Positions 1 to 64,000 of a stretch of DNA of 64,000 nt are shown in pieces. Position 1 is the first letter of the stretch; the number at the start of each line of letters is the position of its first letter. The notes under the pieces were generated by a model. It was not told the DNA's origin, did not search any database, and saw only the letters and a program-made list of their open reading frames with translations. The DNA lies in NCBI GenBank assembly GCA_017405965.1, contig JAFQZK010000035.1:62001-126000 (forward strand), given 5' to 3'. A program made the position numbers and the translations under genes. This stretch comes from Muribaculaceae bacterium. Its GTDB lineage: Bacteria > Bacteroidota > Bacteroidia > Bacteroidales > Muribaculaceae.

Positions 1-262
1 CAACCACCAGGCCCTTTTCCTTGAGTTGCGCCGGAATCTCCTTGTTGCCGCCTTCCAGTCCTCCGCCATGGAACCAGACGATGACGGGGTAGTCGGTGGC
101 CCCCTCGGGATGGTATACGTCAAGTTTCAGCCGCTGCTGGGAGTAGGCGTCGGTCTTTAAGGTATAACTGATGTCATCGACCTGCCGGTAGCCTTGAGCA
201 TTCAAGGCGTGGCAAAGCAAAGTCAGGACAAGTGATACTGATATTCTGGTTATTGTATTCAT
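1..262 (-). CDS. Secreted alpha/beta-hydrolase (esterase/lipase), 5' part only
   Basis: Only the first 87 codons are inside the window; the gene runs off the left edge. The start ATG at 262 opens a signal peptide (about residues 1-22, ending LCHALNAQ), followed by a segment reading SYTLKTDAYSQQRLKLDVYHP and then WFHGGG. The HGGG motif forms the oxyanion hole in the hormone-sensitive-lipase/BD-FAE group of esterases, so an extracytoplasmic carboxylesterase or acyl-sugar esterase is likely. The catalytic Ser, Asp and His would lie outside the window, so substrate and completeness cannot be judged. No convincing promoter was seen between it and the next gene. Confidence 0.75.
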   Translation of the reverse strand, partial: MNTITRISVSLVLTLLCHALNAQGYRQVDDISYTLKTDAYSQQRLKLDVYHPEGATDYPVIVWFHGGGLEGGNKEIPAQLKEKGLVV

Positions 263-358
263 AACGTTTATTTGTCGGGTTTGATATTGGGTGAGCTCAA
301 TGAATATGAAGTCTTGATACTCAAATTGTCCTCTTTGTTACAAAACCGGATTTTGCAG

Positions 359-412
359 GGCTGCCCCGAGAAATCTAAACACTGGGTTTTAGTGTTGTTT
401 CTCGGGGCAGCC
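359..412 (-). terminator. Strong hairpin terminator of the BspA-like gene
   Basis: A perfect 15-bp stem (359-373 with 398-412, arms GGCTGCCCCGAGAAA and its complement) encloses a smaller 6-bp stem. It lies 44 bases after the stop of the minus-strand dockerin gene. There is no clear U-tract, so termination is inferred from position and stem strength. Confidence 0.65.
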
Positions 413-455
413 GTGCAATTTCTGGTGTCTCAACAGTTATCGGTTGTTTCACTCA

Positions 456-3400
456 TCAGATGTTGCTCATCACCATGTTGATCAACAGGGTGACATCACT
501 GATGTTGATACTGCCGTCATTATTGAGGTCAGCAGCCTCGGTGTTGATATTACCGTTGCCGCTCATCGCGTAGGAGATGAGTATTGTCACGTCGCTGATG
601 TTGACAACGCCATCGTTGTTCACATCGCCGGGAATGACATCCTCATCCACCATGGAGTTGCTCTCGGTGATAGTAGAGAACAGTTTCCAGATGTTAGCAG
701 CCTGATAGGCTGTTTTGTATCCCGTGGGAACACGTAGACGAGCGTTACTGAAGTGGAAAGCATCAAACGGTGAGGACGCGTTGGAGCCCGAACCGATGAT
801 CTGGCAGACGGGCGGCGTTTTGGCCTTGCACCCGATGCTTATCAGGGCATTATCGTTGTAGAACGCCCTTGCGCCAAGGCTTGTGAGCGTCGAGGGCAGG
901 ATAACGGCGGTCATTGACGTACAGTTGCTGAAGGCATTGCTGCCGATAGTAGTCACACCCTTGTTCACCTCCATGCCAGTGAGGGCTGCACAATGATCAA
1001 AGGCATAATCGTTGATTTTTTTGACTGTAGTGGGCAACGTGATAGTATTGACAATACTTCCACGGAAGGCATGAGCACCAATCTCTACGGTGCCATTGGG
1101 AACGGTATAGGTTGTTGCTTTTCCTCCAGGGAAGATGGCCAATGCATAGATTGCCTCACCTCGATTGCTGAATACGACACCATTTTGAACTATGAATTTG
1201 GGATTGATATGTTGTCCTGAAGCTCTTCGGAATTGTGTCAGTGACGTGCAGTAGGCAAAGGGTCCATCACCAATGCTGGTAACTGAATACGGGAATATAG
1301 CCCCTGTCATCGTGCAGTAGGCAAAGGCGTAGCTGCCGATGCTCTCCAGACCCTCGTTGAGCTGGAGTACACCAGTGAGTCCGGTACACTTGTAGAAGGC
1401 GTAGTCGCCGATGCTCTTGATGGTCCATGGGAATGTCACACTCTCCAGATTGGTGCGCTGATAGAATGCACGGGCACCGATAGAGGTTACGTAATAGGTG
1501 TCATTGCCCACGTTGACGTTCGCGGGGATTTCGACTGTTGTCAGGTCTTGGTAGCTGCTGCTGTTCTCGCGGATGAGCGCCACTTGGTTACCGTCTATGA
1601 TCTCATAGAAGAAGTCGTCGCGCTTGAAGTCATAGGCCATGCCTTGGATGTTGGCAAACTGGCCCCAATTCTCATCGGCCTGATAGGCGGCTACCGAGTT
1701 CTTGGGAACGGTTACGACGATGTTAGCGTACTGCTCGGCGGTAATGCCGGTCAGATTGGTGGGTGGCGTGATGGCCAGGCAGGTGATGGCAGTCAGGTTG
1801 GTGCATTCGTTGTCTACAAAGCTGTCGATGCAGCGACGGGTAGTTGCGGGCAGTGTGAGGCTCGTCAGATTTGTACAATTACTGAATGCGGCTGCATTGG
1901 TGCCGACCACGGTATAGGTTGTACCCTGCCAGGTCACGGTTTCGGGAATCACTAGGTCACCGCTATAGGCGTTGCTCGCGCCGCCAGTGGTGACTTCAAC
2001 GATGTCAATGCCGTTATCGACACCCATGATGATGTAATAGATGCCGTCAACGACAAAATCATAGGTGTTGCCATAGTGAGTGAAATTCTCCCAATAGGGT
2101 GCCTCCTTATAGTCCCAGCGGGAGTTCCAGGGCACGATTACGATTGTGGTTTCGTAATGCCATTGGTCGAAGGTGGCACTTTGAATCTGCGGCGGATTTG
2201 TTGCCCTGCAGGTCAACCTGATGAGCGATGAACACAGGTGGAATGCCATATTACTGATGCTGGTCACGTTTTGGGGGATAGTGAGCTCGCTCAGGTTCCT
2301 GCAATTCTCGAATGCCGACAAGCCGATGCTTTGCAGCGATTCGGGAAGGATGACGTTTGTCAGATTATAGCAGTTCTGGAACACGAAGTTAGGGATAGCA
2401 GTTACCCCTTCAGGAATGAAGACAGACGATATGCCGCTGTTCCCGAACGCTTGCTCTCCAATATAGGTGACTGTAGCGGGAATGCTGACGAAAGCCAAAG
2501 ATTGACAACCCATGAACGCCTTTTCTCCGATACCGGTCACAGTGTAGGTGGTGCCGTCGTGCGTCACGGTCTCGGGAACAGTGACGTTGCCGCTATAAGA
2601 ATTGTACTGGGTATCGTGGTAGGTCACTTCAACGGTATTGCTGCCAGTGATGTTGTAGTAGATGCCATTCTCTTCAAAATCATAGGTGGCATACTTCTGG
2701 AATTCACCCCATACATGTTCAGCCGATTGGTATCTTGACAGTGCCGAGCGGGGCACGTGCAGGGTAGCAGTGGTATAGACGCTCTCGTTGAAGGGCAGAT
2801 AGCCGATACTGCCTCCAGCGATGGAGGGCGGCGTAGAGCGCAGGCAGTAGATGTCGGTAAGTGGACAATCGGTGAATGAATGGGTATAGATGCTGGATAC
2901 ATTGCTGCCAAAGGTCACCTTGGTCAGATTAGAACAGTAAGCGAAGGCCGCATAATCAATCGACTTGACATCGTTGGCGATAGTGGCTTCGGTGAGTCCA
3001 CGACAACCATAGAAGGCAAAGCCGCCGATTTTAGTGATGCCACTGGGAACCACTAGATTGGTTAGATCGCTGCCGTTGACTTTCAAGTAATGTCCATAGT
3101 TCAATGGATTGGCTCCGACATTGGTGAAGTTGATTTTGCACCATGTGGATAAATTAATGACAGCGGCATGGGTCATTCCGGTGCATCCATGGAAAGCGTT
3201 GTCATTGATCTTTTTCAAGTTCTGGTGAATCGTGACGCTCGTCAAACCGGTGGAGTTCCAGAATGCTTTCGTGCCAATCTCCTCGACCTTGTAGGTGGTA
3301 CCGCTGTAAGTCACCGTGTTGGGTATGACGACTTGTCCGCTATAAGAATTAAAACTATCATTCTTATAAGTTACCTCAACAGTGTTTTCACTTGTTTTCC

Positions 3401-4262
3401 TATAATAGATATTGTTAGATACAAAGTCATAATAAATCGGCTCAACGTTGGTGAAATTCTGCCAGTAGTTGGCCGATTGGTAGTTGCTCACGTAGCTGGC
3501 AGGCACATGGAGCGTCGCAGTGGAATAGACCATGTTGACCTCGTTGTCAAACGCGTTGGCTGCCGCCAGTGTCGCAGGCCTTGTACCGCGGCAGTAGATG
3601 TCGGACAGTGGGTCGTAGCTGAATGCATACTGATCAATAGAGGTGAGGCCGCTGCCGAGGGTTACTGTACTCAGGTTTAAACAGCTACCGAATGCACTCC
3701 ATTCAATTGAAGTGACGCTGCTGGCAATGATGACAGAGCGCAGGTCGTAGTTTGAGTAGAAAGCGAATTGGCTTACTTTCCTTACGCCTTCGGGGATGAC
3801 CAGATTAACGACCTTTGTGCCGTTGAGATACAGGTGATGAGCCCAAGACAAGGGGTTGCCGTCGGCGTTACCGCTGAAATCAATAGCGCACCAGGCGGCA
3901 AGGTCACTGATGTTCACTCGAGACAATGACGAACAACCGGCAAAGGCCGTTGAACTTGACTCGGTGATGGTGGGAGGGATAGTGACGGATGTTAATCGAT
4001 AGCTGCCATAAAAAGCATAAGAGCCGATTTTGGTGACATTGTAGGTGTAGCCGTTACGTGGGTCAGTTACTGTCGAAGGAATGACAACATCGCCAATGTA
4101 GGAATTGTAGTTTTCATCACAATAGGTGATTTCTACACTGTTTCCGTCAATGATGTTGAACCAGCCCACATCTGTGTAGAAGTCATAGGCACTGACGGCT
4201 AGAGGACAACCTAAAGCCATCAAGATGACTAGCAGATTAAATTTGAGTAGTTTAGTTTTCAT
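456..4262 (-). CDS. BspA-like leucine-rich-repeat secreted protein with C-terminal dockerin
   Basis: A 1268-residue protein if started at the ATG at 4262 (MKTKLLKF), which gives a clean signal peptide of about 25 residues; the open frame continues upstream to 4448 but that part is not signal-like. The body is LRR_5/BspA-type repeats (SIGxxAFxxCxxLTxVTIP). Five modules each restart with a YDF...YY segment and a beta-rich stretch, at about residues 26, 278, 525, 733 and 877. The last 60 residues hold two EF-hand-like dockerin repeats (DVNNDGVVNISDVTILI and DLNNDGSINISDVTLLI). BspA proteins mediate adhesion or protein binding, and dockerins bind calcium and cohesins. Surface or secreted adhesin is inferred; the ligand is unknown. 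One of six dockerin genes in this window. Confidence 0.85.
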   Translation of the reverse strand: MKTKLLKFNLLVILMALGCPLAVSAYDFYTDVGWFNIIDGNSVEITYCDENYNSYIGDVVIPSTVTDPRNGYTYNVTKIGSYAFYGSYRLTSVTIPPTITESSSTAFAGCSSLSRVNISDLAAWCAIDFSGNADGNPLSWAHHLYLNGTKVVNLVIPEGVRKVSQFAFYSNYDLRSVIIASSVTSIEWSAFGSCLNLSTVTLGSGLTSIDQYAFSYDPLSDIYCRGTRPATLAAANAFDNEVNMVYSTATLHVPASYVSNYQSANYWQNFTNVEPIYYDFVSNNIYYRKTSENTVEVTYKNDSFNSYSGQVVIPNTVTYSGTTYKVEEIGTKAFWNSTGLTSVTIHQNLKKINDNAFHGCTGMTHAAVINLSTWCKINFTNVGANPLNYGHYLKVNGSDLTNLVVPSGITKIGGFAFYGCRGLTEATIANDVKSIDYAAFAYCSNLTKVTFGSNVSSIYTHSFTDCPLTDIYCLRSTPPSIAGGSIGYLPFNESVYTTATLHVPRSALSRYQSAEHVWGEFQKYATYDFEENGIYYNITGSNTVEVTYHDTQYNSYSGNVTVPETVTHDGTTYTVTGIGEKAFMGCQSLAFVSIPATVTYIGEQAFGNSGISSVFIPEGVTAIPNFVFQNCYNLTNVILPESLQSIGLSAFENCRNLSELTIPQNVTSISNMAFHLCSSLIRLTCRATNPPQIQSATFDQWHYETTIVIVPWNSRWDYKEAPYWENFTHYGNTYDFVVDGIYYIIMGVDNGIDIVEVTTGGASNAYSGDLVIPETVTWQGTTYTVVGTNAAAFSNCTNLTSLTLPATTRRCIDSFVDNECTNLTAITCLAITPPTNLTGITAEQYANIVVTVPKNSVAAYQADENWGQFANIQGMAYDFKRDDFFYEIIDGNQVALIRENSSSYQDLTTVEIPANVNVGNDTYYVTSIGARAFYQRTNLESVTFPWTIKSIGDYAFYKCTGLTGVLQLNEGLESIGSYAFAYCTMTGAIFPYSVTSIGDGPFAYCTSLTQFRRASGQHINPKFIVQNGVVFSNRGEAIYALAIFPGGKATTYTVPNGTVEIGAHAFRGSIVNTITLPTTVKKINDYAFDHCAALTGMEVNKGVTTIGSNAFSNCTSMTAVILPSTLTSLGARAFYNDNALISIGCKAKTPPVCQIIGSGSNASSPFDAFHFSNARLRVPTGYKTAYQAANIWKLFSTITESNSMVDEDVIPGDVNNDGVVNISDVTILISYAMSGNGNINTEAADLNNDGSINISDVTLLINMVMSNI

Positions 4263-4313
4263 AATCATAGTATTTATTAGATGAATAAATGTTACTTCAA
4301 TACACTTTGTTTG

Positions 4314-4344
4314 CAAATATAATAACTTTATTTGAAGAAACAAT
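4314..4344 (-). promoter_or_regulatory. Bacteroidetes-type promoter for the BspA-like gene
   Basis: On the minus strand a TATATTTG (4314-4321) matches the -7 consensus TAnnTTTG, with ATTG 19 bases upstream as a near-match to the -33 TTTG. This would give a leader of about 45 bases before the ATG at 4262, which supports that start. Confidence 0.6.
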
Positions 4345-4653
4345 AATGTTTTGTCATTATTTTTGATGACATTGTACAAAATAATTGGCAATCTTGAAAA
4401 ATGAGACATTTTTTTGCTGGATTCCTGCAATCTCATGCCAGCCCGCATGAGATTCAGCGAATGCGTCTAACGCTAGGGTGCAGAGACGTTATATATTAAC
4501 GTGAGTTCGACGAAATTGTATGCTATAAATCAATGTGTTAGCAACTCCTCCTAATCTTAGAGGGGGCCAGGGGACGTTGATGCTACCAGAGATTTGCTTC
4601 GAAAGCACATCATACTCCTCCGTAGCTTCACACCACTTCCCCTTTCTTAGGGT

Positions 4654-4855
4654 AGGAGTTGATAATCAGTACTTTATCATCCAATTAGGGGTTAAAACCA
4701 CGCATTTCAATGCGTCTACTTTAGTTTCTATAAACCTCGTTACCGAAGGCATACAAAGTGTTGTTTCAGGATGGGTTACAAGAGGCGAAGATGAAATTAA
4801 ATTTTCTTGCGTGGATGAAACTATGGGCTTCAAGTCCATAGTGGTTTAATTCTAA
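4654..4855. mobile_element. Non-autonomous IS200/IS605-like relic (left and right end hairpins)
   Basis: Two short hairpins with similar apical loops lie about 105 bases apart: ACGCAT-TTCA-ATGCGT at 4700-4715 and a 10-bp stem at 4820-4842 whose apex also reads TTCA. Outside them the flanks are related as imperfect inverted copies (TTAAAACCAC before the left one, GTGGTTTAAT after the right one). A TTGAT sequence, the insertion site known for ISDra2-like elements, occurs upstream at about 4659-4663. Subterminal hairpins of this kind mark the ends of IS200/IS605 elements; with TnpB families the right end also encodes the guide RNA. No transposase or TnpB frame is present, so this would be a deletion derivative. 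The exact boundaries are inferred. Confidence 0.45.
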
Positions 4856-4856
4856 A

Positions 4857-4893
4857 TGAGGGTGAGCCAAAAAACTATTTTGACTCACCCTCA
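4857..4893. terminator. Hairpin terminator downstream of pruA
   Basis: Arms TGAGGGTGAG (4857-4866) and its complement (4884-4893) form a 10-bp stem around an A/T-rich loop. It lies 32 bases beyond the pruA stop on the minus strand, next to the IS-like right end. Confidence 0.6.
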
Positions 4894-4924
4894 TGGAAAA
4901 TTCTAATAGCTATCTGCTAATAGC

Positions 4925-6550
4925 TTATTTCATATAGGTGTAGCGATAGTCGGTGGGCGACACGAGGGTCTCCTTGATCACGCGCGGGATGATCCAGCGA
5001 ATCAGGTTGAACTCACCACCGGCCTTGTCGTTGGTACCGCTGGCACGTGCACCGCCGAAGGGCTGCATACCTACAACAGCACCCGTCGGCTTGTCGTTGA
5101 TGTAGAAGTTACCGGCGGCATAGCTCAGCTTCTCGGTGAGCTTCTCCACCTCGAGGCGGTCACGGCCCCAAACGGCACCGGTCAGACCGTAAGGCGAGGT
5201 CTCGTCACACAGGCGGGCGGTCTCGTTCACCTTGTCGTCGTCGTAGGGGTAAACCGTCAGCACGGGGCCGAAGATTTCCTCTTCCATCGACTTGAAGCGA
5301 GGATTGGTGGTCTCGATAACCGTGGGCTCAACAAACCAGCCTTTCTTCTTGTCACACTTGCCACCGATGACGATCTTGGCGTCGTCGGCCTTCTTGGCGT
5401 AGTCGATATAGCTCTTGCACTTGTCGAACGATGCCTCGTCGATCACGGCGTTGATGAAGTTCATGGGATCCATGACGTCGCCCATCTTCACCTCCTTGCA
5501 CATGGCCTTGATGTCCTTCAGTACGTCGGGCCACAGGCTCTTGGGGATGTACATGCGCGATGCAGCCGAGCACTTCTGGCCCTGGAACTCAAAGGCTCCG
5601 CAGAAGGCAGCCGTAGCAACGGCCTTCTTGTCGGCGCTGGGATGAACAAAGATGAAGTCCTTGCCACCGGTCTCACCCACGAGACGGGGATAGGAGATGT
5701 ACTTGTCCACGTTCAGGCTGGCCTGCTTCCACAGCGACTTGAAGGTGGCGGTGCTGCCGGTGAAGTGGATGCCGCTGAAGTACTTGCTGTCGGTAGCAAC
5801 CTCGCCGATGAGGGCGCCGCTGCCGGGCAGGAAGTTGATCACGCCGTCGGGAAGGCCGGCTTCCTTGTAGAGCTGCATCAGGTAGTAGTTGCTCAGCAGG
5901 GCGGTGGTGGAGGGCTTCCACAGGGCCACGTTACCCATCAGCACGGGAGTCATGCACAGGTTGCTGGCGATAGAGGTGAAGTTGAACGGGGTGACAGCCA
6001 GGATAAAGCCCTCGAGAGGACGATACTCGGTGTGGTTCAGCTGGCCCACGCCGTCCTTGGGCTGCATAGCGTAGATCTTGCTTGCATAGTGCACGTTGTA
6101 GCGGAAGAAGTCGATCGTCTCGCAAGCCGAGTCGATTTCGGCCTGGTAGAAGTTCTTGCTCTGGCCCAGCATCGTGGCGGCATTCATGATGGGACGATAC
6201 TTGGTGGCGAGCAGCTCGGCCATCTTCATCACGATGGCGGCGCGGGTGGTCCACGGTGTGCGGCTCCACTCTTTCCATGCCTTCATAGCGGCATCGATGG
6301 CCATCTTGATCTCTTTCTTGGTCACCTTGTGATAGGTAGCCAGCACGTGCTTGTGGTCGTGGGGGCAGGTAATGGTACCCGTGTCACCGGTGCGGATTTC
6401 CTTGCCGCCGATGATGATGGGGATGTCCACGACGATTTTGCTCTGGCGCTCGAGTTCAGCCTCGAGGGCAACGCGCTCGGGCGAACCGGGCATATAGGCC
6501 TTCACCGGCTCATTGGCGGGAAGGGGGAAATTGATAATAGCGTTATTCAT
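4925..6550 (-). CDS. pruA: L-glutamate gamma-semialdehyde (1-pyrroline-5-carboxylate) dehydrogenase
   Basis: A 541-residue aldehyde dehydrogenase of the P5C dehydrogenase type. It oxidises glutamate-gamma-semialdehyde to glutamate with NAD(P)+ in the cytoplasm, the last step of proline, ornithine and arginine breakdown. Visible family signatures are FTGSTATF (cofactor-binding region), VGETGGKDF with the general-base Glu at about 293, and FQGQKCSAASR with the catalytic Cys at about 327; the C-terminus ends in PFGGARASGTNDKAGG. Length is normal for the monofunctional enzyme, with no proline dehydrogenase domain fused. It lies 145 bases downstream of rocD on the same strand, so the two genes cover ornithine to semialdehyde to glutamate. 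Confidence 0.93.
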   Translation of the reverse strand: MNNAIINFPLPANEPVKAYMPGSPERVALEAELERQSKIVVDIPIIIGGKEIRTGDTGTITCPHDHKHVLATYHKVTKKEIKMAIDAAMKAWKEWSRTPWTTRAAIVMKMAELLATKYRPIMNAATMLGQSKNFYQAEIDSACETIDFFRYNVHYASKIYAMQPKDGVGQLNHTEYRPLEGFILAVTPFNFTSIASNLCMTPVLMGNVALWKPSTTALLSNYYLMQLYKEAGLPDGVINFLPGSGALIGEVATDSKYFSGIHFTGSTATFKSLWKQASLNVDKYISYPRLVGETGGKDFIFVHPSADKKAVATAAFCGAFEFQGQKCSAASRMYIPKSLWPDVLKDIKAMCKEVKMGDVMDPMNFINAVIDEASFDKCKSYIDYAKKADDAKIVIGGKCDKKKGWFVEPTVIETTNPRFKSMEEEIFGPVLTVYPYDDDKVNETARLCDETSPYGLTGAVWGRDRLEVEKLTEKLSYAAGNFYINDKPTGAVVGMQPFGGARASGTNDKAGGEFNLIRWIIPRVIKETLVSPTDYRYTYMK

Positions 6551-6650
6551 TATTATTTTAAATTGTTTGTTGAGAGTTTTTAAGTCTTTTTGATTTCTGG
6601 TTGTTGATTGAGGTTTGAGAACTGGAGCCTTTAACCTCTAACCTCTAAAC

Positions 6651-6688
6651 TTCAAGCACCGCGAGCGCTAGCACTCGCGATGCTTGAA
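6651..6688 (-). terminator. Long hairpin after rocD
   Basis: Arms TTCAAGCA plus CGCGAG (6651-6665) pair with CTCGCG plus TGCTTGAA (6674-6688), with one mismatch. It starts 8 bases past the rocD stop and precedes pruA, so it may reduce read-through into pruA. No U-tract follows, so factor-independent termination is not certain. Confidence 0.5.
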
Positions 6689-6695
6689 TTAAAAA

Positions 6696-7997
6696 TTATC
6701 CGAACATCTGCTCGAAGGTCTTCTTGATGATCTCGATGGCCTCCATGAGTTCCTCCTTGGTGATGCACAAGGGAGGAGCAAAGCGGATGATGTGGTCATG
6801 GGTCGGCTTGGCCAGCAGGCCGTTGTCACGCAGCTTCAGGCAGATGTCCCAAGCGGTCTTGCCCTCGACGGGCTTGGTAACGATGGCGTTCAACAGACCG
6901 CGACCGCGCACCTGTACGATAAACGGCGAGTGGATCTTCTCGATTTCCTCACGGAAGATCTTACCCATCTTCTCGGCGTTCTGAACCAGCTTCTCGTCCT
7001 TGACAACCTTCAAGGCCTCAACGGCAACGCGGGCTGCCAGCGGGAAACCGCCGAAGGTCGAGCCGTGCTCGCCGGGCTTCACGTTCAGCATGATATCGTC
7101 GTCGGCCAAGCAAGCCGATACGGGAAGCACACCACCACCCAGGGCCTTGCCCAGGATCACGATGTCGGGACGGATGCCGTCGTGCTGTGAGCACAGCATC
7201 TTACCCGTGCGGGCGATACCGGTCTGCACCTCGTCGGCGATGAACAGCACGTTGTGCTTGTGGCACAGGTCGAAGCAGGTCTTCAGGTAGCCGTCGTCGG
7301 GAACGAATACGCCAGCCTCGCCCTGGATGGGCTCAGCGATAAAGGCAGCAACCTCATCGCCATATTTATCGAGCGCCTTCTCAAGCGCCTTGGGATCGTT
7401 GTAGGGGATACGGATGAAACCGGGGGTCAGCGGGCCGTAGTTGGCATAGCTGTCCGGGTCGTTGCTCATGGTGATAACAGTCACGGTACGGCCGTGGAAG
7501 TTGCCCTCGCAGCAGATGATCTTCACCTTGTCGTTGTCGATACCTTTCTTGACAACGCCCCAGCGGCGGGCCAGCTTCAGGGCGGTCTCGACGCCCTCAG
7601 CACCGGTATTCATGGGCAGCACCTTGTCATAGCCGAAGTAGGAGTGCATGAACTTCTCATACTCGCAGAAGGCCTCGTTGTAGAACGCACGAGAGGTCAG
7701 ACACAGCTTGTTGGTCTGATCCTTCAGCGCCTTCACGATGCGAGGATGGCAGTGACCCTGGTTAACGGCACTGTAGGCTGACAGGAAGTCGAAATACTTC
7801 TTGCCTTCAACGTCCCACACATAGATGCCTTTACCCTTCTTCAACACGACGGGCAGCGGATGGTAGTTGTGAGCGCCGTAGCGGTCTTCCATCGCGATGT
7901 AACTCTTGGTCTTTGCGCCCAGAGGAGCGGGCTTACTGCAATCTACACTCTTACATGCTTTTTTTGCACTCGGTTTTTTTGCTGTTGGTTTCTTCAT
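6696..7997 (-). CDS. rocD: Ornithine aminotransferase
   Basis: A 433-residue class-III PLP-dependent aminotransferase. It transfers the delta-amino group of ornithine to 2-oxoglutarate, giving glutamate-gamma-semialdehyde and glutamate. Family marks: the region around [19 protein letters not shown], the FHGRTV motif, the [13 protein letters not shown] segment, and the PLP lysine in ILGKALGGG at about residue 284. The first 30 residues form a Lys/Ala/Pro-rich leader ([15 protein letters not shown]) that is not part of the catalytic fold; the conserved fold begins near [10 protein letters not shown]. The start ATG at 7997 lies 57 bases from a perfect promoter. pruA follows on the same strand and takes up its product. 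Confidence 0.93.
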
Positions 7998-8053
7998 TGG
8001 TTAAGTTGATTGTTGATATTAAGTTGTTAATGTTAAAGATAAATTTCTGCTTG

Positions 8054-8085
8054 CAAAGATAGTGCAAGCAGAGCGTAGAGCCAAA
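8054..8085 (-). promoter_or_regulatory. Promoter of rocD
   Basis: Minus-strand TTTG, 20 bases, TATCTTTG: an exact match to the Bacteroidetes housekeeping promoter. The -7 box ends 57 bases before the rocD ATG. Confidence 0.8.
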
Positions 8086-8247
8086 CAAAAAAGCAAGTTT
8101 TTTTGTCTGCTTAACCGCGTGACCTTGCTTGTCTTATCTAAGTCGTTTTCAATAAATATGCAAACATGTTTCCGTTTCACATACTTATTACACAATGCCT
8201 TTATTAACATGACTTTTTTGCCCGATTTGCGCTTTCTTGACGTCATT

Positions 8248-8279
8248 TTTGGTCATTCAAGAAAAACTTGCTACATTTG
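8248..8279 (+). promoter_or_regulatory. Promoter of the large STAND-like NTPase gene
   Basis: TTTG (8248-8251), 20 bases, TACATTTG (8272-8279): an exact consensus match, 72 bases before the ATG at 8352. With the divergent rocD promoter it fills the 354-base intergenic gap, in which nothing else was recognised. Confidence 0.75.
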
Positions 8280-8351
8280 TGCAATTGATAATAAACCGGC
8301 TGAATTCCAACCTCAAGCCCAAAATGTCTAACCGATTAACCGTCCACATCT

Positions 8352-11300
8352 ATGAAAATTGTCATTTCTTCATCCCGATTTGCACCAGAAGCCGATACTA
8401 TTAAGGGGTTTCTAATTGATATTTTAGAAGATAAAGATATTCGTGTAACTGATGATCCATCAGAAGAGCGCAATCACCGCCAAGATGTGGCATATATTTA
8501 TTTTTGTGCCGATCATCAGGCCAATCAGCAAGTCAGCATGCAGGACTCTGAAATCGACCCCGAGATAAAAGATGCTGATTGGGTAATAGTGCTTGCTCCA
8601 TTGAATCATGTGGGAAAATATACAATGATGGAAGTTATGTTTGCTATAGAATCATTTTACACTAACCCCGATGGCAATCCTGTATTGACCCTTTTTAATT
8701 GCAAGGATTATTATAGTGATAGATTTCCTGAGAATCGAAAAGAGGACAAGGGCTTCAGAAATGGAACCGATCATCCTGTTTTCGATGAAGTGAATGAGAT
8801 TTCGATACCTTGTTTAAAACAAATGATCGAAGAAAAAATAGCCTCTTTTCGCCAAGATGGTAGAGAACAAAAAGAAGTCTATCTAGGTGAATATAAATAT
8901 GATTCCGATGGAATTGGACTGAAAATAGCTGTTAGAGAGGCTTTTAAGAAGAATTATAAAGATGTCCAATTCAGATTTCAACAATTAATCGGTTTAGCAC
9001 AACCAGGAAGTAAAGTACTAGCCGAACAATTATATTTTGACAAGCAAAGGGCTGATTACATTTCTAATGAATACTTGCCACGTGAATCGGTGGATGGCAA
9101 TTTGGAGCAAGCTTTGGCCAATCAGAGGAAGTTTATCATTGTTACCGGTCTCCCCGGTTCAGGCAAAACAAGGGCTGTCCTTAAATTATTAAAACAGAAT
9201 GATGGTCATCAAGAGAATCAATATGCTTTCGGTGCGTTGTCTGACAAGAATGTTGTGGTAGTAGACCAGAAGAATGTCAGCGATGTGTCTAAACGGTTGC
9301 TTCGAGAGAAAGATCGTGTTGATTATCTTAAAAGAGTTAAGAATCAAGATGTGGAGCCTGAAGATATATACTTGATTTGTGATCAAATCAAAGATGTCTT
9401 CAGTATGTTTGAAAAGCTTGATGACCTGTCAAGATTTTTCAGCATTATAGAGGATTGCAATCACATCAAGTTCATTGCGACCAGTCTGCCTGATGCCTAT
9501 TACGATTTTCTGCAGCGATGGGGAGATCGCCCCTGTCCATTACCTCAAAAGAATGATTATGTCGAAGACCAAATCATTGAGATACCGTTAATTTCTGAAG
9601 ACAGAAATAAAGATGATATCAAAAACTGGATTTACTTCAGTCTGGGTGTTGACTCACGAGTTGAATCGATTGGTGACTGCATTAAAGGATTAAAGAACTA
9701 TAAAGAGAACATAGTTAAAGGACTATATGAAAAATATGAATCGGATAAAACAGACAAATTGCCTTATCTTGACGTATTGTTGTCTTCTATTCAAACGGTT
9801 GAGACCTTCAGACGAGAACCACACTTGTTCTTACCCCTTTTGATCTTCCAGAAAGAGATTATAGATATGCATGAGCTCACAAGAAGTGATGCTATTGATA
9901 TCACGGTTAATACAATCAACTATCTGATAAAGAATAATGTGATTTGGGCAGCTCGTTTCGATGGCAAGGGTATGGCAGTAGGCATTGACCAAATCAACAA
10001 TAATGATTTTAGATTATCTCCAGCTAGGTTTGAAGACCATGAAGATGACTTTATTTGTGAAGAAGAAGTATTTCTTGATACAAAGATGTCGACCAAGTAT
10101 GTTTATGGTGTCAACGAGATTGTTTGGGAATATCTGAAGAAGGTTGATGCCAATAAGCATGAACATAAGCTATTGTTTGATTATAACAAGGTAGATGAAA
10201 TCGTGGAATCGGCACAGCTTTATTATTATGCTGTGAAGCGCCTAAGTACACTTCGCCGTATTCTTTCCCGTGTTCCTTACAAGGATAACAGGAGTGAGGC
10301 TTTAAGCAAACTTTGGTCATACGTATATAAGAAAATTGATAACCTTAATGATGAGAAGGAAAGCATCGACGAATTGAATCAAGTATTTGGTATGTTGATC
10401 GGTCTATCCTCTGGAATGGATGATATTGAGAAAGTTCTGGAATTGATTGAATGTAGGGGAATTACTCCTAATTATTCTATTATCGGTCAATTATATATTT
10501 TCGGGAAAGACAAGCCGGAAGACATAAAGAAATGTATTGAAGAAAAAGTGCATGACATCCGTGAGAGATATCACATGGATTCAAACACGTTGTTCTCTTT
10601 TTCCCGTGAGGTGAGTTTCTATAAACTGTCTTTCAATGAGATTATTGATAAAATAAAAGAGTCTCAATTTGTGAATCGGGCAGGAAGAGTTATGAGCATT
10701 CAAGAATATGCCGCTACTCGCAAGACAGACAGATTTGTATCTATGGATCTTGACAAAACATTCGTTATGTTGGCTCGAAAGGAGGAAACCACGATGAATG
10801 AAATGGCGAGATTGATAGAGGTGTATAAGATGTGCAACATGAACATGACTCGTCCATCAATTTACGCTTTTGCCCAGACGGCTGCAAAAGAATCGAATGA
10901 CATAGTTACAATGATGAATTATGTCTTTAGTCTATTGCCCAAAGAAAAGGTGGATTCTGTAAAAGACATTTTACCTGAAGGTATTGATGAAGAGCAAATC
11001 GGTAAGCATTCAACTATTGTCCATGAAGATGATTTAGAGTACGTTTTTTTCAGTGCGATTGAATGTTCAGAGAACTTTAAGCAAGCTAAGGCATTTTTTG
11101 ATATCTATCTTATGCTCTCACAAAAAGAGAATCCTCGAATGGTTTCTATAGTCTTGCTAAATGTTAAGAAAAACGAGTTTCAGCAGGCGTTGCTTTTCCT
11201 TCAAAAAACAGAACGGCGTTATAAAGCTGAGAAAAAGCCCTTCAGCTCAATCATGTACAATAATCTGCTGAAAAAGGCACCGAATGTAGGAGAAGCTCTA

Positions 11301-13061
11301 GCGGTTTTACCATTTATTCCAGAAATCCAAGATTATACAATTTCCAATGTCTTAGGCACATTGAAAAAGCGCAAATTGAAGAATCAGAAAGATGATGGAA
11401 ATGAAGATATGGTAGAGCAAAAGACTGATCCAAAATTGTTCTTTTATGCCTATGATGTAGTGATGAGGAGTATCTTTAAGAGGCATCGTAAGTCTCCGTC
11501 TCCATTTGTGTTAGGAAGGCTCTATACTTTTGCAAGTACACCTAAACAGGAAGCATTTATCAGAAATAAATACCTCTTGGTTGAGGATGATGAAAAGAAG
11601 CAATTGATTGACTATTCAACAACTGTCACGTCGTTGCGTATCAAGAAGACATATCGGGATATCGGAACTCCTGAAGATAAGACTGATACCAGTTGGGGCA
11701 TCTTTAACAAATGTCGTAGATTCTACAAAGACCGGAGATGGTATATAAACGCAGATCTATACAGTAACATGATGCGAAAGATTTATTTCTCATTCAAGAA
11801 TGACCCAGAAAGGTTTTCAGAGCAGATGCAATCATTAAGCCACATTATTGATGAAGATGAGAGCTTGATTATTAAAGATGAGTTTTTCTTGGCAAATCGA
11901 TATGCTTATGATCCGGTTTGGAATAAGCGAATTTTTGATGGGGATCATGTGTCCAATGAATTCATTGAAGACATGAAACGCTCCGATATTCATAAAGTCA
12001 GGGCACTGAATAAGGTCTTGATTTCCATGGTTAATGCCGGCGATGTTCCGTTTAGCAAAGTTTGGATTTATTATCTGTTCATTAAAGACTTTTATGACAA
12101 AAGACCCAGATGGGGAAAAGAATTAAAGCCAGATATCTTTACTTTCACCAACTTGTTTCGAGCAGTAAAAAGTAAAGAAGATTATGATTTGGTCATGAAG
12201 GAACTGAACAAAATGTATCCGTATAAAAAAAAGAAGAAGCAGGACGAGAAGAAGCAGGACGAGAAGAAGCAATTTTTATTTAGAGCAAAGATCTTTAAAG
12301 ATAGCTTTATGCAGGCACAAATGCGTGTTGGATGCTACGTTGAAAATAAACAGCAAGAAAATGACACTGATGATTCAATCGATGGCATCCTGAGAAAAAT
12401 GCAAAGTTCTTACGGTAAATATGATATTATCACACCAACCACATTAAATGCTGATTTGATAAAATTAACAGAAAATAAAGAATTTAAGGATGAAGATTAT
12501 AATAGGCTTATAAAAGAAGTGATTGAGCCCAATAAAAGGAAGATTGATTATGATATCCTATTCTATGTGTCGATGATAAAGCTATCACCAACATTTATGG
12601 AGGCACAGTTCTGGATTGTTAGTCTTCTCTACGATTTCAATTTTGAAGAAGATTATGAAGAATACTGTTATCAGTTAACGGCGTGTCGAGAGTTGGCGGC
12701 TTCCGTATCCATGGCTCAATACAATATAAAATACTCTGTTGCTTTCTTTGATTATTGGAAGAAGATCATGGATGATATCGGTTATGAACCAGGCGATTCC
12801 GATAGTTTCACCGAGGATTCTGATAAACCGAAGAAATCTCAATTTAAGGATGACTACGATTACTATTGGAGTACTCGGTGGGAACATCTTTGCCGAGAAA
12901 TGCACGATTATTGTTTTCACAAATGTCGAGATAACGAAAGGCTAAAGAGTATAAAAGAACAGATTCAAGTATTTGATAAGTATAATGAGAAGTTGAAAGA
13001 TTTTAAGTTTAAGGGGAAAGTTGTCGATTTCAGAGCCATCATCAGAGAGAAACTCAAATAG
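8352..13061 (+). CDS. Large STAND-like P-loop NTPase with TIR/DUF4062-like N-terminus and helical-repeat C-terminus
   Basis: A 1569-residue protein with no signal peptide or clear membrane segment. Residues 1-130 look like a TIR- or DUF4062-type Rossmann fold: an opening KIVISSSR strand, then DADWVIVLAP and a Glu in TMMEVMFAIE where TIR enzymes place the catalytic Glu. A Walker A motif GLPGSGKTR lies at 266-274, a candidate Walker B (IYLICDQI) at about 339-346 and a sensor-like FIATSLPDAYY at about 374-384. The rest is a long charged helical array; residues about 1260-1293 (KPDIFTFTNLFRAVKSKEDY...) closely resemble a pentatricopeptide repeat. This effector-NTPase-sensor order is typical of STAND immune proteins such as Avs and NLR-like systems. 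The gene is clearly more AT-rich than its neighbours and stands alone, which suggests transfer. Defence is an inference; the exact family was not identified. Confidence 0.65.
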   Translation: MKIVISSSRFAPEADTIKGFLIDILEDKDIRVTDDPSEERNHRQDVAYIYFCADHQANQQVSMQDSEIDPEIKDADWVIVLAPLNHVGKYTMMEVMFAIESFYTNPDGNPVLTLFNCKDYYSDRFPENRKEDKGFRNGTDHPVFDEVNEISIPCLKQMIEEKIASFRQDGREQKEVYLGEYKYDSDGIGLKIAVREAFKKNYKDVQFRFQQLIGLAQPGSKVLAEQLYFDKQRADYISNEYLPRESVDGNLEQALANQRKFIIVTGLPGSGKTRAVLKLLKQNDGHQENQYAFGALSDKNVVVVDQKNVSDVSKRLLREKDRVDYLKRVKNQDVEPEDIYLICDQIKDVFSMFEKLDDLSRFFSIIEDCNHIKFIATSLPDAYYDFLQRWGDRPCPLPQKNDYVEDQIIEIPLISEDRNKDDIKNWIYFSLGVDSRVESIGDCIKGLKNYKENIVKGLYEKYESDKTDKLPYLDVLLSSIQTVETFRREPHLFLPLLIFQKEIIDMHELTRSDAIDITVNTINYLIKNNVIWAARFDGKGMAVGIDQINNNDFRLSPARFEDHEDDFICEEEVFLDTKMSTKYVYGVNEIVWEYLKKVDANKHEHKLLFDYNKVDEIVESAQLYYYAVKRLSTLRRILSRVPYKDNRSEALSKLWSYVYKKIDNLNDEKESIDELNQVFGMLIGLSSGMDDIEKVLELIECRGITPNYSIIGQLYIFGKDKPEDIKKCIEEKVHDIRERYHMDSNTLFSFSREVSFYKLSFNEIIDKIKESQFVNRAGRVMSIQEYAATRKTDRFVSMDLDKTFVMLARKEETTMNEMARLIEVYKMCNMNMTRPSIYAFAQTAAKESNDIVTMMNYVFSLLPKEKVDSVKDILPEGIDEEQIGKHSTIVHEDDLEYVFFSAIECSENFKQAKAFFDIYLMLSQKENPRMVSIVLLNVKKNEFQQALLFLQKTERRYKAEKKPFSSIMYNNLLKKAPNVGEALAVLPFIPEIQDYTISNVLGTLKKRKLKNQKDDGNEDMVEQKTDPKLFFYAYDVVMRSIFKRHRKSPSPFVLGRLYTFASTPKQEAFIRNKYLLVEDDEKKQLIDYSTTVTSLRIKKTYRDIGTPEDKTDTSWGIFNKCRRFYKDRRWYINADLYSNMMRKIYFSFKNDPERFSEQMQSLSHIIDEDESLIIKDEFFLANRYAYDPVWNKRIFDGDHVSNEFIEDMKRSDIHKVRALNKVLISMVNAGDVPFSKVWIYYLFIKDFYDKRPRWGKELKPDIFTFTNLFRAVKSKEDYDLVMKELNKMYPYKKKKKQDEKKQDEKKQFLFRAKIFKDSFMQAQMRVGCYVENKQQENDTDDSIDGILRKMQSSYGKYDIITPTTLNADLIKLTENKEFKDEDYNRLIKEVIEPNKRKIDYDILFYVSMIKLSPTFMEAQFWIVSLLYDFNFEEDYEEYCYQLTACRELAASVSMAQYNIKYSVAFFDYWKKIMDDIGYEPGDSDSFTEDSDKPKKSQFKDDYDYYWSTRWEHLCREMHDYCFHKCRDNERLKSIKEQIQVFDKYNEKLKDFKFKGKVVDFRAIIREKLK
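12240..12269 (+). repeat. Two tandem copies of a 15-base unit inside the NTPase gene
   Basis: The unit CAGGACGAGAAGAAG occurs twice in frame, after a poly-A/AAG run, and encodes QDEKK twice within a Lys-rich loop (about residues 1297-1306). It is a likely slippage site between helical repeats. Confidence 0.85.
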
Positions 13062-13091
13062 AGTTTCGAGGTAATGCATTACCTATAAATT

Positions 13092-13126
13092 AAGACCGCC
13101 GGGCTGGTATTGAGCCGGGCGGTCTT
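13092..13126. terminator. Bidirectional terminator between convergent genes
   Basis: A 14-bp stem with one mismatch (13092-13105 with 13113-13126, arms beginning AAGACCGCC) sits between the stop of the NTPase gene (13061) and the stop of the RNase G gene (13157), serving both. Confidence 0.75.
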
Positions 13127-13156
13127 GATATCTGTGGCCGGGCCGTGACGCAGGGG

Positions 13157-14806
13157 TCAGGACTGGCTGTCTTCTTCGGTGTCGGCAGCGGCGCGTTGCT
13201 TGGAGCGACGTTCTTTCTTGGTCGTCTCGCTGCTGCTGGTGTCTTTTTCTTCTTTAAGGTCGATTTCGTTACGGTCTTTGTCGAGTACCTTGTACTCCAG
13301 GTAGTTGAGCGACTGGTCGGGCAGGATGCGGAACTTGCGCTTGAATTCCCGGCGCCATTTCCAGTATTCACTCATCAAGCCCTTCTTCAGGTAGGCATCG
13401 ACAAACGGATGGACATACATAATGAAGCTGTTCACTTTCAGGGTGTTGACAAGGTAATCAATCTTGTCTTTCAGCTTATCGGTAAAAAGCAGGGTGGGCT
13501 GGACTTCGCCCGTGCCTCCGCACGAGGGGCAGGTCTCGGCAGTGGCGATGTCCAGTGCCGGACGCACGCGCTGGCGCGTGATCTGCATCAGTCCGAATTT
13601 GCTCAGCGGCAGGATGTTGTGCCGCGCGCGGTCCTTCTGCATCACTTCACGCATGTGCTTGTACAGCTCCTGGCGGTGCTCGGGCTTGGCCATGTCGATA
13701 AAGTCAACGACAATGATGCCTCCCATGTCGCGCAGGCGCAGCTGCCTGGCTATCTCGTCGGCCGCGAGCAGGTTCACGTTCAGTGCATTGCTCTCTTGGT
13801 CGGTGCTCGTGCGTGAGCGGTTGCCTGAATTCACGTCGATGACGTGCAGGGCTTCGGTGCTTTCTACGATTATGTATGCGCCCGATTTGAAGGATACCGT
13901 TTTTCCGAACGACGACTTGATTTGCTTGGTGATGCCGAACTTGTCAAAGATGGGCATGTCGTCGCTGTACAATTTCACGATATCGCTGCGATCGGGGGCT
14001 ATCTGGTTCACATAGTCATGAATTTGCTCATATACATCGGCATTGTTGACCTGGATGCTTTCAAACTCGGGATTGAAGATGTCCCGTATCTCTCCCACAG
14101 CGCGGCTGTCTTCCTCATACAGTAGTGAGGGTGCCGTCGCGTGCTGGATTTTGGCAATGGCGTCATCCCAGGCCTTGAGCAGCGCCTTGAGTTCGGTGTT
14201 CAATTCGGCGGCTCGCATGTTCTCGGCCGATGTGCGTACAATCACTCCAAAGTTTTTGGGCTTCATGCTCTCGATGAGTCGGCGAAGCCTGGTCTTCTCG
14301 GCATGGTCCTTGATCTTTTGTGACACCGATATGCGGTCGTTGAAGGGTGTCAGCACAAGGAAGCGTCCGGTGAAGGTGATTTCTGTCGTCAACCGCGGGC
14401 CTTTGGTCGATATGGGTTCTTTTGCGATTTGAACCATCAGCTCCTGCCCCTGGGTGAGCACGTCGGTAACGCTGCCGTGCTTGTTGGTGTCGGGCTGGTT
14501 TTTGGTCTTGCTGATGCTCTGCGGTTTCTTGGTGGGATTGTCTCGCACCGTCTTGATGTATTGAGAAAATGTGTTGAACTGTGATCCCAGATCAAGGTAA
14601 TGAAGGAATGCGTCTTTGGGATGGCCAACGTTGACGAATGCAGCGTTCAGGCCCGGCATCAGCTTCTTCACCTTGGCAAGGTAGATGTTGCCCACTGCGT
14701 AGGATGCATCTCTGCTCTCTCGTTGCAATGACACGAGGCGGCCGTCTTCAAGCAGTGCCGTCGTCATGTCTCGGGGCGTGACATCAACTACTAGTTCACT
14801 TCTCAT
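13157..14806 (-). CDS. rng: Ribonuclease E/G family endoribonuclease
   Basis: A 549-residue RNase G-type enzyme for rRNA maturation and mRNA turnover. The N-terminus MRSELVVDVTPRDMTTALLE and the GNIYLAKVKKLMPGLNAAFV segment are the start of the RNase G catalytic half, with the S1-like region carrying an insert of about 30 residues (near 85-115). Catalytic acidic residues are expected in LHVIDVNSGNRS and GGIIVVDFIDM, and CPSCGGTGEV is the zinc-link motif that dimerises the enzyme. The last 40 residues are a charged tail (DLKEEKDTSSSETTKKERRSK region) without the long scaffold domain of RNase E. It lies downstream of the bS22-like and HU genes on the same strand, an order also known from other Bacteroidales. 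Confidence 0.92.
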   Translation of the reverse strand: MRSELVVDVTPRDMTTALLEDGRLVSLQRESRDASYAVGNIYLAKVKKLMPGLNAAFVNVGHPKDAFLHYLDLGSQFNTFSQYIKTVRDNPTKKPQSISKTKNQPDTNKHGSVTDVLTQGQELMVQIAKEPISTKGPRLTTEITFTGRFLVLTPFNDRISVSQKIKDHAEKTRLRRLIESMKPKNFGVIVRTSAENMRAAELNTELKALLKAWDDAIAKIQHATAPSLLYEEDSRAVGEIRDIFNPEFESIQVNNADVYEQIHDYVNQIAPDRSDIVKLYSDDMPIFDKFGITKQIKSSFGKTVSFKSGAYIIVESTEALHVIDVNSGNRSRTSTDQESNALNVNLLAADEIARQLRLRDMGGIIVVDFIDMAKPEHRQELYKHMREVMQKDRARHNILPLSKFGLMQITRQRVRPALDIATAETCPSCGGTGEVQPTLLFTDKLKDKIDYLVNTLKVNSFIMYVHPFVDAYLKKGLMSEYWKWRREFKRKFRILPDQSLNYLEYKVLDKDRNEIDLKEEKDTSSSETTKKERRSKQRAAADTEEDSQS

Positions 14807-15145
14807 CGCAGGAAGGTGGATGAATTACAATAAAATAATGATTGATTTATATATAATGTTCTGGTCGTATATATAAATGGCACGGTGCTGCCGGCTTGAT
14901 TCTTGTCCCGCTGGACAGGGGCCGGACGGCGGTGCTAGGGGAACGGGAGGGAACGGGGAAACGTCCTGATGCCGCGGGGGCAGGTGTTGTGGGGGCGTTT
15001 CTTGAAATAGCAAGTCAGGAACAAACCAATTGACGCGATGTCACCGTCGCCGTTCAGGCTTGGCACCTTGGGTTGCTGGTGGCCATCTTGCCTGCCAATT
15101 CGTTTGCTCCTGCTATTTCACACTTGTCACGGATAGGTTAAACAA
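14807..15145. other. Intergenic region, no gene seen
   Basis: About 340 bases between the rng start and the small basic protein gene. Its rng-proximal part is AT-rich and the remainder GC-rich. No frame with credible coding character and no clear promoter motif was found; open frames here have no recognisable content. Confidence 0.5.
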
Positions 15146-15238
15146 TTACTTCTTGTTTTTGTGACGGTTCTTGCGCAGTCTTTTTTTGCGCTTGTGCGTT
15201 GCCATCTTGTGGCCTTTACGTTTCTTTCCGTTAGGCAT
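15146..15238 (-). CDS. Tiny basic AURKAIP1/COX24-type (bS22-like) ribosomal protein
   Basis: A 30-residue frame, ATG at 15238 and stop TAA at 15146-15148. About half of its residues are Lys or Arg (it begins MPNGKKRKGHK and continues THKRKKRLRKNRHK). This composition and the KRKKRLRKNRHK core match the AURKAIP1/COX24 family, which includes mitochondrial mS38 and mycobacterial bS22, both small-subunit ribosomal proteins. It lies 60 bases after the HU gene on the same strand, ahead of rng, so a translation/RNA-related role fits. It is short enough to be missed by ordinary gene calling. Assignment is from memory of the family, without a search. Confidence 0.75.
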   Translation of the reverse strand: MPNGKKRKGHKMATHKRKKRLRKNRHKNKK

Positions 15239-15298
15239 ATCAGTAAATGTTAGTTAATATATAATGTAAGTTGTTTGATTGCGTTCGTGTGGGCAGGA

Positions 15299-15571
15299 TT
15301 ACTTCACCTGGTCCATGAACACCTTAGCAGGCTTGAAAGCGGGGATCTTGTGCTCCGGAATGATGATGACGGTGTTCTTGCTGATATTGCGGGCCGTCTT
15401 CTGGGAACGGGTCTTTACGATAAAGCTACCAAAGCCGCGCAGGTATACGTTCTCGCCATTAGCCAACGAGTCCTTTACAGTGTCCATGAATTTCTCTACA
15501 GTTTCCAAAACCGATGCCTTGTCAAGACCGGTGGAACTAGCAATCTCTCTTACGATTTCTGCTTTAGTCAT
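15299..15571 (-). CDS. HU/IHF-family DNA-binding protein
   Basis: A 90-residue histone-like protein that bends DNA and compacts the nucleoid. The N-terminal helices (MTKAEIVREIASSTGLDKASVLETVEKF) and the core GENVYLRGFGSFIVKTRSQKTARNI are HU/IHF signatures; the DNA-intercalating arm lies around residues 55-75 and ends IPEHKIPAFKPAK. It differs clearly from the second HU at 49363, being more IHF-like in its RNISK arm. First gene of the HU, bS22-like, rng series. A near-consensus -7 box (GATATTTG on the minus strand) is found at 15719-15726. Confidence 0.93.
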   Translation of the reverse strand: MTKAEIVREIASSTGLDKASVLETVEKFMDTVKDSLANGENVYLRGFGSFIVKTRSQKTARNISKNTVIIIPEHKIPAFKPAKVFMDQVK

Positions 15572-16024
15572 TGCGATACAAAAATTAAAAATTTTAGTTA
15601 ATGTTTATAAGTTGTAGTTTCGTAATCTATTGAAAATCGCAAAATTAAGATGACTGTCGTCCTATGCGATGACAATCAAATTGTGTCCAAAACCGAACCC
15701 TTTGCGATTTTGCGACTGCAAATATCGGAATTTTTTTCTAATCAGACGCTAATATTCTGTTTTTTTTGTAAAAAAAATTGATTTTCACCACTTTTCGTGA
15801 TTTTCGACCATGCATAAAGGGGATATTTTATCACACCCGAGCAGGGTCTCGTCTCGCTCCCCGATTTGACCCTGAAACGGCCATGCTCGACCGTTGTATT
15901 CACGGTTTATTCCATTTGCCTGACGGATTCGGTATGATTCTTGATTGAGTTGCCTCAGGGCTGTCGCTTTTTTTGCGGCCTTGTGGCGATGTTTGGCAGA
16001 AAATGTTTAATTTTGCCGCCAGTT
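15572..16024. other. Divergent intergenic region between HU and the DUF59 gene
   Basis: AT-rich HU leader with a poor -7 match at 15719-15726, then a GC-richer stretch. A TAATTTTG -7 box at 16008-16015 lies only 9 bases before the ATG at 16025, so the DUF59 mRNA may be almost leaderless; no -33 box stands at the right spacing. No additional gene was found. Confidence 0.4.
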
Positions 16025-16345
16025 ATGGAACAAGAACAGAAATTGAAAATCGAAGAAGATATCGTCAAGATGCTCAAGACTGTCTATGACCCCGAGTTGC
16101 CCGTCGATGTCTATAGCCTGGGGCTGATCTACAAGATTGACCTCAACGACGAAGGCCACGTGGATATCGACATGACACTCACAGCGCCCAATTGCCCGAT
16201 TGCCGACTTCATCTTTGAAGACGTCAGACAGAAGGTCGAGAGCGTTGACGGTGTGACCAGTGCCAATGTGAATCTCGTGTTTGAGCCCGAGTGGGATCCC
16301 CGCATGATGACCGACGAGGCCAAACTCGAGCTGGGCATGATGTGA
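16025..16345 (+). CDS. DUF59/MIP18-family Fe-S cluster assembly protein
   Basis: A 106-residue protein of the SufT/PaaD/MIP18 type, which helps mature or target iron-sulfur clusters. Core features are the YDPELPVDVYSLGLIY start of the fold, MTLTAPNCPIADF with the conserved Cys, and EPEWDPRMMTDEAKLELG at the end. I chose ATG 16025 (MEQEQKLK) over the longer upstream frame because the conserved domain begins immediately after it and a -7 promoter box overlaps the upstream portion. It precedes the LpxH-like gene by 76 bases. Its function may matter for the Fe-S-rich hydrogenases, but no linkage shows that. Confidence 0.88.
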   Translation: MEQEQKLKIEEDIVKMLKTVYDPELPVDVYSLGLIYKIDLNDEGHVDIDMTLTAPNCPIADFIFEDVRQKVESVDGVTSANVNLVFEPEWDPRMMTDEAKLELGMM

Positions 16346-16421
16346 TTTAATGGTGAGGAGTTAGAAGTTGAGCGCCATCCCAGGCGATGGTAATCCTGCT
16401 CACAACTCACAACTAAACGCA

Positions 16422-17198
16422 ATGGCTGGCAAGAACACATATTTCATCTCCGACCTGCATCTGGGGGCCAAATACATGACCGATCACCTGATGCGTGAGA
16501 AGCGTGTGTGCCGTTTCCTGGACAGCATCAAGCAGGATGCCGCCGAACTTTACCTGTTGGGCGACATCCTCGACTATTGGTACGAGTATAAATATGTGGT
16601 GCCCAGGGGCTACATCCGTTTTCTGGGCAAGCTGGCTGAGTTGGCCGACGCCGGGGTCAAGATCACCTGGGTGACAGGCAACCACGACGTGTGGCTGTTC
16701 GATTACCTGCGTGACCAGATCGGCTTAACTGTCCTTTACGGACACACTGAGATCGTCACTCAGGGAAAGCGCATCCTCATCGCCCACGGCGACGATGTGG
16801 GCGTGCAGCCAACCATGTACCGCTTCACGCGCTGGTGCTTCTACAACAAGGTCTGCCAGTGGCTGTATGCCGGTGTGCATCCCCGTTGGACCTATCCCAT
16901 TGCCACCGGCTGGTCTAACGAGAACCGCACGAGCAGATCGCCCGAGAAACTCAAGGCCATCTCCGAGAACGCCGCCACCCGCCTGTTGGACTTCTCACGT
17001 CAGTACCATAGCGAGCACCCCGATGTCGAGGCCTTTGTCTATGGCCATCTGCACATCGCCCGCGTGAACAACGAGGAGCACATGCCTCCGGTCATCTTCT
17101 TGGGCGACTGGATATCGTTGTGCACCTATGCCGTGCTCGACCCCGAGGGCAATTTCGAGCTCAAGTACTACAAGGAAAGCGACAATTCAGCCAATTAG
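16422..17198 (+). CDS. UDP-2,3-diacylglucosamine diphosphatase-like metallophosphoesterase (LpxH-like)
   Basis: A 258-residue calcineurin-type phosphoesterase, probably the lipid A pathway enzyme that removes UMP from UDP-2,3-diacylglucosamine. All five metal motifs are present: DLHL (Asp11/His13), LGDILDYW (Asp48), TGNHD (Asn87/His88), AHGDD (His122) and YGHLHIA near 220. Membrane association would be through the surface helix insertion around YEYKYVVPRGY. The ATG at 16422 (MAGKNTYF) is placed directly before the first motif; an upstream in-frame ATG would add an unconserved leader. Other YbbF-like phosphoesterases cannot be excluded. Confidence 0.85.
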   Translation: MAGKNTYFISDLHLGAKYMTDHLMREKRVCRFLDSIKQDAAELYLLGDILDYWYEYKYVVPRGYIRFLGKLAELADAGVKITWVTGNHDVWLFDYLRDQIGLTVLYGHTEIVTQGKRILIAHGDDVGVQPTMYRFTRWCFYNKVCQWLYAGVHPRWTYPIATGWSNENRTSRSPEKLKAISENAATRLLDFSRQYHSEHPDVEAFVYGHLHIARVNNEEHMPPVIFLGDWISLCTYAVLDPEGNFELKYYKESDNSAN

Positions 17199-17369
17199 GA
17201 TTGTTTAACTGCAATTCTTAATGAATCTTAAATGGGTAACCTATTCCCCTGAAAGATAAAAACTTGAGTTAGTCGCAGACTACCCCGAAATCAGCATCAA
17301 TAGGGGCTTTGCACTAAAAATATGTTATAAAACATAAAAGATTTGTGTTCATGGTTGATAAAATGGCTG

Positions 17370-17472
17370 TACTTTTGTGCCATAAACCTGAAACAATCTT
17401 TTTTACCTTAGAAATTTTACCTATTTGAAACCTAAAAAGGAATTTTAAGCCGAGGCTTAAGGTTCCTTTTTA
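17370..17472 (+). ncRNA. Possible small RNA or short leader with strong terminator
   Basis: In the 727-base gap after the LpxH-like gene, a -7 box TACTTTTG (17370-17377) is followed about 57 bases later by an intrinsic terminator. Its -33 match is poor: TTTG occurs at 17342 but the spacing is 24. A transcript would be roughly 90 bases with no obvious frame. The RNA family was not recognised. Confidence 0.3.
17434..17471 (+). terminator. Intrinsic terminator
   Basis: A hairpin with paired outer AAAAAGGAA/TTCCTTTTT and inner TTAAGCC/GGCTTAA stems, followed by TATTTTACC. It ends either the LpxH-like transcript (stop 236 bases upstream) or a small RNA. Confidence 0.75.
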
Positions 17473-17605
17473 TTTTACCATGCTATAACTGTTGGCCCAA
17501 CCTTTAGGCGTAGCCAGACCCTGCGGGGGTAATGCGAATTATGCGAATTAATCAATGTGTATTCTACGCGATATTCTTTACATTCCATCAACATAGCGAT
17601 ATAAC

Positions 17606-17631
17606 GTAGGGCCTCGCCTTGGCGTGGCCGC
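17606..17631 (+). repeat. Interspersed repeat A, copy 1
   Basis: A 26-base sequence beginning GTAGGGCCTCGCC and ending GCGTGGCCGC. Identical copies occur at 19993-20018 (inverted) and 41528-41553. Intergenic in each case. Confidence 0.85.
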
Positions 17632-17686
17632 AATCGCGCGGATGCGTAAAAAATGATGTTCCTGTTTCCTAAAGTATTATTCTTAT

Positions 17687-17750
17687 TGTTTGAAAAAATC
17701 TTAGCGCCTTAGCGCCTTTGCGTGGGGTGCGGTTTTCAGTCTCGTGTGTG
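17687..17750 (+). repeat. Interspersed repeat B, copy 1
   Basis: About 64 bases containing TGAAAAAATCTT, GCGCCTTTGCGTGGGG, GGTTTTCAGT and TCGTGTGTG. Copy 2 at 19931-19990 shares all these blocks with small gaps. The two copies frame the duplicated lipoprotein gene pair. Confidence 0.8.
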
Positions 17751-17925
17751 GGGGCGAGGCGCCAGGTTTCAGTAAAATTATGTGTTAATAAAAGTTAAAA
17801 TGGGGGGGTAATTAAACCGTTTTTGTAAAAGATGTCTAAAGGGTTAGATGATATCACGATGGCCTAAATTGTCGTGAAAATGAGTGCTTTACCGAAAATA
17901 ATAACCCAAATATACCTAATTAATT

Positions 17926-19095
17926 ATGAGAAATCTAATTACAACGTTCAAGGTTTTCTCGTTGCTGATGGTGACTATAGTAATGGTTGCCTCGTGCGGG
18001 GATAAAAAAGATGAGCCCAATGCTGTTTACAATTACTACATGCTCATTCAGTCTCAAGTAGCCCTGGATCTGTCGGATAACGCCGAAGGTGAAGGTACGA
18101 TGGTGGGCGGTCAAGTGAGTGTGATATCCAGGACAGTTGCTCGGATGAAGAGTGTTGTGGCGCTATATGAGTCCGATCAGAATTCTACCGATATCGAAGG
18201 TGCCCTGCTCAGGGCATGTGACAGCATTTATCGTGAATATACCTCGGCCTATGTCCAGTATTCGGGACAAACCCTGTGTTTTGTTCAGATTAACCGTCGC
18301 AAGCTTATGGATGGAAAAACTCAGGAAGGCACCACGCTCAAGACTTACTACTTCCGCGCCCTGAAGGATGTTGGCCCAGGCGAGTCAACCGACCCGGCGC
18401 CACCCGAGTTTTCGCTCGATAAGCCGGATGTGCTAGAGGCCGTTGACCTGGGCTTGTCGGTCAAGTGGTCTAACTGTAACCTGGGTGCCAAGGCACCCGA
18501 GGAGTATGGCGGCTATTTTGGCTGGGGTGACCCGACGGGCAAGCTGTGGGACGGTGACGGCATTTACAGACAAGCTGGCTCATTCGTTTGGGAAACAGAT
18601 AATTATGGTGGTATGAATCCCCCGATCGAGATTGGCGGCACCCCGCTCGACGTTGTGACCGCTCATTGGGGAAACAGCTGGCGCACCCCCAGTGCATTGG
18701 AAGCATTGGAATTGATCTATGAATGCGAGTGGAAACTGCATTCACAGGATGCTCGCAATTGGTATGAGGTCATCGGCCCCAATGGCAACAGCATCATCAT
18801 GCCGCTGACGGGTCTCTACGCCATTGTCCCTCATAAGGGCAGCTCATCATTGATGGAAGGTCCATTGCATACCAATCTCAGGGGCTTTTATTGGACTTCG
18901 AGCATCTGCGAATCACCTGGTAATGCTGCATCAAGGAGCTATGCTGTCAGTCAAGGGGTGGCTACGGCATGGACATTTAGCTTCGGATTGTATGGTGACG
19001 AATGGCTGGGCGGGTTTAATGACCACCTGCGCGCCTTCCACATTTCAATCCGGCCGGTAAATTCCAAACCTGAAGAAAATCATCCAAATAACTAA
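17926..19095 (+). CDS. Lipoprotein with FISUMP-like C-terminal domain (paralogue 1)
   Basis: A 389-residue predicted lipoprotein: an N-terminal hydrophobic segment ends in VASCGDKKDEP, giving lipidated Cys24. The C-terminal 240 residues start VDLGLSVKWSNCNLGAKAP and contain GGYFGWGDPTGK, DVVTAHWGNSWRTPS, GPNGNSIIMPLTG, FYWTSS and SIRPV, the pattern of the Fibrobacter-succinogenes-major-paralogous-type domain common in Bacteroidetes surface proteins. Residues 25-160 are specific to this copy. The function is unknown; outer-membrane or surface location is inferred. It is followed 11 bases later by a shorter paralogue, so the two form an operon, framed by repeats A and B. Confidence 0.8.
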   Translation: MRNLITTFKVFSLLMVTIVMVASCGDKKDEPNAVYNYYMLIQSQVALDLSDNAEGEGTMVGGQVSVISRTVARMKSVVALYESDQNSTDIEGALLRACDSIYREYTSAYVQYSGQTLCFVQINRRKLMDGKTQEGTTLKTYYFRALKDVGPGESTDPAPPEFSLDKPDVLEAVDLGLSVKWSNCNLGAKAPEEYGGYFGWGDPTGKLWDGDGIYRQAGSFVWETDNYGGMNPPIEIGGTPLDVVTAHWGNSWRTPSALEALELIYECEWKLHSQDARNWYEVIGPNGNSIIMPLTGLYAIVPHKGSSSLMEGPLHTNLRGFYWTSSICESPGNAASRSYAVSQGVATAWTFSFGLYGDEWLGGFNDHLRAFHISIRPVNSKPEENHPNN

Positions 19096-19106
19096 TGTAA
19101 AGCAAT

Positions 19107-19856
19107 ATGAAAACTTACAATCACTTATTATTGATCGTGGCCATCTCGCTGATGGCAACCTCGTGTGGCAAGGATGACGAACCCGATATCAAAATCGAGC
19201 CACCGGTTTACAACCTCAATAAGCCGGCCGCAGTAGAGACTGTGGACCTGGGCCTTTCGGTCCTTTGGGCCAACTGCAATCTGGGCGCCAGCTCGACCAC
19301 CGACTATGGCGGCCACTTCGCTTGGGGTGACCCCACGGGGGCACTGTGGTCAGCCCAGGGTATCTCCTATGACGAGCAAGGCTACAGTTGGAATACCAAT
19401 AACTATGGCGGCAACAATCCCCCTGCCGACATCAGCGGCACCGAACTGGATGTCGTGGCCGTTCATTGGGGTGACGGGTGGCGGATGCCTACCTATGCCG
19501 AAATGCGGGAATTGAGGACAAAGTGCCAATGGACCATGATGGAGCAGGGTGGTGTCAGATGGTATGAAGTGACCGGCCCCAACGGCAACAGCATCAATCT
19601 GCCGATTGCCGGATTGTATTACGACCCTACAGGTTCACCTGGCGCCCGCTTTCTTGGAGGCCCTGCACACGTCAACAAGGGTGCCTTCTATTGGACATCA
19701 ACGGTTAGCTGGTCGCAGAGCAACCAGCGAGGCTATGATATCCATCCTGGAGTAGTAACCGCTTGGTGCCTGCTGGTTGAATCTGAAGGGAGATACTACC
19801 TCCTCGACTATGTGCGTGCCTTCCACATGTCCATTCGTCCCGTGAAGAACAAGTAG
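19107..19856 (+). CDS. Lipoprotein with FISUMP-like domain (paralogue 2)
   Basis: A 249-residue lipoprotein (lipobox LMATSCGKDDEP, Cys20) that is the same C-terminal domain as its upstream neighbour without the 130-residue insertion. Shared blocks include VDLGLSVLWANCNLGASS, GGHFAWGDPTGALW, VVAVHWGDGWRMPT, GPNGNSINLPIAG, FYWTST and MSIRPV. The two copies are diverged along their length, so the duplication is not very recent. Its role is unknown. Confidence 0.8.
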   Translation: MKTYNHLLLIVAISLMATSCGKDDEPDIKIEPPVYNLNKPAAVETVDLGLSVLWANCNLGASSTTDYGGHFAWGDPTGALWSAQGISYDEQGYSWNTNNYGGNNPPADISGTELDVVAVHWGDGWRMPTYAEMRELRTKCQWTMMEQGGVRWYEVTGPNGNSINLPIAGLYYDPTGSPGARFLGGPAHVNKGAFYWTSTVSWSQSNQRGYDIHPGVVTAWCLLVESEGRYYLLDYVRAFHMSIRPVKNK

Positions 19857-19930
19857 CACGGTTTATTTCTGCGACATTGCATTTTGACACAGCCTCCTAC
19901 AGCGCGTTTGACTACAAACAATGTTGTTTT

Positions 19931-19990
19931 TGTTGTCTGAAAAAATCTTCGCGTCTTAGCGCCTTTGCGTGGGGTTTTCAGTCGTGTGTG
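19931..19990 (+). repeat. Interspersed repeat B, copy 2
   Basis: Aligns to copy 1 at 17687 over its whole length with a short deletion (GGGGTGCGG shortened to GGGG). It occupies the 351-base gap between the lipoprotein pair and ispD, in which no gene was found. Confidence 0.8.
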
Positions 19991-19992
19991 AT

Positions 19993-20018
19993 GCGGCCAC
20001 GCCAAGGCGAGGCCCTAC
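19993..20018 (-). repeat. Interspersed repeat A, copy 2 (inverted)
   Basis: An exact reverse complement of the 26-base sequence at 17606-17631, two bases after repeat B copy 2. Confidence 0.85.
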
Positions 20019-20154
20019 AATCTGCCGCTGAATCTTTATCGGACGATCGTGAGTCGATTGAATTGTTGTTTTTGTATTTCTTGTTTTCAAGGACTCGAGG
20101 TGGGGGACCTCAGTGGTACCGTCTCGGCCGATGGCTTCCTGTTTGCTGATTATT

Positions 20155-20186
20155 TTTGGACTTTTTCTCAGTTTTCACTATCTTTG
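20155..20186 (+). promoter_or_regulatory. Promoter of ispD-recG
   Basis: TTTG (20155-20158), 20 bases, TATCTTTG (20179-20186): exact consensus. The start codon follows 21 bases after the -7 box. Confidence 0.8.
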
Positions 20187-20207
20187 CCGTTCTAAAACAA
20201 TAGGACG

Positions 20208-20900
20208 ATGAGAACGATAGCGATTATAGTGGCTGGGGGTAGCGGAACGCGCTTTGGCGCCGAATTGCCCAAGCAGTTCCTGGAACTGGGCGGACGGCCC
20301 ATCCTGATGCGCACCATCGAGGCCTTCGGGGAAAGCTGTGAAAAAGGGGATAGTTCCCTTGATGTCATTGTGACCTTGCCCGCAGACCAGATGGACCTGT
20401 GGCAGCAACTGTGCGAGAAGTATGCTTTTTCGCTTCCTCACCGTGTGGTGGCGGGTGGCGAGACGCGCTGGCACAGCGTGAAGAATGCCCTCGCTGCCGT
20501 TGGCGATATCACCGGCGTTGACGTGATCGCTGTGCACGACGGCGTGCGTCCGCTGGCGACTGTGGGCCTCATCTGCCGTGTCCTCGATGCAGCCCGCCGT
20601 GACGGCGCCGCCATTCCCGTGGTGCCACTGAACGACTCGGTGCGCCAGGTGGCAGGAGATACGAGCCATGCCCTCGACCGCTCCTCGTTGCGTGCGGTGC
20701 AGACGCCCCAGGCCTTTGACGCGCGGCTGCTGCTGGATGCCTATCGGCAACCGTTTGACCCGACGTTCACCGACGACGCCTCGGTCGTGGAGCGAGCAGG
20801 GCATCGCGTGACCCTGGTCGATGGCGACCCGCGTAACCTGAAAATCACCCGTCCCATGGACTTGGCACTTGCCGAATACTTGTTGAACCAAGATGCCTGA
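20208..20900 (+). CDS. ispD: 2-C-methyl-D-erythritol 4-phosphate cytidylyltransferase
   Basis: A 230-residue enzyme of the MEP isoprenoid pathway that joins CTP and methylerythritol phosphate to form CDP-ME. The nucleotide-binding loop AGGSGTRFGAELPKQF is near residue 9, followed by VAGGETRWHSVKNAL, VIAVHDGVRPL and TDDASVVERAGHRVTLVDGDPRN, all diagnostic of IspD. It is a stand-alone form (no IspF fusion) and of normal length. The coding end overlaps recG by 8 bases, so the two are translationally coupled. Confidence 0.95.
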   Translation: MRTIAIIVAGGSGTRFGAELPKQFLELGGRPILMRTIEAFGESCEKGDSSLDVIVTLPADQMDLWQQLCEKYAFSLPHRVVAGGETRWHSVKNALAAVGDITGVDVIAVHDGVRPLATVGLICRVLDAARRDGAAIPVVPLNDSVRQVAGDTSHALDRSSLRAVQTPQAFDARLLLDAYRQPFDPTFTDDASVVERAGHRVTLVDGDPRNLKITRPMDLALAEYLLNQDA

Positions 20901-22995
20901 TCTGCGCCATACCGACATACAGTATCTGCACGGCGTGGGCCCGAAGCGTGCCGAGCTGCTCAAGAAGGAGCTTGGCATCAGCTCTTACTACGACCTGCTG
21001 TATTATTTCCCCTTCCGCTACATCGACCGCAACGTCATCAACCACGTGAACGAAATTCATGGTGATGACCTGGGCGTGGTGCAACTCAAGGGGCGTTTCC
21101 TCACGTTCAACGCGGTAGGCGAGGGGAGAAAACGCCGCCTTCAGGCCCTGTTCACCGACGGCACCGGCACCATCGAGGTCGTGTGGTTCAATCGTGTGGC
21201 ATCGATACAGAAGAGCTATAACACCAATACGCAATACATCCTCTTCGGCAAGCCTTCGTTTTTCAACAACCACTTGAACATCGTGCACCCCGAGGTGGAC
21301 CTGGCCAGCAGTGAGGCGGTCACTCAAGGCCTGCAGGGCGTGTATAACCTGACTGAGGTGCTGCGCAACCGCTCTTTCACCTCGCGCACCATTCACAAAC
21401 TGGTCGTCAACATCCTGAACACTCCGGCGGTCCAGCATATCGATGAGACTTTGCCGCCCGAGTTGATGCAGCGTTACCGGCTCATGCCGCTGGCCGAGGC
21501 CCTGCGCAACATCCACCACCCCGCCGACCAGCAGTCGTTGCAGCGGGCGCAGTTCCGGCTCAAGTTCGAGGAGCTGTTCTTTCTGGAACTCAACATTTTA
21601 CACTATATTAAAGGCAGCACACGGCGCCTTGTGGGGCATGTATTCAGCCGAGTGGGAGCCTATTTCCACGATTTTTACAACAACATCCTGCAGTTCCCGC
21701 TCACAGGGGCGCAGAAACGCGTCATCCGCGAGATGCGGCACGATATGGGCAGCGGCAAGCAGATGAATCGCTTGTTGCAGGGCGACGTGGGCAGCGGCAA
21801 GACGATTGTCGCCTTCATGACCGCCCTCATTGCGCTGGATAACGGTTACCAGGCCTGCATCATGGCCCCCACCGAAATCCTGGCGGGGCAGCACTTGGAG
21901 ACCATCCGCCCCTTGGCCGAGGCCATCGGGGTGAAAGTGGCGCTCCTGACGGGTTCCACGCGCAAGAAGGAACGCACCGCCATCCACGAGGCGTTGATGA
22001 GCGGCGAGTTACAGATTCTCATCGGCACGCATGCCCTCATCGAGGACACGGTGCAGTTCCATAACCTGGGACTGGCCGTCATCGACGAGCAGCACCGCTT
22101 CGGCGTGGCGCAGCGGGCCCGCCTGTGGAGCAAGAACCGCACGGCTCCGCCTCACATCTTGGTGATGACGGCGACCCCGATTCCCCGAACGCTGGCGATG
22201 ACGGTCTATGGCGACCTCGACGTGTCGGTCATCGACGAGTTGCCGCCGGGCCGCAAACCTGTGACCACCGTGCTCAGGCACGAGCCCGACCGTTTCAAGA
22301 TGTACCAGTTCGTCGGCTCGCAGCTGCGCGAGGGACGGCAGGCCTACATCGTCTATCCCCTCATCGAGGAGAACGAGAAACTCGACCTCCATGCCCTGGA
22401 AATGGGTTATGAACAGGTCAAAGACGTCTTTCCTCACTACAACGTGGCGATGGTTCACGGCCGCATGAAACCCGCCGAGAAGGACCACCAGATGATGCTC
22501 TTCGCAACGGGACAGGCCCATATCCTTGTGGCGACTACGGTCATCGAGGTGGGCGTGAACGTGCCTAATGCCTCGGTCATGGTCATCGAGGATGCCGAGC
22601 GATTCGGCCTGTCGCAGCTGCACCAGTTGCGTGGCAGGGTGGGGCGTGGTGCCGATCAGAGCTATTGCATCCTGATGGCTCGTAGCGACCTGGGACGTGA
22701 CACCCGTCACCGCTTGCAGGTGATGACGCAGACCAACGACGGTTTCGTGGTTGCCGAGGAGGACATGAAACTGCGTGGCCCCGGCGATATGGAGGGCACT
22801 CAGCAGAGCGGCATCGCATTCAACCTGCACATCGCCAACCTGGCCCAGGATGGCCAAATCATACAAATGGCACGCAACGCCGCCGAGGACTACTTGCGCG
22901 ATGACCCCAAGATGGAGACTGCATGGGGACGCAAAATGGCCGCCCACATCAAGGAAATCTTTGATAAGCAGGCTAATTGGGGACTCATTTCTTGA
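20893..22995 (+). CDS. recG: ATP-dependent DNA helicase RecG
   Basis: A 700-residue superfamily-2 helicase that regresses stalled forks and processes recombination intermediates. The wedge/OB domain occupies about residues 1-190 (YLHGVGPKRAELLKKELG at the start). Walker A is LLQGDVGSGKTIVAFMTAL near 295-313; the DEQH box (VIDEQHRFG) lies near 395-403, then MTATPIPRTLAMTVYGDLD, and the C-terminal helicase lobe with QLRGRVGRG near 580 and MKLRGPGDMEGTQQSG near 625. All catalytic motifs are intact. It follows ispD with an 8-base overlap. Confidence 0.96.
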   Translation: MPDLRHTDIQYLHGVGPKRAELLKKELGISSYYDLLYYFPFRYIDRNVINHVNEIHGDDLGVVQLKGRFLTFNAVGEGRKRRLQALFTDGTGTIEVVWFNRVASIQKSYNTNTQYILFGKPSFFNNHLNIVHPEVDLASSEAVTQGLQGVYNLTEVLRNRSFTSRTIHKLVVNILNTPAVQHIDETLPPELMQRYRLMPLAEALRNIHHPADQQSLQRAQFRLKFEELFFLELNILHYIKGSTRRLVGHVFSRVGAYFHDFYNNILQFPLTGAQKRVIREMRHDMGSGKQMNRLLQGDVGSGKTIVAFMTALIALDNGYQACIMAPTEILAGQHLETIRPLAEAIGVKVALLTGSTRKKERTAIHEALMSGELQILIGTHALIEDTVQFHNLGLAVIDEQHRFGVAQRARLWSKNRTAPPHILVMTATPIPRTLAMTVYGDLDVSVIDELPPGRKPVTTVLRHEPDRFKMYQFVGSQLREGRQAYIVYPLIEENEKLDLHALEMGYEQVKDVFPHYNVAMVHGRMKPAEKDHQMMLFATGQAHILVATTVIEVGVNVPNASVMVIEDAERFGLSQLHQLRGRVGRGADQSYCILMARSDLGRDTRHRLQVMTQTNDGFVVAEEDMKLRGPGDMEGTQQSGIAFNLHIANLAQDGQIIQMARNAAEDYLRDDPKMETAWGRKMAAHIKEIFDKQANWGLIS

Positions 22996-23043
22996 CCCCG
23001 TATTGTGAGATTTTGTGATACAGATAAGGAAAATGTGCAATCG

Positions 23044-23075
23044 TTTGGTGTTGCGCATTTTTTACTTTAACTTTG
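23044..23075 (+). promoter_or_regulatory. Promoter of the GHL10-dockerin gene
   Basis: TTTG (23044-23047), 20 bases, TAACTTTG (23068-23075): exact consensus, 44 bases before the ATG at 23120. Confidence 0.8.
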
Positions 23076-23119
23076 CACGGATAAATGTTTTTTAAGGATT
23101 AACCACAATATTTTAGAAG

Positions 23120-25681
23120 ATGAGGCGATATATTTCTTTCCTGGTTACTGTGTTCGTTATGGCTGGCATGCTGTCGCAGGCATGGGCCTATGGTACCCCC
23201 AAGCGTGAATTCCGCTCAGCATGGATTGCCACGGTTTGGTGTCTGGACTGGCCCTCGCAGGGGGCAGGAGCCGCCAAGCAGAAGGCCCAGATGGACCGTC
23301 TGCTCGACTCGTTGCAGGTCAACCGTTTCAACGCGGTGAATTTTCAGGTGCGCTCGATGTGCGATGCGATGTACCAGTCGAGCATTGAACCCTGGTCAAG
23401 CTATCTCACGGGCACACGTGGCGCCGACCCAGGCTTCGACCCCTTGCAGTATGTCGTGGAGGGCTGTCACAAGCGTGGTAAGGAGTGTCACGCCTGGGTG
23501 AATCCCTATCGCTGGAGCACTGGAACGAATTGGAATACGGCCTACGACCGCGAACTCAAGGAGGACGGCTGGCTGCTCACTTATGGTTCGACGATCATCC
23601 TGGATCCGGGCCAGCAGCGAACCATCGACCGTATTGTGGACGTGTGCCGCGAAATCATCACCAATTACGATGTTGATGGCATCCTCTATGACGACTACTT
23701 CTATCCCAGTGGCATTCCCGCCGATGCCAGCGCCGAGGACTACGGCGAGTGGCAGGCCTCGGGCACGACGCTCTCGTTCGCCGATTGGCGCCGCGACAAT
23801 GTCAACCGCATGGTGCGTGCCGTCTATGACATGATTCAGGAGACGAGGCCCGATGTGCGCTATGGCATCTCGCCCGCCGGTGTAGCCGCCAGCAGCCGCA
23901 CCGTGGCCGACAAGTATGGTGTGGACCCGTGTCCCACCGGCAGCGACTGGCAGTATAACAGCATCTTCAGCGACCCGCTGGCATGGATTTCGTCACATAG
24001 CATCGACTACATCTCGCCCCAGGTCTATTGGCCGTTTGGCCACAGCACCAACGACTACGGTAAGATCACGGAGTGGTGGGGACAGATTGCCGACCATTTT
24101 GGCCGCCAAGTGTTTATCTCGTCATCGATTTCAGGGTTGACAAATTCCTCTACCGAGGTGCAGTATGAGGAGTATGCCGATGAGGTGGAGTTTAACCGCA
24201 CCAGCTCGGTGGACGGCAATCCCGGTGCCATCTTCTATTCGTGCAAGTATATCTATGCCCTCAATAGCAATTCCCTGGGGCATTATCTCAAGAATACCGT
24301 CTTCACTAAACCCGCCTTACCCCCGACCATGCCCTGGAAACAAGGCTATAATCCGGGCGAGGTGCAGAATCTGGAGCGCGCAGGCAATTTGTTGAAATGG
24401 GATGGCTTTGAGAACGTGCGTTATACGGTTTATGCTTTCCCCATCACGATGAACTACACCACCTTTGCGGGCCAGATTGACTATTTGTTGGGCATGACCT
24501 ACGAGCCCTCCTATGAGATTCCCGAGCAGTACCGCCAGGGCTACCAGTTCGCGGTGTGCGTGCTCGACCGTGTCGGCTACGAGTGGAGTCCCGCTTTCCT
24601 GAGTGTGGAACTTGACCAACTCGATAATCCGGTGCTCATCAGCCCCGAGAACGAGTCGGCTCCCGACGCGCCGTTTAACTTCACTTGGCACAAGGTGGAC
24701 GGGGCGACCAGCTATGTGGTCGAACTCGCCGCATCGCCCGAGTTCAGCAATGTGCTGGAGCATGTCACGGTCACCGATACGGCCGCCAGCGTGCTGATGT
24801 TCAACAAACTCACCCATGGCGAGGTGCAGTATTGGCGTGTCCAGTCGTGTGCCGACAGCTGCTACAGCGGCGTGAGCGAGGTGCGTGCCTTCACTCCCAT
24901 GCTGCTCACCATCACTGACCCTGCCGATGGCAGCGAGGATCTTGAAGTGCCTGTCATGGTCCAGTGGTACACCTGTGGCAGCGACGAACCCGCAACCCTT
25001 CAGGTCGCCAGTGACGACGCCTTTGCCCATGTCATTTTCACAGGCACGTCAACTAACGGGGCACTTGCCGTCCCCGACGAGTTACTTGAACCCGGTAATA
25101 CCTATTTTGCCCGTGTCATGCTCACTGTTGATGGCGAGACGATGACCAGCAACGTGGTGCGTTTCTCGATTGCTCATGCGGCAGCACGCTTTGAGGTACC
25201 CGTCGATGGCGGTACGCTCTACAAGAATCAGCACATCACCCTCAAACCGCAGAGTTGGGCGACCTCCTATGTGATTGAGGTGTCGAGCAAGGAAAACACC
25301 TGGGGACGCTCCCGATTCATCGAGACGCTCAAGAACGGCCAACACGAGACCACCTTGCCAGCCGAACAGATTAAGGTGGACGGCAAACTCATGGTGGACG
25401 GCACCACCTACTATGCCCGTTGCAAGACAACCTATCTCGACTTCGACGGCAACACCCACACCACGGCCTACGGCCCCGTCATCAGCTTCGTGTATTGTGC
25501 CAACGCCAAGTTGGAGGTGGGTGACGTCAACGGTGACGGCGAAATCAACATCGCCGACATCAATGCTGTCATCGACATGATCCTGGGCGGTACCATCTCC
25601 CCCTCAGGCGACGTGAACGGCGACAACGAAGTCAACATCGCCGACGTCAACACCCTAATCGACCTCATCCTCACCACCTAA
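23120..25681 (+). CDS. GHL10-family (DUF187) glycoside-hydrolase-like secreted protein with dockerin
   Basis: An 853-residue secreted protein. The signal peptide ends near AWAYG (about 24). Residues about 28-400 form the glycosyl-hydrolase-like family 10 barrel, shown by REFRSAWIATVWCLDWPS, FNAVNFQVRS, KECHAWVNPYRW, DVDGILYDDYFYP and DYISPQVYWP. Family members are thought to act on polysaccharide or peptidoglycan-derived glycans. About 410-790 are beta-sandwich repeats of Fn3 type (VLISPENESAPDAPFNFTW and similar). The C-terminus (about 800-853) carries two dockerin repeats, DVNGDGEINIADINAVIDM and DVNGDNEVNIADVNTLIDL. The substrate was not identified. The dockerin links it to the other five dockerin proteins here. 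Confidence 0.88.
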   Translation: MRRYISFLVTVFVMAGMLSQAWAYGTPKREFRSAWIATVWCLDWPSQGAGAAKQKAQMDRLLDSLQVNRFNAVNFQVRSMCDAMYQSSIEPWSSYLTGTRGADPGFDPLQYVVEGCHKRGKECHAWVNPYRWSTGTNWNTAYDRELKEDGWLLTYGSTIILDPGQQRTIDRIVDVCREIITNYDVDGILYDDYFYPSGIPADASAEDYGEWQASGTTLSFADWRRDNVNRMVRAVYDMIQETRPDVRYGISPAGVAASSRTVADKYGVDPCPTGSDWQYNSIFSDPLAWISSHSIDYISPQVYWPFGHSTNDYGKITEWWGQIADHFGRQVFISSSISGLTNSSTEVQYEEYADEVEFNRTSSVDGNPGAIFYSCKYIYALNSNSLGHYLKNTVFTKPALPPTMPWKQGYNPGEVQNLERAGNLLKWDGFENVRYTVYAFPITMNYTTFAGQIDYLLGMTYEPSYEIPEQYRQGYQFAVCVLDRVGYEWSPAFLSVELDQLDNPVLISPENESAPDAPFNFTWHKVDGATSYVVELAASPEFSNVLEHVTVTDTAASVLMFNKLTHGEVQYWRVQSCADSCYSGVSEVRAFTPMLLTITDPADGSEDLEVPVMVQWYTCGSDEPATLQVASDDAFAHVIFTGTSTNGALAVPDELLEPGNTYFARVMLTVDGETMTSNVVRFSIAHAAARFEVPVDGGTLYKNQHITLKPQSWATSYVIEVSSKENTWGRSRFIETLKNGQHETTLPAEQIKVDGKLMVDGTTYYARCKTTYLDFDGNTHTTAYGPVISFVYCANAKLEVGDVNGDGEINIADINAVIDMILGGTISPSGDVNGDNEVNIADVNTLIDLILTT

Positions 25682-25717
25682 CAACTCCAATAGCAAGAAG
25701 ATAGATAATTCGACTAT

Positions 25718-25764
25718 AAAACTGAATGGCTGAAACGGAAACGATTTCAGCCATTCAGTTTTTT
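25718..25764. terminator. Bidirectional intrinsic terminator
   Basis: A perfect 18-bp stem (25718-25735 with 25745-25762; core CTGAATGGCTGAAA) followed by T-rich sequence. It stands between the convergent dockerin enzyme gene and the sodium:solute symporter gene. Confidence 0.88.
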
Positions 25765-25786
25765 CCGTACAGCTCCGTAATCTCCG

Positions 25787-27274
25787 TTATTTCCGTCCTG
25801 TGAGGATGGTGAGGAGGGAGGCGGCGAGGCCGTAGTAGACGGCGTCGCCGGGCAGTGAGGTGAAGTTGGCCAGCAGCAGGGCGGCGACACCAATCGGCAT
25901 TGACAACAGCACGCGCGTGGGCTTGAAACGGCCTGGTTTCCACAAGGCAAAACACAGCGGGAACAGGATGGCAACGGCCCTCAGACCCAACGACAGGAAA
26001 CCCAGATCGTTGATGAAGGTGCCGCTGAATGTCATCGCTGCTATAAACGCCATCAGCAGGATGCCGGCTATCGACAAGCGGGTCTGAGACAGTTGTGAAA
26101 GCGGCGAGGCGGTCATGCCCATGCGCCGCTTGAAGTTGCCATACACGTCACGCACCAGAATCGTGGCCGCGCCCAGCGAGAGGCCGCTGCCACACCCCAG
26201 GATGTTGATGAGCATGGTTCCCAACATCAGGCCACCTAACCATGCAGGCAGGTATTTGAGGACAAAGGCAGGGAAAGCCTGTGCCGAGTTCTCAATGACT
26301 CCTAATCCAGTCGGCAAGGTTTCGCCAGCCGCTTGCAGGGCCTTGAACTCATCGGCGGTAACATAATGGCCACGCATGTAGATGCCCACGAGGGTGCATG
26401 CTGCGCCGATGATGGGCATGAAAAAGGCACACAACAGCGCACCACGACGGGCTTTGGGCGTGCTGGCTGCTGACCAGATGCATTGGGCATAACTCTGGGT
26501 GCATACCACGCCCAGCACGAGCGACAGACATCCGCCCAGATCCTTGAAAATGCCCCTGGCAAACGGACTGCCGTAACGATGATGGACGCTCTCGGCATCG
26601 GTCAGCCCATTGAACTGGGCCAGAGTGGGGGAGTGATAAACCGAATCCACACTATCGCTCAGGCCCGAGAAACCGCCTGCGATGTGCCACACGACAATAC
26701 CTGCCACGACCGAACACAAGTACAGTAGCACCAGTTTTACGATACCGCCCACACCGGCACTGCGAATGCCGCCAAACAACACCAGTAACATGATGAGCAC
26801 TGCGCCTGCCAGCGAGGCCCATAGCGTCGAGATGCCGAACAGGCTGCCGATCATGGCTGACGAAGACAGCACCTGTGACATGATGCTGATGAAGATGCCT
26901 ATCAGGAACAAGATGGAACCTACAGTCTCGGCCTTGTGACCGTACTCGCGACTAACCACCTCGAGCAAGGTGGAGCAACCGCTGTTTCGCAAGGGCTTTG
27001 CATACAGCAAACCCAGCACCAGCGCACCAAGTCCGGCACCGATTGTGAACCACCAGGCCGAAAGCCCGTAGCAGAATGCGAGCTGCGCCGTGCCGATGGT
27101 GCTCTGCCCTCCGGCCAACGTGCCCAGCATGGCGCCGCACACCATCCAGCTGCCGCTTGTGCCGCCGGTGGTGAAACTGTGGGCATCCTTGACTTTGCGC
27201 CCCGACAGCCAACTGAGTGCCAGCAGCAAGCCTACGGTCAAGATGACTCCTATGAGATGTATTGTCGATACCAT
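25787..27274 (-). CDS. Sodium:solute symporter family protein
   Basis: A 495-residue inner-membrane transporter with about 13 hydrophobic segments across its whole length, starting VSTIHLIGVILTVGLLLALSW. The SSS features are AHSFTTGGTSGSWMVCGAMLGTLAGGQSTIGTAQLAF (TM1/TM2) and a repeat of small-residue-rich helices; the family couples Na+ to uptake of sugars, carboxylates, nucleosides or amino acids. The substrate cannot be told from sequence alone. It is monocistronic; a -7 box TACCTTTG (minus strand, 27289-27296) lies 15 bases upstream, with no good -33. Confidence 0.85.
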   Translation of the reverse strand: MVSTIHLIGVILTVGLLLALSWLSGRKVKDAHSFTTGGTSGSWMVCGAMLGTLAGGQSTIGTAQLAFCYGLSAWWFTIGAGLGALVLGLLYAKPLRNSGCSTLLEVVSREYGHKAETVGSILFLIGIFISIMSQVLSSSAMIGSLFGISTLWASLAGAVLIMLLVLFGGIRSAGVGGIVKLVLLYLCSVVAGIVVWHIAGGFSGLSDSVDSVYHSPTLAQFNGLTDAESVHHRYGSPFARGIFKDLGGCLSLVLGVVCTQSYAQCIWSAASTPKARRGALLCAFFMPIIGAACTLVGIYMRGHYVTADEFKALQAAGETLPTGLGVIENSAQAFPAFVLKYLPAWLGGLMLGTMLINILGCGSGLSLGAATILVRDVYGNFKRRMGMTASPLSQLSQTRLSIAGILLMAFIAAMTFSGTFINDLGFLSLGLRAVAILFPLCFALWKPGRFKPTRVLLSMPIGVAALLLANFTSLPGDAVYYGLAASLLTILTGRK

Positions 27275-27434
27275 GGTTTTTCGGAGTGCAAAGGTACATC
27301 AAAAAAATACATGATTGGCATTTCTGAGGGCTCGAACATTCGAAATGTCTCCTAATTTGTATGATAAATCTCCAAGAATCGTTTCAAAAATGTGCCATAA
27401 CTGAAAATTGTTAATAACTATTGTGCCCTTTTGT

Positions 27435-27466
27435 TTTGATTATCCGACTATTTATGTGTAATTTTG
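27435..27466 (+). promoter_or_regulatory. Promoter of the dockerin/SUMF1 gene
   Basis: TTTG (27435-27438), 20 bases, TAATTTTG (27459-27466): exact consensus, 60 bases before the start at 27527. Confidence 0.8.
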
Positions 27467-27526
27467 TAGGTTAAATAATGTGCGCAGTTTATTAATTATG
27501 GAATAATCATTTAACAAAAACAATAT

Positions 27527-29503
27527 ATGAATATGAGACTGACTACTCTTTTCTCGTTGATCTTAGTGTCAACCATGATGGCGTTGGCTGGCCCTCGCCA
27601 TTATTCAAGTAACATTCCGGGTGACGTGAATGCCGACGGTGACGTCAATATCGCTGACGTCAATACCGTGATTGACGCCATCTTGACCTCTTCGGCCGAT
27701 TTGAAGTGTGACGTCAATGGCGATGGTGACATCAACATTGCCGATATCAACTACTTGATCGACATCATCCTTACCGGTCCGGTTATCCCGACTGTTGATA
27801 CTGGTATGTACATGGGTATCATCGGTTATAACCAGACGTTGAACACCAAGGACATCGCATTCCTTGACTCGACGACGGTGACCGGATTCAACGACTTCGT
27901 CATGTCGCTGACGACTCAGCCTGGACGTCTGCTTTACTACTCGGTGGATAAGGCGCTCGATGCCCTCAACTCGGCAGCTCATCCCAAGAACTTGCAGAAT
28001 GTGGCTCTGGTGACTTTTACCGAGGGTCTCGATCAGGGTTCCTTGATGATGACCGACAAGTATGACACCGAAGCTGAGTATGCTCAGGCCCTCAAGTCCC
28101 GCATCAACGATGAGCGCGTCTATGGCCGTTCAATCAAGGCATTCACTATCGGTCTGATGAATGAGAACGTCAGGGACGAGAACCAGTTCCGTGCCAACCT
28201 GCATTCGCTGGCCAGTGATTCGGCCAAGGCGATGATGGTCAACTCGATGGCCGAGGTGAACTCGAGCTTCCAGAACATTGCCGACGAACTCGTGAGACGC
28301 AACATGTCCGAGTCGTTGACGCTGGTATTCCCCGGTGTTGGCACTGGTACGCGCATCCGCTTCACCCTCGACGAGGTGACCAGTGAGAATGTCAATGACT
28401 CTCAGATCTACATCGAGGGTACCTTCTCGCTGAAGACGCGCAGTTTGACCAACATCACTTACAATGGCCTCACCTGCACCGCTGGCGACAGCGTGGCCGC
28501 ATCGAGTGTTGACGGTATGTTTGTTTCGCTCGTGTTCGATGGCATCCAGCTCGACAACGAGGAGCGTATCGTGAAGGATAACATCCAAGAGTGGTACTGG
28601 GTAGAGGACCAGCAGGCATGGGAAGCCAGCACCGAGTTCTCGGCCAACCGCCTGCCCGAGGTGGAAAGCACCTATTCCAGCGCCCTGGTGATGCTGCTGC
28701 TCGACTGCAGCTCAGTCATGGATGAGAACTTCGACGAGCTCAAGGTTTCGGCCAACGCTTTCATCGAGCGTATGCAGAACTACAATACCATCCCCGGCAT
28801 GTTCACCGTCAATGGTGTTACCTTCCAGATGGTTTCTATCGATGGCGGAACGTTCACCATGGGTGTTGACAGTGCAGCTGTCGATGCTGGTGTGGCCAAC
28901 GGCGACGAGCTTCCTGCTCATGAGGTGACCCTCGCTCCCTATTCGATTGGTCAGACCGAGGTGACTCAGGAATTGTGGCAGGCTGTGATGGGTACCAATC
29001 CCAGCAGCTTCACCGGTGACCCGAAGCGTCCTGTCGAGCAGGTTAGCTGGACGGATTGCCAGGAATTCATTGCTCGCTTGAATGCTTTGACCGGTAAGGC
29101 CTTCCGTCTGCCCACCGAGGCCGAGTGGGAATATGCTGCACGCGGCGGCAACAAGAGCCACGGTTATCTGTATTCTGGTGGCGACGTCATCGACGAGGTG
29201 GCTTGGTACTACAACAACAGTTATGCTGTTGGAAGTGACAGCCAGGACTACGGTACCCATGCTGTAGCTTCTCGCCATAGCAATGAGCTGGGCTTGTTCG
29301 ATATGAGTGGTAACGTTCACGAGTGGTGCAGCGATGCTTATCTCCCCTATGGCGAGGAGCAGCCCGAGAACCTTGACGGTTACAGGTTCGTGATTCGTGG
29401 CGGTTGCTGGTTCAGCCTGCCCAAGGATTGCCGCTCGACCAGCCGCAATAATGAGGGACGCGACATGCGTTTCTACACCACTGGTTTGCGCTTGGCCTTG
29501 TAA
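27527..29503 (+). CDS. Secreted protein with N-terminal dockerin and C-terminal formylglycine-generating-enzyme-like domain
   Basis: A 658-residue protein. A signal peptide (about 1-22, ending MALAG) is followed at once by two dockerin repeats at about 32-85 (DVNADGDVNIADVNTVIDAIL and DVNGDGDINIADINYLIDIIL). Residues about 90-420 have stretches reminiscent of a von Willebrand A fold (VALVTFTEGLDQGS; LLLDCSSVMDENFDELK), though the MIDAS is not clear. Residues about 430-658 are SUMF1/FGE-like: VSIDGGTFTMG, HEVTLAPYSIGQTEVTQELW, PVEQVSWTDCQEFIARLN, FRLPTEAEWEYAARGG, LGLFDMSGNVHEWCSD and FVIRGGCWF. In bacteria such domains are used for sulfatase activation but also as sugar- or protein-binding folds. 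Dockerins are usually C-terminal, so the N-terminal position is unusual. Confidence 0.85.
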   Translation: MNMRLTTLFSLILVSTMMALAGPRHYSSNIPGDVNADGDVNIADVNTVIDAILTSSADLKCDVNGDGDINIADINYLIDIILTGPVIPTVDTGMYMGIIGYNQTLNTKDIAFLDSTTVTGFNDFVMSLTTQPGRLLYYSVDKALDALNSAAHPKNLQNVALVTFTEGLDQGSLMMTDKYDTEAEYAQALKSRINDERVYGRSIKAFTIGLMNENVRDENQFRANLHSLASDSAKAMMVNSMAEVNSSFQNIADELVRRNMSESLTLVFPGVGTGTRIRFTLDEVTSENVNDSQIYIEGTFSLKTRSLTNITYNGLTCTAGDSVAASSVDGMFVSLVFDGIQLDNEERIVKDNIQEWYWVEDQQAWEASTEFSANRLPEVESTYSSALVMLLLDCSSVMDENFDELKVSANAFIERMQNYNTIPGMFTVNGVTFQMVSIDGGTFTMGVDSAAVDAGVANGDELPAHEVTLAPYSIGQTEVTQELWQAVMGTNPSSFTGDPKRPVEQVSWTDCQEFIARLNALTGKAFRLPTEAEWEYAARGGNKSHGYLYSGGDVIDEVAWYYNNSYAVGSDSQDYGTHAVASRHSNELGLFDMSGNVHEWCSDAYLPYGEEQPENLDGYRFVIRGGCWFSLPKDCRSTSRNNEGRDMRFYTTGLRLAL

Positions 29504-29540
29504 TCGGCGCTCTCGAGAGATAATCAATTAAAGTGAATAC

Positions 29541-29572
29541 GGCACCCGGTGGTGGCAACATCATCGGGTGTC
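29541..29572 (+). terminator. Hairpin with GNRA-type loop between the SUMF1 and prsW genes
   Basis: A 14-bp stem (G-U pairs included) closed by a GCAA tetraloop, 37 bases after the SUMF1 stop and 18 bases before the PrsW start. There is no U-tract, so it may be a terminator, an attenuator or an mRNA-stabilising element. Confidence 0.5.
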
Positions 29573-29590
29573 AATTAATAAAGCGATTAG

Positions 29591-30376
29591 ATGCTACTGA
29601 TCATTGTCACAGCTATCTTGCCGGCCTTGCTCTTGGGCTGGTGGATCTACAGGAAGGACTCGTTGCGTCCCGAACCCTTAAAGCAACTCTACAGGGCATT
29701 CCTTTTCGGCGTGGGCTCGGCCTTTGTATCCCTGTTGATTTCCACATTGATGGGATTAATGGGCTTGATGGTCTATGACCTTGGCTCCTATACGGGTGCT
29801 GTTTCAACGGCTCTGTTCGCCGCCGCGTTGCCCGAGGAGGTGGCCAAACTCACGATGCTGTGGCTCTTCCTGCGCAAGAACCCCTATTATGACGAGTATT
29901 TTGATGGTATTGTCTATGCCGCCTGTGTGGGCCTTGGCTTTGCCGCGACCGAGAATGTGCTCTATCTCCTGCAGAGCGAGGATTGGGTGATGACGGGCCT
30001 TATCCGCGGCATCACTGCTGTGCCGGCCCATTTCGCTATCGCTTGTGCCATGGGTTACTTCTACAGCAAGCGGCACTTCGGCGACAACAGCCGTCTCACG
30101 GCGGTATGTGTTCTGGCCGTTCCCATCATCATACACTGGGTTTATGATGCGCTGGCTTTCAGCGAGTCGATAAATCCTGCCGTTTCGGTGGTGATCAACA
30201 TCTTGTTCATCCTGCTCATCTGGCGCGTTTACAGTAGTACTATGCGACGCATCGGCAATCTGCAACAACTCGATCGAGCGCGCATGACTCCGCCGCCTGT
30301 ACCCGGAGCTCCTCCCACAATCACGCCGCCTCCGTTGCCTGGCAGCGACAAGAACAACAACACTCCTCTGGCATGA
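29591..30376 (+). CDS. PrsW-family intramembrane metalloprotease
   Basis: A 261-residue protein with about eight membrane helices. Family motifs are intact: PEEVAKL (Glu82, Glu83, Lys86), GFAATEN (Glu121), PAHFAIACAMGYFYSK (His147) and IIHWVYDAL (His182). PrsW of Bacillus cleaves an anti-sigma factor, but no sigma/anti-sigma pair is nearby, so the target here is unknown. The cytoplasmic tail is Pro-rich (RMTPPPVPGAPPTITPPPLPG). Its stop codon lies in the loop of the terminator at 30359. Confidence 0.85.
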   Translation: MLLIIVTAILPALLLGWWIYRKDSLRPEPLKQLYRAFLFGVGSAFVSLLISTLMGLMGLMVYDLGSYTGAVSTALFAAALPEEVAKLTMLWLFLRKNPYYDEYFDGIVYAACVGLGFAATENVLYLLQSEDWVMTGLIRGITAVPAHFAIACAMGYFYSKRHFGDNSRLTAVCVLAVPIIIHWVYDALAFSESINPAVSVVINILFILLIWRVYSSTMRRIGNLQQLDRARMTPPPVPGAPPTITPPPLPGSDKNNNTPLA

Positions 30377-30396
30377 TGCCAAAGGAGTGTTTTTTC
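30359..30396. terminator. Bidirectional terminator overlapping the prsW stop codon
   Basis: Arms ACACTCCT and TGGCA pair with TGCCA and AGGAGTGT, followed by TTTTTTC. The TGA of the PrsW gene (30374-30376) is in the loop, and the minus-strand S41 gene ends at 30417. Confidence 0.85.
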
Positions 30397-30416
30397 ATTT
30401 CTCAGATGATGTGTGG

Positions 30417-32057
30417 CTACTGGTCGTCGTGTTTCTTGACCAGGCGCTCATATTCAGGATTGCCCTCACGCAGCAGACGCTCATAGCCCTCACGGTCGTT
30501 AAGGATCTGATAGGCGGCTTGGACGTCAGGATTGCGGTGGTTGATGATGACGCTGTAGGCACCGGCGTCGCCATACAGGTCACGGGCGATCAACCCTTTG
30601 GTGATGGCTTTGAGCATCTGTTCGCTGGTGCGGTATTTCTCCTCGTCATACTTGATGCTGTCGCTCTCGCCCATAGCGATGAGGTCACGCATCATCTCGT
30701 CGGTGATGACGAATCCCTCATCAAATTCCTTTACTGTGGCATAGCGCTTGGTGATGGCCTTGCGCTCTTTGTCCACATACTTGATGGCAAACTGATTAAG
30801 GATGCCCTTGGCGCTCAGGTCGCGGTAGTAGGTGCTGTACTCGGTGGTGTCAACAGGCACAAACACGTCGGGCATCACGCCACCGCCGCCGTAGATGGTA
30901 CGGCCGTTCAGGCGGGTGGTGTAGCGCAGTGAGTCGTTGAACTGGATGCTGTCCAGACTGTAGTACTCGCCCTCGTTATAGCGGTCGAGCAGCTCTTTTT
31001 CGTAGGCTTTCTTGTCACCGCGATTGTAGGGCTTCTGGATGCAACGGCCGCTGGGTGTGTAGTAACGGGCAACGGTCAGGCGCATCATTGAGCCGTCTTC
31101 AAACATGAAAGGCCTCTGTACCAGCCCCTTTCCGAAGGTGCGGCGACCGACAACCACTGCGCGGTCCCAGTCTTGCATGGCGCCCGCGAAGATTTCGGCT
31201 GCCGATGCCGAGTACTGATTGACGATGACCACCATGTGCAGGTCTTTGTAATCTCCCCAGCCGTTGGCGTTGGCCTCGTTGCGCGGTGAGTTCTCGCCCT
31301 CGGTGTAAACCATGAGCTGACCGCGCTCCAGGAATTCGTTGCACATGTCGATGGCTGCATTCAGGTATCCGCCGCCATTGTCGCTCAAGTCCATGATCAG
31401 CTGGGTCATGCCCTGCTTTTTGAGTTCTTGCAAGGCTTCCATCATCTCCTTGTGGGTCTTTGCGCCGAAGCGGGAGATGCGCAGATAGCCCGTACGCTCG
31501 TCGAGCATGTACTTGGTGTCGATACTGTTCAACGGGATGTTGTCACGCGTGATGCGGAAGGTAATCAAGTCCTTCACACCGGGGCGTTTCACCTTGATGG
31601 TGACGTTGGTGCCCTTCTTGCCGCGAAGGCGCTTCTGGATATCGCTGTTTTTCATCTTCACGCCGGCAATGGTCGTGTCGTTCACATAGATGATGCGGTC
31701 GCCGGCCAGCACGCCCACGCGCTCACTGGGGCCGCCGGGAACGGTCTGGATGACGTAGAGCGTGTCCTTGTTCATGTTGAACTGGATGCCCACGCCGCTG
31801 AACTCGCCTTGCAGCGGTTCCTCGAGTTCCTTGGTCTCCTTGGCATCGGTATAGGACGAGTGCGGATCCAGGCTCTCGAGCATCCCTTTGATGGCATCTT
31901 CTACCAGTTTGTCCTCATTGACCGAGTCTACGTAGAATGTAGAGATGGCAGACTCGGCGTTCAACAGTTTCTGCAGTACTCGAGGCCAGGACCGCTGTGC
32001 AGTGACGGTCAATGAAAAGACCAGGCACAGGGCCACGAGATACAATCCTTTATTCAT
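30417..32057 (-). CDS. C-terminal processing peptidase, S41 family, with PDZ domain
   Basis: A 546-residue exported serine protease of the CtpA/Prc type. It has a signal peptide (MNKGLYLVALCLVFSLTVTAQ), then a helical region, a PDZ domain at about 85-170 (FSGVGIQFNMNKDTLYVIQTVPGGPSERVGV), and the S41 core. The catalytic dyad is visible: Ser285 in QYSASAAEIF and Lys310 in RTFGKGLVQ, 25 residues apart as in Prc. It would cleave periplasmic proteins or cell-wall enzymes. It is the last gene of the parE-coaD-ctp run, 23 bases after coaD. Confidence 0.92.
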   Translation of the reverse strand: MNKGLYLVALCLVFSLTVTAQRSWPRVLQKLLNAESAISTFYVDSVNEDKLVEDAIKGMLESLDPHSSYTDAKETKELEEPLQGEFSGVGIQFNMNKDTLYVIQTVPGGPSERVGVLAGDRIIYVNDTTIAGVKMKNSDIQKRLRGKKGTNVTIKVKRPGVKDLITFRITRDNIPLNSIDTKYMLDERTGYLRISRFGAKTHKEMMEALQELKKQGMTQLIMDLSDNGGGYLNAAIDMCNEFLERGQLMVYTEGENSPRNEANANGWGDYKDLHMVVIVNQYSASAAEIFAGAMQDWDRAVVVGRRTFGKGLVQRPFMFEDGSMMRLTVARYYTPSGRCIQKPYNRGDKKAYEKELLDRYNEGEYYSLDSIQFNDSLRYTTRLNGRTIYGGGGVMPDVFVPVDTTEYSTYYRDLSAKGILNQFAIKYVDKERKAITKRYATVKEFDEGFVITDEMMRDLIAMGESDSIKYDEEKYRTSEQMLKAITKGLIARDLYGDAGAYSVIINHRNPDVQAAYQILNDREGYERLLREGNPEYERLVKKHDDQ

Positions 32058-32080
32058 CTTTGTTATCAGTTTCGAAGTCT

Positions 32081-32593
32081 TCAGTTTTTAGTGATGGGGA
32101 TTTGTGAAAAGTCGGCATTCATCGGCAGGTAGGCCTTGATGTCTTGACCGTAACGCACCAGTTCGCGCACAATGCTGCTGCTGATGTGGCTGTACTCGGG
32201 CAAGGTGTACAACAGGATGGTCTCGATGCCTGTCAAGTCGCGGTTCACCTCGGCCAGATGCTTCTCGTTCTCGAAGTCCTGTATCAGCCTCACGCCGCGC
32301 ACGATGAACTGGGCGCCCACTTCCTGTGCAATTTCAACGGTCATGTTGCTGTAGGTGATGACCTGCACGCGGGGATCGTCTTTGAAAACGCTCTCGATAA
32401 AGGCCTTGCGCTGTTCCATGGTCATGAACGACCGCTTGTCGGCATTCACGCCGATGGCAATGATGAATCGGTCGAAAAGGGGTAATGCCCTGCGCACGAT
32501 CGACTCGTGGCCACAGGTGAAGGGGTCGAACGACCCGGGGAACAGTGCCACGCGCTGTCTCTGATTATCAATGCACTGTGATGTCTTCATCAT
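32081..32593 (-). CDS. coaD: Phosphopantetheine adenylyltransferase
   Basis: A 170-residue nucleotidyltransferase that makes dephospho-CoA from phosphopantetheine and ATP. The signatures are [23 protein letters not shown] at the start, [15 protein letters not shown], and [25 protein letters not shown]; length matches the family. The conserved fold starts at about residue 14, so the first ATG pair (32593 or 32590) is accepted. The 5' end overlaps the parE stop by 26 bases, so they are co-transcribed. Confidence 0.95.
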
Positions 32594-34547
32594 CTTCGTT
32601 AACTAGGTTGTCAATAATGAAATTCTGGCGCTCCATGGTGTTCTTGCCCATGAAGAAGGCGAGCATCTGCTTCACCGAGTCTTCTTTGCGCAGCGACACG
32701 CGATCCAGGCGCATATCGGGGCCGATGAAATCCTTGAACTCGTCGGGTGAAATCTCGCCCAGACCTTTGAATCGCGTGATTTCGGCATTCTCGCCGAGCT
32801 TGTCGAGGGCTGCCAGGCGTTCTTCATCGCTGTAGCAATAGTAGGTCTCGACCTTCTGCGGCTTGGCTTCGCGTTTGTTGGTGCGAGTCTTGCGCTTGGC
32901 GTCCTTCTTGTTGAGCACGCGGAACAACGGCGTCTGCAGGATGTACAGGTGGCCCGTCTTGATCAGCTCGGGGCAGAACTGCAGGAAATAGGTCAACAGC
33001 AGCAGGCGGATGTGCATACCGTCAACATCGGCATCGGTAGCGATGATGACCTTGTTGTAGCGCAGGCCTTCGATGCCGTCCTCGATGTTGAGTGCTGCCT
33101 GCAGCAGGGCAAACTCGACGTTGGTGATAACCTTCTTGGGATCAAGCCCGAAGGTGTTCAGCGGCTTGCCTCGCAGCGAGAACACGGCCTGTGTCTCCAC
33201 GTCGCGGATCTTGGTGATCGAGCCGCTTGCGCTCAGACCCTCGGTGATGAAGATGGAGCTCTGGTCGCGACGGTCGTTGTCCTTGGGGGCACGAGCGTCG
33301 TTGAAGTGGACGCGGCAGTCGCGCAGCTTATCGTTGTGCAGGGCAGCCTTCTTGACATTCTCGCGCACCTGCTTGCTCACGCCGGCTATGGCCTTGCGCT
33401 CGCGCTCATTGTCCTGAATCTTCTTCAACAGCACCTCGGCGGTTTCGGGGGCCTTGTGCAGATAGTCGTCAAGTTCCTTCTTGATGAAGTCGTTGATGAA
33501 CTTGTAGATGGTGGGACCGTCTTTCCACATGATGCTGCTACCCAGCTTGATCTTGGTCTGGGACTCGAACACGGGCTCCTCGACCTTGATGCTGATGGCG
33601 GCGACGATGCCGTTGCGTATGTCGCTGTACTCGAAGTTCTTGCCGTAGAACTCCTTGATGGTCCTTGACAATGCCTCACGGAAGGCGCTCTGGTGGGTGC
33701 CGCCCTGGGTCGTGTGCTGGCCGTTGACAAACGAGTAGAACTCCTCGCCCAGTTGGGCCGCATGGGTGATGACCACCTCGATGTCGTCGCCGGTGAAGTG
33801 CATAAGCGGGTACAGCGGGTCGTTGGTCATGTTTTCCTTCACCAGGTCGCTCAAGCCATTGCGCGAATGATATTTCTTGCCGTTGAAGGTCAGTGTCAGT
33901 CCCGTGTTCAGGTAGGAGTAGTTCTTGATCATCTGCTCGATGATTTCCTCACGGAACTCGTAGTTCTTGAAGATGGTGCCGTCGGGCCTGAAACGCACCA
34001 TGGTGCCGTTCTCCTCGCCCTCGTTGGCGCCGATGATGCCGCTCTCTTCCTTGACAAGGCCCTCGCTGTAGAGCACCGATGAGCACTGCCCGTCGCGCAC
34101 GCTGCGGATGTAGAACTCGGTCGACAAGGCATTCACCGCCTTGATACCCACACCGTTCAAGCCCACCGAGCGTTTATAGGTCTGGGTATCGTACTTGGCG
34201 CCGGTATTCATCTTGGACGATGCGTCCTTGACCTGGTCGAGGGGGATGCCACGGCCGTAGTCGCGGATGGTCACCATGCCGTCGGCCACGTCGATATCGA
34301 TGGTGGGCTTGGCGTAACCCGTGTTGAATTCGTCGATACTGTTGTCGATGACCTCCTTGACGAGGACATAGATGCCGTCGTCGTTCTGTGAGCCATCGCC
34401 AAGTTTGCCGATGTACATACCCGGGCGCATGCGTATATGCTCACGCGGGGATAGCGTGATCAACTTCTCATAGCCGCCAAAGTCGCTCGTCTGCTGCTGA
34501 CCGGCAGCGGTTTCGTCTATTATCTGATTCTGTTTGTCTTGTGACAT
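32568..34547 (-). CDS. parE: DNA topoisomerase IV subunit B
   Basis: A 659-residue type IIA topoisomerase ATPase subunit that works with ParC to decatenate chromosomes. GHKL ATPase motifs: [22 protein letters not shown] and [13 protein letters not shown]. The transducer and TOPRIM domains follow, with [25 protein letters not shown], and [16 protein letters not shown]. In TOPRIM the usual EGDSA reads EGLSA, which is a feature I recall for ParE-type proteins in this phylum, not a defect. A -7 box TATCTTTG (minus, 34578-34585) lies upstream. First gene of the parE-coaD-ctp operon. Confidence 0.92.
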
Positions 34548-34721
34548 ACTTGTAGTAAAAATCTGCGTTTTAACCTACAAAGATACTATAATTTGAGCAA
34601 ACATCGTGCCATGGAGCCTCATCTATAAGGTTTATTAACTAAATAGTGTGCACAGACACACAAGAAATCGCCTCTTGTCCCGTTTCTATAGTAGAAGATT
34701 TTAAAAAACCGTCGCTGAACG

Positions 34722-35177
34722 ATGAAAACATTCAATTGGACTATACTGTGGATATTGGCCATGATCCTGGGCCTCACGCTCTCGTCGTGTGACCCGATGT
34801 CGTCGTTGGAATATGAGATTTACAACAAGACCGGGGACACCGTGACGGTTACCATGTATGAGGATATCATGATTTCGTCATTCAATGGCTATACAATCGT
34901 GGAAAACGACAGCGTGAGCACGCGTTACGAGGCCGACAGCTGCACGGTGGCAGTCTTGGCTCCCGATCAGGTGCTCAAGGCTGATTACGAGTGGTCTGGC
35001 TTGTATCGTGAAGATTATATTGTCCCCCTGTGGCGGTACATCAAATCAATCCGCAAGGGTGATGAAGAATTAGACCCCGCTGTGTGGAACAACGAGGCCG
35101 TATGGACCATGAAAACCAAGGGCGGAGGCCGGTTCGAAGGCGAGACCCGCTACTATTCCCTCATCTTGCGCAAGTGA
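34722..35177 (+). CDS. Small predicted lipoprotein of unknown function
   Basis: A 151-residue protein, not recognised. The N-terminus has a hydrophobic helix ending LTLSSCDPMSS, a lipobox with Cys23. The remaining 125 residues look like a compact beta-rich domain (YEIYNKTGDTVTVTMYED, STRYEADSCTVAVLAP) that ends YYSLILRK. It has a second Cys at about 68. No operon partner is present. Its last codons and downstream DNA have been duplicated in tandem (see repeat). Confidence 0.7.
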   Translation: MKTFNWTILWILAMILGLTLSSCDPMSSLEYEIYNKTGDTVTVTMYEDIMISSFNGYTIVENDSVSTRYEADSCTVAVLAPDQVLKADYEWSGLYREDYIVPLWRYIKSIRKGDEELDPAVWNNEAVWTMKTKGGGRFEGETRYYSLILRK

Positions 35178-35310
35178 TGCCGTCTCCCGAGCCTGGCATT
35201 ACGCGCAGCCCACAGTTCCGTGTTGTAAAAGAATTCCCTCTTCTTGCGCAAGTGATGCCGTCTCCCTAGCCTGGCATTACGCGCAGCCACAGTTCCGTGT
35301 TGTAAAGTAT
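35156..35310 (+). repeat. Two tandem copies of a 78-base unit spanning the gene end
   Basis: Copy 1 (35156-35233) contains the last six codons and the stop of the lipoprotein gene; copy 2 (35234-35310) repeats it with a few changes, including one base lost. Both copies contain TTGCGCAAGTGATGCCGTCT and GCCTGGCATTACGCGCAGCC. Copy 2 therefore carries a second, unused gene end. Confidence 0.9.
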
Positions 35311-35330
35311 TACGCGTTGTCAACGCGTAA
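35310..35330. terminator. Short perfect palindrome, possible bidirectional terminator
   Basis: A 10-bp perfect inverted repeat TTACGCGTTG-T-CAACGCGTAA just after the tandem duplication and 12 bases from the stop of the minus-strand symporter gene. Confidence 0.45.
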
Positions 35331-35341
35331 GTTCAGGTCAC

Positions 35342-36187
35342 CTACCGCCGCTTGACGACAGCGACATAGGTGATGAGAATCACGTTCATCATCAGGGCAT
35401 AGATGATGGCGGGAATCGCGATCACGTCGTTGTTGAACACCAGCGGGCTGCTGGCGATGGCGATAGCCTGGGCGGCATTCTGCATGCCCACCTCGATGAC
35501 GATGGTGCGGCGCTCCTTGCCGGTCAGTTTCATGAAGTGCGAGAGCAGGGCTCCGCTACCCATGGCCAGCAGGATGAGTACGCTTACCGAGAGGCCCAGT
35601 TGCCCGAACTTGTCGATGATGGCGTCACGGTTCTGGATAAAGAAAACGGTGGCCAGGAAAATGAGGGCAGGGAAGGCGATGCGCGACAGCACGTTGTGCA
35701 TCTTGTCGGCGGCACCCGACCATCTCTTTCTCACGGCGATACCCACAACGATGGGCAGGAACATGAGCACCAGGTTCTGCATCACAAGTTTGCCGATGGG
35801 CAGATGCACATGTACGGCACTGCCTGTAGTCGCTGTGACCCATCCCATGATCAGGGGCACGGTCAGCAGCGTGATGATACTGCTGCAAGCGGTCAACGAT
35901 ACCGACAGGGCAACATCACCCTTGGCAAGCATCGAGAACACGTTCGACGAGCTGCCGCCGGGACAGCAGGCAATCAGCACGAAACCGATCAGGAATATCG
36001 GGTCCAGGCCCAGCGCCTTGCCGATAATCCATGCCAGCAGCGGCAAGATGATAATTTGCCCGATCAGGCCTGCGAACACGGGCTTGGGGCGTGTTTTAAA
36101 CAACTTGAAGTCTTCAATCTTCAGATTCAGACCCAACTCAAACATCAACAATGTCAGGATGGGCAGAACAATCCAAATGGTGTTCAT
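35342..36187 (-). CDS. Bile acid:sodium symporter family transporter
   Basis: A 281-residue membrane protein with about nine helices of the SBF/BASS family. Family marks are FELGLNLKIEDFK after TM1, the LIACCPGGSSSNVFSMLAKGDVALSVSLTACSS stretch (Na+ site region), and VGMQNAAQAIAIASSPLV. These proteins import bile acids, pantoate, pyruvate or other organic anions with sodium; the substrate here is unknown. A gut habitat makes bile acids possible, but the family is far wider than that. It stands alone, convergent with the small lipoprotein gene. Confidence 0.85.
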   Translation of the reverse strand: MNTIWIVLPILTLLMFELGLNLKIEDFKLFKTRPKPVFAGLIGQIIILPLLAWIIGKALGLDPIFLIGFVLIACCPGGSSSNVFSMLAKGDVALSVSLTACSSIITLLTVPLIMGWVTATTGSAVHVHLPIGKLVMQNLVLMFLPIVVGIAVRKRWSGAADKMHNVLSRIAFPALIFLATVFFIQNRDAIIDKFGQLGLSVSVLILLAMGSGALLSHFMKLTGKERRTIVIEVGMQNAAQAIAIASSPLVFNNDVIAIPAIIYALMMNVILITYVAVVKRR

Positions 36188-36293
36188 AGTCTATTGGTTT
36201 TATCTAAGGTATTTCTTTTTATTATGTAATTCAAGGCGTCTGCCTCCAAACGGACACAAACGCCTTGTGATCAGTAGTCCCTGAGAAGGTGTC

Positions 36294-36686
36294 TCAAAGT
36301 TTCGAGGCAATAGCGGCGGCAATGGCCTGCATCTCCTCGGCAGGAAGGGTCAGCTTGGGACCGCCAAAGGCCATGTCCTTCTCGCTCTGCAACGGCACGA
36401 GGTGGATGTGGCAGTGGGGTACCTCAAGGCCCAGCACACCGATGCCGATGCGCTTGCAGGGAATAGCCTGCTCCAGCGCCATGGCCACCTTGCGGGCGAA
36501 GGCCCACAGTCCGGCGTACTCTTCCTCGTCGAGGTCGAACATATAGTTTACCTCATGCTTGGGGATGACCAGGGTGTGACCTTTGGCCATGGGATTGATG
36601 TCGAGGAATGCAAAGTAGCGGTCGTCCTCGGCCACCTTGTAGCTAGGAATCTCGCCAGCGGCGATTTTGCTGAAAATGGTTGCCAT
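36294..36686 (-). CDS. HIT-family nucleotide-binding protein
   Basis: A 130-residue histidine-triad hydrolase. TIFSKIAAGEIPSYKV opens the fold, HTLVIPKHEV follows, and the triad itself is HCHIHLVP near residue 100, with the catalytic His in the middle. HIT proteins hydrolyse adenosine phosphoramidates or dinucleoside polyphosphates. The ATG at 36686 is chosen because it starts MATIFSKI, the standard N-terminus, four bases after the greA stop; the longer frame would overlap greA. Co-transcribed with greA. Confidence 0.92.
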   Translation of the reverse strand: MATIFSKIAAGEIPSYKVAEDDRYFAFLDINPMAKGHTLVIPKHEVNYMFDLDEEEYAGLWAFARKVAMALEQAIPCKRIGIGVLGLEVPHCHIHLVPLQSEKDMAFGGPKLTLPAEEMQAIAAAIASKL

Positions 36687-36690
36687 ATCG

Positions 36691-37161
36691 TTAAATTTCG
36701 ATTTTGAGGATTTCAAATTTCATCAGTCCGGCAGGTGCCTGTACGTCAACGATTTCGCCCACCTTGTGTCCCAGCAGGCCCTTGGCGATGGGGGTAGAGA
36801 TCGAAATCTTGCCCTCGCGCAGGTTGGCCTCGGTCTCGGTGACGATGGTGTAGGTCATCTGCGATTTGGTCTTCACGTTACGGATGGTCACTTTGTTAAG
36901 CAGCTGAACCTCGTCGGTTGTGATTTTGCTCTCGTCGATGATGCGTGCCGATGCAATCAGGCTCTTGAGCTCTGCAATCTTGGCCTCAAGCATGCCCTGG
37001 CGCTCCTTGGCGGCATCATATTCTGCGTTTTCTGAAAGGTCGCCCTTGTCGCGTGCTTCAACGATGGCACGGACTACCTCGGGACGTTCTACGTTCTCAA
37101 GATGAGCAAGCTCGGCCATCTTCTTGTCGTAGCCTTCCTGTGTCATGTAAGTAATAGCCAT
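36691..37161 (-). CDS. greA: Transcription elongation factor GreA
   Basis: A 156-residue factor that rescues backtracked RNA polymerase by stimulating transcript cleavage. The N-terminal coiled coil (YDKKMAELAHLENVERPEVVRAIVEARDKGDLSENAEYDAAKERQ) carries the acidic tip DLSENAEYDAAKE; the C-terminal FKBP-like domain includes ISISTPIAKGLLGHKVGEIVDVQAPAG. The length is normal. A -7 box TATCTTTG on the minus strand (37263-37270) lies about 100 bases upstream. First of two genes with the HIT gene. Confidence 0.95.
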   Translation of the reverse strand: MAITYMTQEGYDKKMAELAHLENVERPEVVRAIVEARDKGDLSENAEYDAAKERQGMLEAKIAELKSLIASARIIDESKITTDEVQLLNKVTIRNVKTKSQMTYTIVTETEANLREGKISISTPIAKGLLGHKVGEIVDVQAPAGLMKFEILKIEI

Positions 37162-37387
37162 GCTAAATACTGTGTTTCTAAATTTTTAAGATTCAAAAAA
37201 TTAGAAGAATCTCAACTGGTTGCTGAAGAGATCCCTCGCGGTTAATATTCGTTTTAACGCTGCAAAGATAATTGTTTTTTTGATTTGTGGGGCCCGATTG
37301 TTAATAAAATCACGCTTTTTTATTAAAAATTAACCGAATATGGCGACAATGCTACGGCTTTCAGTGATGCTGTCTGGCCCGGGATGA

Positions 37388-38824
37388 TTATCGACGCCAC
37401 AATGCGATGACCTGCCTTGTGGCAAAGGCGAGGCTGATGATCGTGATCACAGCGGCGATGACCACCTGACCGCCCTCCATCGCCACCATCACGGCGACAG
37501 CCACTGCCAGCGTCCACAGCAGGTTGTATAGGCTGCCTGTCGAAACGCTCAGGCGGTAGTTCTTGAAATACACCACAGCCACGATTGCCGTGTACAGCAT
37601 GTAAGACACCAGGAAGGCGATACCCAGTCCCGTGAGGCCCCACCAGCGATAGAACACGATGTTGAGCACCAGGTTGATGACGGCGCTGGCCACCTCGGTC
37701 CACAGGTAGGTCTTGCCGTCGCCCTTGGCCAGGATGGTGAAGGCCAGGCACCACGAGAGGGTGCGCAGCACGGTGCCGATCATGCCCCAGGAGATGAAGG
37801 TGAGGATGACGTTGAATTCGGGCGTGTAGAGCAGCCACACGACCACTTCGCGCAAGAGGATGAAGAGTGCCACCACGGGCGCCATGACGGCAATGGCGAC
37901 GTTGATTTCTTGCGACACATAGGCCCGCAGCCTCATGCGGCTCTCGGCGACCTTGGCCAGGCGGGGGTAATACTCCATGCCCAGGGCGGTGAGAATCAAC
38001 CCTGTGTATTTATTGATTAAGGTGTAGCCGGCTTGATAGAAGCCCACTGTCTCGGTGCCGGCATTGACGTTGAGCCAGGCATTGAAGGCATAGCTGGCCA
38101 GGATGCTGGCAAAATTGCCGAGTGTCATGTAGATGCCTAATCTGACGAATCCCTTGCCCATGTCGAAGGTCTCGCGTCGCGTCATCTTGACGGGCGCGTA
38201 TTCACGGTTGCGGAATAGCCACGCGAAGGCCGCGAGAGCTACCGCATAGGCGATGATCGACGGCAAGATGCTGCGTTCACGCAGGATGTAGAACAGCGGC
38301 ACCGACACGGCCAGCCCGACGATGGTGCCCCACAGCGTGACGCTTGCCAACCGCTTAAGGCGGGCGGTGCCCTGCAGCACGGCATATTCGCCGTTGGTCA
38401 ATGCCTGCAGCAGCACCGCGATGCTCAGGACGACAAAGCCCCAGATGTGCGCGCTGTCTCCGAAGGTGACCTGGCTGAGCAACGGGGCCAGCGAGAGCGT
38501 CAATAACGCTCCGGCGAGTCCCAGCCACAGCGACCACTTGCGCACGACCGATATCATGCGTGCCACAAGGCTGGTGTCGCGTCCCTCGGTGGCTTGCGAG
38601 ATGTCGCGCACGCTGCTCGACCTGATACCCAGGTTGGTGCCTGTCGAGATCATTTCGAGGGCGTTGTTGAACAGGCCGAAAAGGCCGATGCCCACAGGGC
38701 CGATCCACAAGGCCACCAGCTTGGTGCGGATGATGGAGCACAGGATGCCCATCACCTGGACACCGCCGAACAGGCCCATCGCCTTCATCGCCATGCGTGA
38801 TATGTTGCCTCGTTTCTCAGCCAT
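37388..38824 (-). CDS. Polysaccharide (O-antigen/capsule) flippase, MOP superfamily
   Basis: A 478-residue protein with about 14 membrane helices across its length, starting RMAMKAMGLFGGVQVMGILCS. The N-terminal SSVRDISQA region and the overall pattern fit Wzx/MurJ-like lipid-linked oligosaccharide translocases of the MOP group. It would carry a saccharide-lipid intermediate across the inner membrane. The gene follows the FemAB/GNAT-like gene by 19 bases, so they are one operon. No glycosyltransferase cluster is present, so the glycan is unknown. Confidence 0.82.
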   Translation of the reverse strand: MAEKRGNISRMAMKAMGLFGGVQVMGILCSIIRTKLVALWIGPVGIGLFGLFNNALEMISTGTNLGIRSSSVRDISQATEGRDTSLVARMISVVRKWSLWLGLAGALLTLSLAPLLSQVTFGDSAHIWGFVVLSIAVLLQALTNGEYAVLQGTARLKRLASVTLWGTIVGLAVSVPLFYILRERSILPSIIAYAVALAAFAWLFRNREYAPVKMTRRETFDMGKGFVRLGIYMTLGNFASILASYAFNAWLNVNAGTETVGFYQAGYTLINKYTGLILTALGMEYYPRLAKVAESRMRLRAYVSQEINVAIAVMAPVVALFILLREVVVWLLYTPEFNVILTFISWGMIGTVLRTLSWCLAFTILAKGDGKTYLWTEVASAVINLVLNIVFYRWWGLTGLGIAFLVSYMLYTAIVAVVYFKNYRLSVSTGSLYNLLWTLAVAVAVMVAMEGGQVVIAAVITIISLAFATRQVIALWRR

Positions 38825-38843
38825 GACACATAAACACTATATG

Positions 38844-39791
38844 CTACAGGACCACTTCATAGGTGTTATAGACAATGCCCCTGCCGCCCAGGCGGAATTT
38901 CTGGCGCACGAGGCCCTCGTTGAGGTAGCGGCCGTGATCCTCGTTGGAGATGCCGAAGTCGAAATAGCGGTATCCCAGCTGGCCGTATTCACTGATCAGG
39001 TAATCAAACAGCAGGGTCAACGCCTTGCGTTCTTTGCCTTGCGGGGATGACCCGATGTACTGGCTGTGAGCCACGGGTTTGGAAAGATACATCACCACGC
39101 CGGCCAGCAGTTCGCCGTCAAGCGTGGCGGTGTACAACTTGATGTTGTCAGGAAAACGCTTCCGCAGCAGCTCGATTTCGGCCAACGTGTGAACCGGGCG
39201 GGTGTCGTAGCGCTCGTCGAGCAGCGTCTCGAGCAGATGCCAGTAGCCACTCCAGTCGTCGCTGGGCCCCACCTTGATGCCGGCCTTGCGGGCGGCATTG
39301 GCTCCGCTCTTGTTGCCGCGGTCCAGTGCCAGGGGACAGTTCAGATCGATGGTCGTGGAGAGGTTGCTCTCGATGAGCGTCGCGTGATGCCTGAACAGGG
39401 CGTACAGGTCTTCCTCGCAGGGGTAGCGATGGTAGATGTGAGGCACGGCCTTATAGACCAGTCGCTTGATGCCGTGGGCTCGCATCCACTCGGTGGCGGC
39501 ATCCATCACCTCGAGCATCATGACGGGGTCAAAGTGCTTGAGCGGCAGCAGCCAGCTGCCGTAGGTGAGACCACGGTGGGAGTAGAGGGTGTCACTGTCG
39601 ATGCAGGCAGGGAGCACGGCGCACCACTTGTCGTTGTGGACGGCCACGAGCGAGCAGTCCTCAAAACGGTCGCTGTGGTAGTCCATGTAACCGCGTTGAT
39701 GCAGGAAGGTGCCGTTGCGGCTCGACTTGACGAATTCGTCCCAGCGCGCCGACATCGAAGCGTCATATTTGATGATGGTTGTCATACTCAT
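38844..39791 (-). CDS. FemAB/GNAT-like acyltransferase
   Basis: A 315-residue cytoplasmic protein. The architecture resembles the GNAT fold of the FemAB/BioF2-like group, with an aminoacyl/acyl transferase core: FLHQRGYMDYHSDRFEDCSLVAV near 30, RLVYKAVPHIYHRYPCEEDLYAL near 115, NKSGANAARKAGIKVGPS near 180, and KALTLLFDYLISEYGQLGYRYFDFGIS near 265. Related proteins modify cell-wall peptides or surface polysaccharides. The flippase gene follows at 19 bases, so it probably acts on the same surface glycan. Substrate unknown. Confidence 0.7.
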   Translation of the reverse strand: MSMTTIIKYDASMSARWDEFVKSSRNGTFLHQRGYMDYHSDRFEDCSLVAVHNDKWCAVLPACIDSDTLYSHRGLTYGSWLLPLKHFDPVMMLEVMDAATEWMRAHGIKRLVYKAVPHIYHRYPCEEDLYALFRHHATLIESNLSTTIDLNCPLALDRGNKSGANAARKAGIKVGPSDDWSGYWHLLETLLDERYDTRPVHTLAEIELLRKRFPDNIKLYTATLDGELLAGVVMYLSKPVAHSQYIGSSPQGKERKALTLLFDYLISEYGQLGYRYFDFGISNEDHGRYLNEGLVRQKFRLGGRGIVYNTYEVVL

Positions 39792-39805
39792 TTATTAATA
39801 TAACG

Positions 39806-39839
39806 CAAAAGTACGCCAAAAAATATTACCTTTGCCAAA
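39806..39839. promoter_or_regulatory. Overlapping divergent promoters
   Basis: Minus strand: TACTTTTG (39806-39813) with TTTG 22 bases upstream serves the GNAT-flippase operon. Plus strand: TACCTTTG (39827-39834) serves the symporter gene starting at 39868; its -33 is weak. The two boxes lie so close that transcription from one would hinder the other. Confidence 0.5.
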
Positions 39840-39867
39840 AATTTACGAATAATCATAGTTCTATTGC

Positions 39868-41046
39868 ATGAAACGCATAAAACTTTCCAAAATCGGGCTA
39901 TTGCCTCGAGTGATCATCGCCATCATCCTGGGTGTGCTGTGTGGCACGTTTTTCCCAGTTTGGGCCGTGAGATGCTTTGTCACGTTCAACAGCATCTTCA
40001 GTCACTTCCTGTCGTTCTTGATTCCGCTCATCATCGTGGGCCTGGTGACACCCGCCATTGCCGACATCGGCAAGGGGGCGGGCAAGTTGCTGCTCATCAC
40101 GGCGCTCATTGCCTACGGCGACACGGTGTTCTCGGGGTTCTTGAGCTACTTCACCAGCACGGGCATCTTCCCGGCGCTCATCGACCGCAGCCAGGCGGCC
40201 CAGGCTGTCGCTACGGCCGAAGACTTGACGCCGTTCTTCACCATCGAGATTCCGCCGCTGCTCGATGTGATGAGTGCCTTGATTTCGGCCTTTGTCATGG
40301 GTCTGGGCATCTCGTTCTTTGAGTCGCCCAATCTCAAGAAGGCCTTCGATGAGTTCCGCGATATCATCGTCAAGACCATCGAGGTGGCGCTGATTCCCAT
40401 CTTGCCCGTTTACATCTTCTCGATTTTCCTGAACATGTCCTATTCGGGCCAGGCTTGGCGCATCATCAACGTGTTCATCGCCATCATCGGTGTCATCTTT
40501 GTGATGCACATCTTCCTGCTCGTTTTCCAGTACATCATTGCCGGCTTGATATCACAGCGCAATCCGTTCAAGGCCCTTTACACGATGCTGCCGGCCTATT
40601 TCACGGCCCTGGGCACCTCCTCGTCGGCGGCCACGATTCCCGTGACCATGGCCCAGGCCAAGAAGAATGGCGTGAGCGACGGCATCGCCGGATTTGTGGT
40701 GCCGTTGTGTGCCACGATCCATTTGTCGGGCAGTGCGATGAAGATCACGGCTTGTGCGGTGGCCCTGTTGCTGATGCAGGGTGGGGTGATTGAGTTTGGC
40801 TCGTTCACGGGCTTTATCCTCATGCTGGGCGTGATGATGGTGGCAGCTCCCGGTGTTCCCGGCGGCGCCATCATGGCAGCCCTGGGCGTGTTGCAGTCGA
40901 TGTTGGGCTTCACTGCCGAGCAGCAAGCCGTCATGATTGCACTCTACATCACTATGGACAGCTTCGGCACTGCTTGCAACGTGACGGGCGACGGCGCAAT
41001 CGCCCTGGTCGTTGACCGCATTTATGCCAAACGAAGCCTCAAATAG
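39868..41046 (+). CDS. Dicarboxylate/amino acid:cation symporter (DAACS family)
   Basis: A 392-residue transporter of the glutamate/dicarboxylate:Na+ or H+ group. Visible signatures are GTFFPVWAVRCFVTFNSIFSHFLSFLIPLIIVGLVTPAIAD (TM1-2), FTALGTSSSAATIPVTMAQAKKNGVSDGIAGFVVPLCATIHLSGSAM (HP1-TM7, with the SSSAATIP turn and GTS) and APGVPGGAIMAALGVLQSMLG (HP2). Substrates in the family are glutamate, aspartate, serine/threonine, succinate or fumarate; which is used here is unknown. About eight helices plus two hairpins. Monocistronic. Confidence 0.9.
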   Translation: MKRIKLSKIGLLPRVIIAIILGVLCGTFFPVWAVRCFVTFNSIFSHFLSFLIPLIIVGLVTPAIADIGKGAGKLLLITALIAYGDTVFSGFLSYFTSTGIFPALIDRSQAAQAVATAEDLTPFFTIEIPPLLDVMSALISAFVMGLGISFFESPNLKKAFDEFRDIIVKTIEVALIPILPVYIFSIFLNMSYSGQAWRIINVFIAIIGVIFVMHIFLLVFQYIIAGLISQRNPFKALYTMLPAYFTALGTSSSAATIPVTMAQAKKNGVSDGIAGFVVPLCATIHLSGSAMKITACAVALLLMQGGVIEFGSFTGFILMLGVMMVAAPGVPGGAIMAALGVLQSMLGFTAEQQAVMIALYITMDSFGTACNVTGDGAIALVVDRIYAKRSLK

Positions 41047-41527
41047 CAGTAATGCAAAAAAAATATAAGCCCATAAAACGCTACATTTCAGCAAAATATT
41101 GTTTTTTTAGTCAAGTTTTTTAGAAAAAAAACAAAAAAAAATTTTGTATGTGAGAAAATGATGTTAACTTTGTAGCGCATAAAAGGGAAAAATCAATTTT
41201 GATTTATCAAAGAGTTTCGGATTAACTTACTGTCGAGAAGATAGAATGGTTAATCCATTTTTTTTATCCCCCCACCACATCATTCATTCCTCAACCACAA
41301 TTCTTTTTCCGTCAACCCGTTAGCAAGACATCAGGATGCTTGATGTCCTATCGCTCGTGCCCAATTGTGTTGCCCTCGCCATTCGGTCCACCCGAAGGGT
41401 GACCTCTGAGTAACCGTAGTACCTGCCGGCAAAACGAGCTCTGCGAGTGCAGTGGCAGGCACCACGGGTGATGGATCCTGCCCGCATCGTCGCTGGAGGC
41501 GACCCCTTGCTTGGTGTGATCGCTGGT

Positions 41528-41553
41528 GTAGGGCCTCGCCTTGGCGTGGCCGC
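41528..41553 (+). repeat. Interspersed repeat A, copy 3
   Basis: Identical over 26 bases to the copies at 17606 and 19993, again outside genes and upstream of a secreted-protein gene. Confidence 0.85.
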
Positions 41554-41636
41554 CATTTATAACACATTTTTATAGCTATTAAAAATTTGGTAACGATAAA
41601 GCAGTTGCCCCTGTGGCATATTGTCACACACATGAT

Positions 41637-41700
41637 CGGGAAATTAAAAGAAAACTAATTTTTTATTCTCATTTGTTTAATTTCCCGCCCGTCAGGGCGG
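41637..41700 (+). repeat. Palindromic repeat C, copy 1
   Basis: A 12-bp perfect stem (CGGGAAATTAAA at 41637 with TTTAATTTCCCG ending at 41687) overlaps a second hairpin CCGCCC-GTCA-GGGCGG (41685-41700). A related block is at 45846-45890; the two frame the dockerin/cohesin gene pair. Confidence 0.75.
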
Positions 41701-41854
41701 ATATTATTACAGATAGCCCAACTTTTATACCATTGCCAAAAATAATGTGCCTCCAGTTACCAACCTTTAGTAAAAAATGTCTAATTTTGCAAGTTACATC
41801 TAATGCATATCAATTACCCGAATAATCAATCAACCATATAAAACCGAAACGACA

Positions 41855-44800
41855 ATGAAACACCTCATCAAACTCTCGCTCCTGCTGCTGGCATTCCTGA
41901 TACCAGCCACAACCACCGCCCACGACTTCGAGGTCGACGGCGTCTACTACAATATCGTCAATGATAACGAAGTCGAAGTCACCTACCAAGGAACTTCATA
42001 TCACAGTGGTCATTATTCTGGAGATATGAGTTTCCCCTCCATAGTTACTTATAATGGCATTACTTACTCTGTCACCTCCATCGGTGACTATGCGTTCTCA
42101 TATAGCTCTCGCTTGACAAACGTCAACATTCCCACTTCCGTCACCTCCATTGGCGATCATGCTTTCTACAATAGTGGCATAACGAGCATCTTCATACCTA
42201 CTTCCATCACGTCCATTGGTGATGGTGCATTTTCTTGCTGCGGAAAACGGACCAATATAATCGTGGCAGATGGAAATAATATTTACGACTCCCGTGACAA
42301 CTGCAATGCTATAATTGAAACTGCGACCAATAAACTGATTGTTGGTTGCAAGAATACAGTTATTCCTGCCTCCGTCACTTCTATAGGCAATTATGCGTTC
42401 TCTAGTTGCAAAGACCTGACGAGTGTGAACCTCCCCACTTCTGTCGCAACCATTGGCAACTATGCGTATGAGTATTGTAATGGCTTGGCAAGTGTGAACA
42501 TCCCCACCTCCGTCACCTCCATTGGCGACTGTGCGTTTTATTCGTGTAGTGGCCTTACGAATATCTACATCCCTTCCTCTGTTTTTTCCATCGGCGATGG
42601 TGCTTTCTCTGGATGCTCTAAAGTGGATGATATAATTGTAGCAAGTGGTAATCCATACTACGATTCCCGTGATAACTGCAATGCTATAATTGAGTCAGCC
42701 ACTAATACCTTATTATCTGGTTGTAAGAATACTGTCATCCCAAACACTGTTAATTCTATCGGCAACAATGCTTTTCTCCTTTGTGGCCTAACTAACATTG
42801 TCATCCCAAACTCTGTCACTCAAATTGGAAACTGTGCATTTTTAGGCAGTGGCTTGAAGAGCATTACATTCGGTGATTCTGTCATTCACATTGGTGACTA
42901 TGCGTTCTCTCTATGTGATGGTCTGTACAGTATTACTTTACCCAACACTGTCAAATATATTGGCTGCTCAGCCTTCTATGAATGCATGAATCTGACGAGT
43001 GTCACGATCCCTAAATCAGTCAATTTCATAGGTGATGAGGCATTTCACTATTGCACTGGCCTGACCTGTATAAATGTGGAAAGCGGTAATATGACTTATG
43101 ATTCTCGCAACAATTGTAATGCAATTATTGAGACAGCGACTAATACCCTAAAAGTAGGTTGCAATAATACAATCATCCCAAACACTGTTACTTCTATTGG
43201 AGACTTTGCTTTTGCTGCCTGCAGTGGCCTGACTAGCATAACAATCCCTGATTCCCTAACTTCTATTGGCTGCGAAGCGTTCTTTGATTGCAGTGGCCTG
43301 ACTACTGTGACCATACCCAATTCCGTAACGTTCTTCGGTGACGCAGCGTTCGCAACCTGCGGTAGATGGTCTGATGTCTATTCTTATATTACGGATTTAT
43401 CAAAAGTTTCTATTGTTGGCTCAAATGTCTTCTTTCTCTCGGAGAATAGCACTTTACACGTACCGTATGGCACCACAGCTGCCTATCAAGCCAATGGCCG
43501 ATTCTTTTCTGGCAATGGTTCAATCGTTGAGATGGATCCTGTGCCTGCCACATCCATTTTATTGAACCGAAGCAGCGCAGTTTTGACAAACGGTGAGACT
43601 ATGCAATTGATTGCTACAATTATGCCCGTAAATGCCGACATGTCGGTGTCGTGGGCCCCAAGTAATCCAGGTGTTGCTACTGTTGATGACAACGGCTTGG
43701 TGACTGCAGTGAATGTCGGCTCCGCCACTATCACGGCAGTGACGACCGATGGCAGCAACCTGAGTGCTTCGTGTGCAGTGACGGTGAGGAACCTCAGTGC
43801 CAGCGAGTGTTTCTCGGTCAACGACCTCACGGCGTTCCATGGCGACACGATTGTGATTCCTGTTGCTATGGTTAACGAGGCGAGCATCATCTCGTTCCAG
43901 ACCGATATCTATCTTCCCGAGGGACTGGAATTGCTGCAGGAGGACGGCGAATACCTGATTGACCCGTCGCCTCGCATGACAACGACCCACAGCATCATGA
44001 GCAATGCTGTGTCCAACGGCTCCATCCGTGTGGTATGCTATTCGGCGAACTACAAACCCTTCAAGGGCGAGAGCGGAGAAGACCTGTTCTATCTCACCGT
44101 CAAGGTGGCCGATGATGCCGAGGGCGACTACACCGTCCAGCTGAAGAACACGTTGTTCACGACCAGCGACTTTGATGAAATCGCAGTGCCCGACGCTGCC
44201 GCCATCGTCAACGTGATGTCCTACATCCCTGGTGACGCCAACAACAGCGGCACGGTGACGGTGACCGATGTGGTGGTGGCCTCGCAATACATCCTGGAGC
44301 TGAATCCCGAACCGTTCAACTTCACTGCAGCCGACGTGAACGAGGACGGCTCAATCACCGTGACCGACGTGTCGCGCATCGCCTGGATGGTGCTGAACCC
44401 CGCATCCAAGGCTCCGCTGCTGCGTGCGCCCGCCCTGTGGAACAACGGCGACCTGATGAGCGGCAATGACCTCACGCTGGCTGCAGGTGAGACCCGCAGG
44501 GTGAGCATCACGCTCGACAATGTTTTGGCCTACAGCGCCTTCCAGCTCGATCTGCACTTGCCCGAGGGCTTGACCGCAAGCAATTTCGCCTTGACCGACC
44601 GTGCTGGCAGCCACGCCTTCGACGTGAACACGCTGCATAGCGGTGCCATCCGCGCGCTGTGCTACTCGCCCGCATTGACGGCCATCCGTGGCCACGAGGG
44701 CGACTTGCTGACCTTTGACGTCACTGCCACGGGCACCGTGAACGGCGGCATCACAGTTGACGGCATCGAACTGGTCACCCCCGACTGTCAAACCGTGATA

Positions 44801-44989
44801 CTCGACGGCTTCGTCATCGGCGTGAATACTGTAACCAGCGTGAGCGAACTGTCTGACGGCAAGACCGTTGCCCGAGTCGAGTACTTCAACCTCGCCGGCC
44901 AGCAAATTGACCGTCCCGACAGCGGCGTGACGCTCGTCGTGACCACCTACACAGACGGCACCCGCAACACCACCAAACTCATCCGTTAA
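41855..44989 (+). CDS. BspA-like LRR protein with Big_2, two cohesin-like domains and an internal dockerin
   Basis: A 1044-residue secreted protein. Signal peptide about 1-22 (ending PATTTAH). LRR_5/BspA repeats about 25-560. A Big_2 Ig-like domain is at about 562-645 (ATSILLNRSSAVLTNGETMQL). A cohesin-like beta-sandwich is at about 650-788 (VIPVAMVNEASIISFQTDIYLPEGLEL). A dockerin is at about 790-850 (DANNSGTVTVTDVVVASQY and DVNEDGSITVTDVSRIAWM). A second cohesin-like domain is at about 862-985 (ITLDNVLAYSAFQLDLHLPEGLTA). The tail VEYFNLAGQQIDRPDSGV resembles a type IX secretion sorting signal. Cohesin-like and dockerin modules in one chain suggest self-association or a scaffold. The domain assignments are by eye. 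Confidence 0.82.
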   Translation: MKHLIKLSLLLLAFLIPATTTAHDFEVDGVYYNIVNDNEVEVTYQGTSYHSGHYSGDMSFPSIVTYNGITYSVTSIGDYAFSYSSRLTNVNIPTSVTSIGDHAFYNSGITSIFIPTSITSIGDGAFSCCGKRTNIIVADGNNIYDSRDNCNAIIETATNKLIVGCKNTVIPASVTSIGNYAFSSCKDLTSVNLPTSVATIGNYAYEYCNGLASVNIPTSVTSIGDCAFYSCSGLTNIYIPSSVFSIGDGAFSGCSKVDDIIVASGNPYYDSRDNCNAIIESATNTLLSGCKNTVIPNTVNSIGNNAFLLCGLTNIVIPNSVTQIGNCAFLGSGLKSITFGDSVIHIGDYAFSLCDGLYSITLPNTVKYIGCSAFYECMNLTSVTIPKSVNFIGDEAFHYCTGLTCINVESGNMTYDSRNNCNAIIETATNTLKVGCNNTIIPNTVTSIGDFAFAACSGLTSITIPDSLTSIGCEAFFDCSGLTTVTIPNSVTFFGDAAFATCGRWSDVYSYITDLSKVSIVGSNVFFLSENSTLHVPYGTTAAYQANGRFFSGNGSIVEMDPVPATSILLNRSSAVLTNGETMQLIATIMPVNADMSVSWAPSNPGVATVDDNGLVTAVNVGSATITAVTTDGSNLSASCAVTVRNLSASECFSVNDLTAFHGDTIVIPVAMVNEASIISFQTDIYLPEGLELLQEDGEYLIDPSPRMTTTHSIMSNAVSNGSIRVVCYSANYKPFKGESGEDLFYLTVKVADDAEGDYTVQLKNTLFTTSDFDEIAVPDAAAIVNVMSYIPGDANNSGTVTVTDVVVASQYILELNPEPFNFTAADVNEDGSITVTDVSRIAWMVLNPASKAPLLRAPALWNNGDLMSGNDLTLAAGETRRVSITLDNVLAYSAFQLDLHLPEGLTASNFALTDRAGSHAFDVNTLHSGAIRALCYSPALTAIRGHEGDLLTFDVTATGTVNGGITVDGIELVTPDCQTVILDGFVIGVNTVTSVSELSDGKTVARVEYFNLAGQQIDRPDSGVTLVVTTYTDGTRNTTKLIR

Positions 44990-45003
44990 ACAAATAGAAT
45001 GAT

Positions 45004-45087
45004 AACAATAAACACAATAGCATGCAATCCACATCACTCTGTTAAAAAGGGCACTCTGATTGTGTCTATTGTGTTTATTGTTTTTGT
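45004..45087 (+). terminator. Long hairpin terminator after the LRR-cohesin-dockerin gene
   Basis: A perfect 17-bp stem (AACAATAAACACAATAG at 45004-45020 with its complement at 45066-45082) followed by TTTTG. It lies 15 bases after the stop at 44989 and 23 bases before the next gene, so that gene may depend on read-through or on its own promoter, which was not identified. Confidence 0.75.
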
Positions 45088-45109
45088 TATGCTGACAAGA
45101 TAATAGACG

Positions 45110-45772
45110 ATGAAAAAGATAATATTGTTGATAATGGGCATGCTGGCATTGAATGCCGGAGCCCAAGACCGTTTCTATATTGAAGATTTCTCCATCGCTC
45201 CCGGAGAGACGTGCACCGTGAGCATCATGTTGGATAACCAGACGGCCTATACCGCTTTCCAGACCGATATCTACTTGCCTGAAGGACTGACGGTGGAACA
45301 GGAGGACGGAGACTATATCTTCGGCTTGACAAGTCGCAAGGCACGCGACCATAACATCGCCTCACAACTGCAGACAAATGGTTCCATCCGCATCATGTCC
45401 TATTCACCTCGCATCAACGCCTACAGCGGCAACAGCGGCGCACTGGTGACCTTTGAGGTGACGGCAAGCGTCGACTTCACAGGGACGGCCGTCATGGCCT
45501 TGCGCAATACCTTGTTCACCACCACGGCTGGTGTGGAAATCCGCCTTGCCGATGAGGTGTGCCATGTCACCGTGCCCGTCACGAGCCTCAAGGGCGATGT
45601 GAACGGCGACGGCTTTGTCAATATCAGTGATGTCACCGCGTTGATCAATTACCAGATGAGTAATGGGGCCATTACCATCGTTGAGGATAACGCCGACATG
45701 AACGACGATAACGACATCAATATCACCGACGTGACAATCCTTATCAACACCGTGCTCAAGACTGTCGATTGA
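45110..45772 (+). CDS. Small secreted protein made of one cohesin-like domain plus a dockerin
   Basis: A 220-residue protein: signal peptide about 1-19 (ending LNAGAQ), a cohesin-like domain at about 23-155 (SIAPGETCTVSIMLDNQTAYTAFQTDIYLPEGLTVEQ...LVTFEVTAS) and a dockerin at about 162-218 (DVNGDGFVNISDVTALINYQM and DMNDDNDINITDVTILINTVL). The cohesin-like domain is closely related to the two in the 41855 protein: TAFQTDIYLPEGL here, SFQTDIYLPEGLEL there. It looks like a minimal adaptor that could bind one partner by the cohesin-like face and another by the dockerin. Binding is inferred, not shown. Confidence 0.82.
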   Translation: MKKIILLIMGMLALNAGAQDRFYIEDFSIAPGETCTVSIMLDNQTAYTAFQTDIYLPEGLTVEQEDGDYIFGLTSRKARDHNIASQLQTNGSIRIMSYSPRINAYSGNSGALVTFEVTASVDFTGTAVMALRNTLFTTTAGVEIRLADEVCHVTVPVTSLKGDVNGDGFVNISDVTALINYQMSNGAITIVEDNADMNDDNDINITDVTILINTVLKTVD

Positions 45773-45845
45773 AGGTCGCTATCATGGACCGACTATATGA
45801 GACTGTGCCGTAATTCAATGACGCAGAAACAAACCGTGCTGCGCA

Positions 45846-45897
45846 CGGGAAAATATTCTAATTTGTTGAATTTCCCGCCCGTCAGGGCGGTTATTTT
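45846..45897 (+). repeat. Palindromic repeat C, copy 2, likely also a terminator
   Basis: CGGGAAA...TTTCCCG followed by CCGCCC-GTCA-GGGCGG and then TTATTTTTTG. It matches the 41637 copy in the last 27 bases. Standing after the cohesin-dockerin gene and before the convergent BspA-like gene, it probably ends one or both transcripts. Confidence 0.75.
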
Positions 45898-46016
45898 TTG
45901 AGGCGAAACAATTATGATACACCCACTATCGCTTTTTGCGCTGGTGAGGGTGGGGTAGAAAACACGGCGTGCGGGCCCAAATCCGGCCCGCACTCCTTTG
46001 TTATTGGGGGTTGAAC

Positions 46017-49000
46017 TTATGCGGTCAGGATCATGTCGATGAGGGCATTGACATCGGCGATGTTGACCTCACCGTCGCCGTTGACGTCGGCATTGTTGTT
46101 GGTGCCGCCACTCAGGATCAGGTCGATCACGGCGTTGACGTCGGCAATGTTGACCTCGCCGTCACCGTTCACGTCGCCGGTCACGGGGGTGGGACCTACA
46201 GGACCTTCCTCAACATAGGTGGCACCGCAGACACCGTAAGCCTCAACGCCCTCGATGGCGAAGGATACCGTCGTTGACATCGTGCCGTCCTCGTTGGGCT
46301 TGGCGGGCAGGCACTTGATACCGCTGTGGTGCAAGGGATTGTTCACATCCAGGGGCACACTGTTGTGGATGGCCTGTTCGTCGGAAGCCGGTGCGATGTA
46401 GCTCCAGTAAATGTAGTCGCCGTCGCTGTTGATCTGGGCAACGCAAGCGATCTCGCCGCTGTCGGCATTGCCTTCCACCTTGATGGGTGAGTCGTCGATG
46501 AGTTCGCAGTCGGCGATGCGCAGGTCGGCATTGCCCTCGAGGTCGGCGCCGGTCTCCATGTTCTCAATCTTGTTGAGCGCGATGCGGTAGATGCCGGGAA
46601 CGCAGCCATAGGGGTCGGTCTGCACTTGCATGTACAGGTAGCCGTTCTCATCGTCGAGGTAGAAGGTCTTGATGATGGCATCCTTGAACAGGGCATTGTA
46701 GTGTTTGGGCTTGCCCTGGCCGCCATCGGGATAGATGTCGTTCTTCTTGAAGCGCAGCAGGCACAGGCCGTTGAACTTCTTGCTCATCCAGAAGATGCCG
46801 TGCTTGTCCTGGGTGAAGCCACCGGTGATGGAGCCCCAGCTGATCTCGTCGTTGTAGTAGGGCAGCCACTGGTTCTGCAGCAGGAAGGGCTGAGAGCCGT
46901 ACAGACCGGTGGTGTCGGCATTCATCTCGTGGATACCCACGTTGCGGTCGCTGATGTAAATCTTGTTCTCGTTCTTGTCGATGAACATGGTGAACGGGTC
47001 CTCGCTGGGTGCGTAGCCCACGTTATTGAGCACGGTCACGCGATAGAAGATGCCGTTGGTGTTGTTCACATAGAACAGTTCGCCGTCGCCCAGGGGCTGG
47101 TTGGGGTCTTGATAAGTGAATTTATCACCGGCCACAGCGACATACACGCGGTTCTTGTAGCTCTGCAGCGTGAAGGCATGCTTGCCGGCATTGAAGTTGG
47201 TGTTGACGATATTGCCGTTCTCGTCCTTGTACATCAAGCTGCCGTCGGTGGTGGCGAAGTACAGACCTGAGGGGCAACCCAGCTTCGAGCCTTCGCCCGA
47301 GATGGTCGGGTCGGCCACGATGTTGAGGTAACGCCATTGGTTAGCGCTCTTGAATTTGCTGACCGATTCGGGAGCAACTTTGCAAATCACATTGCCCTGG
47401 CCCTCGTTGAACACGCCAGCGGCAAGGGCGGGCGTGTTGACATTGAGCACGCGCAGCTCCTGGATGGTGGCGGGCACCGAACCGGGCTCCATGTAGTTCA
47501 CGTTGGCGGGAATCTCCATGAACGCTAAGGCCGTGCAACCCTCAAAGCAGTTGCGCATCATGTTGGTGGCACTGCTGGGCAACGTTACGCTGGTCAGGTT
47601 GGTGCACTGACCGCAAAGGCCCTGAGGAATCTCGTTGCGACCTTCGGCAATGACGATCGACTGCAGTGCCGAACCGGCAAACACGTTCTGGCCGACGGTG
47701 ACATTATTCTCAAGCGTGTAGGACTCGATGTCGCTATAGGCAAAACCATAGTTGCCGATGGTGGCAAGTGCGGGCAGGTCAACGCTGGTGAACGGAGCGT
47801 AGGCCAGGCCGAAGTTGTCGATGCTGGTCACCGTGGCATTGCTGTAAGTGGTGCCGATCTCGCCCTCGTGGGCGGTTACCAGCAGGCGGGTGCCTGCAGC
47901 ATTCAGCAGCACGCCGTTGTCAAGCTTGAAAGCGGTATTGCCCTCAACAAGGGTAATGTTGGCGAGGGTGGGGATGGGAGCAAAGGCACCCTGGCCGATG
48001 CTCGTCACGCTGGCGGGAATGCTCACACCGGTCAATAGGGTACCGGCAAACGCCTGTGTGCCGATGGCAGTGAGCGTAGCAGGCAGCACGATGTCACCCG
48101 CAAGCTTGCTGTTTTCAAACGCACTCTGGTTGATGGTGGTCAAAGCGCTGGGGAACGTGAACGACGTGAGCGCCGTGTTATAGAACGCAGTAATGCCGAT
48201 GCTGGTCACATTGTCGCCCATGGTCACGTTGCTCAGGTTGCGGCAGCCGTTGAAGGTGCTCTGCTCGATCACGGTCACGGCAACGGGGATGTCGATGCTG
48301 GTCAGCGAGGTGCAGCTGGCAAAAGCACTGTTGCCGATGCCGGTCACCTTGTTGCCTTCCTCAAAGGTCACGGTCTGCAATGCCGTGCAACCCTGGAAAG
48401 TGGTACCCTGGATGGTCGTGGTCTCGCCACCGATGACCAGCGTCTTCAGGCCGCCCATGTTGTGGAACGGCTGCTCGTTGTTCACGTAGGCGCTGGCGTC
48501 AACATTGCGGCCCATATACATATACTCAATGCTGTTGATGGCAACGCGGGCTTCAGCGTTGGCACCAAAGGCATTGACCTTCATTACCACGGGAGCCTCG
48601 CCCTCGGCGATAATCAGTCGCTTGAGGTTGGGGCAGTTGGCGAATTCCTCGCTCACGGGCTTGCTCCAGCCAGGAACAATGGTCACTTCCTCAAGACTGG
48701 TGCAACCATTGAACACGCCGCTGCCGACGTTGGTGGCTGTCTCGGGAATAGGGCTGACGCGAAGCGAGGTACAGCCCTTGAAGCTGTTTCGACCGATGGT
48801 CACACAGGTCGCGGGCAGCGTGACTGATGTCACGTCTTTGCAGTCAAGGAAAGCGTTGGCAGCCGTGGCAACCACGGTGTATTCCGTTCCTTCATAGGTG
48901 AACTTCTCGGGGATCACGATGTCACCGGTGTAGAAGAGCGTGTCGGCCGGGGTGGTGGCTGTCGCTTTCACGATAGTGTACTTAGCCACTGTGGCCTTGT

Positions 49001-49133
49001 TGCCCGAGGCTGTCGAGTAGTTGATGCCGTCAACCGTGATGCTGGCAGCTTGAAGTGTGACCGCAGTCATCAAACAAGCCGTGGCCAACAGCATGCGGCA
49101 TAACCAAGAGCGATGCGTAAGTAGTTGTTTCAT
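46017..49133 (-). CDS. BspA-like LRR protein with beta-propeller-like domain and C-terminal dockerin
   Basis: A 1038-residue secreted protein. Signal peptide about 1-29 (ending TAVTLQA). LRR_5/BspA repeats about 30-590 (SVTLPATCVTIGRNSFKGCTSL style). Then a region of about 345 residues (616-960) with repeats of the type GLYFATTDGSLMYKDENG, NRVYVAVAGDKF, and FTMFIDKNENKIYISDRN that looks like beta-propeller blades. The C-terminus (982-1038) has two dockerin repeats, DVNGDGEVNIADVNAVIDLIL and DVNGDGEVNIADVNALIDMIL, nearly identical to each other. A surface or secreted adhesin is likely; the ligand is unknown. It converges on the cohesin-dockerin gene. Confidence 0.86.
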   Translation of the reverse strand: MKQLLTHRSWLCRMLLATACLMTAVTLQAASITVDGINYSTASGNKATVAKYTIVKATATTPADTLFYTGDIVIPEKFTYEGTEYTVVATAANAFLDCKDVTSVTLPATCVTIGRNSFKGCTSLRVSPIPETATNVGSGVFNGCTSLEEVTIVPGWSKPVSEEFANCPNLKRLIIAEGEAPVVMKVNAFGANAEARVAINSIEYMYMGRNVDASAYVNNEQPFHNMGGLKTLVIGGETTTIQGTTFQGCTALQTVTFEEGNKVTGIGNSAFASCTSLTSIDIPVAVTVIEQSTFNGCRNLSNVTMGDNVTSIGITAFYNTALTSFTFPSALTTINQSAFENSKLAGDIVLPATLTAIGTQAFAGTLLTGVSIPASVTSIGQGAFAPIPTLANITLVEGNTAFKLDNGVLLNAAGTRLLVTAHEGEIGTTYSNATVTSIDNFGLAYAPFTSVDLPALATIGNYGFAYSDIESYTLENNVTVGQNVFAGSALQSIVIAEGRNEIPQGLCGQCTNLTSVTLPSSATNMMRNCFEGCTALAFMEIPANVNYMEPGSVPATIQELRVLNVNTPALAAGVFNEGQGNVICKVAPESVSKFKSANQWRYLNIVADPTISGEGSKLGCPSGLYFATTDGSLMYKDENGNIVNTNFNAGKHAFTLQSYKNRVYVAVAGDKFTYQDPNQPLGDGELFYVNNTNGIFYRVTVLNNVGYAPSEDPFTMFIDKNENKIYISDRNVGIHEMNADTTGLYGSQPFLLQNQWLPYYNDEISWGSITGGFTQDKHGIFWMSKKFNGLCLLRFKKNDIYPDGGQGKPKHYNALFKDAIIKTFYLDDENGYLYMQVQTDPYGCVPGIYRIALNKIENMETGADLEGNADLRIADCELIDDSPIKVEGNADSGEIACVAQINSDGDYIYWSYIAPASDEQAIHNSVPLDVNNPLHHSGIKCLPAKPNEDGTMSTTVSFAIEGVEAYGVCGATYVEEGPVGPTPVTGDVNGDGEVNIADVNAVIDLILSGGTNNNADVNGDGEVNIADVNALIDMILTA

Positions 49134-49220
49134 AAGCTTTAGGTGTTATTTAGTTATTAAATCGTTGAATATTCGGTCATGGTGACACTCCTCATCGCTG
49201 CGAAGCGTTGTTTTAACCCA

Positions 49221-49250
49221 CAAATATACGCAAAAAAACGTTAGGGCCAA
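49221..49250 (-). promoter_or_regulatory. Promoter of the BspA-like/propeller gene
   Basis: Minus strand TATATTTG (49221-49228) with TTG 19 bases upstream. The leader to the ATG at 49133 would be about 80 bases. Confidence 0.55.
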
Positions 49251-49298
49251 GACAATTGGCACATTTTTTTTAGTATCGGATGAAGAGGATAAAAAAAG

Positions 49299-49334
49299 CA
49301 ACCGCGACTCGTCATGAGTCACGGTTGTTTTTTT
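49299..49334. terminator. Terminator of the HU gene
   Basis: CAACCG and GACTC arms pair around GTCAT with one mismatch, bounded by T-runs on the plus side and A-runs on the other, so it can act in both directions. It is 29 bases past the HU stop. Confidence 0.8.
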
Positions 49335-49362
49335 CTAAATTTCGAACAAGCGATTGCTTATT

Positions 49363-49641
49363 TTATTTCTTGTTCACCATGAGGGCCAGGTCAGCACCAG
49401 CTTTGAACTTAACGACCTTCTTTGCGGGGATTTTGATCTTAGCCTTGGTGGCGGGGTTGATACCCTCACGAGCATCCTTCTTGATAACCTGGAAAGTGCC
49501 GAAGCCGAGCAGAGCGACCTTGTCACCTTTGATCAGTGCTTCAGAGATAGCGCCCAGAGAAGCATCCAGAGCGGCCTTAGCTTGTACCTTGGTGAGATCA
49601 GCTTTTTCAGCGATAGCTTGTACTAATTCAGTCTTGTTCAT
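49363..49641 (-). CDS. hup: HU-beta-type DNA-binding protein
   Basis: A 92-residue histone-like protein, closer to canonical HU than the 15299 copy: MNKTELVQAIAEKADLTKVQAKAALDA at the N-terminus and KVALLGFGTFQVIKKDAREGINPATKAKIKIPAKKVVKFKAG, with the HU signature GFGTFxVxxRxxRxGxNPxTx-like block intact. It acts as a dimer on the nucleoid. The gene is monocistronic, with a perfect promoter and a terminator close behind, consistent with strong expression. Confidence 0.95.
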   Translation of the reverse strand: MNKTELVQAIAEKADLTKVQAKAALDASLGAISEALIKGDKVALLGFGTFQVIKKDAREGINPATKAKIKIPAKKVVKFKAGADLALMVNKK

Positions 49642-49701
49642 AGTGTAAGTTTTTAATTAAATTTGTTATGTGAATAAAAAAAATTTTGTTTTTGAGTACC
49701 G

Positions 49702-49732
49702 CAAATATAAGTAAAACAACGGTTTTACCAAA
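49702..49732 (-). promoter_or_regulatory. Promoter of hup
   Basis: Minus strand TTTG, 19 bases, TATATTTG. The -7 box starts about 60 bases before the ATG at 49641. Confidence 0.8.
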
Positions 49733-49856
49733 AAAAATGCGGGAAAAATTGCCTGTTTAGGCCAAAAAATAACGTTTTTTGGTTTTTTTTCGCTTCAAAA
49801 TCACTGAGTTTAGGCAGTTTTTCGCTATTTTTGTGCGCTAATTCATTAGATGTATC

Positions 49857-50609
49857 ATGCAATACAATAACCGTTCATTCTGGTCGTCAATCATGCCGGT
49901 AACAAAGCACCTGCTGGTTATCAATATTATAGTTTGGCTGGCGACCATGGCTTTTCAACGTGCCGGGATTATCGACCTGCAACGTTTTTTAGGTCTGCAT
50001 TTCTGGAAGGGCAGTGATTTTAATCCCGCCCAATTGTTGACCTATATGTTCATGCACGACACCCGCGGCTTCGCACACATCTTCTTCAATATGTTCTCGC
50101 TGTGGATGTTCGGTAGCCTGCTCGAGCGTGTGCTCGGCTCCAAGCGCTATTTGTTCTACTATATATCCTGTGGATTGGGAGCCGCGCTAGTTCAAGAGCT
50201 GGTATGGCAATTCACCTGGCAGGATATATTGCGGAGCTTCGTGACGGTTCCGACGTTATCGGTCGATGAGATCATCAATGCCATCAATGCCGGTCAAGCC
50301 GACTTCACGATGAACCAGTTCTACAACTCATTGTTGACGGTGGGTGCATCGGGAGCAGTGTTCGGCATCCTGTTGGCCTTTGGTATGATATTTCCCAATA
50401 TGCCGATGTACATCATCCCGTTCCCGTTCCCCATCAAGGCCAAGTGGATGGTGCTGGGATATGGCTTGATCGAGCTGTTCTTCGGTATATCCGGGGCCAT
50501 GAGCGGGGTGGCGCATTTTGCTCACCTGGGCGGCATGATCGCGGGTATCATCATGATACTTTACTGGAAACGCAACGGCACTCTAATGCGTGGTAATGGC
50601 TTTTATTGA
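49857..50609 (+). CDS. Rhomboid-family intramembrane serine protease
   Basis: A 250-residue protein with about six membrane helices. The Ser165 in GASGAVFGIL and His223 in VAHFAHLGGM form the expected catalytic dyad, and HIFFNMFSLWMFG (74-86) is the HxxxN oxyanion motif. Rhomboids cleave transmembrane substrates; the target is unknown. The gene is followed by a second rhomboid that overlaps its end by 14 bases, so the two are coupled and might form a pair. Confidence 0.9.
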   Translation: MQYNNRSFWSSIMPVTKHLLVINIIVWLATMAFQRAGIIDLQRFLGLHFWKGSDFNPAQLLTYMFMHDTRGFAHIFFNMFSLWMFGSLLERVLGSKRYLFYYISCGLGAALVQELVWQFTWQDILRSFVTVPTLSVDEIINAINAGQADFTMNQFYNSLLTVGASGAVFGILLAFGMIFPNMPMYIIPFPFPIKAKWMVLGYGLIELFFGISGAMSGVAHFAHLGGMIAGIIMILYWKRNGTLMRGNGFY

Positions 50610-51585
50610 CGACATCAAGCGCAATTACCTGCAAGGGTCGATGTTGTTGAGGCTCATCTTCATCAACATCGGCATGTTTGTGTTGTTGAAACTCCTCTCC
50701 ATCGGGGCGGTACTGTTCAACGCCACCTCCGATGTGATGGTGACTTGGGCCGAACTGCCCAGTGACCTGTCATTACTCCTCAGGAGGCCGTGGACGCTGG
50801 TGACCTATATGTTCGCTCACTACGGCTTTCTCCACATCTTGTTCAATATGCTGTGGCTTTACTGGCTGGGAAGGATTTTCATGGAATTCTTCTCACCCAA
50901 ACAGCTCACGGGACTCTACCTCTTGGGTGGCCTGGGTGGCGCGGTGCTGTTCCTGCTCTCCACCAATTTGCTGCCTTATTTCACCAGTCAGGGCGTAGTG
51001 TTTTATCTGCTCGGGGCTTCGGCATCGGTCGTTGCCATCGTGGTGGCTACTGCGGTCTTTGTCCCAGATTACAAGATCGCCCTTCTGTTCCTGGGTGAAG
51101 TGCCCATCAAGTGGATTGCCATCGTCACCGTGCTCATCTCTATAGTCGGGCTTGATGGCGGCGGTAATATGGGGGGTAATTTAGCCCACATCGGCGGTGC
51201 CATTGTGGGCGCATGGTTCGCTCTGCGCATCAAGAACGGGCACGACATCACGCGACCGCTCAATGCCTGTATCGATGCCGTGGTGGGCCTGTTCAACGGC
51301 CGTTCCTTCAAGCTGCCCAAATTCAAGAAGCCGTCATTCAAGTCAAGGCAGGGCAGGGCAGCGCAGACCGGCACTGACCGTCCCAACACCGACCGTCCCA
51401 ACACCAACCGTCCCGGCACTGACCGTCCCGGCACTGACCGTCCCGGCGCCAATCGTCCCGCCGACACGGTGAGTGAACAGGAATTGGACGAGATTTTGAA
51501 AAAAATAAAAGTGGCCGGCTATGACGCGCTCACCGATGCCGAGAAAGACAAGCTCTTCAAGGCTTCGCGTCGACGTGAGCCATAA
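50596..51585 (+). CDS. Second rhomboid-family protein with repeat-rich C-terminal tail
   Basis: A 329-residue protein if started at ATG 50596 (MAFIDDIKRN); a GTG two codons earlier is possible. It has rhomboid helices with HYGFLHILFNMLWLYWLG and Ser142/His198 in YLLGASASVVAI and NLAHIGGAIVG. The usual GxSG reads GASA, a change that may still be active. The cytoplasmic tail has a run of DRPNT/DRPGT pentapeptides (51373-51468) and ends with a DUF6576-like segment (LDEILKKIKVAGYDALTDAEKDKL). Overlaps the upstream rhomboid gene. Confidence 0.88.
   Translation: MAFIDDIKRNYLQGSMLLRLIFINIGMFVLLKLLSIGAVLFNATSDVMVTWAELPSDLSLLLRRPWTLVTYMFAHYGFLHILFNMLWLYWLGRIFMEFFSPKQLTGLYLLGGLGGAVLFLLSTNLLPYFTSQGVVFYLLGASASVVAIVVATAVFVPDYKIALLFLGEVPIKWIAIVTVLISIVGLDGGGNMGGNLAHIGGAIVGAWFALRIKNGHDITRPLNACIDAVVGLFNGRSFKLPKFKKPSFKSRQGRAAQTGTDRPNTDRPNTNRPGTDRPGTDRPGANRPADTVSEQELDEILKKIKVAGYDALTDAEKDKLFKASRRREP
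51373..51468 (+). repeat. Tandem 15-base repeats encoding DRP[N/G]T units
   Basis: About six units of GACCGTCCCNNCACC type, in frame in the tail of the second rhomboid, giving a Pro/Arg/Asp-rich linker. Unit number may vary by slippage. Confidence 0.85.
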
Positions 51586-51638
51586 CGATAACTGATAAAC
51601 CTGAATTAAACTATAGACCTGAAAACCAGAGATTGAAA

Positions 51639-52814
51639 ATGGCACGTAGAACATTTGATTATAATAGGGCGCGCCGTCGCCGCAAGAAACGTCACAATTG
51701 GTTGTTCGAGATATTGGTGGCTGTGTTTGCATTGATTCTCGTGATCTGTGCCTATGCGGGGAAGATCAATCCCAGCAGTTTCTTCGCGGCACCCTTCTTG
51801 ACATTGGCCTATATGCCGATGCTCTTGCTCGTCCCCATCGTTTTTCTGGTCTCGGCCTTGTGCCGCCGGTGGATAGCGGTGCTCACGGTGATCGTGGCAT
51901 TTGTCGCCACGCTGCCGGTCTTCAAGTTGTATGTGCCCTTGAACAATGCCGAGGAATTGCCTCCCATGCCTGCCGACACCACCTTGCTGCTCAAGGTGAT
52001 GACTTATAATGTCCTGTCGTTCAACTACAACGAGCCTGATAAGGGCACCGCTCCGTCGCCCACGATGAAACTCATCCTTGATGCCAACCCTGATGTCGTG
52101 CTCATCCAGGAGGGTAACCCCAGCGGCGTCAGCTGGAACGAGATCCCTGCCATCCAGCCCTACATCAATCAGGTGAACGCACGCTATCCTTATTGCTACA
52201 ACGGCGTGGAGGGACTCAATATCATGTCCAAGTATCCGTTCACTGCCCGGTCGATAGGCCAAGAGCAGTACACCCGCACCGTGCTCGGCTTCACCAGGAA
52301 CCAGTCGGCCTATGTGGCCCGTGCATTTGACTTGCAGCTGCCGTCCGGCAAGCAGTTGAGGCTGCTGAACTTCAGGTTCCAGTCCTATCACTTGAGCTTC
52401 GGCAAGAACCAGAATGTGCGCATCTCGCCTGATGCCAAGCCCGCGCCGCTCGAACGCATGCGCCGCTCGTTCAGCCTGCGCAACGACGATGCGCTCACCG
52501 TGCGCAAGGCCATAGATGCGTCGCCCGCCAATGTCATCGTGTGCGGCGACATGAACGATGTGCCGTCGTCTCACGTGTATCGCGTTGTCCGCGGCGAGGA
52601 TATGCATGACGCCTGGAGTCAAGCCGGCAGGGGGTATGCCTATACCTTCAACCGTCACAATCTCCCATACCGTATCGATCATATCATGTATCGCGGCGAT
52701 TTGAAAGCAGTGGCGGCTCAACGCTTTGAGGGCGGTAACAGCGACCATTATCCCTTGATGGTCACCTTCGATATCGATATAACAAATGATAAAACCAAGA
52801 TAAACAAGCAATAA
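51639..52814 (+). CDS. Membrane-anchored endonuclease/exonuclease/phosphatase family protein
   Basis: A 391-residue protein. A basic N-terminus (RRRRKKRH) leads to two or three hydrophobic segments (about 25-105), followed by an EEP-fold domain: LKVMTYNVLSFN, PDVVLIQEGNP (catalytic Glu), NVIVCGDMNDVPSS and YRIDHIMYRG with NSDHYPLMV (catalytic Asp/His). The family covers DNases, phosphatases and sphingomyelinase-like enzymes; substrate unknown. The ATG at 51639 is preferred over a TTG two codons before. It follows the second rhomboid by 53 bases and precedes the M3 peptidase by 24. Confidence 0.85.
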   Translation: MARRTFDYNRARRRRKKRHNWLFEILVAVFALILVICAYAGKINPSSFFAAPFLTLAYMPMLLLVPIVFLVSALCRRWIAVLTVIVAFVATLPVFKLYVPLNNAEELPPMPADTTLLLKVMTYNVLSFNYNEPDKGTAPSPTMKLILDANPDVVLIQEGNPSGVSWNEIPAIQPYINQVNARYPYCYNGVEGLNIMSKYPFTARSIGQEQYTRTVLGFTRNQSAYVARAFDLQLPSGKQLRLLNFRFQSYHLSFGKNQNVRISPDAKPAPLERMRRSFSLRNDDALTVRKAIDASPANVIVCGDMNDVPSSHVYRVVRGEDMHDAWSQAGRGYAYTFNRHNLPYRIDHIMYRGDLKAVAAQRFEGGNSDHYPLMVTFDIDITNDKTKINKQ

Positions 52815-52838
52815 CAATTTTTTAATTATCAATCAGCA

Positions 52839-54965
52839 ATGAAGAAAGTTTTATTTACTGTTCTTGCACTTGCAGCTGTGCTTTTTGTGAGCTGCGACAG
52901 CAAGAAGTCAACCGAGAACAATCCGTTTATGTCGGAGTATGCTAACGAGTACGGCATTCCGCCGTTTGACAAGATCACCTATGCTGACTATGAGCCCGCT
53001 GTTAATGCCGGTATCGAGCAGCAGAATGCCGAGATTGATTCGATCATCAAGAACACGGCCGAACCCAACTTCGAGAACACCATCCTGGCACTGGACAACA
53101 GTGGCGAAATCCTGAGCAAGGTGGCTGGTGTGATGTATGCACTGAGCGAGAGCGACAACACGCCCGAGATGCAGAAGATCACCGAGACCCTCATGCCCAA
53201 GCTGACGGCTCAGAGCGATGGTATGTACATGAACGACAGCCTGTTCGCTAAGGTGAAGACTGTCTATGACAACGCCGACAAGCTGGGTATGGATCCCATC
53301 CAGAAGCGTCTCACCGAGAAGTACTACAAGAGGTTCGTGCGCAATGGTGCTCTCTTGACCCCTGCTCAGAAGGATTCCCTCAAGGAAATCAACCGCAAGC
53401 TGGGTGAGGTCAACCTCAAGTTCGGTAACAACATTCAGCACGATCTGAGCGAGTGTGTCTTCTTTGTGGACAACAAGGATGAGCTCAAGGGCCTTCCCGA
53501 GACCATTGTTGAAAACGCTGCCAAGCTCGCTGCCGACAAGGGCAAGAAGGGTCAGTGGGCATTCAATGCCATCGCTGCAACCCGTCTCCCGGTGCTGACC
53601 TACGCCGACAGCCGCGACCTGCGCCGCAAGATGTACGAGACCTACACCACCACCGCCAGCCACGGCGACGAGTGGGACAACAGCGAGAACATCCGCAACA
53701 TCCTGCTCCTGCGTCAGCAGAAGGCTAATCTGCTCGGCTTCAACACCTATGCCGACTATGCTACCGATCCCTATATGGCCAAGACTCCCAAGGCTGCCGA
53801 GGATCTGCTGATGCAACTCTGGCGTCCCGCCATCAAGAAGGTGGATGAGGAGGTTGCCGATATGCAGAAGTATGCTGCTGCCCACGGCGACACCGCCCAG
53901 ATCGAGGCTTGCGACTATTACTACTATGCCGAGAAGGTGAAGAAGGAGAAATTCGACTTCAGCGAGGACGACGTGCGTCCCTATTTCGCTCTCGACAGCG
54001 TGGTGAAGAACGGTATCTTCTTTGCCGCCAACAAGCTCTACGGCATCACCTTCGAGGAGATGCCCGATGCTCCCAAGTACAACCCCGAGGTTAAGGTCTA
54101 TGACGTGAAGGATGCCGAGGGCAAGCACCTCGCCGTCTTCATGACCGACTACCTGCCCCGTCCCGTCAAGAGCCCCGGCGCATGGATGAATGCCATGCAG
54201 GAGGCCTACAACTACGGTGGCAAGAACATCCGTCCCATTATTTATAATGTGGGTAATATGGCTCTGCCTTCGGGCGACACCCCCTCGCTGCTTACCTGGG
54301 ACGATGTGCAGACTGTATTCCACGAGTTCGGCCATGCCCTCCACGGCATGCTGACCCGCGTGCAGTATCGCGGCCTGGCCGGTACCAATACCGACCGTGA
54401 CCTGGTGGAGATGCCCTCGCAGATCAACGAGCACTGGGCATTTGAGCCTGAGGTGCTCAAGAACTATGCTCATCACTACAAGACCGGTGAGGTGATCCCC
54501 GACAGCCTTGTGCAGAAGCTCAACGAGAGCGCCCAGTTCAACATGGGCTTCATGACCACCGAGCTGGTGGGTGCCGCCCTGATGGATATGTACTGGCACA
54601 AGAAGGCTTGGACGGCCGATGAGTTGAAGAACATCGACGTGAAGGCCTTTGAGCAGGAGGTGAAGAACCAGCTCAACATGCCTGCACTCGTCGAGTTCCG
54701 CTATCGCAGCCCCTACTTCAAGCATATCTTCGCCAGTGACGAGTATGCTTGCGGTTACTACACCTATCTGTGGTCACAGGTACTCGAGGCCGATGGCTAC
54801 ATGGCATTTGAGAAGGCCGGCTGCTTCGACAAGGCTACTGCCGACAGCTATCGCATCAACATTCTCGAGGCTGGTGACACCGAGGATCCCATGGTGCTGT
54901 ACAAGCGCTTCCGTGGACAGGCTCCCACTGTGGATGCCCTGCTGCGCAACCGTGGCCTGAAGTAA
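52839..54965 (+). CDS. M3-family zinc metallopeptidase lipoprotein (Dcp-like)
   Basis: A 708-residue oligopeptidase of the peptidyl-dipeptidase Dcp group. The N-terminus MKKVLFTVLALAAVLFVSCDSKK is a lipobox with Cys20, so it is probably in the periplasm or outer membrane. The zinc site HEFGHALHG starts at His495, with Glu496 as base; the third ligand Glu is expected in the MPSQINEHWAFEPEVL stretch near 527. GTNTDRDLVEMPSQ is a family signature. It would trim peptides for nutrition. The gene follows the EEP gene by 24 bases. Confidence 0.93.
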   Translation: MKKVLFTVLALAAVLFVSCDSKKSTENNPFMSEYANEYGIPPFDKITYADYEPAVNAGIEQQNAEIDSIIKNTAEPNFENTILALDNSGEILSKVAGVMYALSESDNTPEMQKITETLMPKLTAQSDGMYMNDSLFAKVKTVYDNADKLGMDPIQKRLTEKYYKRFVRNGALLTPAQKDSLKEINRKLGEVNLKFGNNIQHDLSECVFFVDNKDELKGLPETIVENAAKLAADKGKKGQWAFNAIAATRLPVLTYADSRDLRRKMYETYTTTASHGDEWDNSENIRNILLLRQQKANLLGFNTYADYATDPYMAKTPKAAEDLLMQLWRPAIKKVDEEVADMQKYAAAHGDTAQIEACDYYYYAEKVKKEKFDFSEDDVRPYFALDSVVKNGIFFAANKLYGITFEEMPDAPKYNPEVKVYDVKDAEGKHLAVFMTDYLPRPVKSPGAWMNAMQEAYNYGGKNIRPIIYNVGNMALPSGDTPSLLTWDDVQTVFHEFGHALHGMLTRVQYRGLAGTNTDRDLVEMPSQINEHWAFEPEVLKNYAHHYKTGEVIPDSLVQKLNESAQFNMGFMTTELVGAALMDMYWHKKAWTADELKNIDVKAFEQEVKNQLNMPALVEFRYRSPYFKHIFASDEYACGYYTYLWSQVLEADGYMAFEKAGCFDKATADSYRINILEAGDTEDPMVLYKRFRGQAPTVDALLRNRGLK

Positions 54966-55013
54966 TTGATTCCTGCCGATGAGATAAGCCGATTTATCTC
55001 TATCCTCACATAG

Positions 55014-55048
55014 CATCGGGACTGTGCCCACAGGGCACAGTCCCGATG
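55014..55048 (+). terminator. Strong terminator after the M3 peptidase
   Basis: A perfect 16-bp stem CATCGGGACTGTGCCC-ACA-complement, 49 bases past the stop. It separates this run from the hydrogenase operon. Confidence 0.85.
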
Positions 55049-55171
55049 TATTATTGCCACATCCTGTGGTTTATGATAGTTTTTTATGAAATATAATGGT
55101 TGGTTTATGTGTGGACAATCTATTGGAATTCAGTGGTTTAAGGCGCTTTTGAATAAATATTTGCCGAAATA

Positions 55172-55203
55172 TTTCCGTAATTGAAAAAAAAGGAGTAATT
55201 TTG
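55172..55203 (+). promoter_or_regulatory. Promoter of the hydBAC operon
   Basis: TTTC (one off TTTG) at 55172-55175, 20 bases, TAATTTTG (55196-55203). It lies 63 bases before the GTG start of hydB. Confidence 0.7.
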
Positions 55204-55265
55204 GGCCTCGAAAACCGGACATAAACAGTATAAAATATAACTAATAACTAATTCATTTCTACAAC

Positions 55266-57173
55266 GTGAAAATACTTTCTATTAACGACCTCAACAACTT
55301 GAGGAAGCGTGCGCAACAGGCATTAGCGCTGCGCGAGGAAAGTTCTGACACCACGTCAGAGCAGTGTTGTGGTCTTGCTTCAGGAGCCGACCACTTGCAG
55401 CTCTTGTGCTGCGGCGGTACCGGATGTAAGGCATCCAACAGCCACAAAATTGTTGACAACCTCAAGGCTGCCATTGAGGAGAATGGCATTGCCGACAAGG
55501 TCGAGGTTATCACCACCGGCTGTTTCGGTTTCTGTGAGAAGGGCCCGATCGTGAAAGTTATCCCCGACAACACCTTCTACACCCAGGTGAAGCCCGAGGA
55601 TGCTGCCGAAATCGTGAAGGAGCACATCATTGGCGGTCGTCGCGTGGAGCGTCTGCTCTATGTTGACCCCAAGACCAACAAGACGGTAAGCGACAGCAAG
55701 CACATGGACTTCTACCGTAAGCAGATGCGTATCGCATTGCGCAACTGCGGTCTGATCGACCCCGAGAACATCGAGGAGTATATCGCTCGTGACGGTTACC
55801 AGGGTATTGCTAACGCTTTGCTGAACCAGACCCCCGAAGAGGTGATTGAGATCATCAAGGCCTCGGGTCTGCGTGGCCGTGGCGGCGCTGGCTTCCCCAC
55901 CGGTATGAAGTGGGGCTTTGCCCGTGGCTATGAAGCCGACGAGAAGTATGTGGTCTGCAATGCCGACGAGGGCGACCCCGGTGCATTCATGGACCGCTCC
56001 ATCATGGAGGGTGACCCCAACTCGGTGATTGAGGCAATGACCGTCTGCGGTTACTGCATCAACTCCCACAAGGGTCTGATCTACATCCGTGCCGAGTATC
56101 CCCTGGCTGTTAACCGCCTGAAGATCGCTATCCAGCAGGCTCGTGAGTACGGTTTGCTGGGCAAGAAGATCCTGGGTACCGATTTTGACTTCGATATCGA
56201 GATCCGCTACGGTGCCGGTGCATTCGTTTGCGGTGAGGAGACCGCCCTTATCCACTCGATGGAGGGTAAGCGTGGTGAGCCCACCCTGAAGCCGCCGTTC
56301 CCCGCCGAGGCCGGTTACAACATGAAGCCCACCAACGTGAACAACGTCGAGACCCTCGCCAATGTGCCCATCATCCTGACCAAGGGCGCTGACTGGTTCG
56401 CCTCGATCGGTACCGAGAAGAGCAAGGGTACCAAGGTGTTCGCTCTGGCTGGTAAGATCAATAACGTGGGCCTTATCGAGGTTCCCATGGGTACCACCCT
56501 GCGCGAGATCATCTACGACATCGGTGGTGGCGTGAAGAACGGTAAGGAGTTCAAGGCTGTGCAGACTGGTGGCCCCTCGGGCGGCTGCTTGACGCAGAAG
56601 CACCTCGACACTCCCATCGACTATGAGCACCTCGCTGCTTCGGGCTCGATGATGGGCTCTGGCGGTATGATCGTCATGGACGAGGACGACTGTATGGTCA
56701 GCGTGGCCAAGTTCTACCTCGAGTTCACCTGCGATGAGAGCTGCGGTAAGTGCACCCCGTGCCGCATCGGCAACAAGCGCATGCTGGAGATCCTCACCCG
56801 CATCACCGAGGGCAAGGGCACCATGGAAGACCTTGACCGTCTGAAAGAGCTGGGCGAGATTATCAAGGATACCGCACTGTGCGGTCTGGGTCAGACCTCT
56901 CCCAATCCTGTGTTATCGACTATCAACAACTTCTGGGACGAATATGTGGAGCACGTTAAACAGCACACTTGCCGTGCTAAGCAGTGCAAGGCCCTCGTGA
57001 CCTACAGCATTGAAGCCTCCAAGTGTAAGGGTTGCGGTGCTTGCGCCCGCAAGTGCCCCGCCAACGCCATTATGGGCGACATTCGTAAGCCTCACATTAT
57101 TAACCCCTTCGAGTGCATCCGCTGCGGTATGTGTAAGTCTAACTGCCGCTTCGACGCCATCTCGGTTTATTAA
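55266..57173 (+). CDS. hydB: Bifurcating [FeFe] hydrogenase, NADH-binding flavoprotein subunit HydB
   Basis: A 635-residue NuoF-like subunit; it begins with GTG. Residues 44-105 form a thioredoxin-like [2Fe-2S] domain with Cys49, Cys54, Cys86 and Cys90 (LCCGGTGC and TTGCFGFC). From 201 the FMN/NADH domain starts with GLRGRGGAGFPTG; CNADEGDPGA follows at 231. A [4Fe-4S] site is in DESCGKCTPCRIG near 490. The C-terminus (about 580-632) adds two [4Fe-4S] motifs, CKGCGACARKC and CIRCGMCKSNC. Together with HydA and HydC it oxidises NADH and reduced ferredoxin to make H2, or the reverse, by electron bifurcation. The order here is hydB-hydA-hydC. Confidence 0.93.
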   Translation: MKILSINDLNNLRKRAQQALALREESSDTTSEQCCGLASGADHLQLLCCGGTGCKASNSHKIVDNLKAAIEENGIADKVEVITTGCFGFCEKGPIVKVIPDNTFYTQVKPEDAAEIVKEHIIGGRRVERLLYVDPKTNKTVSDSKHMDFYRKQMRIALRNCGLIDPENIEEYIARDGYQGIANALLNQTPEEVIEIIKASGLRGRGGAGFPTGMKWGFARGYEADEKYVVCNADEGDPGAFMDRSIMEGDPNSVIEAMTVCGYCINSHKGLIYIRAEYPLAVNRLKIAIQQAREYGLLGKKILGTDFDFDIEIRYGAGAFVCGEETALIHSMEGKRGEPTLKPPFPAEAGYNMKPTNVNNVETLANVPIILTKGADWFASIGTEKSKGTKVFALAGKINNVGLIEVPMGTTLREIIYDIGGGVKNGKEFKAVQTGGPSGGCLTQKHLDTPIDYEHLAASGSMMGSGGMIVMDEDDCMVSVAKFYLEFTCDESCGKCTPCRIGNKRMLEILTRITEGKGTMEDLDRLKELGEIIKDTALCGLGQTSPNPVLSTINNFWDEYVEHVKQHTCRAKQCKALVTYSIEASKCKGCGACARKCPANAIMGDIRKPHIINPFECIRCGMCKSNCRFDAISVY

Positions 57174-57187
57174 ATTTCGATAGCATC

Positions 57188-58957
57188 ATGGAAGAAAAGA
57201 ATATGATCACTCTGACGATTGATAAACACGAGGTTACTGTTCCTGCAGGGACCATGCTGCTCGATGCCGCCAAGACCGTCGGCATCAGCATTCCCACCCT
57301 GTGCCACATCGACCTGGAGGGTACTTGTGTACAGAACATGCCTGCCTCGTGCCGCATTTGTGTTGTGGAGATCGAGGGCCGTCGCAACCTGGCTCCCGCC
57401 TGTGCAACCCGCGTGACTCCGGGTATGGTGGTTCACACCAACAGCGCCCGCGTGATCCGCGCCCGCAAGACCGTTGCCGAGCTCATGCTCAGCGACCATC
57501 CCAACGATTGCTTGACCTGCCCCAAGTGCAGTGACTGCGAGCTGCAGCGCCTGGTTATGCGCTTCAACATCCGTCAAATGCCGTACAACGGTGGTGAGCA
57601 GAGCGAGCGCAAGCAGGAGCTCACTCCCGCTATCTCGCGCAACATGGAGAAGTGCGTTTATTGCCGCCGTTGCGAGAGCGTCTGCAACAACGTGCAGTCG
57701 GTAGGCGTTTTGAGCGCTATCCGCCGTGGTTTCAACACCACCATCGCTCCCACGTTTGACAAGATGTTCACCGACACCAACTGTACCTATTGCGGTCAGT
57801 GTGTCGCTGTATGTCCCACCGGCGCCCTTACCGAGCACGATTACACCAATCAGCTCATGGACGACCTCACCAACCCCGATAAGGTGGTTATCGCTCAGCC
57901 CGCTCCCGCCGTGCGTTTCGCTCTGGGCGAGGAATTCGGCATGCCCGCTGGTACCATCGTTACCGGCAAGATGGCCACCGCATTGCGCGACCTGGGCTTT
58001 GACTACGCATTCGACACCGACTTCGCTGCCGACCTCACCATCATGGAGGAGGGCACCGAGATCCTGCAACGCCTCAACAAGTTCCTTGCTGGCGATAAGG
58101 ATGTGAAGTTGCCGATCATGACTTCGTGCTGCCCCGCTTGGGTTAACTTCTATGAGCACGAGTTCCCCGATCTGCTCGACTATCCCTCGACCGCCAAGTC
58201 GCCCGCCCAGATGTTCGGTGCTGTCGCCAAGACCTACTGGGCCGAGAAGATGGGTATCCCCCGCGAGAAGCTCGTGGTTGTTTCAATCATGCCTTGCTTG
58301 GCCAAGAAGTATGAGGCCGGCCGTGATGAGTTCAAGGTGAATGGCAATCCCGACGTGGATTACAGCATCTCAACCCGTGAGCTTGGTCGCCTGATCAAGC
58401 GTGCCAACATCGACTTCGCTAACCTGCCCGAGAGTGACTTCGACTCGCCCCTCGGTGAATCGACAGGTGCTGGTGCCATCTTCGGTATCACGGGTGGTGT
58501 GATGGAGGCTGCATTGCGTACCGTCTATGAGGTGCACACCGGCAAGACCCTGCCACACCTCGAGTTCAACGACGTGCGCGGCTTTGAGGGCATCAAGGAA
58601 GCTACCATCGACCTCAACGGCTTTGAGCTGAAGGTCTGCGTGGCTCACACCCTGAGCAACGCCCGCAAGGTGATGAACGCCCTGCGTGCCGGCAAGCTCA
58701 ACTACCACGTGGTTGAGGTGATGGCATGTCCCGGTGGTTGCATCGGCGGTGCCGGTCAGCCCTACCACCACGGCAACATCGAGATTCTCAAGGCACGTGC
58801 CGCTGCCGTTTATCGTGAAGACGAGGGCAAGGCATTGCGTAAGAGCCACCAGAACCCCGACATCCAGAAGCTGTACAAGGAATTCCTGGGTGAACCCTGT
58901 GGCGAGAAATCGCATCACCTGCTTCACACGCACTACTTTGATAAGAGCATTCATTAA
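57188..58957 (+). CDS. hydA: Bifurcating [FeFe] hydrogenase catalytic subunit HydA
   Basis: A 589-residue iron-only hydrogenase. N-terminal [2Fe-2S] ferredoxin (Cys39, Cys55, Cys58, Cys72), a His-Cys3 [4Fe-4S] site (His104, Cys108, Cys111, Cys117), two [4Fe-4S] motifs (Cys156-166 CVYCRRC and Cys199-209 CTYCGQC), then the H-cluster domain: TSCCPAW (Cys314/Cys315), MPCLAKKYE (Cys370) and MACPGGCIGGAGQP (Cys514, Cys518). The proton-path Cys and all H-cluster ligands are present. It lies 14 bases after hydB and 23 bases before hydC. A group A3-type assignment is inferred from the company of HydB and HydC. Confidence 0.95.
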   Translation: MEEKNMITLTIDKHEVTVPAGTMLLDAAKTVGISIPTLCHIDLEGTCVQNMPASCRICVVEIEGRRNLAPACATRVTPGMVVHTNSARVIRARKTVAELMLSDHPNDCLTCPKCSDCELQRLVMRFNIRQMPYNGGEQSERKQELTPAISRNMEKCVYCRRCESVCNNVQSVGVLSAIRRGFNTTIAPTFDKMFTDTNCTYCGQCVAVCPTGALTEHDYTNQLMDDLTNPDKVVIAQPAPAVRFALGEEFGMPAGTIVTGKMATALRDLGFDYAFDTDFAADLTIMEEGTEILQRLNKFLAGDKDVKLPIMTSCCPAWVNFYEHEFPDLLDYPSTAKSPAQMFGAVAKTYWAEKMGIPREKLVVVSIMPCLAKKYEAGRDEFKVNGNPDVDYSISTRELGRLIKRANIDFANLPESDFDSPLGESTGAGAIFGITGGVMEAALRTVYEVHTGKTLPHLEFNDVRGFEGIKEATIDLNGFELKVCVAHTLSNARKVMNALRAGKLNYHVVEVMACPGGCIGGAGQPYHHGNIEILKARAAAVYREDEGKALRKSHQNPDIQKLYKEFLGEPCGEKSHHLLHTHYFDKSIH

Positions 58958-58980
58958 TCGACTTAAACTACAATAACGAT

Positions 58981-59475
58981 ATGAAGAAGAAAGAAGAAAT
59001 CAAACTGGCGTGTACCGTAGTTCAACAGGTTGAGGAAATCTGTGACAAGCACGGAAATAAGCCCGGTGAATTGATTAACGTGTTGCACGAGTGCCAGGCA
59101 CTGCACGGCTATCTCCCCGAGGAGATGCAGCGCATCATTGCCCGCAAGTTGGGCGTGCCCGCATCCAAGGTTTACGGCGTGGTGACGTTCTACTCGTTCT
59201 TCACCATGACCCCCAAGGGCAAGCACCCGATTTCGGTCTGCCTGGGTACCGCCTGCTACGTGCGTGGTTCCGAGCGCCTGCTCGAGGAAATCAAGCGCAT
59301 CCTCAACATTGAGGTGGGTGAGACTACTCCCGATGGCAAGTTCTCGCTCGACTGCCTGCGTTGCGTGGGTGCCTGCGGTCTTGCTCCCGTTGTCATGATT
59401 GGTGAGCATGTTTATGGCCGTCTCGACGTCAAGGACATCCGTCAGATTCTCGAGACCACCGCAGCACAGGATTAA
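58981..59475 (+). CDS. hydC: Bifurcating [FeFe] hydrogenase, NuoE-like subunit HydC
   Basis: A 164-residue thioredoxin-like [2Fe-2S] protein of the NuoE/24-kDa type. Ligands are Cys87, Cys92, Cys128 and Cys132 in CLGTACYVRG and CLRCVGACGLAP. The helical N-terminus (LINVLHECQALHGYLPEEMQ) is also as in NuoE. It forms the third subunit of the HydABC complex. A terminator follows 25 bases past the stop. Confidence 0.94.
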   Translation: MKKKEEIKLACTVVQQVEEICDKHGNKPGELINVLHECQALHGYLPEEMQRIIARKLGVPASKVYGVVTFYSFFTMTPKGKHPISVCLGTACYVRGSERLLEEIKRILNIEVGETTPDGKFSLDCLRCVGACGLAPVVMIGEHVYGRLDVKDIRQILETTAAQD

Positions 59476-59500
59476 TCATCCGTAACACATTATTAAAGAG

Positions 59501-59536
59501 CAGGATGCCCCACTCGTTGAGGCATCCTGTTTTTTA
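59501..59536 (+). terminator. Intrinsic terminator of the hydBAC operon
   Basis: CAGGATGCC and its complement (59501-59509 with 59521-59529) then a run of T residues (59530-59535). Confidence 0.9.
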
Positions 59537-59558
59537 AGTTTAATGTGAGTTCGTCGGG

Positions 59559-59648
59559 AATAAAGTGTTGATGTTCAATGATTCTGATCTGTAGAGACGC
59601 AGAATTTTGCGTCTCTCGTCGTTATGTATTGAACATCAACACTTTATT
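59559..59648. repeat. Nested palindromic element (MITE-like)
   Basis: Perfect 21-base inverted arms (59559-59579 and 59628-59648, beginning AATAAAGTGTTGATGTTC) enclose a second perfect palindrome AGAGACGCA-GAATTT-TGCGTCTCT (59593-59616). The inner GAGACGCA...TGCGTCTC motif resembles interspersed palindromes I know from many genomes. It lies between the hydC terminator and the S41 gene end. Confidence 0.75.
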
Positions 59649-59670
59649 TTCATCTTGCTCCCGTCGAATT

Positions 59671-61338
59671 CTATTTCTTCTTCTTGATGATGTCCAGCAG
59701 GTAGAGGATGGGAGCGTTGTCATCAAAGTTGTAACGCTTGTATTCCTCATAGCTTGGCATCAGGTCGGGCGTGAACTGTTTGGCACGCGGGTCGTCGTCG
59801 GGGAAGCAAATCTGAATCAATGAGCAGATATCTCCAGTGAGACCGGTGCGAGGCAGATAGAACGACTGATTCGCCATGAAGGTGTTGGGCGCTTGACTGC
59901 TTGTTACTCCCGCAATTGTGGCCCCCATTTTCCACAGATGGTGAGAAAAGTGGAAGGCGGCACTGAACGTCAAGGGGTCAGTGACTACATATACGTGCTC
60001 GGGACTGTAGACGGGTTGGCCGTTTTGTGCGCGCAGTTTGTCCTTGATGCTGCACATGCTGCCATCGATGAAATTTTCACGCTTTTTTTCGATACTGATT
60101 TCCTGGTAGTTTACCTCTGAAAGGTCCAGATAGTCCCCATACTCAAGTTTGTATTCATTCGTTGCATTTATCTGTTCAAGAGAGGCTTTACTCATTGTCT
60201 TGGGAGTAAGCAGATAAAACCCTTTATCCTCTTGATAACACTCTTTCAAGTATCTGTCGCCATATAATTGATAAAGCAGTGGATAAACGATATTTGTGTT
60301 GCCTCCACCATTGCCACGCAGGTCGATGATCAGGTTCTTGCTGCTGTTTTGCTTCATCAACTGCAGCATCTTCTCGAATTCTTCACTCAACGATGGTATC
60401 ATCGCAATGGCAAAATCTTCATTCTCGGGAACAGGCATGCCTGCAATACTGTAGATGCCTTGAAGCATACCTGAACAGTCGTAACCATGTTCCTTGTCGT
60501 ATTCCAGAAGATCTCTTGCGATCATGTGTGCCACATGGAAGTACATCGTGTTGTTACCTTCGTCGGCAAAGCCATATTGGAGTAAACCGAGGAAATCATA
60601 GCTGAATTGTTTGGCAGGGAAGCTGCTTGGTCTTACCGATTGGGCCTGAAATTGCAATACCTGATTGAACGGGACAACGGGCAACGTAACCTCGGCTTTC
60701 TTCCCTTTAGGGGTCTTCAGTTGATAGGTGATAGTGGCATCGCCCAGGGTGGGAATCACTTTACGCAGGGCTTTGGGTTGTATGGCGTAATGTGCCAGAT
60801 TCATCATGCGTCCTATCTCGTTCTCGGCAATGAAGTGTTTTGCCATGTCGTTGGCCAAGTCGTTGACCGCCACATTCTCGATGGCGACAAGACGGCTGCC
60901 CACCAGATCCTTGTACTCGTCGGGCAGGGCCTTGACAATAATTCCGTCGTTGATGGCCTCAAGGATGATGAGCGTTGCCGGATCAGTATACTGAATTGGG
61001 AAGTGGCCAGGAACATAAGGTCCATCGGGCATGGCGACGGTGTGCCCGTCCTTCAACGGAGCCAGGAATTCATTGATGCGATAAGCAAACTCCCTGACGT
61101 CAGTGACCTTGTCTTTGAGAAGCGCGTTGCGGGCATCACTTGCAGCCTTGCGGAAGTAGGGTTTGCCTCCATAACCACTGTAGGGGTCTGGATGCCGCTC
61201 TTCAAGGAGTTTGACAAAATATCTGAAGTCGGCGACGATGGAGTCGGTGGGCACTTGCGCCCACGTCTTGTTGCCAGCAAGCAACAATGTTAACAGGATG
61301 AGCAACGTTGCTCTGGTTAGGAAATGATTCTTTTTCAT
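59671..61338 (-). CDS. Secreted S41-family peptidase
   Basis: A 555-residue protein, signal peptide about 1-26 (ending AGNKTWAQ). A helical N-terminal domain is followed by a short PDZ-like part (IIVKALPDEYKDLVGSRLVAIENV) and the S41 core with KNLIIDLRGNGGGNTN near 345 and TFSAAFHFSHHLWKMGATIAG, in which the Ser of TFSAA would be the nucleophile. It differs from the Ctp at 30417 and looks like tricorn-core/peptidase family S41 proteins in Bacteroidetes. The target is unknown. ATG 61338 (MKKNHFLTR) is preferred over the TTG at 61347, since the signal peptide starts there. Confidence 0.82.
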   Translation of the reverse strand: MKKNHFLTRATLLILLTLLLAGNKTWAQVPTDSIVADFRYFVKLLEERHPDPYSGYGGKPYFRKAASDARNALLKDKVTDVREFAYRINEFLAPLKDGHTVAMPDGPYVPGHFPIQYTDPATLIILEAINDGIIVKALPDEYKDLVGSRLVAIENVAVNDLANDMAKHFIAENEIGRMMNLAHYAIQPKALRKVIPTLGDATITYQLKTPKGKKAEVTLPVVPFNQVLQFQAQSVRPSSFPAKQFSYDFLGLLQYGFADEGNNTMYFHVAHMIARDLLEYDKEHGYDCSGMLQGIYSIAGMPVPENEDFAIAMIPSLSEEFEKMLQLMKQNSSKNLIIDLRGNGGGNTNIVYPLLYQLYGDRYLKECYQEDKGFYLLTPKTMSKASLEQINATNEYKLEYGDYLDLSEVNYQEISIEKKRENFIDGSMCSIKDKLRAQNGQPVYSPEHVYVVTDPLTFSAAFHFSHHLWKMGATIAGVTSSQAPNTFMANQSFYLPRTGLTGDICSLIQICFPDDDPRAKQFTPDLMPSYEEYKRYNFDDNAPILYLLDIIKKKK

Positions 61339-61748
61339 GTGATACAATATTTGATGTTATTGCCTTCTTGTTTGAGTTCAGTTTAAGTTCTAAGGTGTAC
61401 ACAGGTCTTCATTGCAAAATTAATCAGAATATTTCATCTATTATCGGTTGTTGAGGGGTAAATGTAGATGAATACCCGCTTTTTCCCTGAAAGTGTCAAA
61501 TAATTGGACACTTTCAGGAAGAATGATTTCTCCATTCAGTCTATCGGGAAGACTTATTGTCTCAAGGTCGCACCTGGGATACTGAACGACATCGATGCTA
61601 CACGCATTCTCATTTTTAATTTCACAAATTCAATTATTCTTAATTCCTTTATTGTGGGATTGGAAGAAAAACTGTAATTTTGTAAGTGATATTGGATAGA
61701 TATCCACATCAGTCAAAAATCCTTAAATTATTAACCGATTAATTGTCA
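61339..61748. other. Intergenic region upstream of the second hydrogenase, with hairpin
   Basis: Contains a perfect 12-bp inverted repeat (61486-61497 CCTGAAAGTGTC with 61507-61518). On the minus strand an open frame at about 61440-61630 (C-terminus reading LPDRLNGEIILPESVQLF) has no start codon and no recognised family; it might be a gene remnant. The last 100 bases hold the hydrogenase promoter. Confidence 0.4.
61651..61682 (+). promoter_or_regulatory. Promoter of the fused hydrogenase gene
   Basis: ATTG (61651-61654), 20 bases, TAATTTTG (61675-61682). The -7 box is identical to that of the hydBAC operon and lies 67 bases before the ATG at 61749. Confidence 0.7.
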
Positions 61749-63554
61749 ATGGATTCTCAACACAACGAAGCGCCAAACAATGCGAATGGCGAAATGCAAT
61801 CAGACAATGCCTCCGAGGCATACGGCCTGATTGGTAACCAACATATACAGGTCCTGTGCTGCTGTGGTTCGTCATGCTATGAATCGGGCAGCTTGAAAAT
61901 CATTGACAATTTTATCCGTGTTATCGCAGCCTATGGTTTAGGCAGCCGTGTAGATGTCGTGGCAACAGGTTGCTTTGGCTTCTGTGCAAAGGGGCCCATC
62001 GTAAGGATCATGCCCGACAACACGACCTACGTCCAGGTTCATCCCGAGGATGTGGAGGAAATCGTCAAGACACACATCATAGAAGGACGTCTGCTCGAAC
62101 GCCTGCAATATGTGGACTTTACGGCCCATCAGTTGATGGATGACTCCAAGCACTGGAGTTCCTATCCCAAGCAACTCTCGATGGATGCCATGTTGCATGA
62201 CTACATCTACGAGATTGGCGGCAAGAGGTTCTTGTCGGTGATGTCCTACAAGATTGATGCCGACAAGTGCAAGGGTTGTGGCGCCTGCAAGCGTGGATGC
62301 TCCAGCCATGCCATTGTGGGTGACCTGCGCCATCCCCATGTGGTCAATCCCTATAAATGCACATGCTGCGGTCATTGCACGACCAAGTGCAAGTTCGACG
62401 CCATCCACGGCCCCGTGGGTGCACTCAGCGAGCGCAACTATGTCGAGGATCTGCTGGTTGATGTCGCTGACCCCGACAAGATAGTCGTGGCTCAAACAGC
62501 ACCGGCGGTACGGTATGCGCTGGGCGAGGAATTCGGCATGCCCCCCGGCAGCATCGTGACAGGCAAGATGATCACGGCCCTGCGCAAGGTGGGTGTGGAC
62601 TATGTGTTTGATACCGACTTCGGTGCCGACATCACCATTATGGAGGAGGCTGCCGAAATTGTTGATCGTCTGCGCAAATTCATCGCAGGGGACAAGACGG
62701 TGCGTATTCCTATCACTACCTCGTGCTGCCCGGCATGGGTCAACTTCTTTGAGAACGACTATCCCGACCTGAGGGAGTATCCCTCGACCTGCAAGTCACC
62801 CGCTCAGATGCTGGGAGCAGTGCTCAAGACCTTCTGGGCTCAGCGCATGGGTATCCCTCGCGATAAACTGGTTGTGGTCTCGATAATGCCATGCCTGTCC
62901 AAGAAATATGAATGTGCACGCGACGAGTTCATCACCGACGGCAACCCCGATGTGGACTACTCGGTCACTACTATCGAGCTGGCCGAACTGATTAAGCGCA
63001 TGAACATAGACTTCGACTCCTTGCTGGACGGCGAGTTCGATTCTCCGCTGGGTGACTCCAGTGGTGCCGGAGCCATCTTCGGTACTACAGGCGGTGTCAT
63101 GGAGGCCGTGTTGCGAACGGTGTATGAGGAATTCACCGGACAGGAACTGGCCTATGTCGAGTTTGAACAGGTGCGAGGCCTGGACGGTATCCATGAGGCT
63201 GTCATCGACCTCAACGGCTTTGAATTGAAGGTGTGCGTGGTCAATACGTTGGCCAACGCCCGCATCGTTATGGACAAGCTGCGTGCAGGTGAAATGGATT
63301 ATCATGTCATCGAGGTGATGGCATGTCCCGGTGGCTGCATCGGCGGAACGGGCCAACCTTACCACCATGGTGATATCGAGGTCATCAAAGCCCGCCAGCG
63401 CGCCATCTACAGCGAGGATGTGGGCAAGCGGTTGCGCAAGAGCCATGAGAATCCTGTCATTCAGCGTCTTTATCGCGAGTTCCTCGGCGAACCTCTTCAT
63501 GGCAAGGCCCACGAAATTCTCCACACCAAGTACCGCGACAAGTCCATCCTTTGA
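61749..63554 (+). CDS. [FeFe] hydrogenase with HydB-type N-terminal and ferredoxin domains fused to a HydA catalytic domain
   Basis: A 601-residue chimera. Residues 33-120 match the thioredoxin-like [2Fe-2S] domain of HydB (Cys38, Cys43, Cys75, Cys79; ATGCFGFCAKGPIVRIMPDN). Residues 165-220 match the 2x[4Fe-4S] C-terminus of HydB (CKGCGACKRGC and CTCCGHCTTKC). From 245 on it is a complete H-cluster domain: TTSCCPAW (Cys326/327), MPCLSKKYE (Cys382) and MACPGGCIGGTGQP (Cys526, Cys530). The NADH/FMN domain and HydA's own [2Fe-2S] and His-Cys3 clusters are missing. All H-cluster ligands are intact, so catalytic activity is likely; the electron partner (ferredoxin or an unknown protein) is unknown. 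ATG 61749 is preferred over an upstream TTG. Confidence 0.9.
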   Translation: MDSQHNEAPNNANGEMQSDNASEAYGLIGNQHIQVLCCCGSSCYESGSLKIIDNFIRVIAAYGLGSRVDVVATGCFGFCAKGPIVRIMPDNTTYVQVHPEDVEEIVKTHIIEGRLLERLQYVDFTAHQLMDDSKHWSSYPKQLSMDAMLHDYIYEIGGKRFLSVMSYKIDADKCKGCGACKRGCSSHAIVGDLRHPHVVNPYKCTCCGHCTTKCKFDAIHGPVGALSERNYVEDLLVDVADPDKIVVAQTAPAVRYALGEEFGMPPGSIVTGKMITALRKVGVDYVFDTDFGADITIMEEAAEIVDRLRKFIAGDKTVRIPITTSCCPAWVNFFENDYPDLREYPSTCKSPAQMLGAVLKTFWAQRMGIPRDKLVVVSIMPCLSKKYECARDEFITDGNPDVDYSVTTIELAELIKRMNIDFDSLLDGEFDSPLGDSSGAGAIFGTTGGVMEAVLRTVYEEFTGQELAYVEFEQVRGLDGIHEAVIDLNGFELKVCVVNTLANARIVMDKLRAGEMDYHVIEVMACPGGCIGGTGQPYHHGDIEVIKARQRAIYSEDVGKRLRKSHENPVIQRLYREFLGEPLHGKAHEILHTKYRDKSIL

Positions 63555-63672
63555 CCCCGCGGTTAAACAAGTAAGAAGTGTGCTTGATTTATAATGCGAG
63601 GCGCCAGCTCTTTTGCCGGCGCCCCGTCGTGTTTTGTCAAGTTTTGTCCTTTCCCGTCCGTCGTGTCTCGTA

Positions 63673-63693
63673 TTGCGAGCCTCTGGCTCGCAA
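63673..63693 (-). terminator. Hairpin downstream of hydF
   Basis: TTGCGAGCC-TCT-GGCTCGCAA, a perfect 9-bp stem, eight bases beyond the stop of the minus-strand maturase gene. Another short GGCGCC...GGCGCC hairpin lies near 63600-63623, beyond the fused hydrogenase gene. Confidence 0.6.
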
Positions 63694-63700
63694 CCTCTGC

Positions 63701-64000
63701 TCAAGGCATGGACACCTTGCTCAGGATTCCTTTTAGATGGGCGATGGTGATGCCGTAGTTGGTCATCGGTGTGCCTTGCCGGCGGCACTGATCCACGCGT
63801 GAGAGCATGAACTTGCGGTTAAACATGCAGCCGCCGCAATGAATCACGAGGTCATAACTTGTTACATCTTCAGGGAAATCTTTCCCGGCCACAATGTCTA
63901 CGGTCAGCCCTTGTCCCACGCGCTGTCGCAGCATGCGGGGAATCTTTTCGCGGCCGATGTCCTCGGCCAGCGGGGCATGAGTGCAGGCTTCGGCAATGAG
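63701..64000 (-). CDS. hydF: [FeFe] hydrogenase H-cluster maturation GTPase HydF, C-terminal part
   Basis: The last 99 residues are inside the window; the rest (GTPase and dimerisation domains) lies past the right edge. It reads EACTHAPLAEDIGREKIPRM, then LVIHCGGCMFNRKFML and TPMTNYGITIAHLKGIL, the C-terminal cluster-binding domain of HydF. The [4Fe-4S] ligands CTH and HCGGC are present. HydF is the scaffold that carries the 2Fe precursor of the H-cluster to HydA. It is convergent with the fused hydrogenase gene. HydE and HydG are not in this window. Confidence 0.9.
   Translation of the reverse strand, partial: LIAEACTHAPLAEDIGREKIPRMLRQRVGQGLTVDIVAGKDFPEDVTSYDLVIHCGGCMFNRKFMLSRVDQCRRQGTPMTNYGITIAHLKGILSKVSMP

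Follow-up and report, generated by a model that had tools for sequence, protein, structure and literature searches.

The window analysed here is a stretch of 64,000 nucleotides from a Muribaculaceae genome (contig JAFQZK010000035.1), and close to its end it carries the genes of a trimeric [FeFe] hydrogenase followed by a further hydrogenase gene, here called hydX, whose product combines pieces of two of its neighbours. The genes and signals concerned are the following:

55266..57173, plus strand: hydB, source of both iron-sulfur ends of HydX (N-terminal part 55335-55727, C-terminal part about 56979-57161)
57188..58957, plus strand: hydA, encoding the catalytic subunit of the trimeric hydrogenase (group A3-type); from 57815 on, its core is paralogous to hydX
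58981..59475, plus strand: hydC, NuoE/HoxE-like [2Fe-2S] subunit (domain matches)
59671..61347, minus strand: S41 peptidase-family open reading frame between hydC and hydX (PF03572, 36.2 bits, cut-off 24)
61651-61654, plus strand: weak -33-like ATTG upstream of hydX
61675..61682, plus strand: promoter -7-like box TAATTTTG, 66 nt before the hydX ATG
61749..63554, plus strand: hydX, chimeric [FeFe] hydrogenase (open frame, genome and genus matches)
63701..64000, minus strand: hydF (maturase), 3' part only; it extends to 64903 beyond the window and is followed by hydG

The hydX gene is a single intact frame of 601 amino acids from its ATG, with no internal stop, and an alternative in-frame TTG at 61743 would extend the product to 603 residues. 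The start is probably the ATG at 61749, as the earlier note had it, because CAATGGA surrounds it in each of the ten sequences compared (the window and nine relatives). Residue numbers are nevertheless counted here from the TTG, and those of the structural model from the ATG (two fewer). Pfam and NCBIfam recognise thioredoxin-like [2Fe-2S], Fer4, Fe_hyd_lg_C and small-subunit (SSU) domains in HydX, the Pfam match to the first of these lying slightly below its cut-off (23.3 against 24.8 bits; 28.5 for the same domain in HydB). The layout of the protein, all on the plus strand, is as follows:

61842..62177, residues 34-145: HydB-type N-terminal thioredoxin-like [2Fe-2S] domain (alignment, Pfam/NCBIfam), predicted ligands C40, C45, C77 and C81
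62178..62249, residues 146-169: strongly conserved linker (alignment, dN/dS)
62250..62408, residues 170-222: HydB-type C-terminal 2x[4Fe-4S] ferredoxin (Fd) domain (alignment, tree), with CxxCxxCxxxC at 176-186 and 206-216, the equivalent of clusters B3/B4
62427..63362, residues 229-540: HydA-derived H-cluster domain (Pfam/NCBIfam, alignment, tree), with H-cluster ligands C329, C384, C528 and C532 and proton path E302, E305, R309, C328 and S348
63378..63542, residues 546-600: Fe hydrogenase small-subunit domain (Pfam)

Within the linker, no HydB counterpart was found by alignment for the 15 residues 146-160, and residues 161-169 align to the end of the HydB Zn-hinge motif, without its cysteine. 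Most of the linker is of low confidence in the structural model, built without cofactors, where pLDDT falls below 50 at model residues 122-142 and 149-164.

Each part of HydX can be traced to a gene lying just upstream. Residues 17-145 align with HydB 24-154, and residues 161-221 with HydB 572-632, i.e. its C-terminal 2x[4Fe-4S] domain, which bears out the earlier proposal that both parts are copies of the two ends of HydB, the HydB-part trees presented below adding moderate support only; the GCFGFC(x)KGPIV and CKGCGAC motifs cited for it are indeed present in HydX. From about residue 224, HydX tracks HydA from its residue 210 (PTGAL) to the C-terminus, and the parts join cleanly, the Fd domain and its lead-in running up to 'CKFDAI' and being followed by 'GPVGALSE', which corresponds to 'CPTGALTE' in HydA. 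In a search of its own genome, HydX matches the HydA core at 69% identity (E 3e-189), the HydB N-terminal part at 53% (E 2e-38) and the HydB C-terminal part at 51% (E 2e-19), and beyond these and itself there is one weak ferredoxin-type match (E 7e-7). Alignment, identity and trees thus agree that the H-cluster core is a paralogue of the neighbouring HydA, as had been suspected.

The FMN/NADH, SLBB and NADH_4Fe-4S domains and the Zn-hinge cysteines of HydB were not found in HydX by Pfam or alignment: there is no match to Complex1_51K, none to SLBB at E 0.001 (HydB matches the latter at 24.7 bits, itself below the cut-off of 27), and no cysteine between C81 and C176 in an alignment of 52 sequences, the region of the Zn ligands included. 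The first 209 residues of HydA ([2Fe-2S], NuoG-type cluster region and its own two [4Fe-4S]) were not found in HydX either, Fer2_4, NADH-G_4Fe-4S_3 and Fer4_Nqo3 being matched in HydA only. The flavin/NADH domain and the usual HydA N-terminal clusters are therefore both gone, in agreement with the first reading of this DNA. A joining of the window's hydB and hydA by sequencing error was also considered and rejected, both genes being present and intact upstream of hydX.

The origin of the fusion was addressed by phylogeny. In an IQ-TREE analysis of 73 thinned cores (27 of 54 HydX, 21 of 53 HydA of the genus and 25 of 26 others), HydX forms one clade (100/99) and groups with the HydA of the genus in a larger one (100/100), its closest neighbours being three HydA of the genus (99/90). 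With all 133 cores, FastTree recovers the HydX clade at 0.998. Bootstrapping of the thinned cores (200 trees) unites the genus HydA on a single branch in 0% of cases, but forcing them into one clade costs only 0.32 log-likelihood and is not rejected (AU p 0.49). The nesting of HydX within genus HydA displayed by the free tree was consequently dropped as a claim, and because of the same AU value we claim only that the HydX core derives from the HydA of the genus or from the direct ancestor of that HydA. As for the other parts, the FastTree of the Fd part groups HydX with 28 genus HydB at 0.953 and leaves three genus HydB outside (the set included one unrelated open reading frame, L090 2704-4098, which is no HydX), that of the N-terminal part, mostly of low support, puts HydX amid the HydB of the genus, a HydB of another family (L115) being interposed, and the joined HydB parts give 0.795. 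The HydB-derived parts thus point to the HydB of the genus, with weaker support than the core. Taken together with a sample of the family in which one of 30 genera, that of HydX itself, has any HydX match at E 1e-60 (313 matchless genomes being included), this parentage indicates that the fusion is young, at the genus level.

Within the genus, HydX is present in 57 of 101 genomes (hand count) and falls into two clades, the first in 32 genomes with 81-100% identity to the window copy, the second in 25 genomes with 62-71% identity, two of these 25 being cut at contig ends. HydA is also seen in 52 of the 57, the five others being 83-91% complete; in another 19 of the 101 genomes only HydA is matched, and 25 have neither at E 1e-90, many genomes being incomplete. 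No internal stop occurs among the HydX matches listed from these genomes. In 52 aligned full-length HydX, the predicted cluster cysteines of the thioredoxin-like domain, those of the Fd domain (176, 179, 182, 186 and 206, 209, 212, 216), the four H-cluster ligands and the proton donor C328 are all invariant, as are C39, C350, C391 and C498. Median dN/dS is 0.028-0.051 in the thioredoxin-like, linker, Fd and H-cluster parts of both clades, with dS near saturation; the N-terminal tail gives 0.36. For these medians 60 pairs were drawn at random in each clade (28 and 23 sequences), and those whose dS was undefined or lay outside the range 0 to 2.5 were discarded, which left 23-54 for each region. 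The genus is known mainly from ruminants, titles of records naming roe deer and yak rumen, goat reticulum, sheep and red deer; record names with 'RUG' we take to designate rumen genomes.

To what extent does this architecture occur elsewhere? Among the matches listed from 392 non-self genomes of the order (to about 445 bits), none spans the thioredoxin-like to the H-cluster domain; among 394 genomes of the phylum, the only match that begins ahead of residue 123 and also extends into the H-cluster domain is the window genome's own HydX; and HydX residues 3-252 used as query gave no match at E 1e-35 in 394 genomes of the class. The family, order, phylum and class samples overlap, the best three candidates per genome were scored (six for the search with residues 3-252), and Clostridia were sampled in part only. 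The survey of domain architectures in other Bacteroidales that the earlier note had called for thus yielded no thioredoxin-Fd-H combination outside the genus in the sampled genomes. Titles, abstract openings and passages of the literature, exclusive of the classic accounts of such architectures (Meyer 2007 and Calusinska 2010), likewise yielded no [FeFe] hydrogenase of this composition. As far as this search goes the architecture is unnamed, in line with the earlier remark that it matched no named subgroup; that remark passed over a close precedent, CbA5H. This precedent, and the fact that an Fd-type module joined to an H-domain is already known as a kind, limit the novelty of HydX.

The surroundings of hydX were compared across relatives' contigs (80 of 164 confirmed stretches kept, in 78 loci), with scan patterns taken from HydX itself, so that distant forms could be missed. 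The commonest order is hydB-hydA-hydC-hydX, followed by convergent hydF-hydG. Upstream of hydX and on the same strand, hydC is found in 41 of 51 loci, within 400 bp in 31 and at 414-4928 bp in ten. Ten loci lack it: five of these (L049, L061, L067, L080, L084) begin within 650 bp of hydX, in L073 a hydC reading frame between hydA and hydX was not recognised, and in L068, L070, L074 and L075 hydBAC is absent from the 6-8 kb upstream, L068 and L070 retaining hydF-hydG downstream. By script count, hydF lies strictly downstream on the opposite strand in 34 of 51 loci, a figure that excludes L038, L039, L042, L046 and L058, where it is on the minus strand in the locus and not strictly after hydX. 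The S41 peptidase-family frame between hydC and hydX recurs only in L036 among the 51. In the window genome, HydF scores 539 bits with TIGR03918 (cut-off 326) and HydG 843 bits with TIGR03955 (cut-off 312). A different reading frame, in L132, encodes 661 residues with an H-domain, HisKA and HATPase_c beside HydC-HydB-HydA; it is 27% identical to HydX and is no HydX.

The -7 promoter consensus of Bacteroidota is TAnnTTTG, and this box occurs in 25 of 26 clade-1 hydX start regions (3.1 expected by shuffling) and in 16 of 22 of clade 2 (2.3 expected), in one case, L076, after the start. The -33 half is found in five of 26 and two of 22, respectively (0.26 and 0.22 expected). Each scan took in the 170 nt ahead of the start of the reading frame and the 30 nt beyond it, with a single-base shuffle as control. 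The -7-like box is clear, while the -33 half is not convincing.

HydX is a group A [FeFe] hydrogenase by TIGR02512 (462.8 bits, cut-off 405.95), and the group A motifs TSCCPxW, MPCxxKK and ExMxCPGGCxxGxGQP are all intact, as TSCCPAW, MPCLSKK and EVMACPGGCIGGTGQP, with their cysteines invariant in the 52 sequences. The five proton-path residues of CpI (E279, E282, R286, C299 and S319, as given in a passage of PMC6226526) all have invariant counterparts in HydX, those listed above, in a mapping made by eye against a short stretch of CpI. With NF040763, the NADH-dependent A6 model, HydX reaches 576 bits, below the cut-off of 765 that HydA passes (880 bits). Its core branches with A3-type HydA, but HydX lacks the domains that characterise A3 enzymes, i.e. 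the N-terminal [2Fe-2S], the His-ligated [4Fe-4S] and HydA's own 2x[4Fe-4S], as well as FMN/NADH domain and Zn hinge, a separate HydB being encoded in the genome.

What could such a protein do? Passages of PMC8880783 assign clusters B3 and B4 to the HydB C-terminal domain, the proposed ferredoxin site, and B5 to the N-terminal domain, predicted to be thioredoxin-like, which in a NiFe relative stabilises the HydC C-terminal domain; others view B5 as a dead end (as told in part of PMC11406978). In T. maritima HydABC, according to passages of PMC9499530, ferredoxin-driven H2 production is prevented without NADH oxidation, and the cause proposed there is that the ferredoxin site and the H-cluster are kept apart in space, in a mechanism that its authors call highly speculative. 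HydX holds B5-, B3/B4- and H-cluster-type domains with nothing between them and a complete proton path, from which we infer a ferredoxin-only H2 producer: HydX is probably a single-chain, non-bifurcating, ferredoxin-dependent [FeFe] hydrogenase, mainly H2-evolving, with cluster content, donor, direction and absence of coupling all being predictions. A copy of hydB-hydA in the genus would have lost the FMN/NADH/SLBB/Zn middle of HydB and the N-terminal clusters of HydA to give hydX. Ferredoxin reduced by PFOR would dock at the 2x[4Fe-4S] domain (the B3/B4 arm of HydABC), possibly aided by the thioredoxin-like [2Fe-2S] domain, electrons would pass from the distal to the proximal [4Fe-4S] and on to the H-cluster, and protons would come in via the standard group A path. 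The B3/B4 arm would thereby sit where HydA's own two clusters sat, short-circuiting the bifurcation gate, so that H2 might be made without NADH.

The genome fits this proposal in several respects. It is 96% complete in 40 contigs, encodes PFOR and HydE, and has two FeFe H-domains only (HydA and HydX). No RnfC exceeds the cut-off in it, and none is found at 1e-30 in the 101 genus genomes, Bacteroides ihuae serving as positive control. The presence of PFOR and absence of RnfC favour ferredoxin disposal; the need for such a sink is not universal in the genus, since 19 of 101 genomes are HydA-only and 25 have neither protein, yet RnfC was detected in none. The weakest link of the ferredoxin reading is the donor, as the conserved thioredoxin-like domain and linker, superfluous in a plain ferredoxin hydrogenase, suggest a specific partner, which could be other than bulk ferredoxin.

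Could that partner be the neighbouring complex? HydX might be an alternative catalytic subunit that docks to HydBC or HydC via its thioredoxin-like domain, in a variant complex fed at least partly by NADH. The frequent linkage of hydX to hydBAC (hydC upstream in most loci), the HydA match in nearly all HydX genomes, and the strong constraint on a domain whose HydB counterpart, in the NiFe relative, has a stabilising effect on HydC (PMC8880783) speak for it, and feeding through a HydC-like partner, as first suggested, is possible. The variant complex is nevertheless unlikely, as HydX has neither the pre-core part of HydA, i.e. the A1, A2, A3-type relay towards B2 and FMN (passages of PMC9499530), nor an FMN or SLBB part; hydX also has its own promoter-like box, and in four loci the 6-8 kb ahead of it contain no hydBAC. 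It is unlikely, too, that a dedicated [2Fe-2S] protein or other carrier acts as donor or acceptor at the thioredoxin-like domain of a single-chain HydX, possibly in H2 uptake. FeFe hydrogenases are reversible in principle, and the domain has a carrier-type fold with invariant predicted ligands; on the other hand, no carrier gene was recognised adjoining hydX, where most neighbours are unnamed, and the PFOR/RnfC pattern favours ferredoxin disposal instead.

A role as H2 sensor or regulatory hydrogenase is very unlikely. Hydrogenases taken as sensory are often encoded beside a bifurcating one (PMC3561251, in part), as hydX is, but no Pfam match to a PAS, kinase or other signalling domain was found in HydX, in contrast to the kinase-bearing hydrogenase of L132, nor any extra C-terminal four-cysteine motif, the last cysteine being C532 of the H-cluster set; the core lies on the HydA branch, and all proton-path residues checked are present, where sensory enzymes differ (passages of PMC11376134). 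Among the functions offered by the earlier note, ferredoxin-only thus fits best and regulatory poorly. Finally, the chance that HydX is an assembly artefact, as the earlier note had cautioned, or a pseudogene or non-functional fusion is close to nil: the window genome is fragmented and named relatives are nearly all metagenome-assembled, but the gene recurs in more than half of the genus genomes, in two clades, with no stop among the matches listed, in copies that by their titles stem from several projects, and with dN/dS of about 0.04.

Beyond the ferredoxin-dependent hydrogenase itself, we regard as evenly poised the idea that HydX is nature's uncoupled bifurcating mutant, the B5 and B3/B4 arm of HydB set on an H-domain, with which the organism can switch between NADH-coupled and ferredoxin-only H2. 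HydX would represent a likely NADH-independent route to H2 in a genus often recorded from ruminants, and rumen H2 feeds methane production (PMC6776011, in part).

Several known systems share part of this design. Sensory HydS (M2e and M2f; T. maritima, T. mathranii) often lie near HydABC genes, as hydX does (passages of PMC3561251), but carry an extra C-terminal cluster motif or PAS (PMC6984386, in part), neither of which HydX has, and their proton path is altered (PMC11376134, in part), whereas that of HydX is complete. HydA2 of the hydrogen-dependent CO2 reductase (7qv7) resembles HydX in its short Fd domain and H-domain, but it is one of the subunits that make up a CO2 reductase complex, and the thioredoxin-like domain is absent from the match. 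The M2-type ferredoxin hydrogenases (Desulfovibrio HydAB, 1hfe; Sm-HydA and M. elsdenii HydA, described in passages of PMC6984386) have the same 2x[4Fe-4S] and H-domain, and the HydX model can be superposed on the Fd and H parts of the Desulfovibrio enzyme, but M2-type enzymes lack the thioredoxin-like domain and their core is less similar (43-45% identity for Desulfovibrio).

CbA5H of Clostridium beijerinckii (PDB 8zqd, 9f46, 9f47, 9rkm) is built as SLBB-Fd-H, with Zn at H199, C205, C113 and C210 (PMC13397568, in part). Its chain residues 26-267 match HydB at about 384-633 (E 2e-40), and HydB has, just ahead of its Fd domain, an H-x5-C-x4-C with the spacing of H199, C205 and C210; CbA5H therefore also carries a HydB-type piece, with the Fd domain immediately before the H-domain as in HydX. 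In contrast to HydX, it retains SLBB and the Zn site, its HydB-type match starting only at the SLBB part, whereas HydX retains the thioredoxin-like N-domain and has lost SLBB and Zn. The pieces retained by the two enzymes differ, and the HydX core is 69% identical to its own HydA against 45% for CbA5H, so that we read them as probably independent fusions, CbA5H standing outside the trees. Side by side, the two show that there are two or more distinct arrangements in which a HydB-type piece precedes an H-domain.

The nearest relative of every HydX domain is HydABC (HydDB group A3; T. maritima 7p5h, A. woodii 7q4v, T. kivui 8a6t), from which HydX differs in being one chain, devoid of FMN/NADH, SLBB, NADH_4Fe-4S, Zn hinge and HydA N-terminal clusters. 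How HydABC blocks ferredoxin-only H2 production is an unsettled question on which HydX bears, as it joins B3/B4 to the H-cluster in a genome that also encodes the parent complex, close by. Assaying both enzymes with the same ferredoxin would be a direct test of the B3/B4 separation idea and, should our reading be true, a matched pair, one gated and the other short-circuited, would test whether separating B3/B4 from the H-cluster enforces bifurcation, the arm being mobile in HydABC and covalently set at the H-domain in HydX.

In a sample of the family, a match to group A-type [FeFe] hydrogenase at E 1e-60 was found in only one of 30 genera, that of the window organism. Given this narrow distribution, either this genus may have acquired hydBAC and the maturase genes as an entire set from elsewhere, or the other genera may have lost them. 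As regards the route of ferredoxin, RnfC was detected in none of the 101 genomes of the genus at E 1e-30, while the Bacteroides control (Bacteroides ihuae) was positive. Some of these 101 genomes carry neither HydA nor HydX, the chimeric [FeFe] hydrogenase (window 61749-63554, plus strand), and these are RnfC-negative too at the same threshold.

The interval between hydC and hydX harbors long, unrelated ORFs in the window (59671-61347) and in six loci from other genomes (L036, L039, L042, L064, L069 and L082), and looks as if it were a landing place for ORFs. The ORF encodes 558 aa in the window, and 633-1190 aa across L039, L042, L064, L069 and L082; the ORFs of the window and L036 are encoded by the minus strand, those of the remaining five loci by the plus strand.

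In L036, which comes from a close relative whose HydX is 98% identical to that of the window, hydB and hydA form a single open frame of 1226 aa (L036:1684-5364), with a HydB end reading CRFGLLKFDSIMEEK in place of DAISVY followed by a stop. The joined frame, which may be genuine or a product of misassembly, illustrates how easily hydB and hydA can merge into one frame.

Genes related to butyrate metabolism were also observed nearby. About 4 kb past hydG, L006:7219-9242 (C31, downstream of the window) carries a butyrate kinase, which scores 503 bits with TIGR02707 (cut-off 289). With it lies a gene resembling phosphate butyryltransferase, whose score of 278 bits is below the cut-off of 399. Another ORF, L068:3732-4793, was judged butyrate kinase-like by eye, and is close to the displaced hydX of that locus.

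The H-domain of HydX contains two cysteines beyond the known ligand set, C350 (window 62790-62792) and C391 (62913-62915; numbering from TTG 61743), the latter seven residues past the MPC ligand of the H-cluster. Both are invariant in an alignment of 52 HydX, and the neighbouring HydA has Ala at both positions (PSTAKSP and KKYEAGRDEF). HydA1 of A. woodii and HydA2 of HDCR likewise have Cys at the position of C350.

Other hydrogenase variants were observed in distant Bacteroidota genomes. Adjoining HydC-HydB-HydA, a hydrogenase-like ORF (L132:6639-8624) combines H-domain, HisKA and HATPase_c domains, the composition of a sensor-kinase hydrogenase. In another genome, a HydB of 1042 aa (L133:1348-4476) ends in two C-terminal domains, one a 4Fe-4S domain of the dihydropyrimidine-dehydrogenase type and the other a pyridine nucleotide-disulphide oxidoreductase domain. 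In this it resembles the sub-type I BfuB of Hydrogenedentota, as described in PMC11406978.
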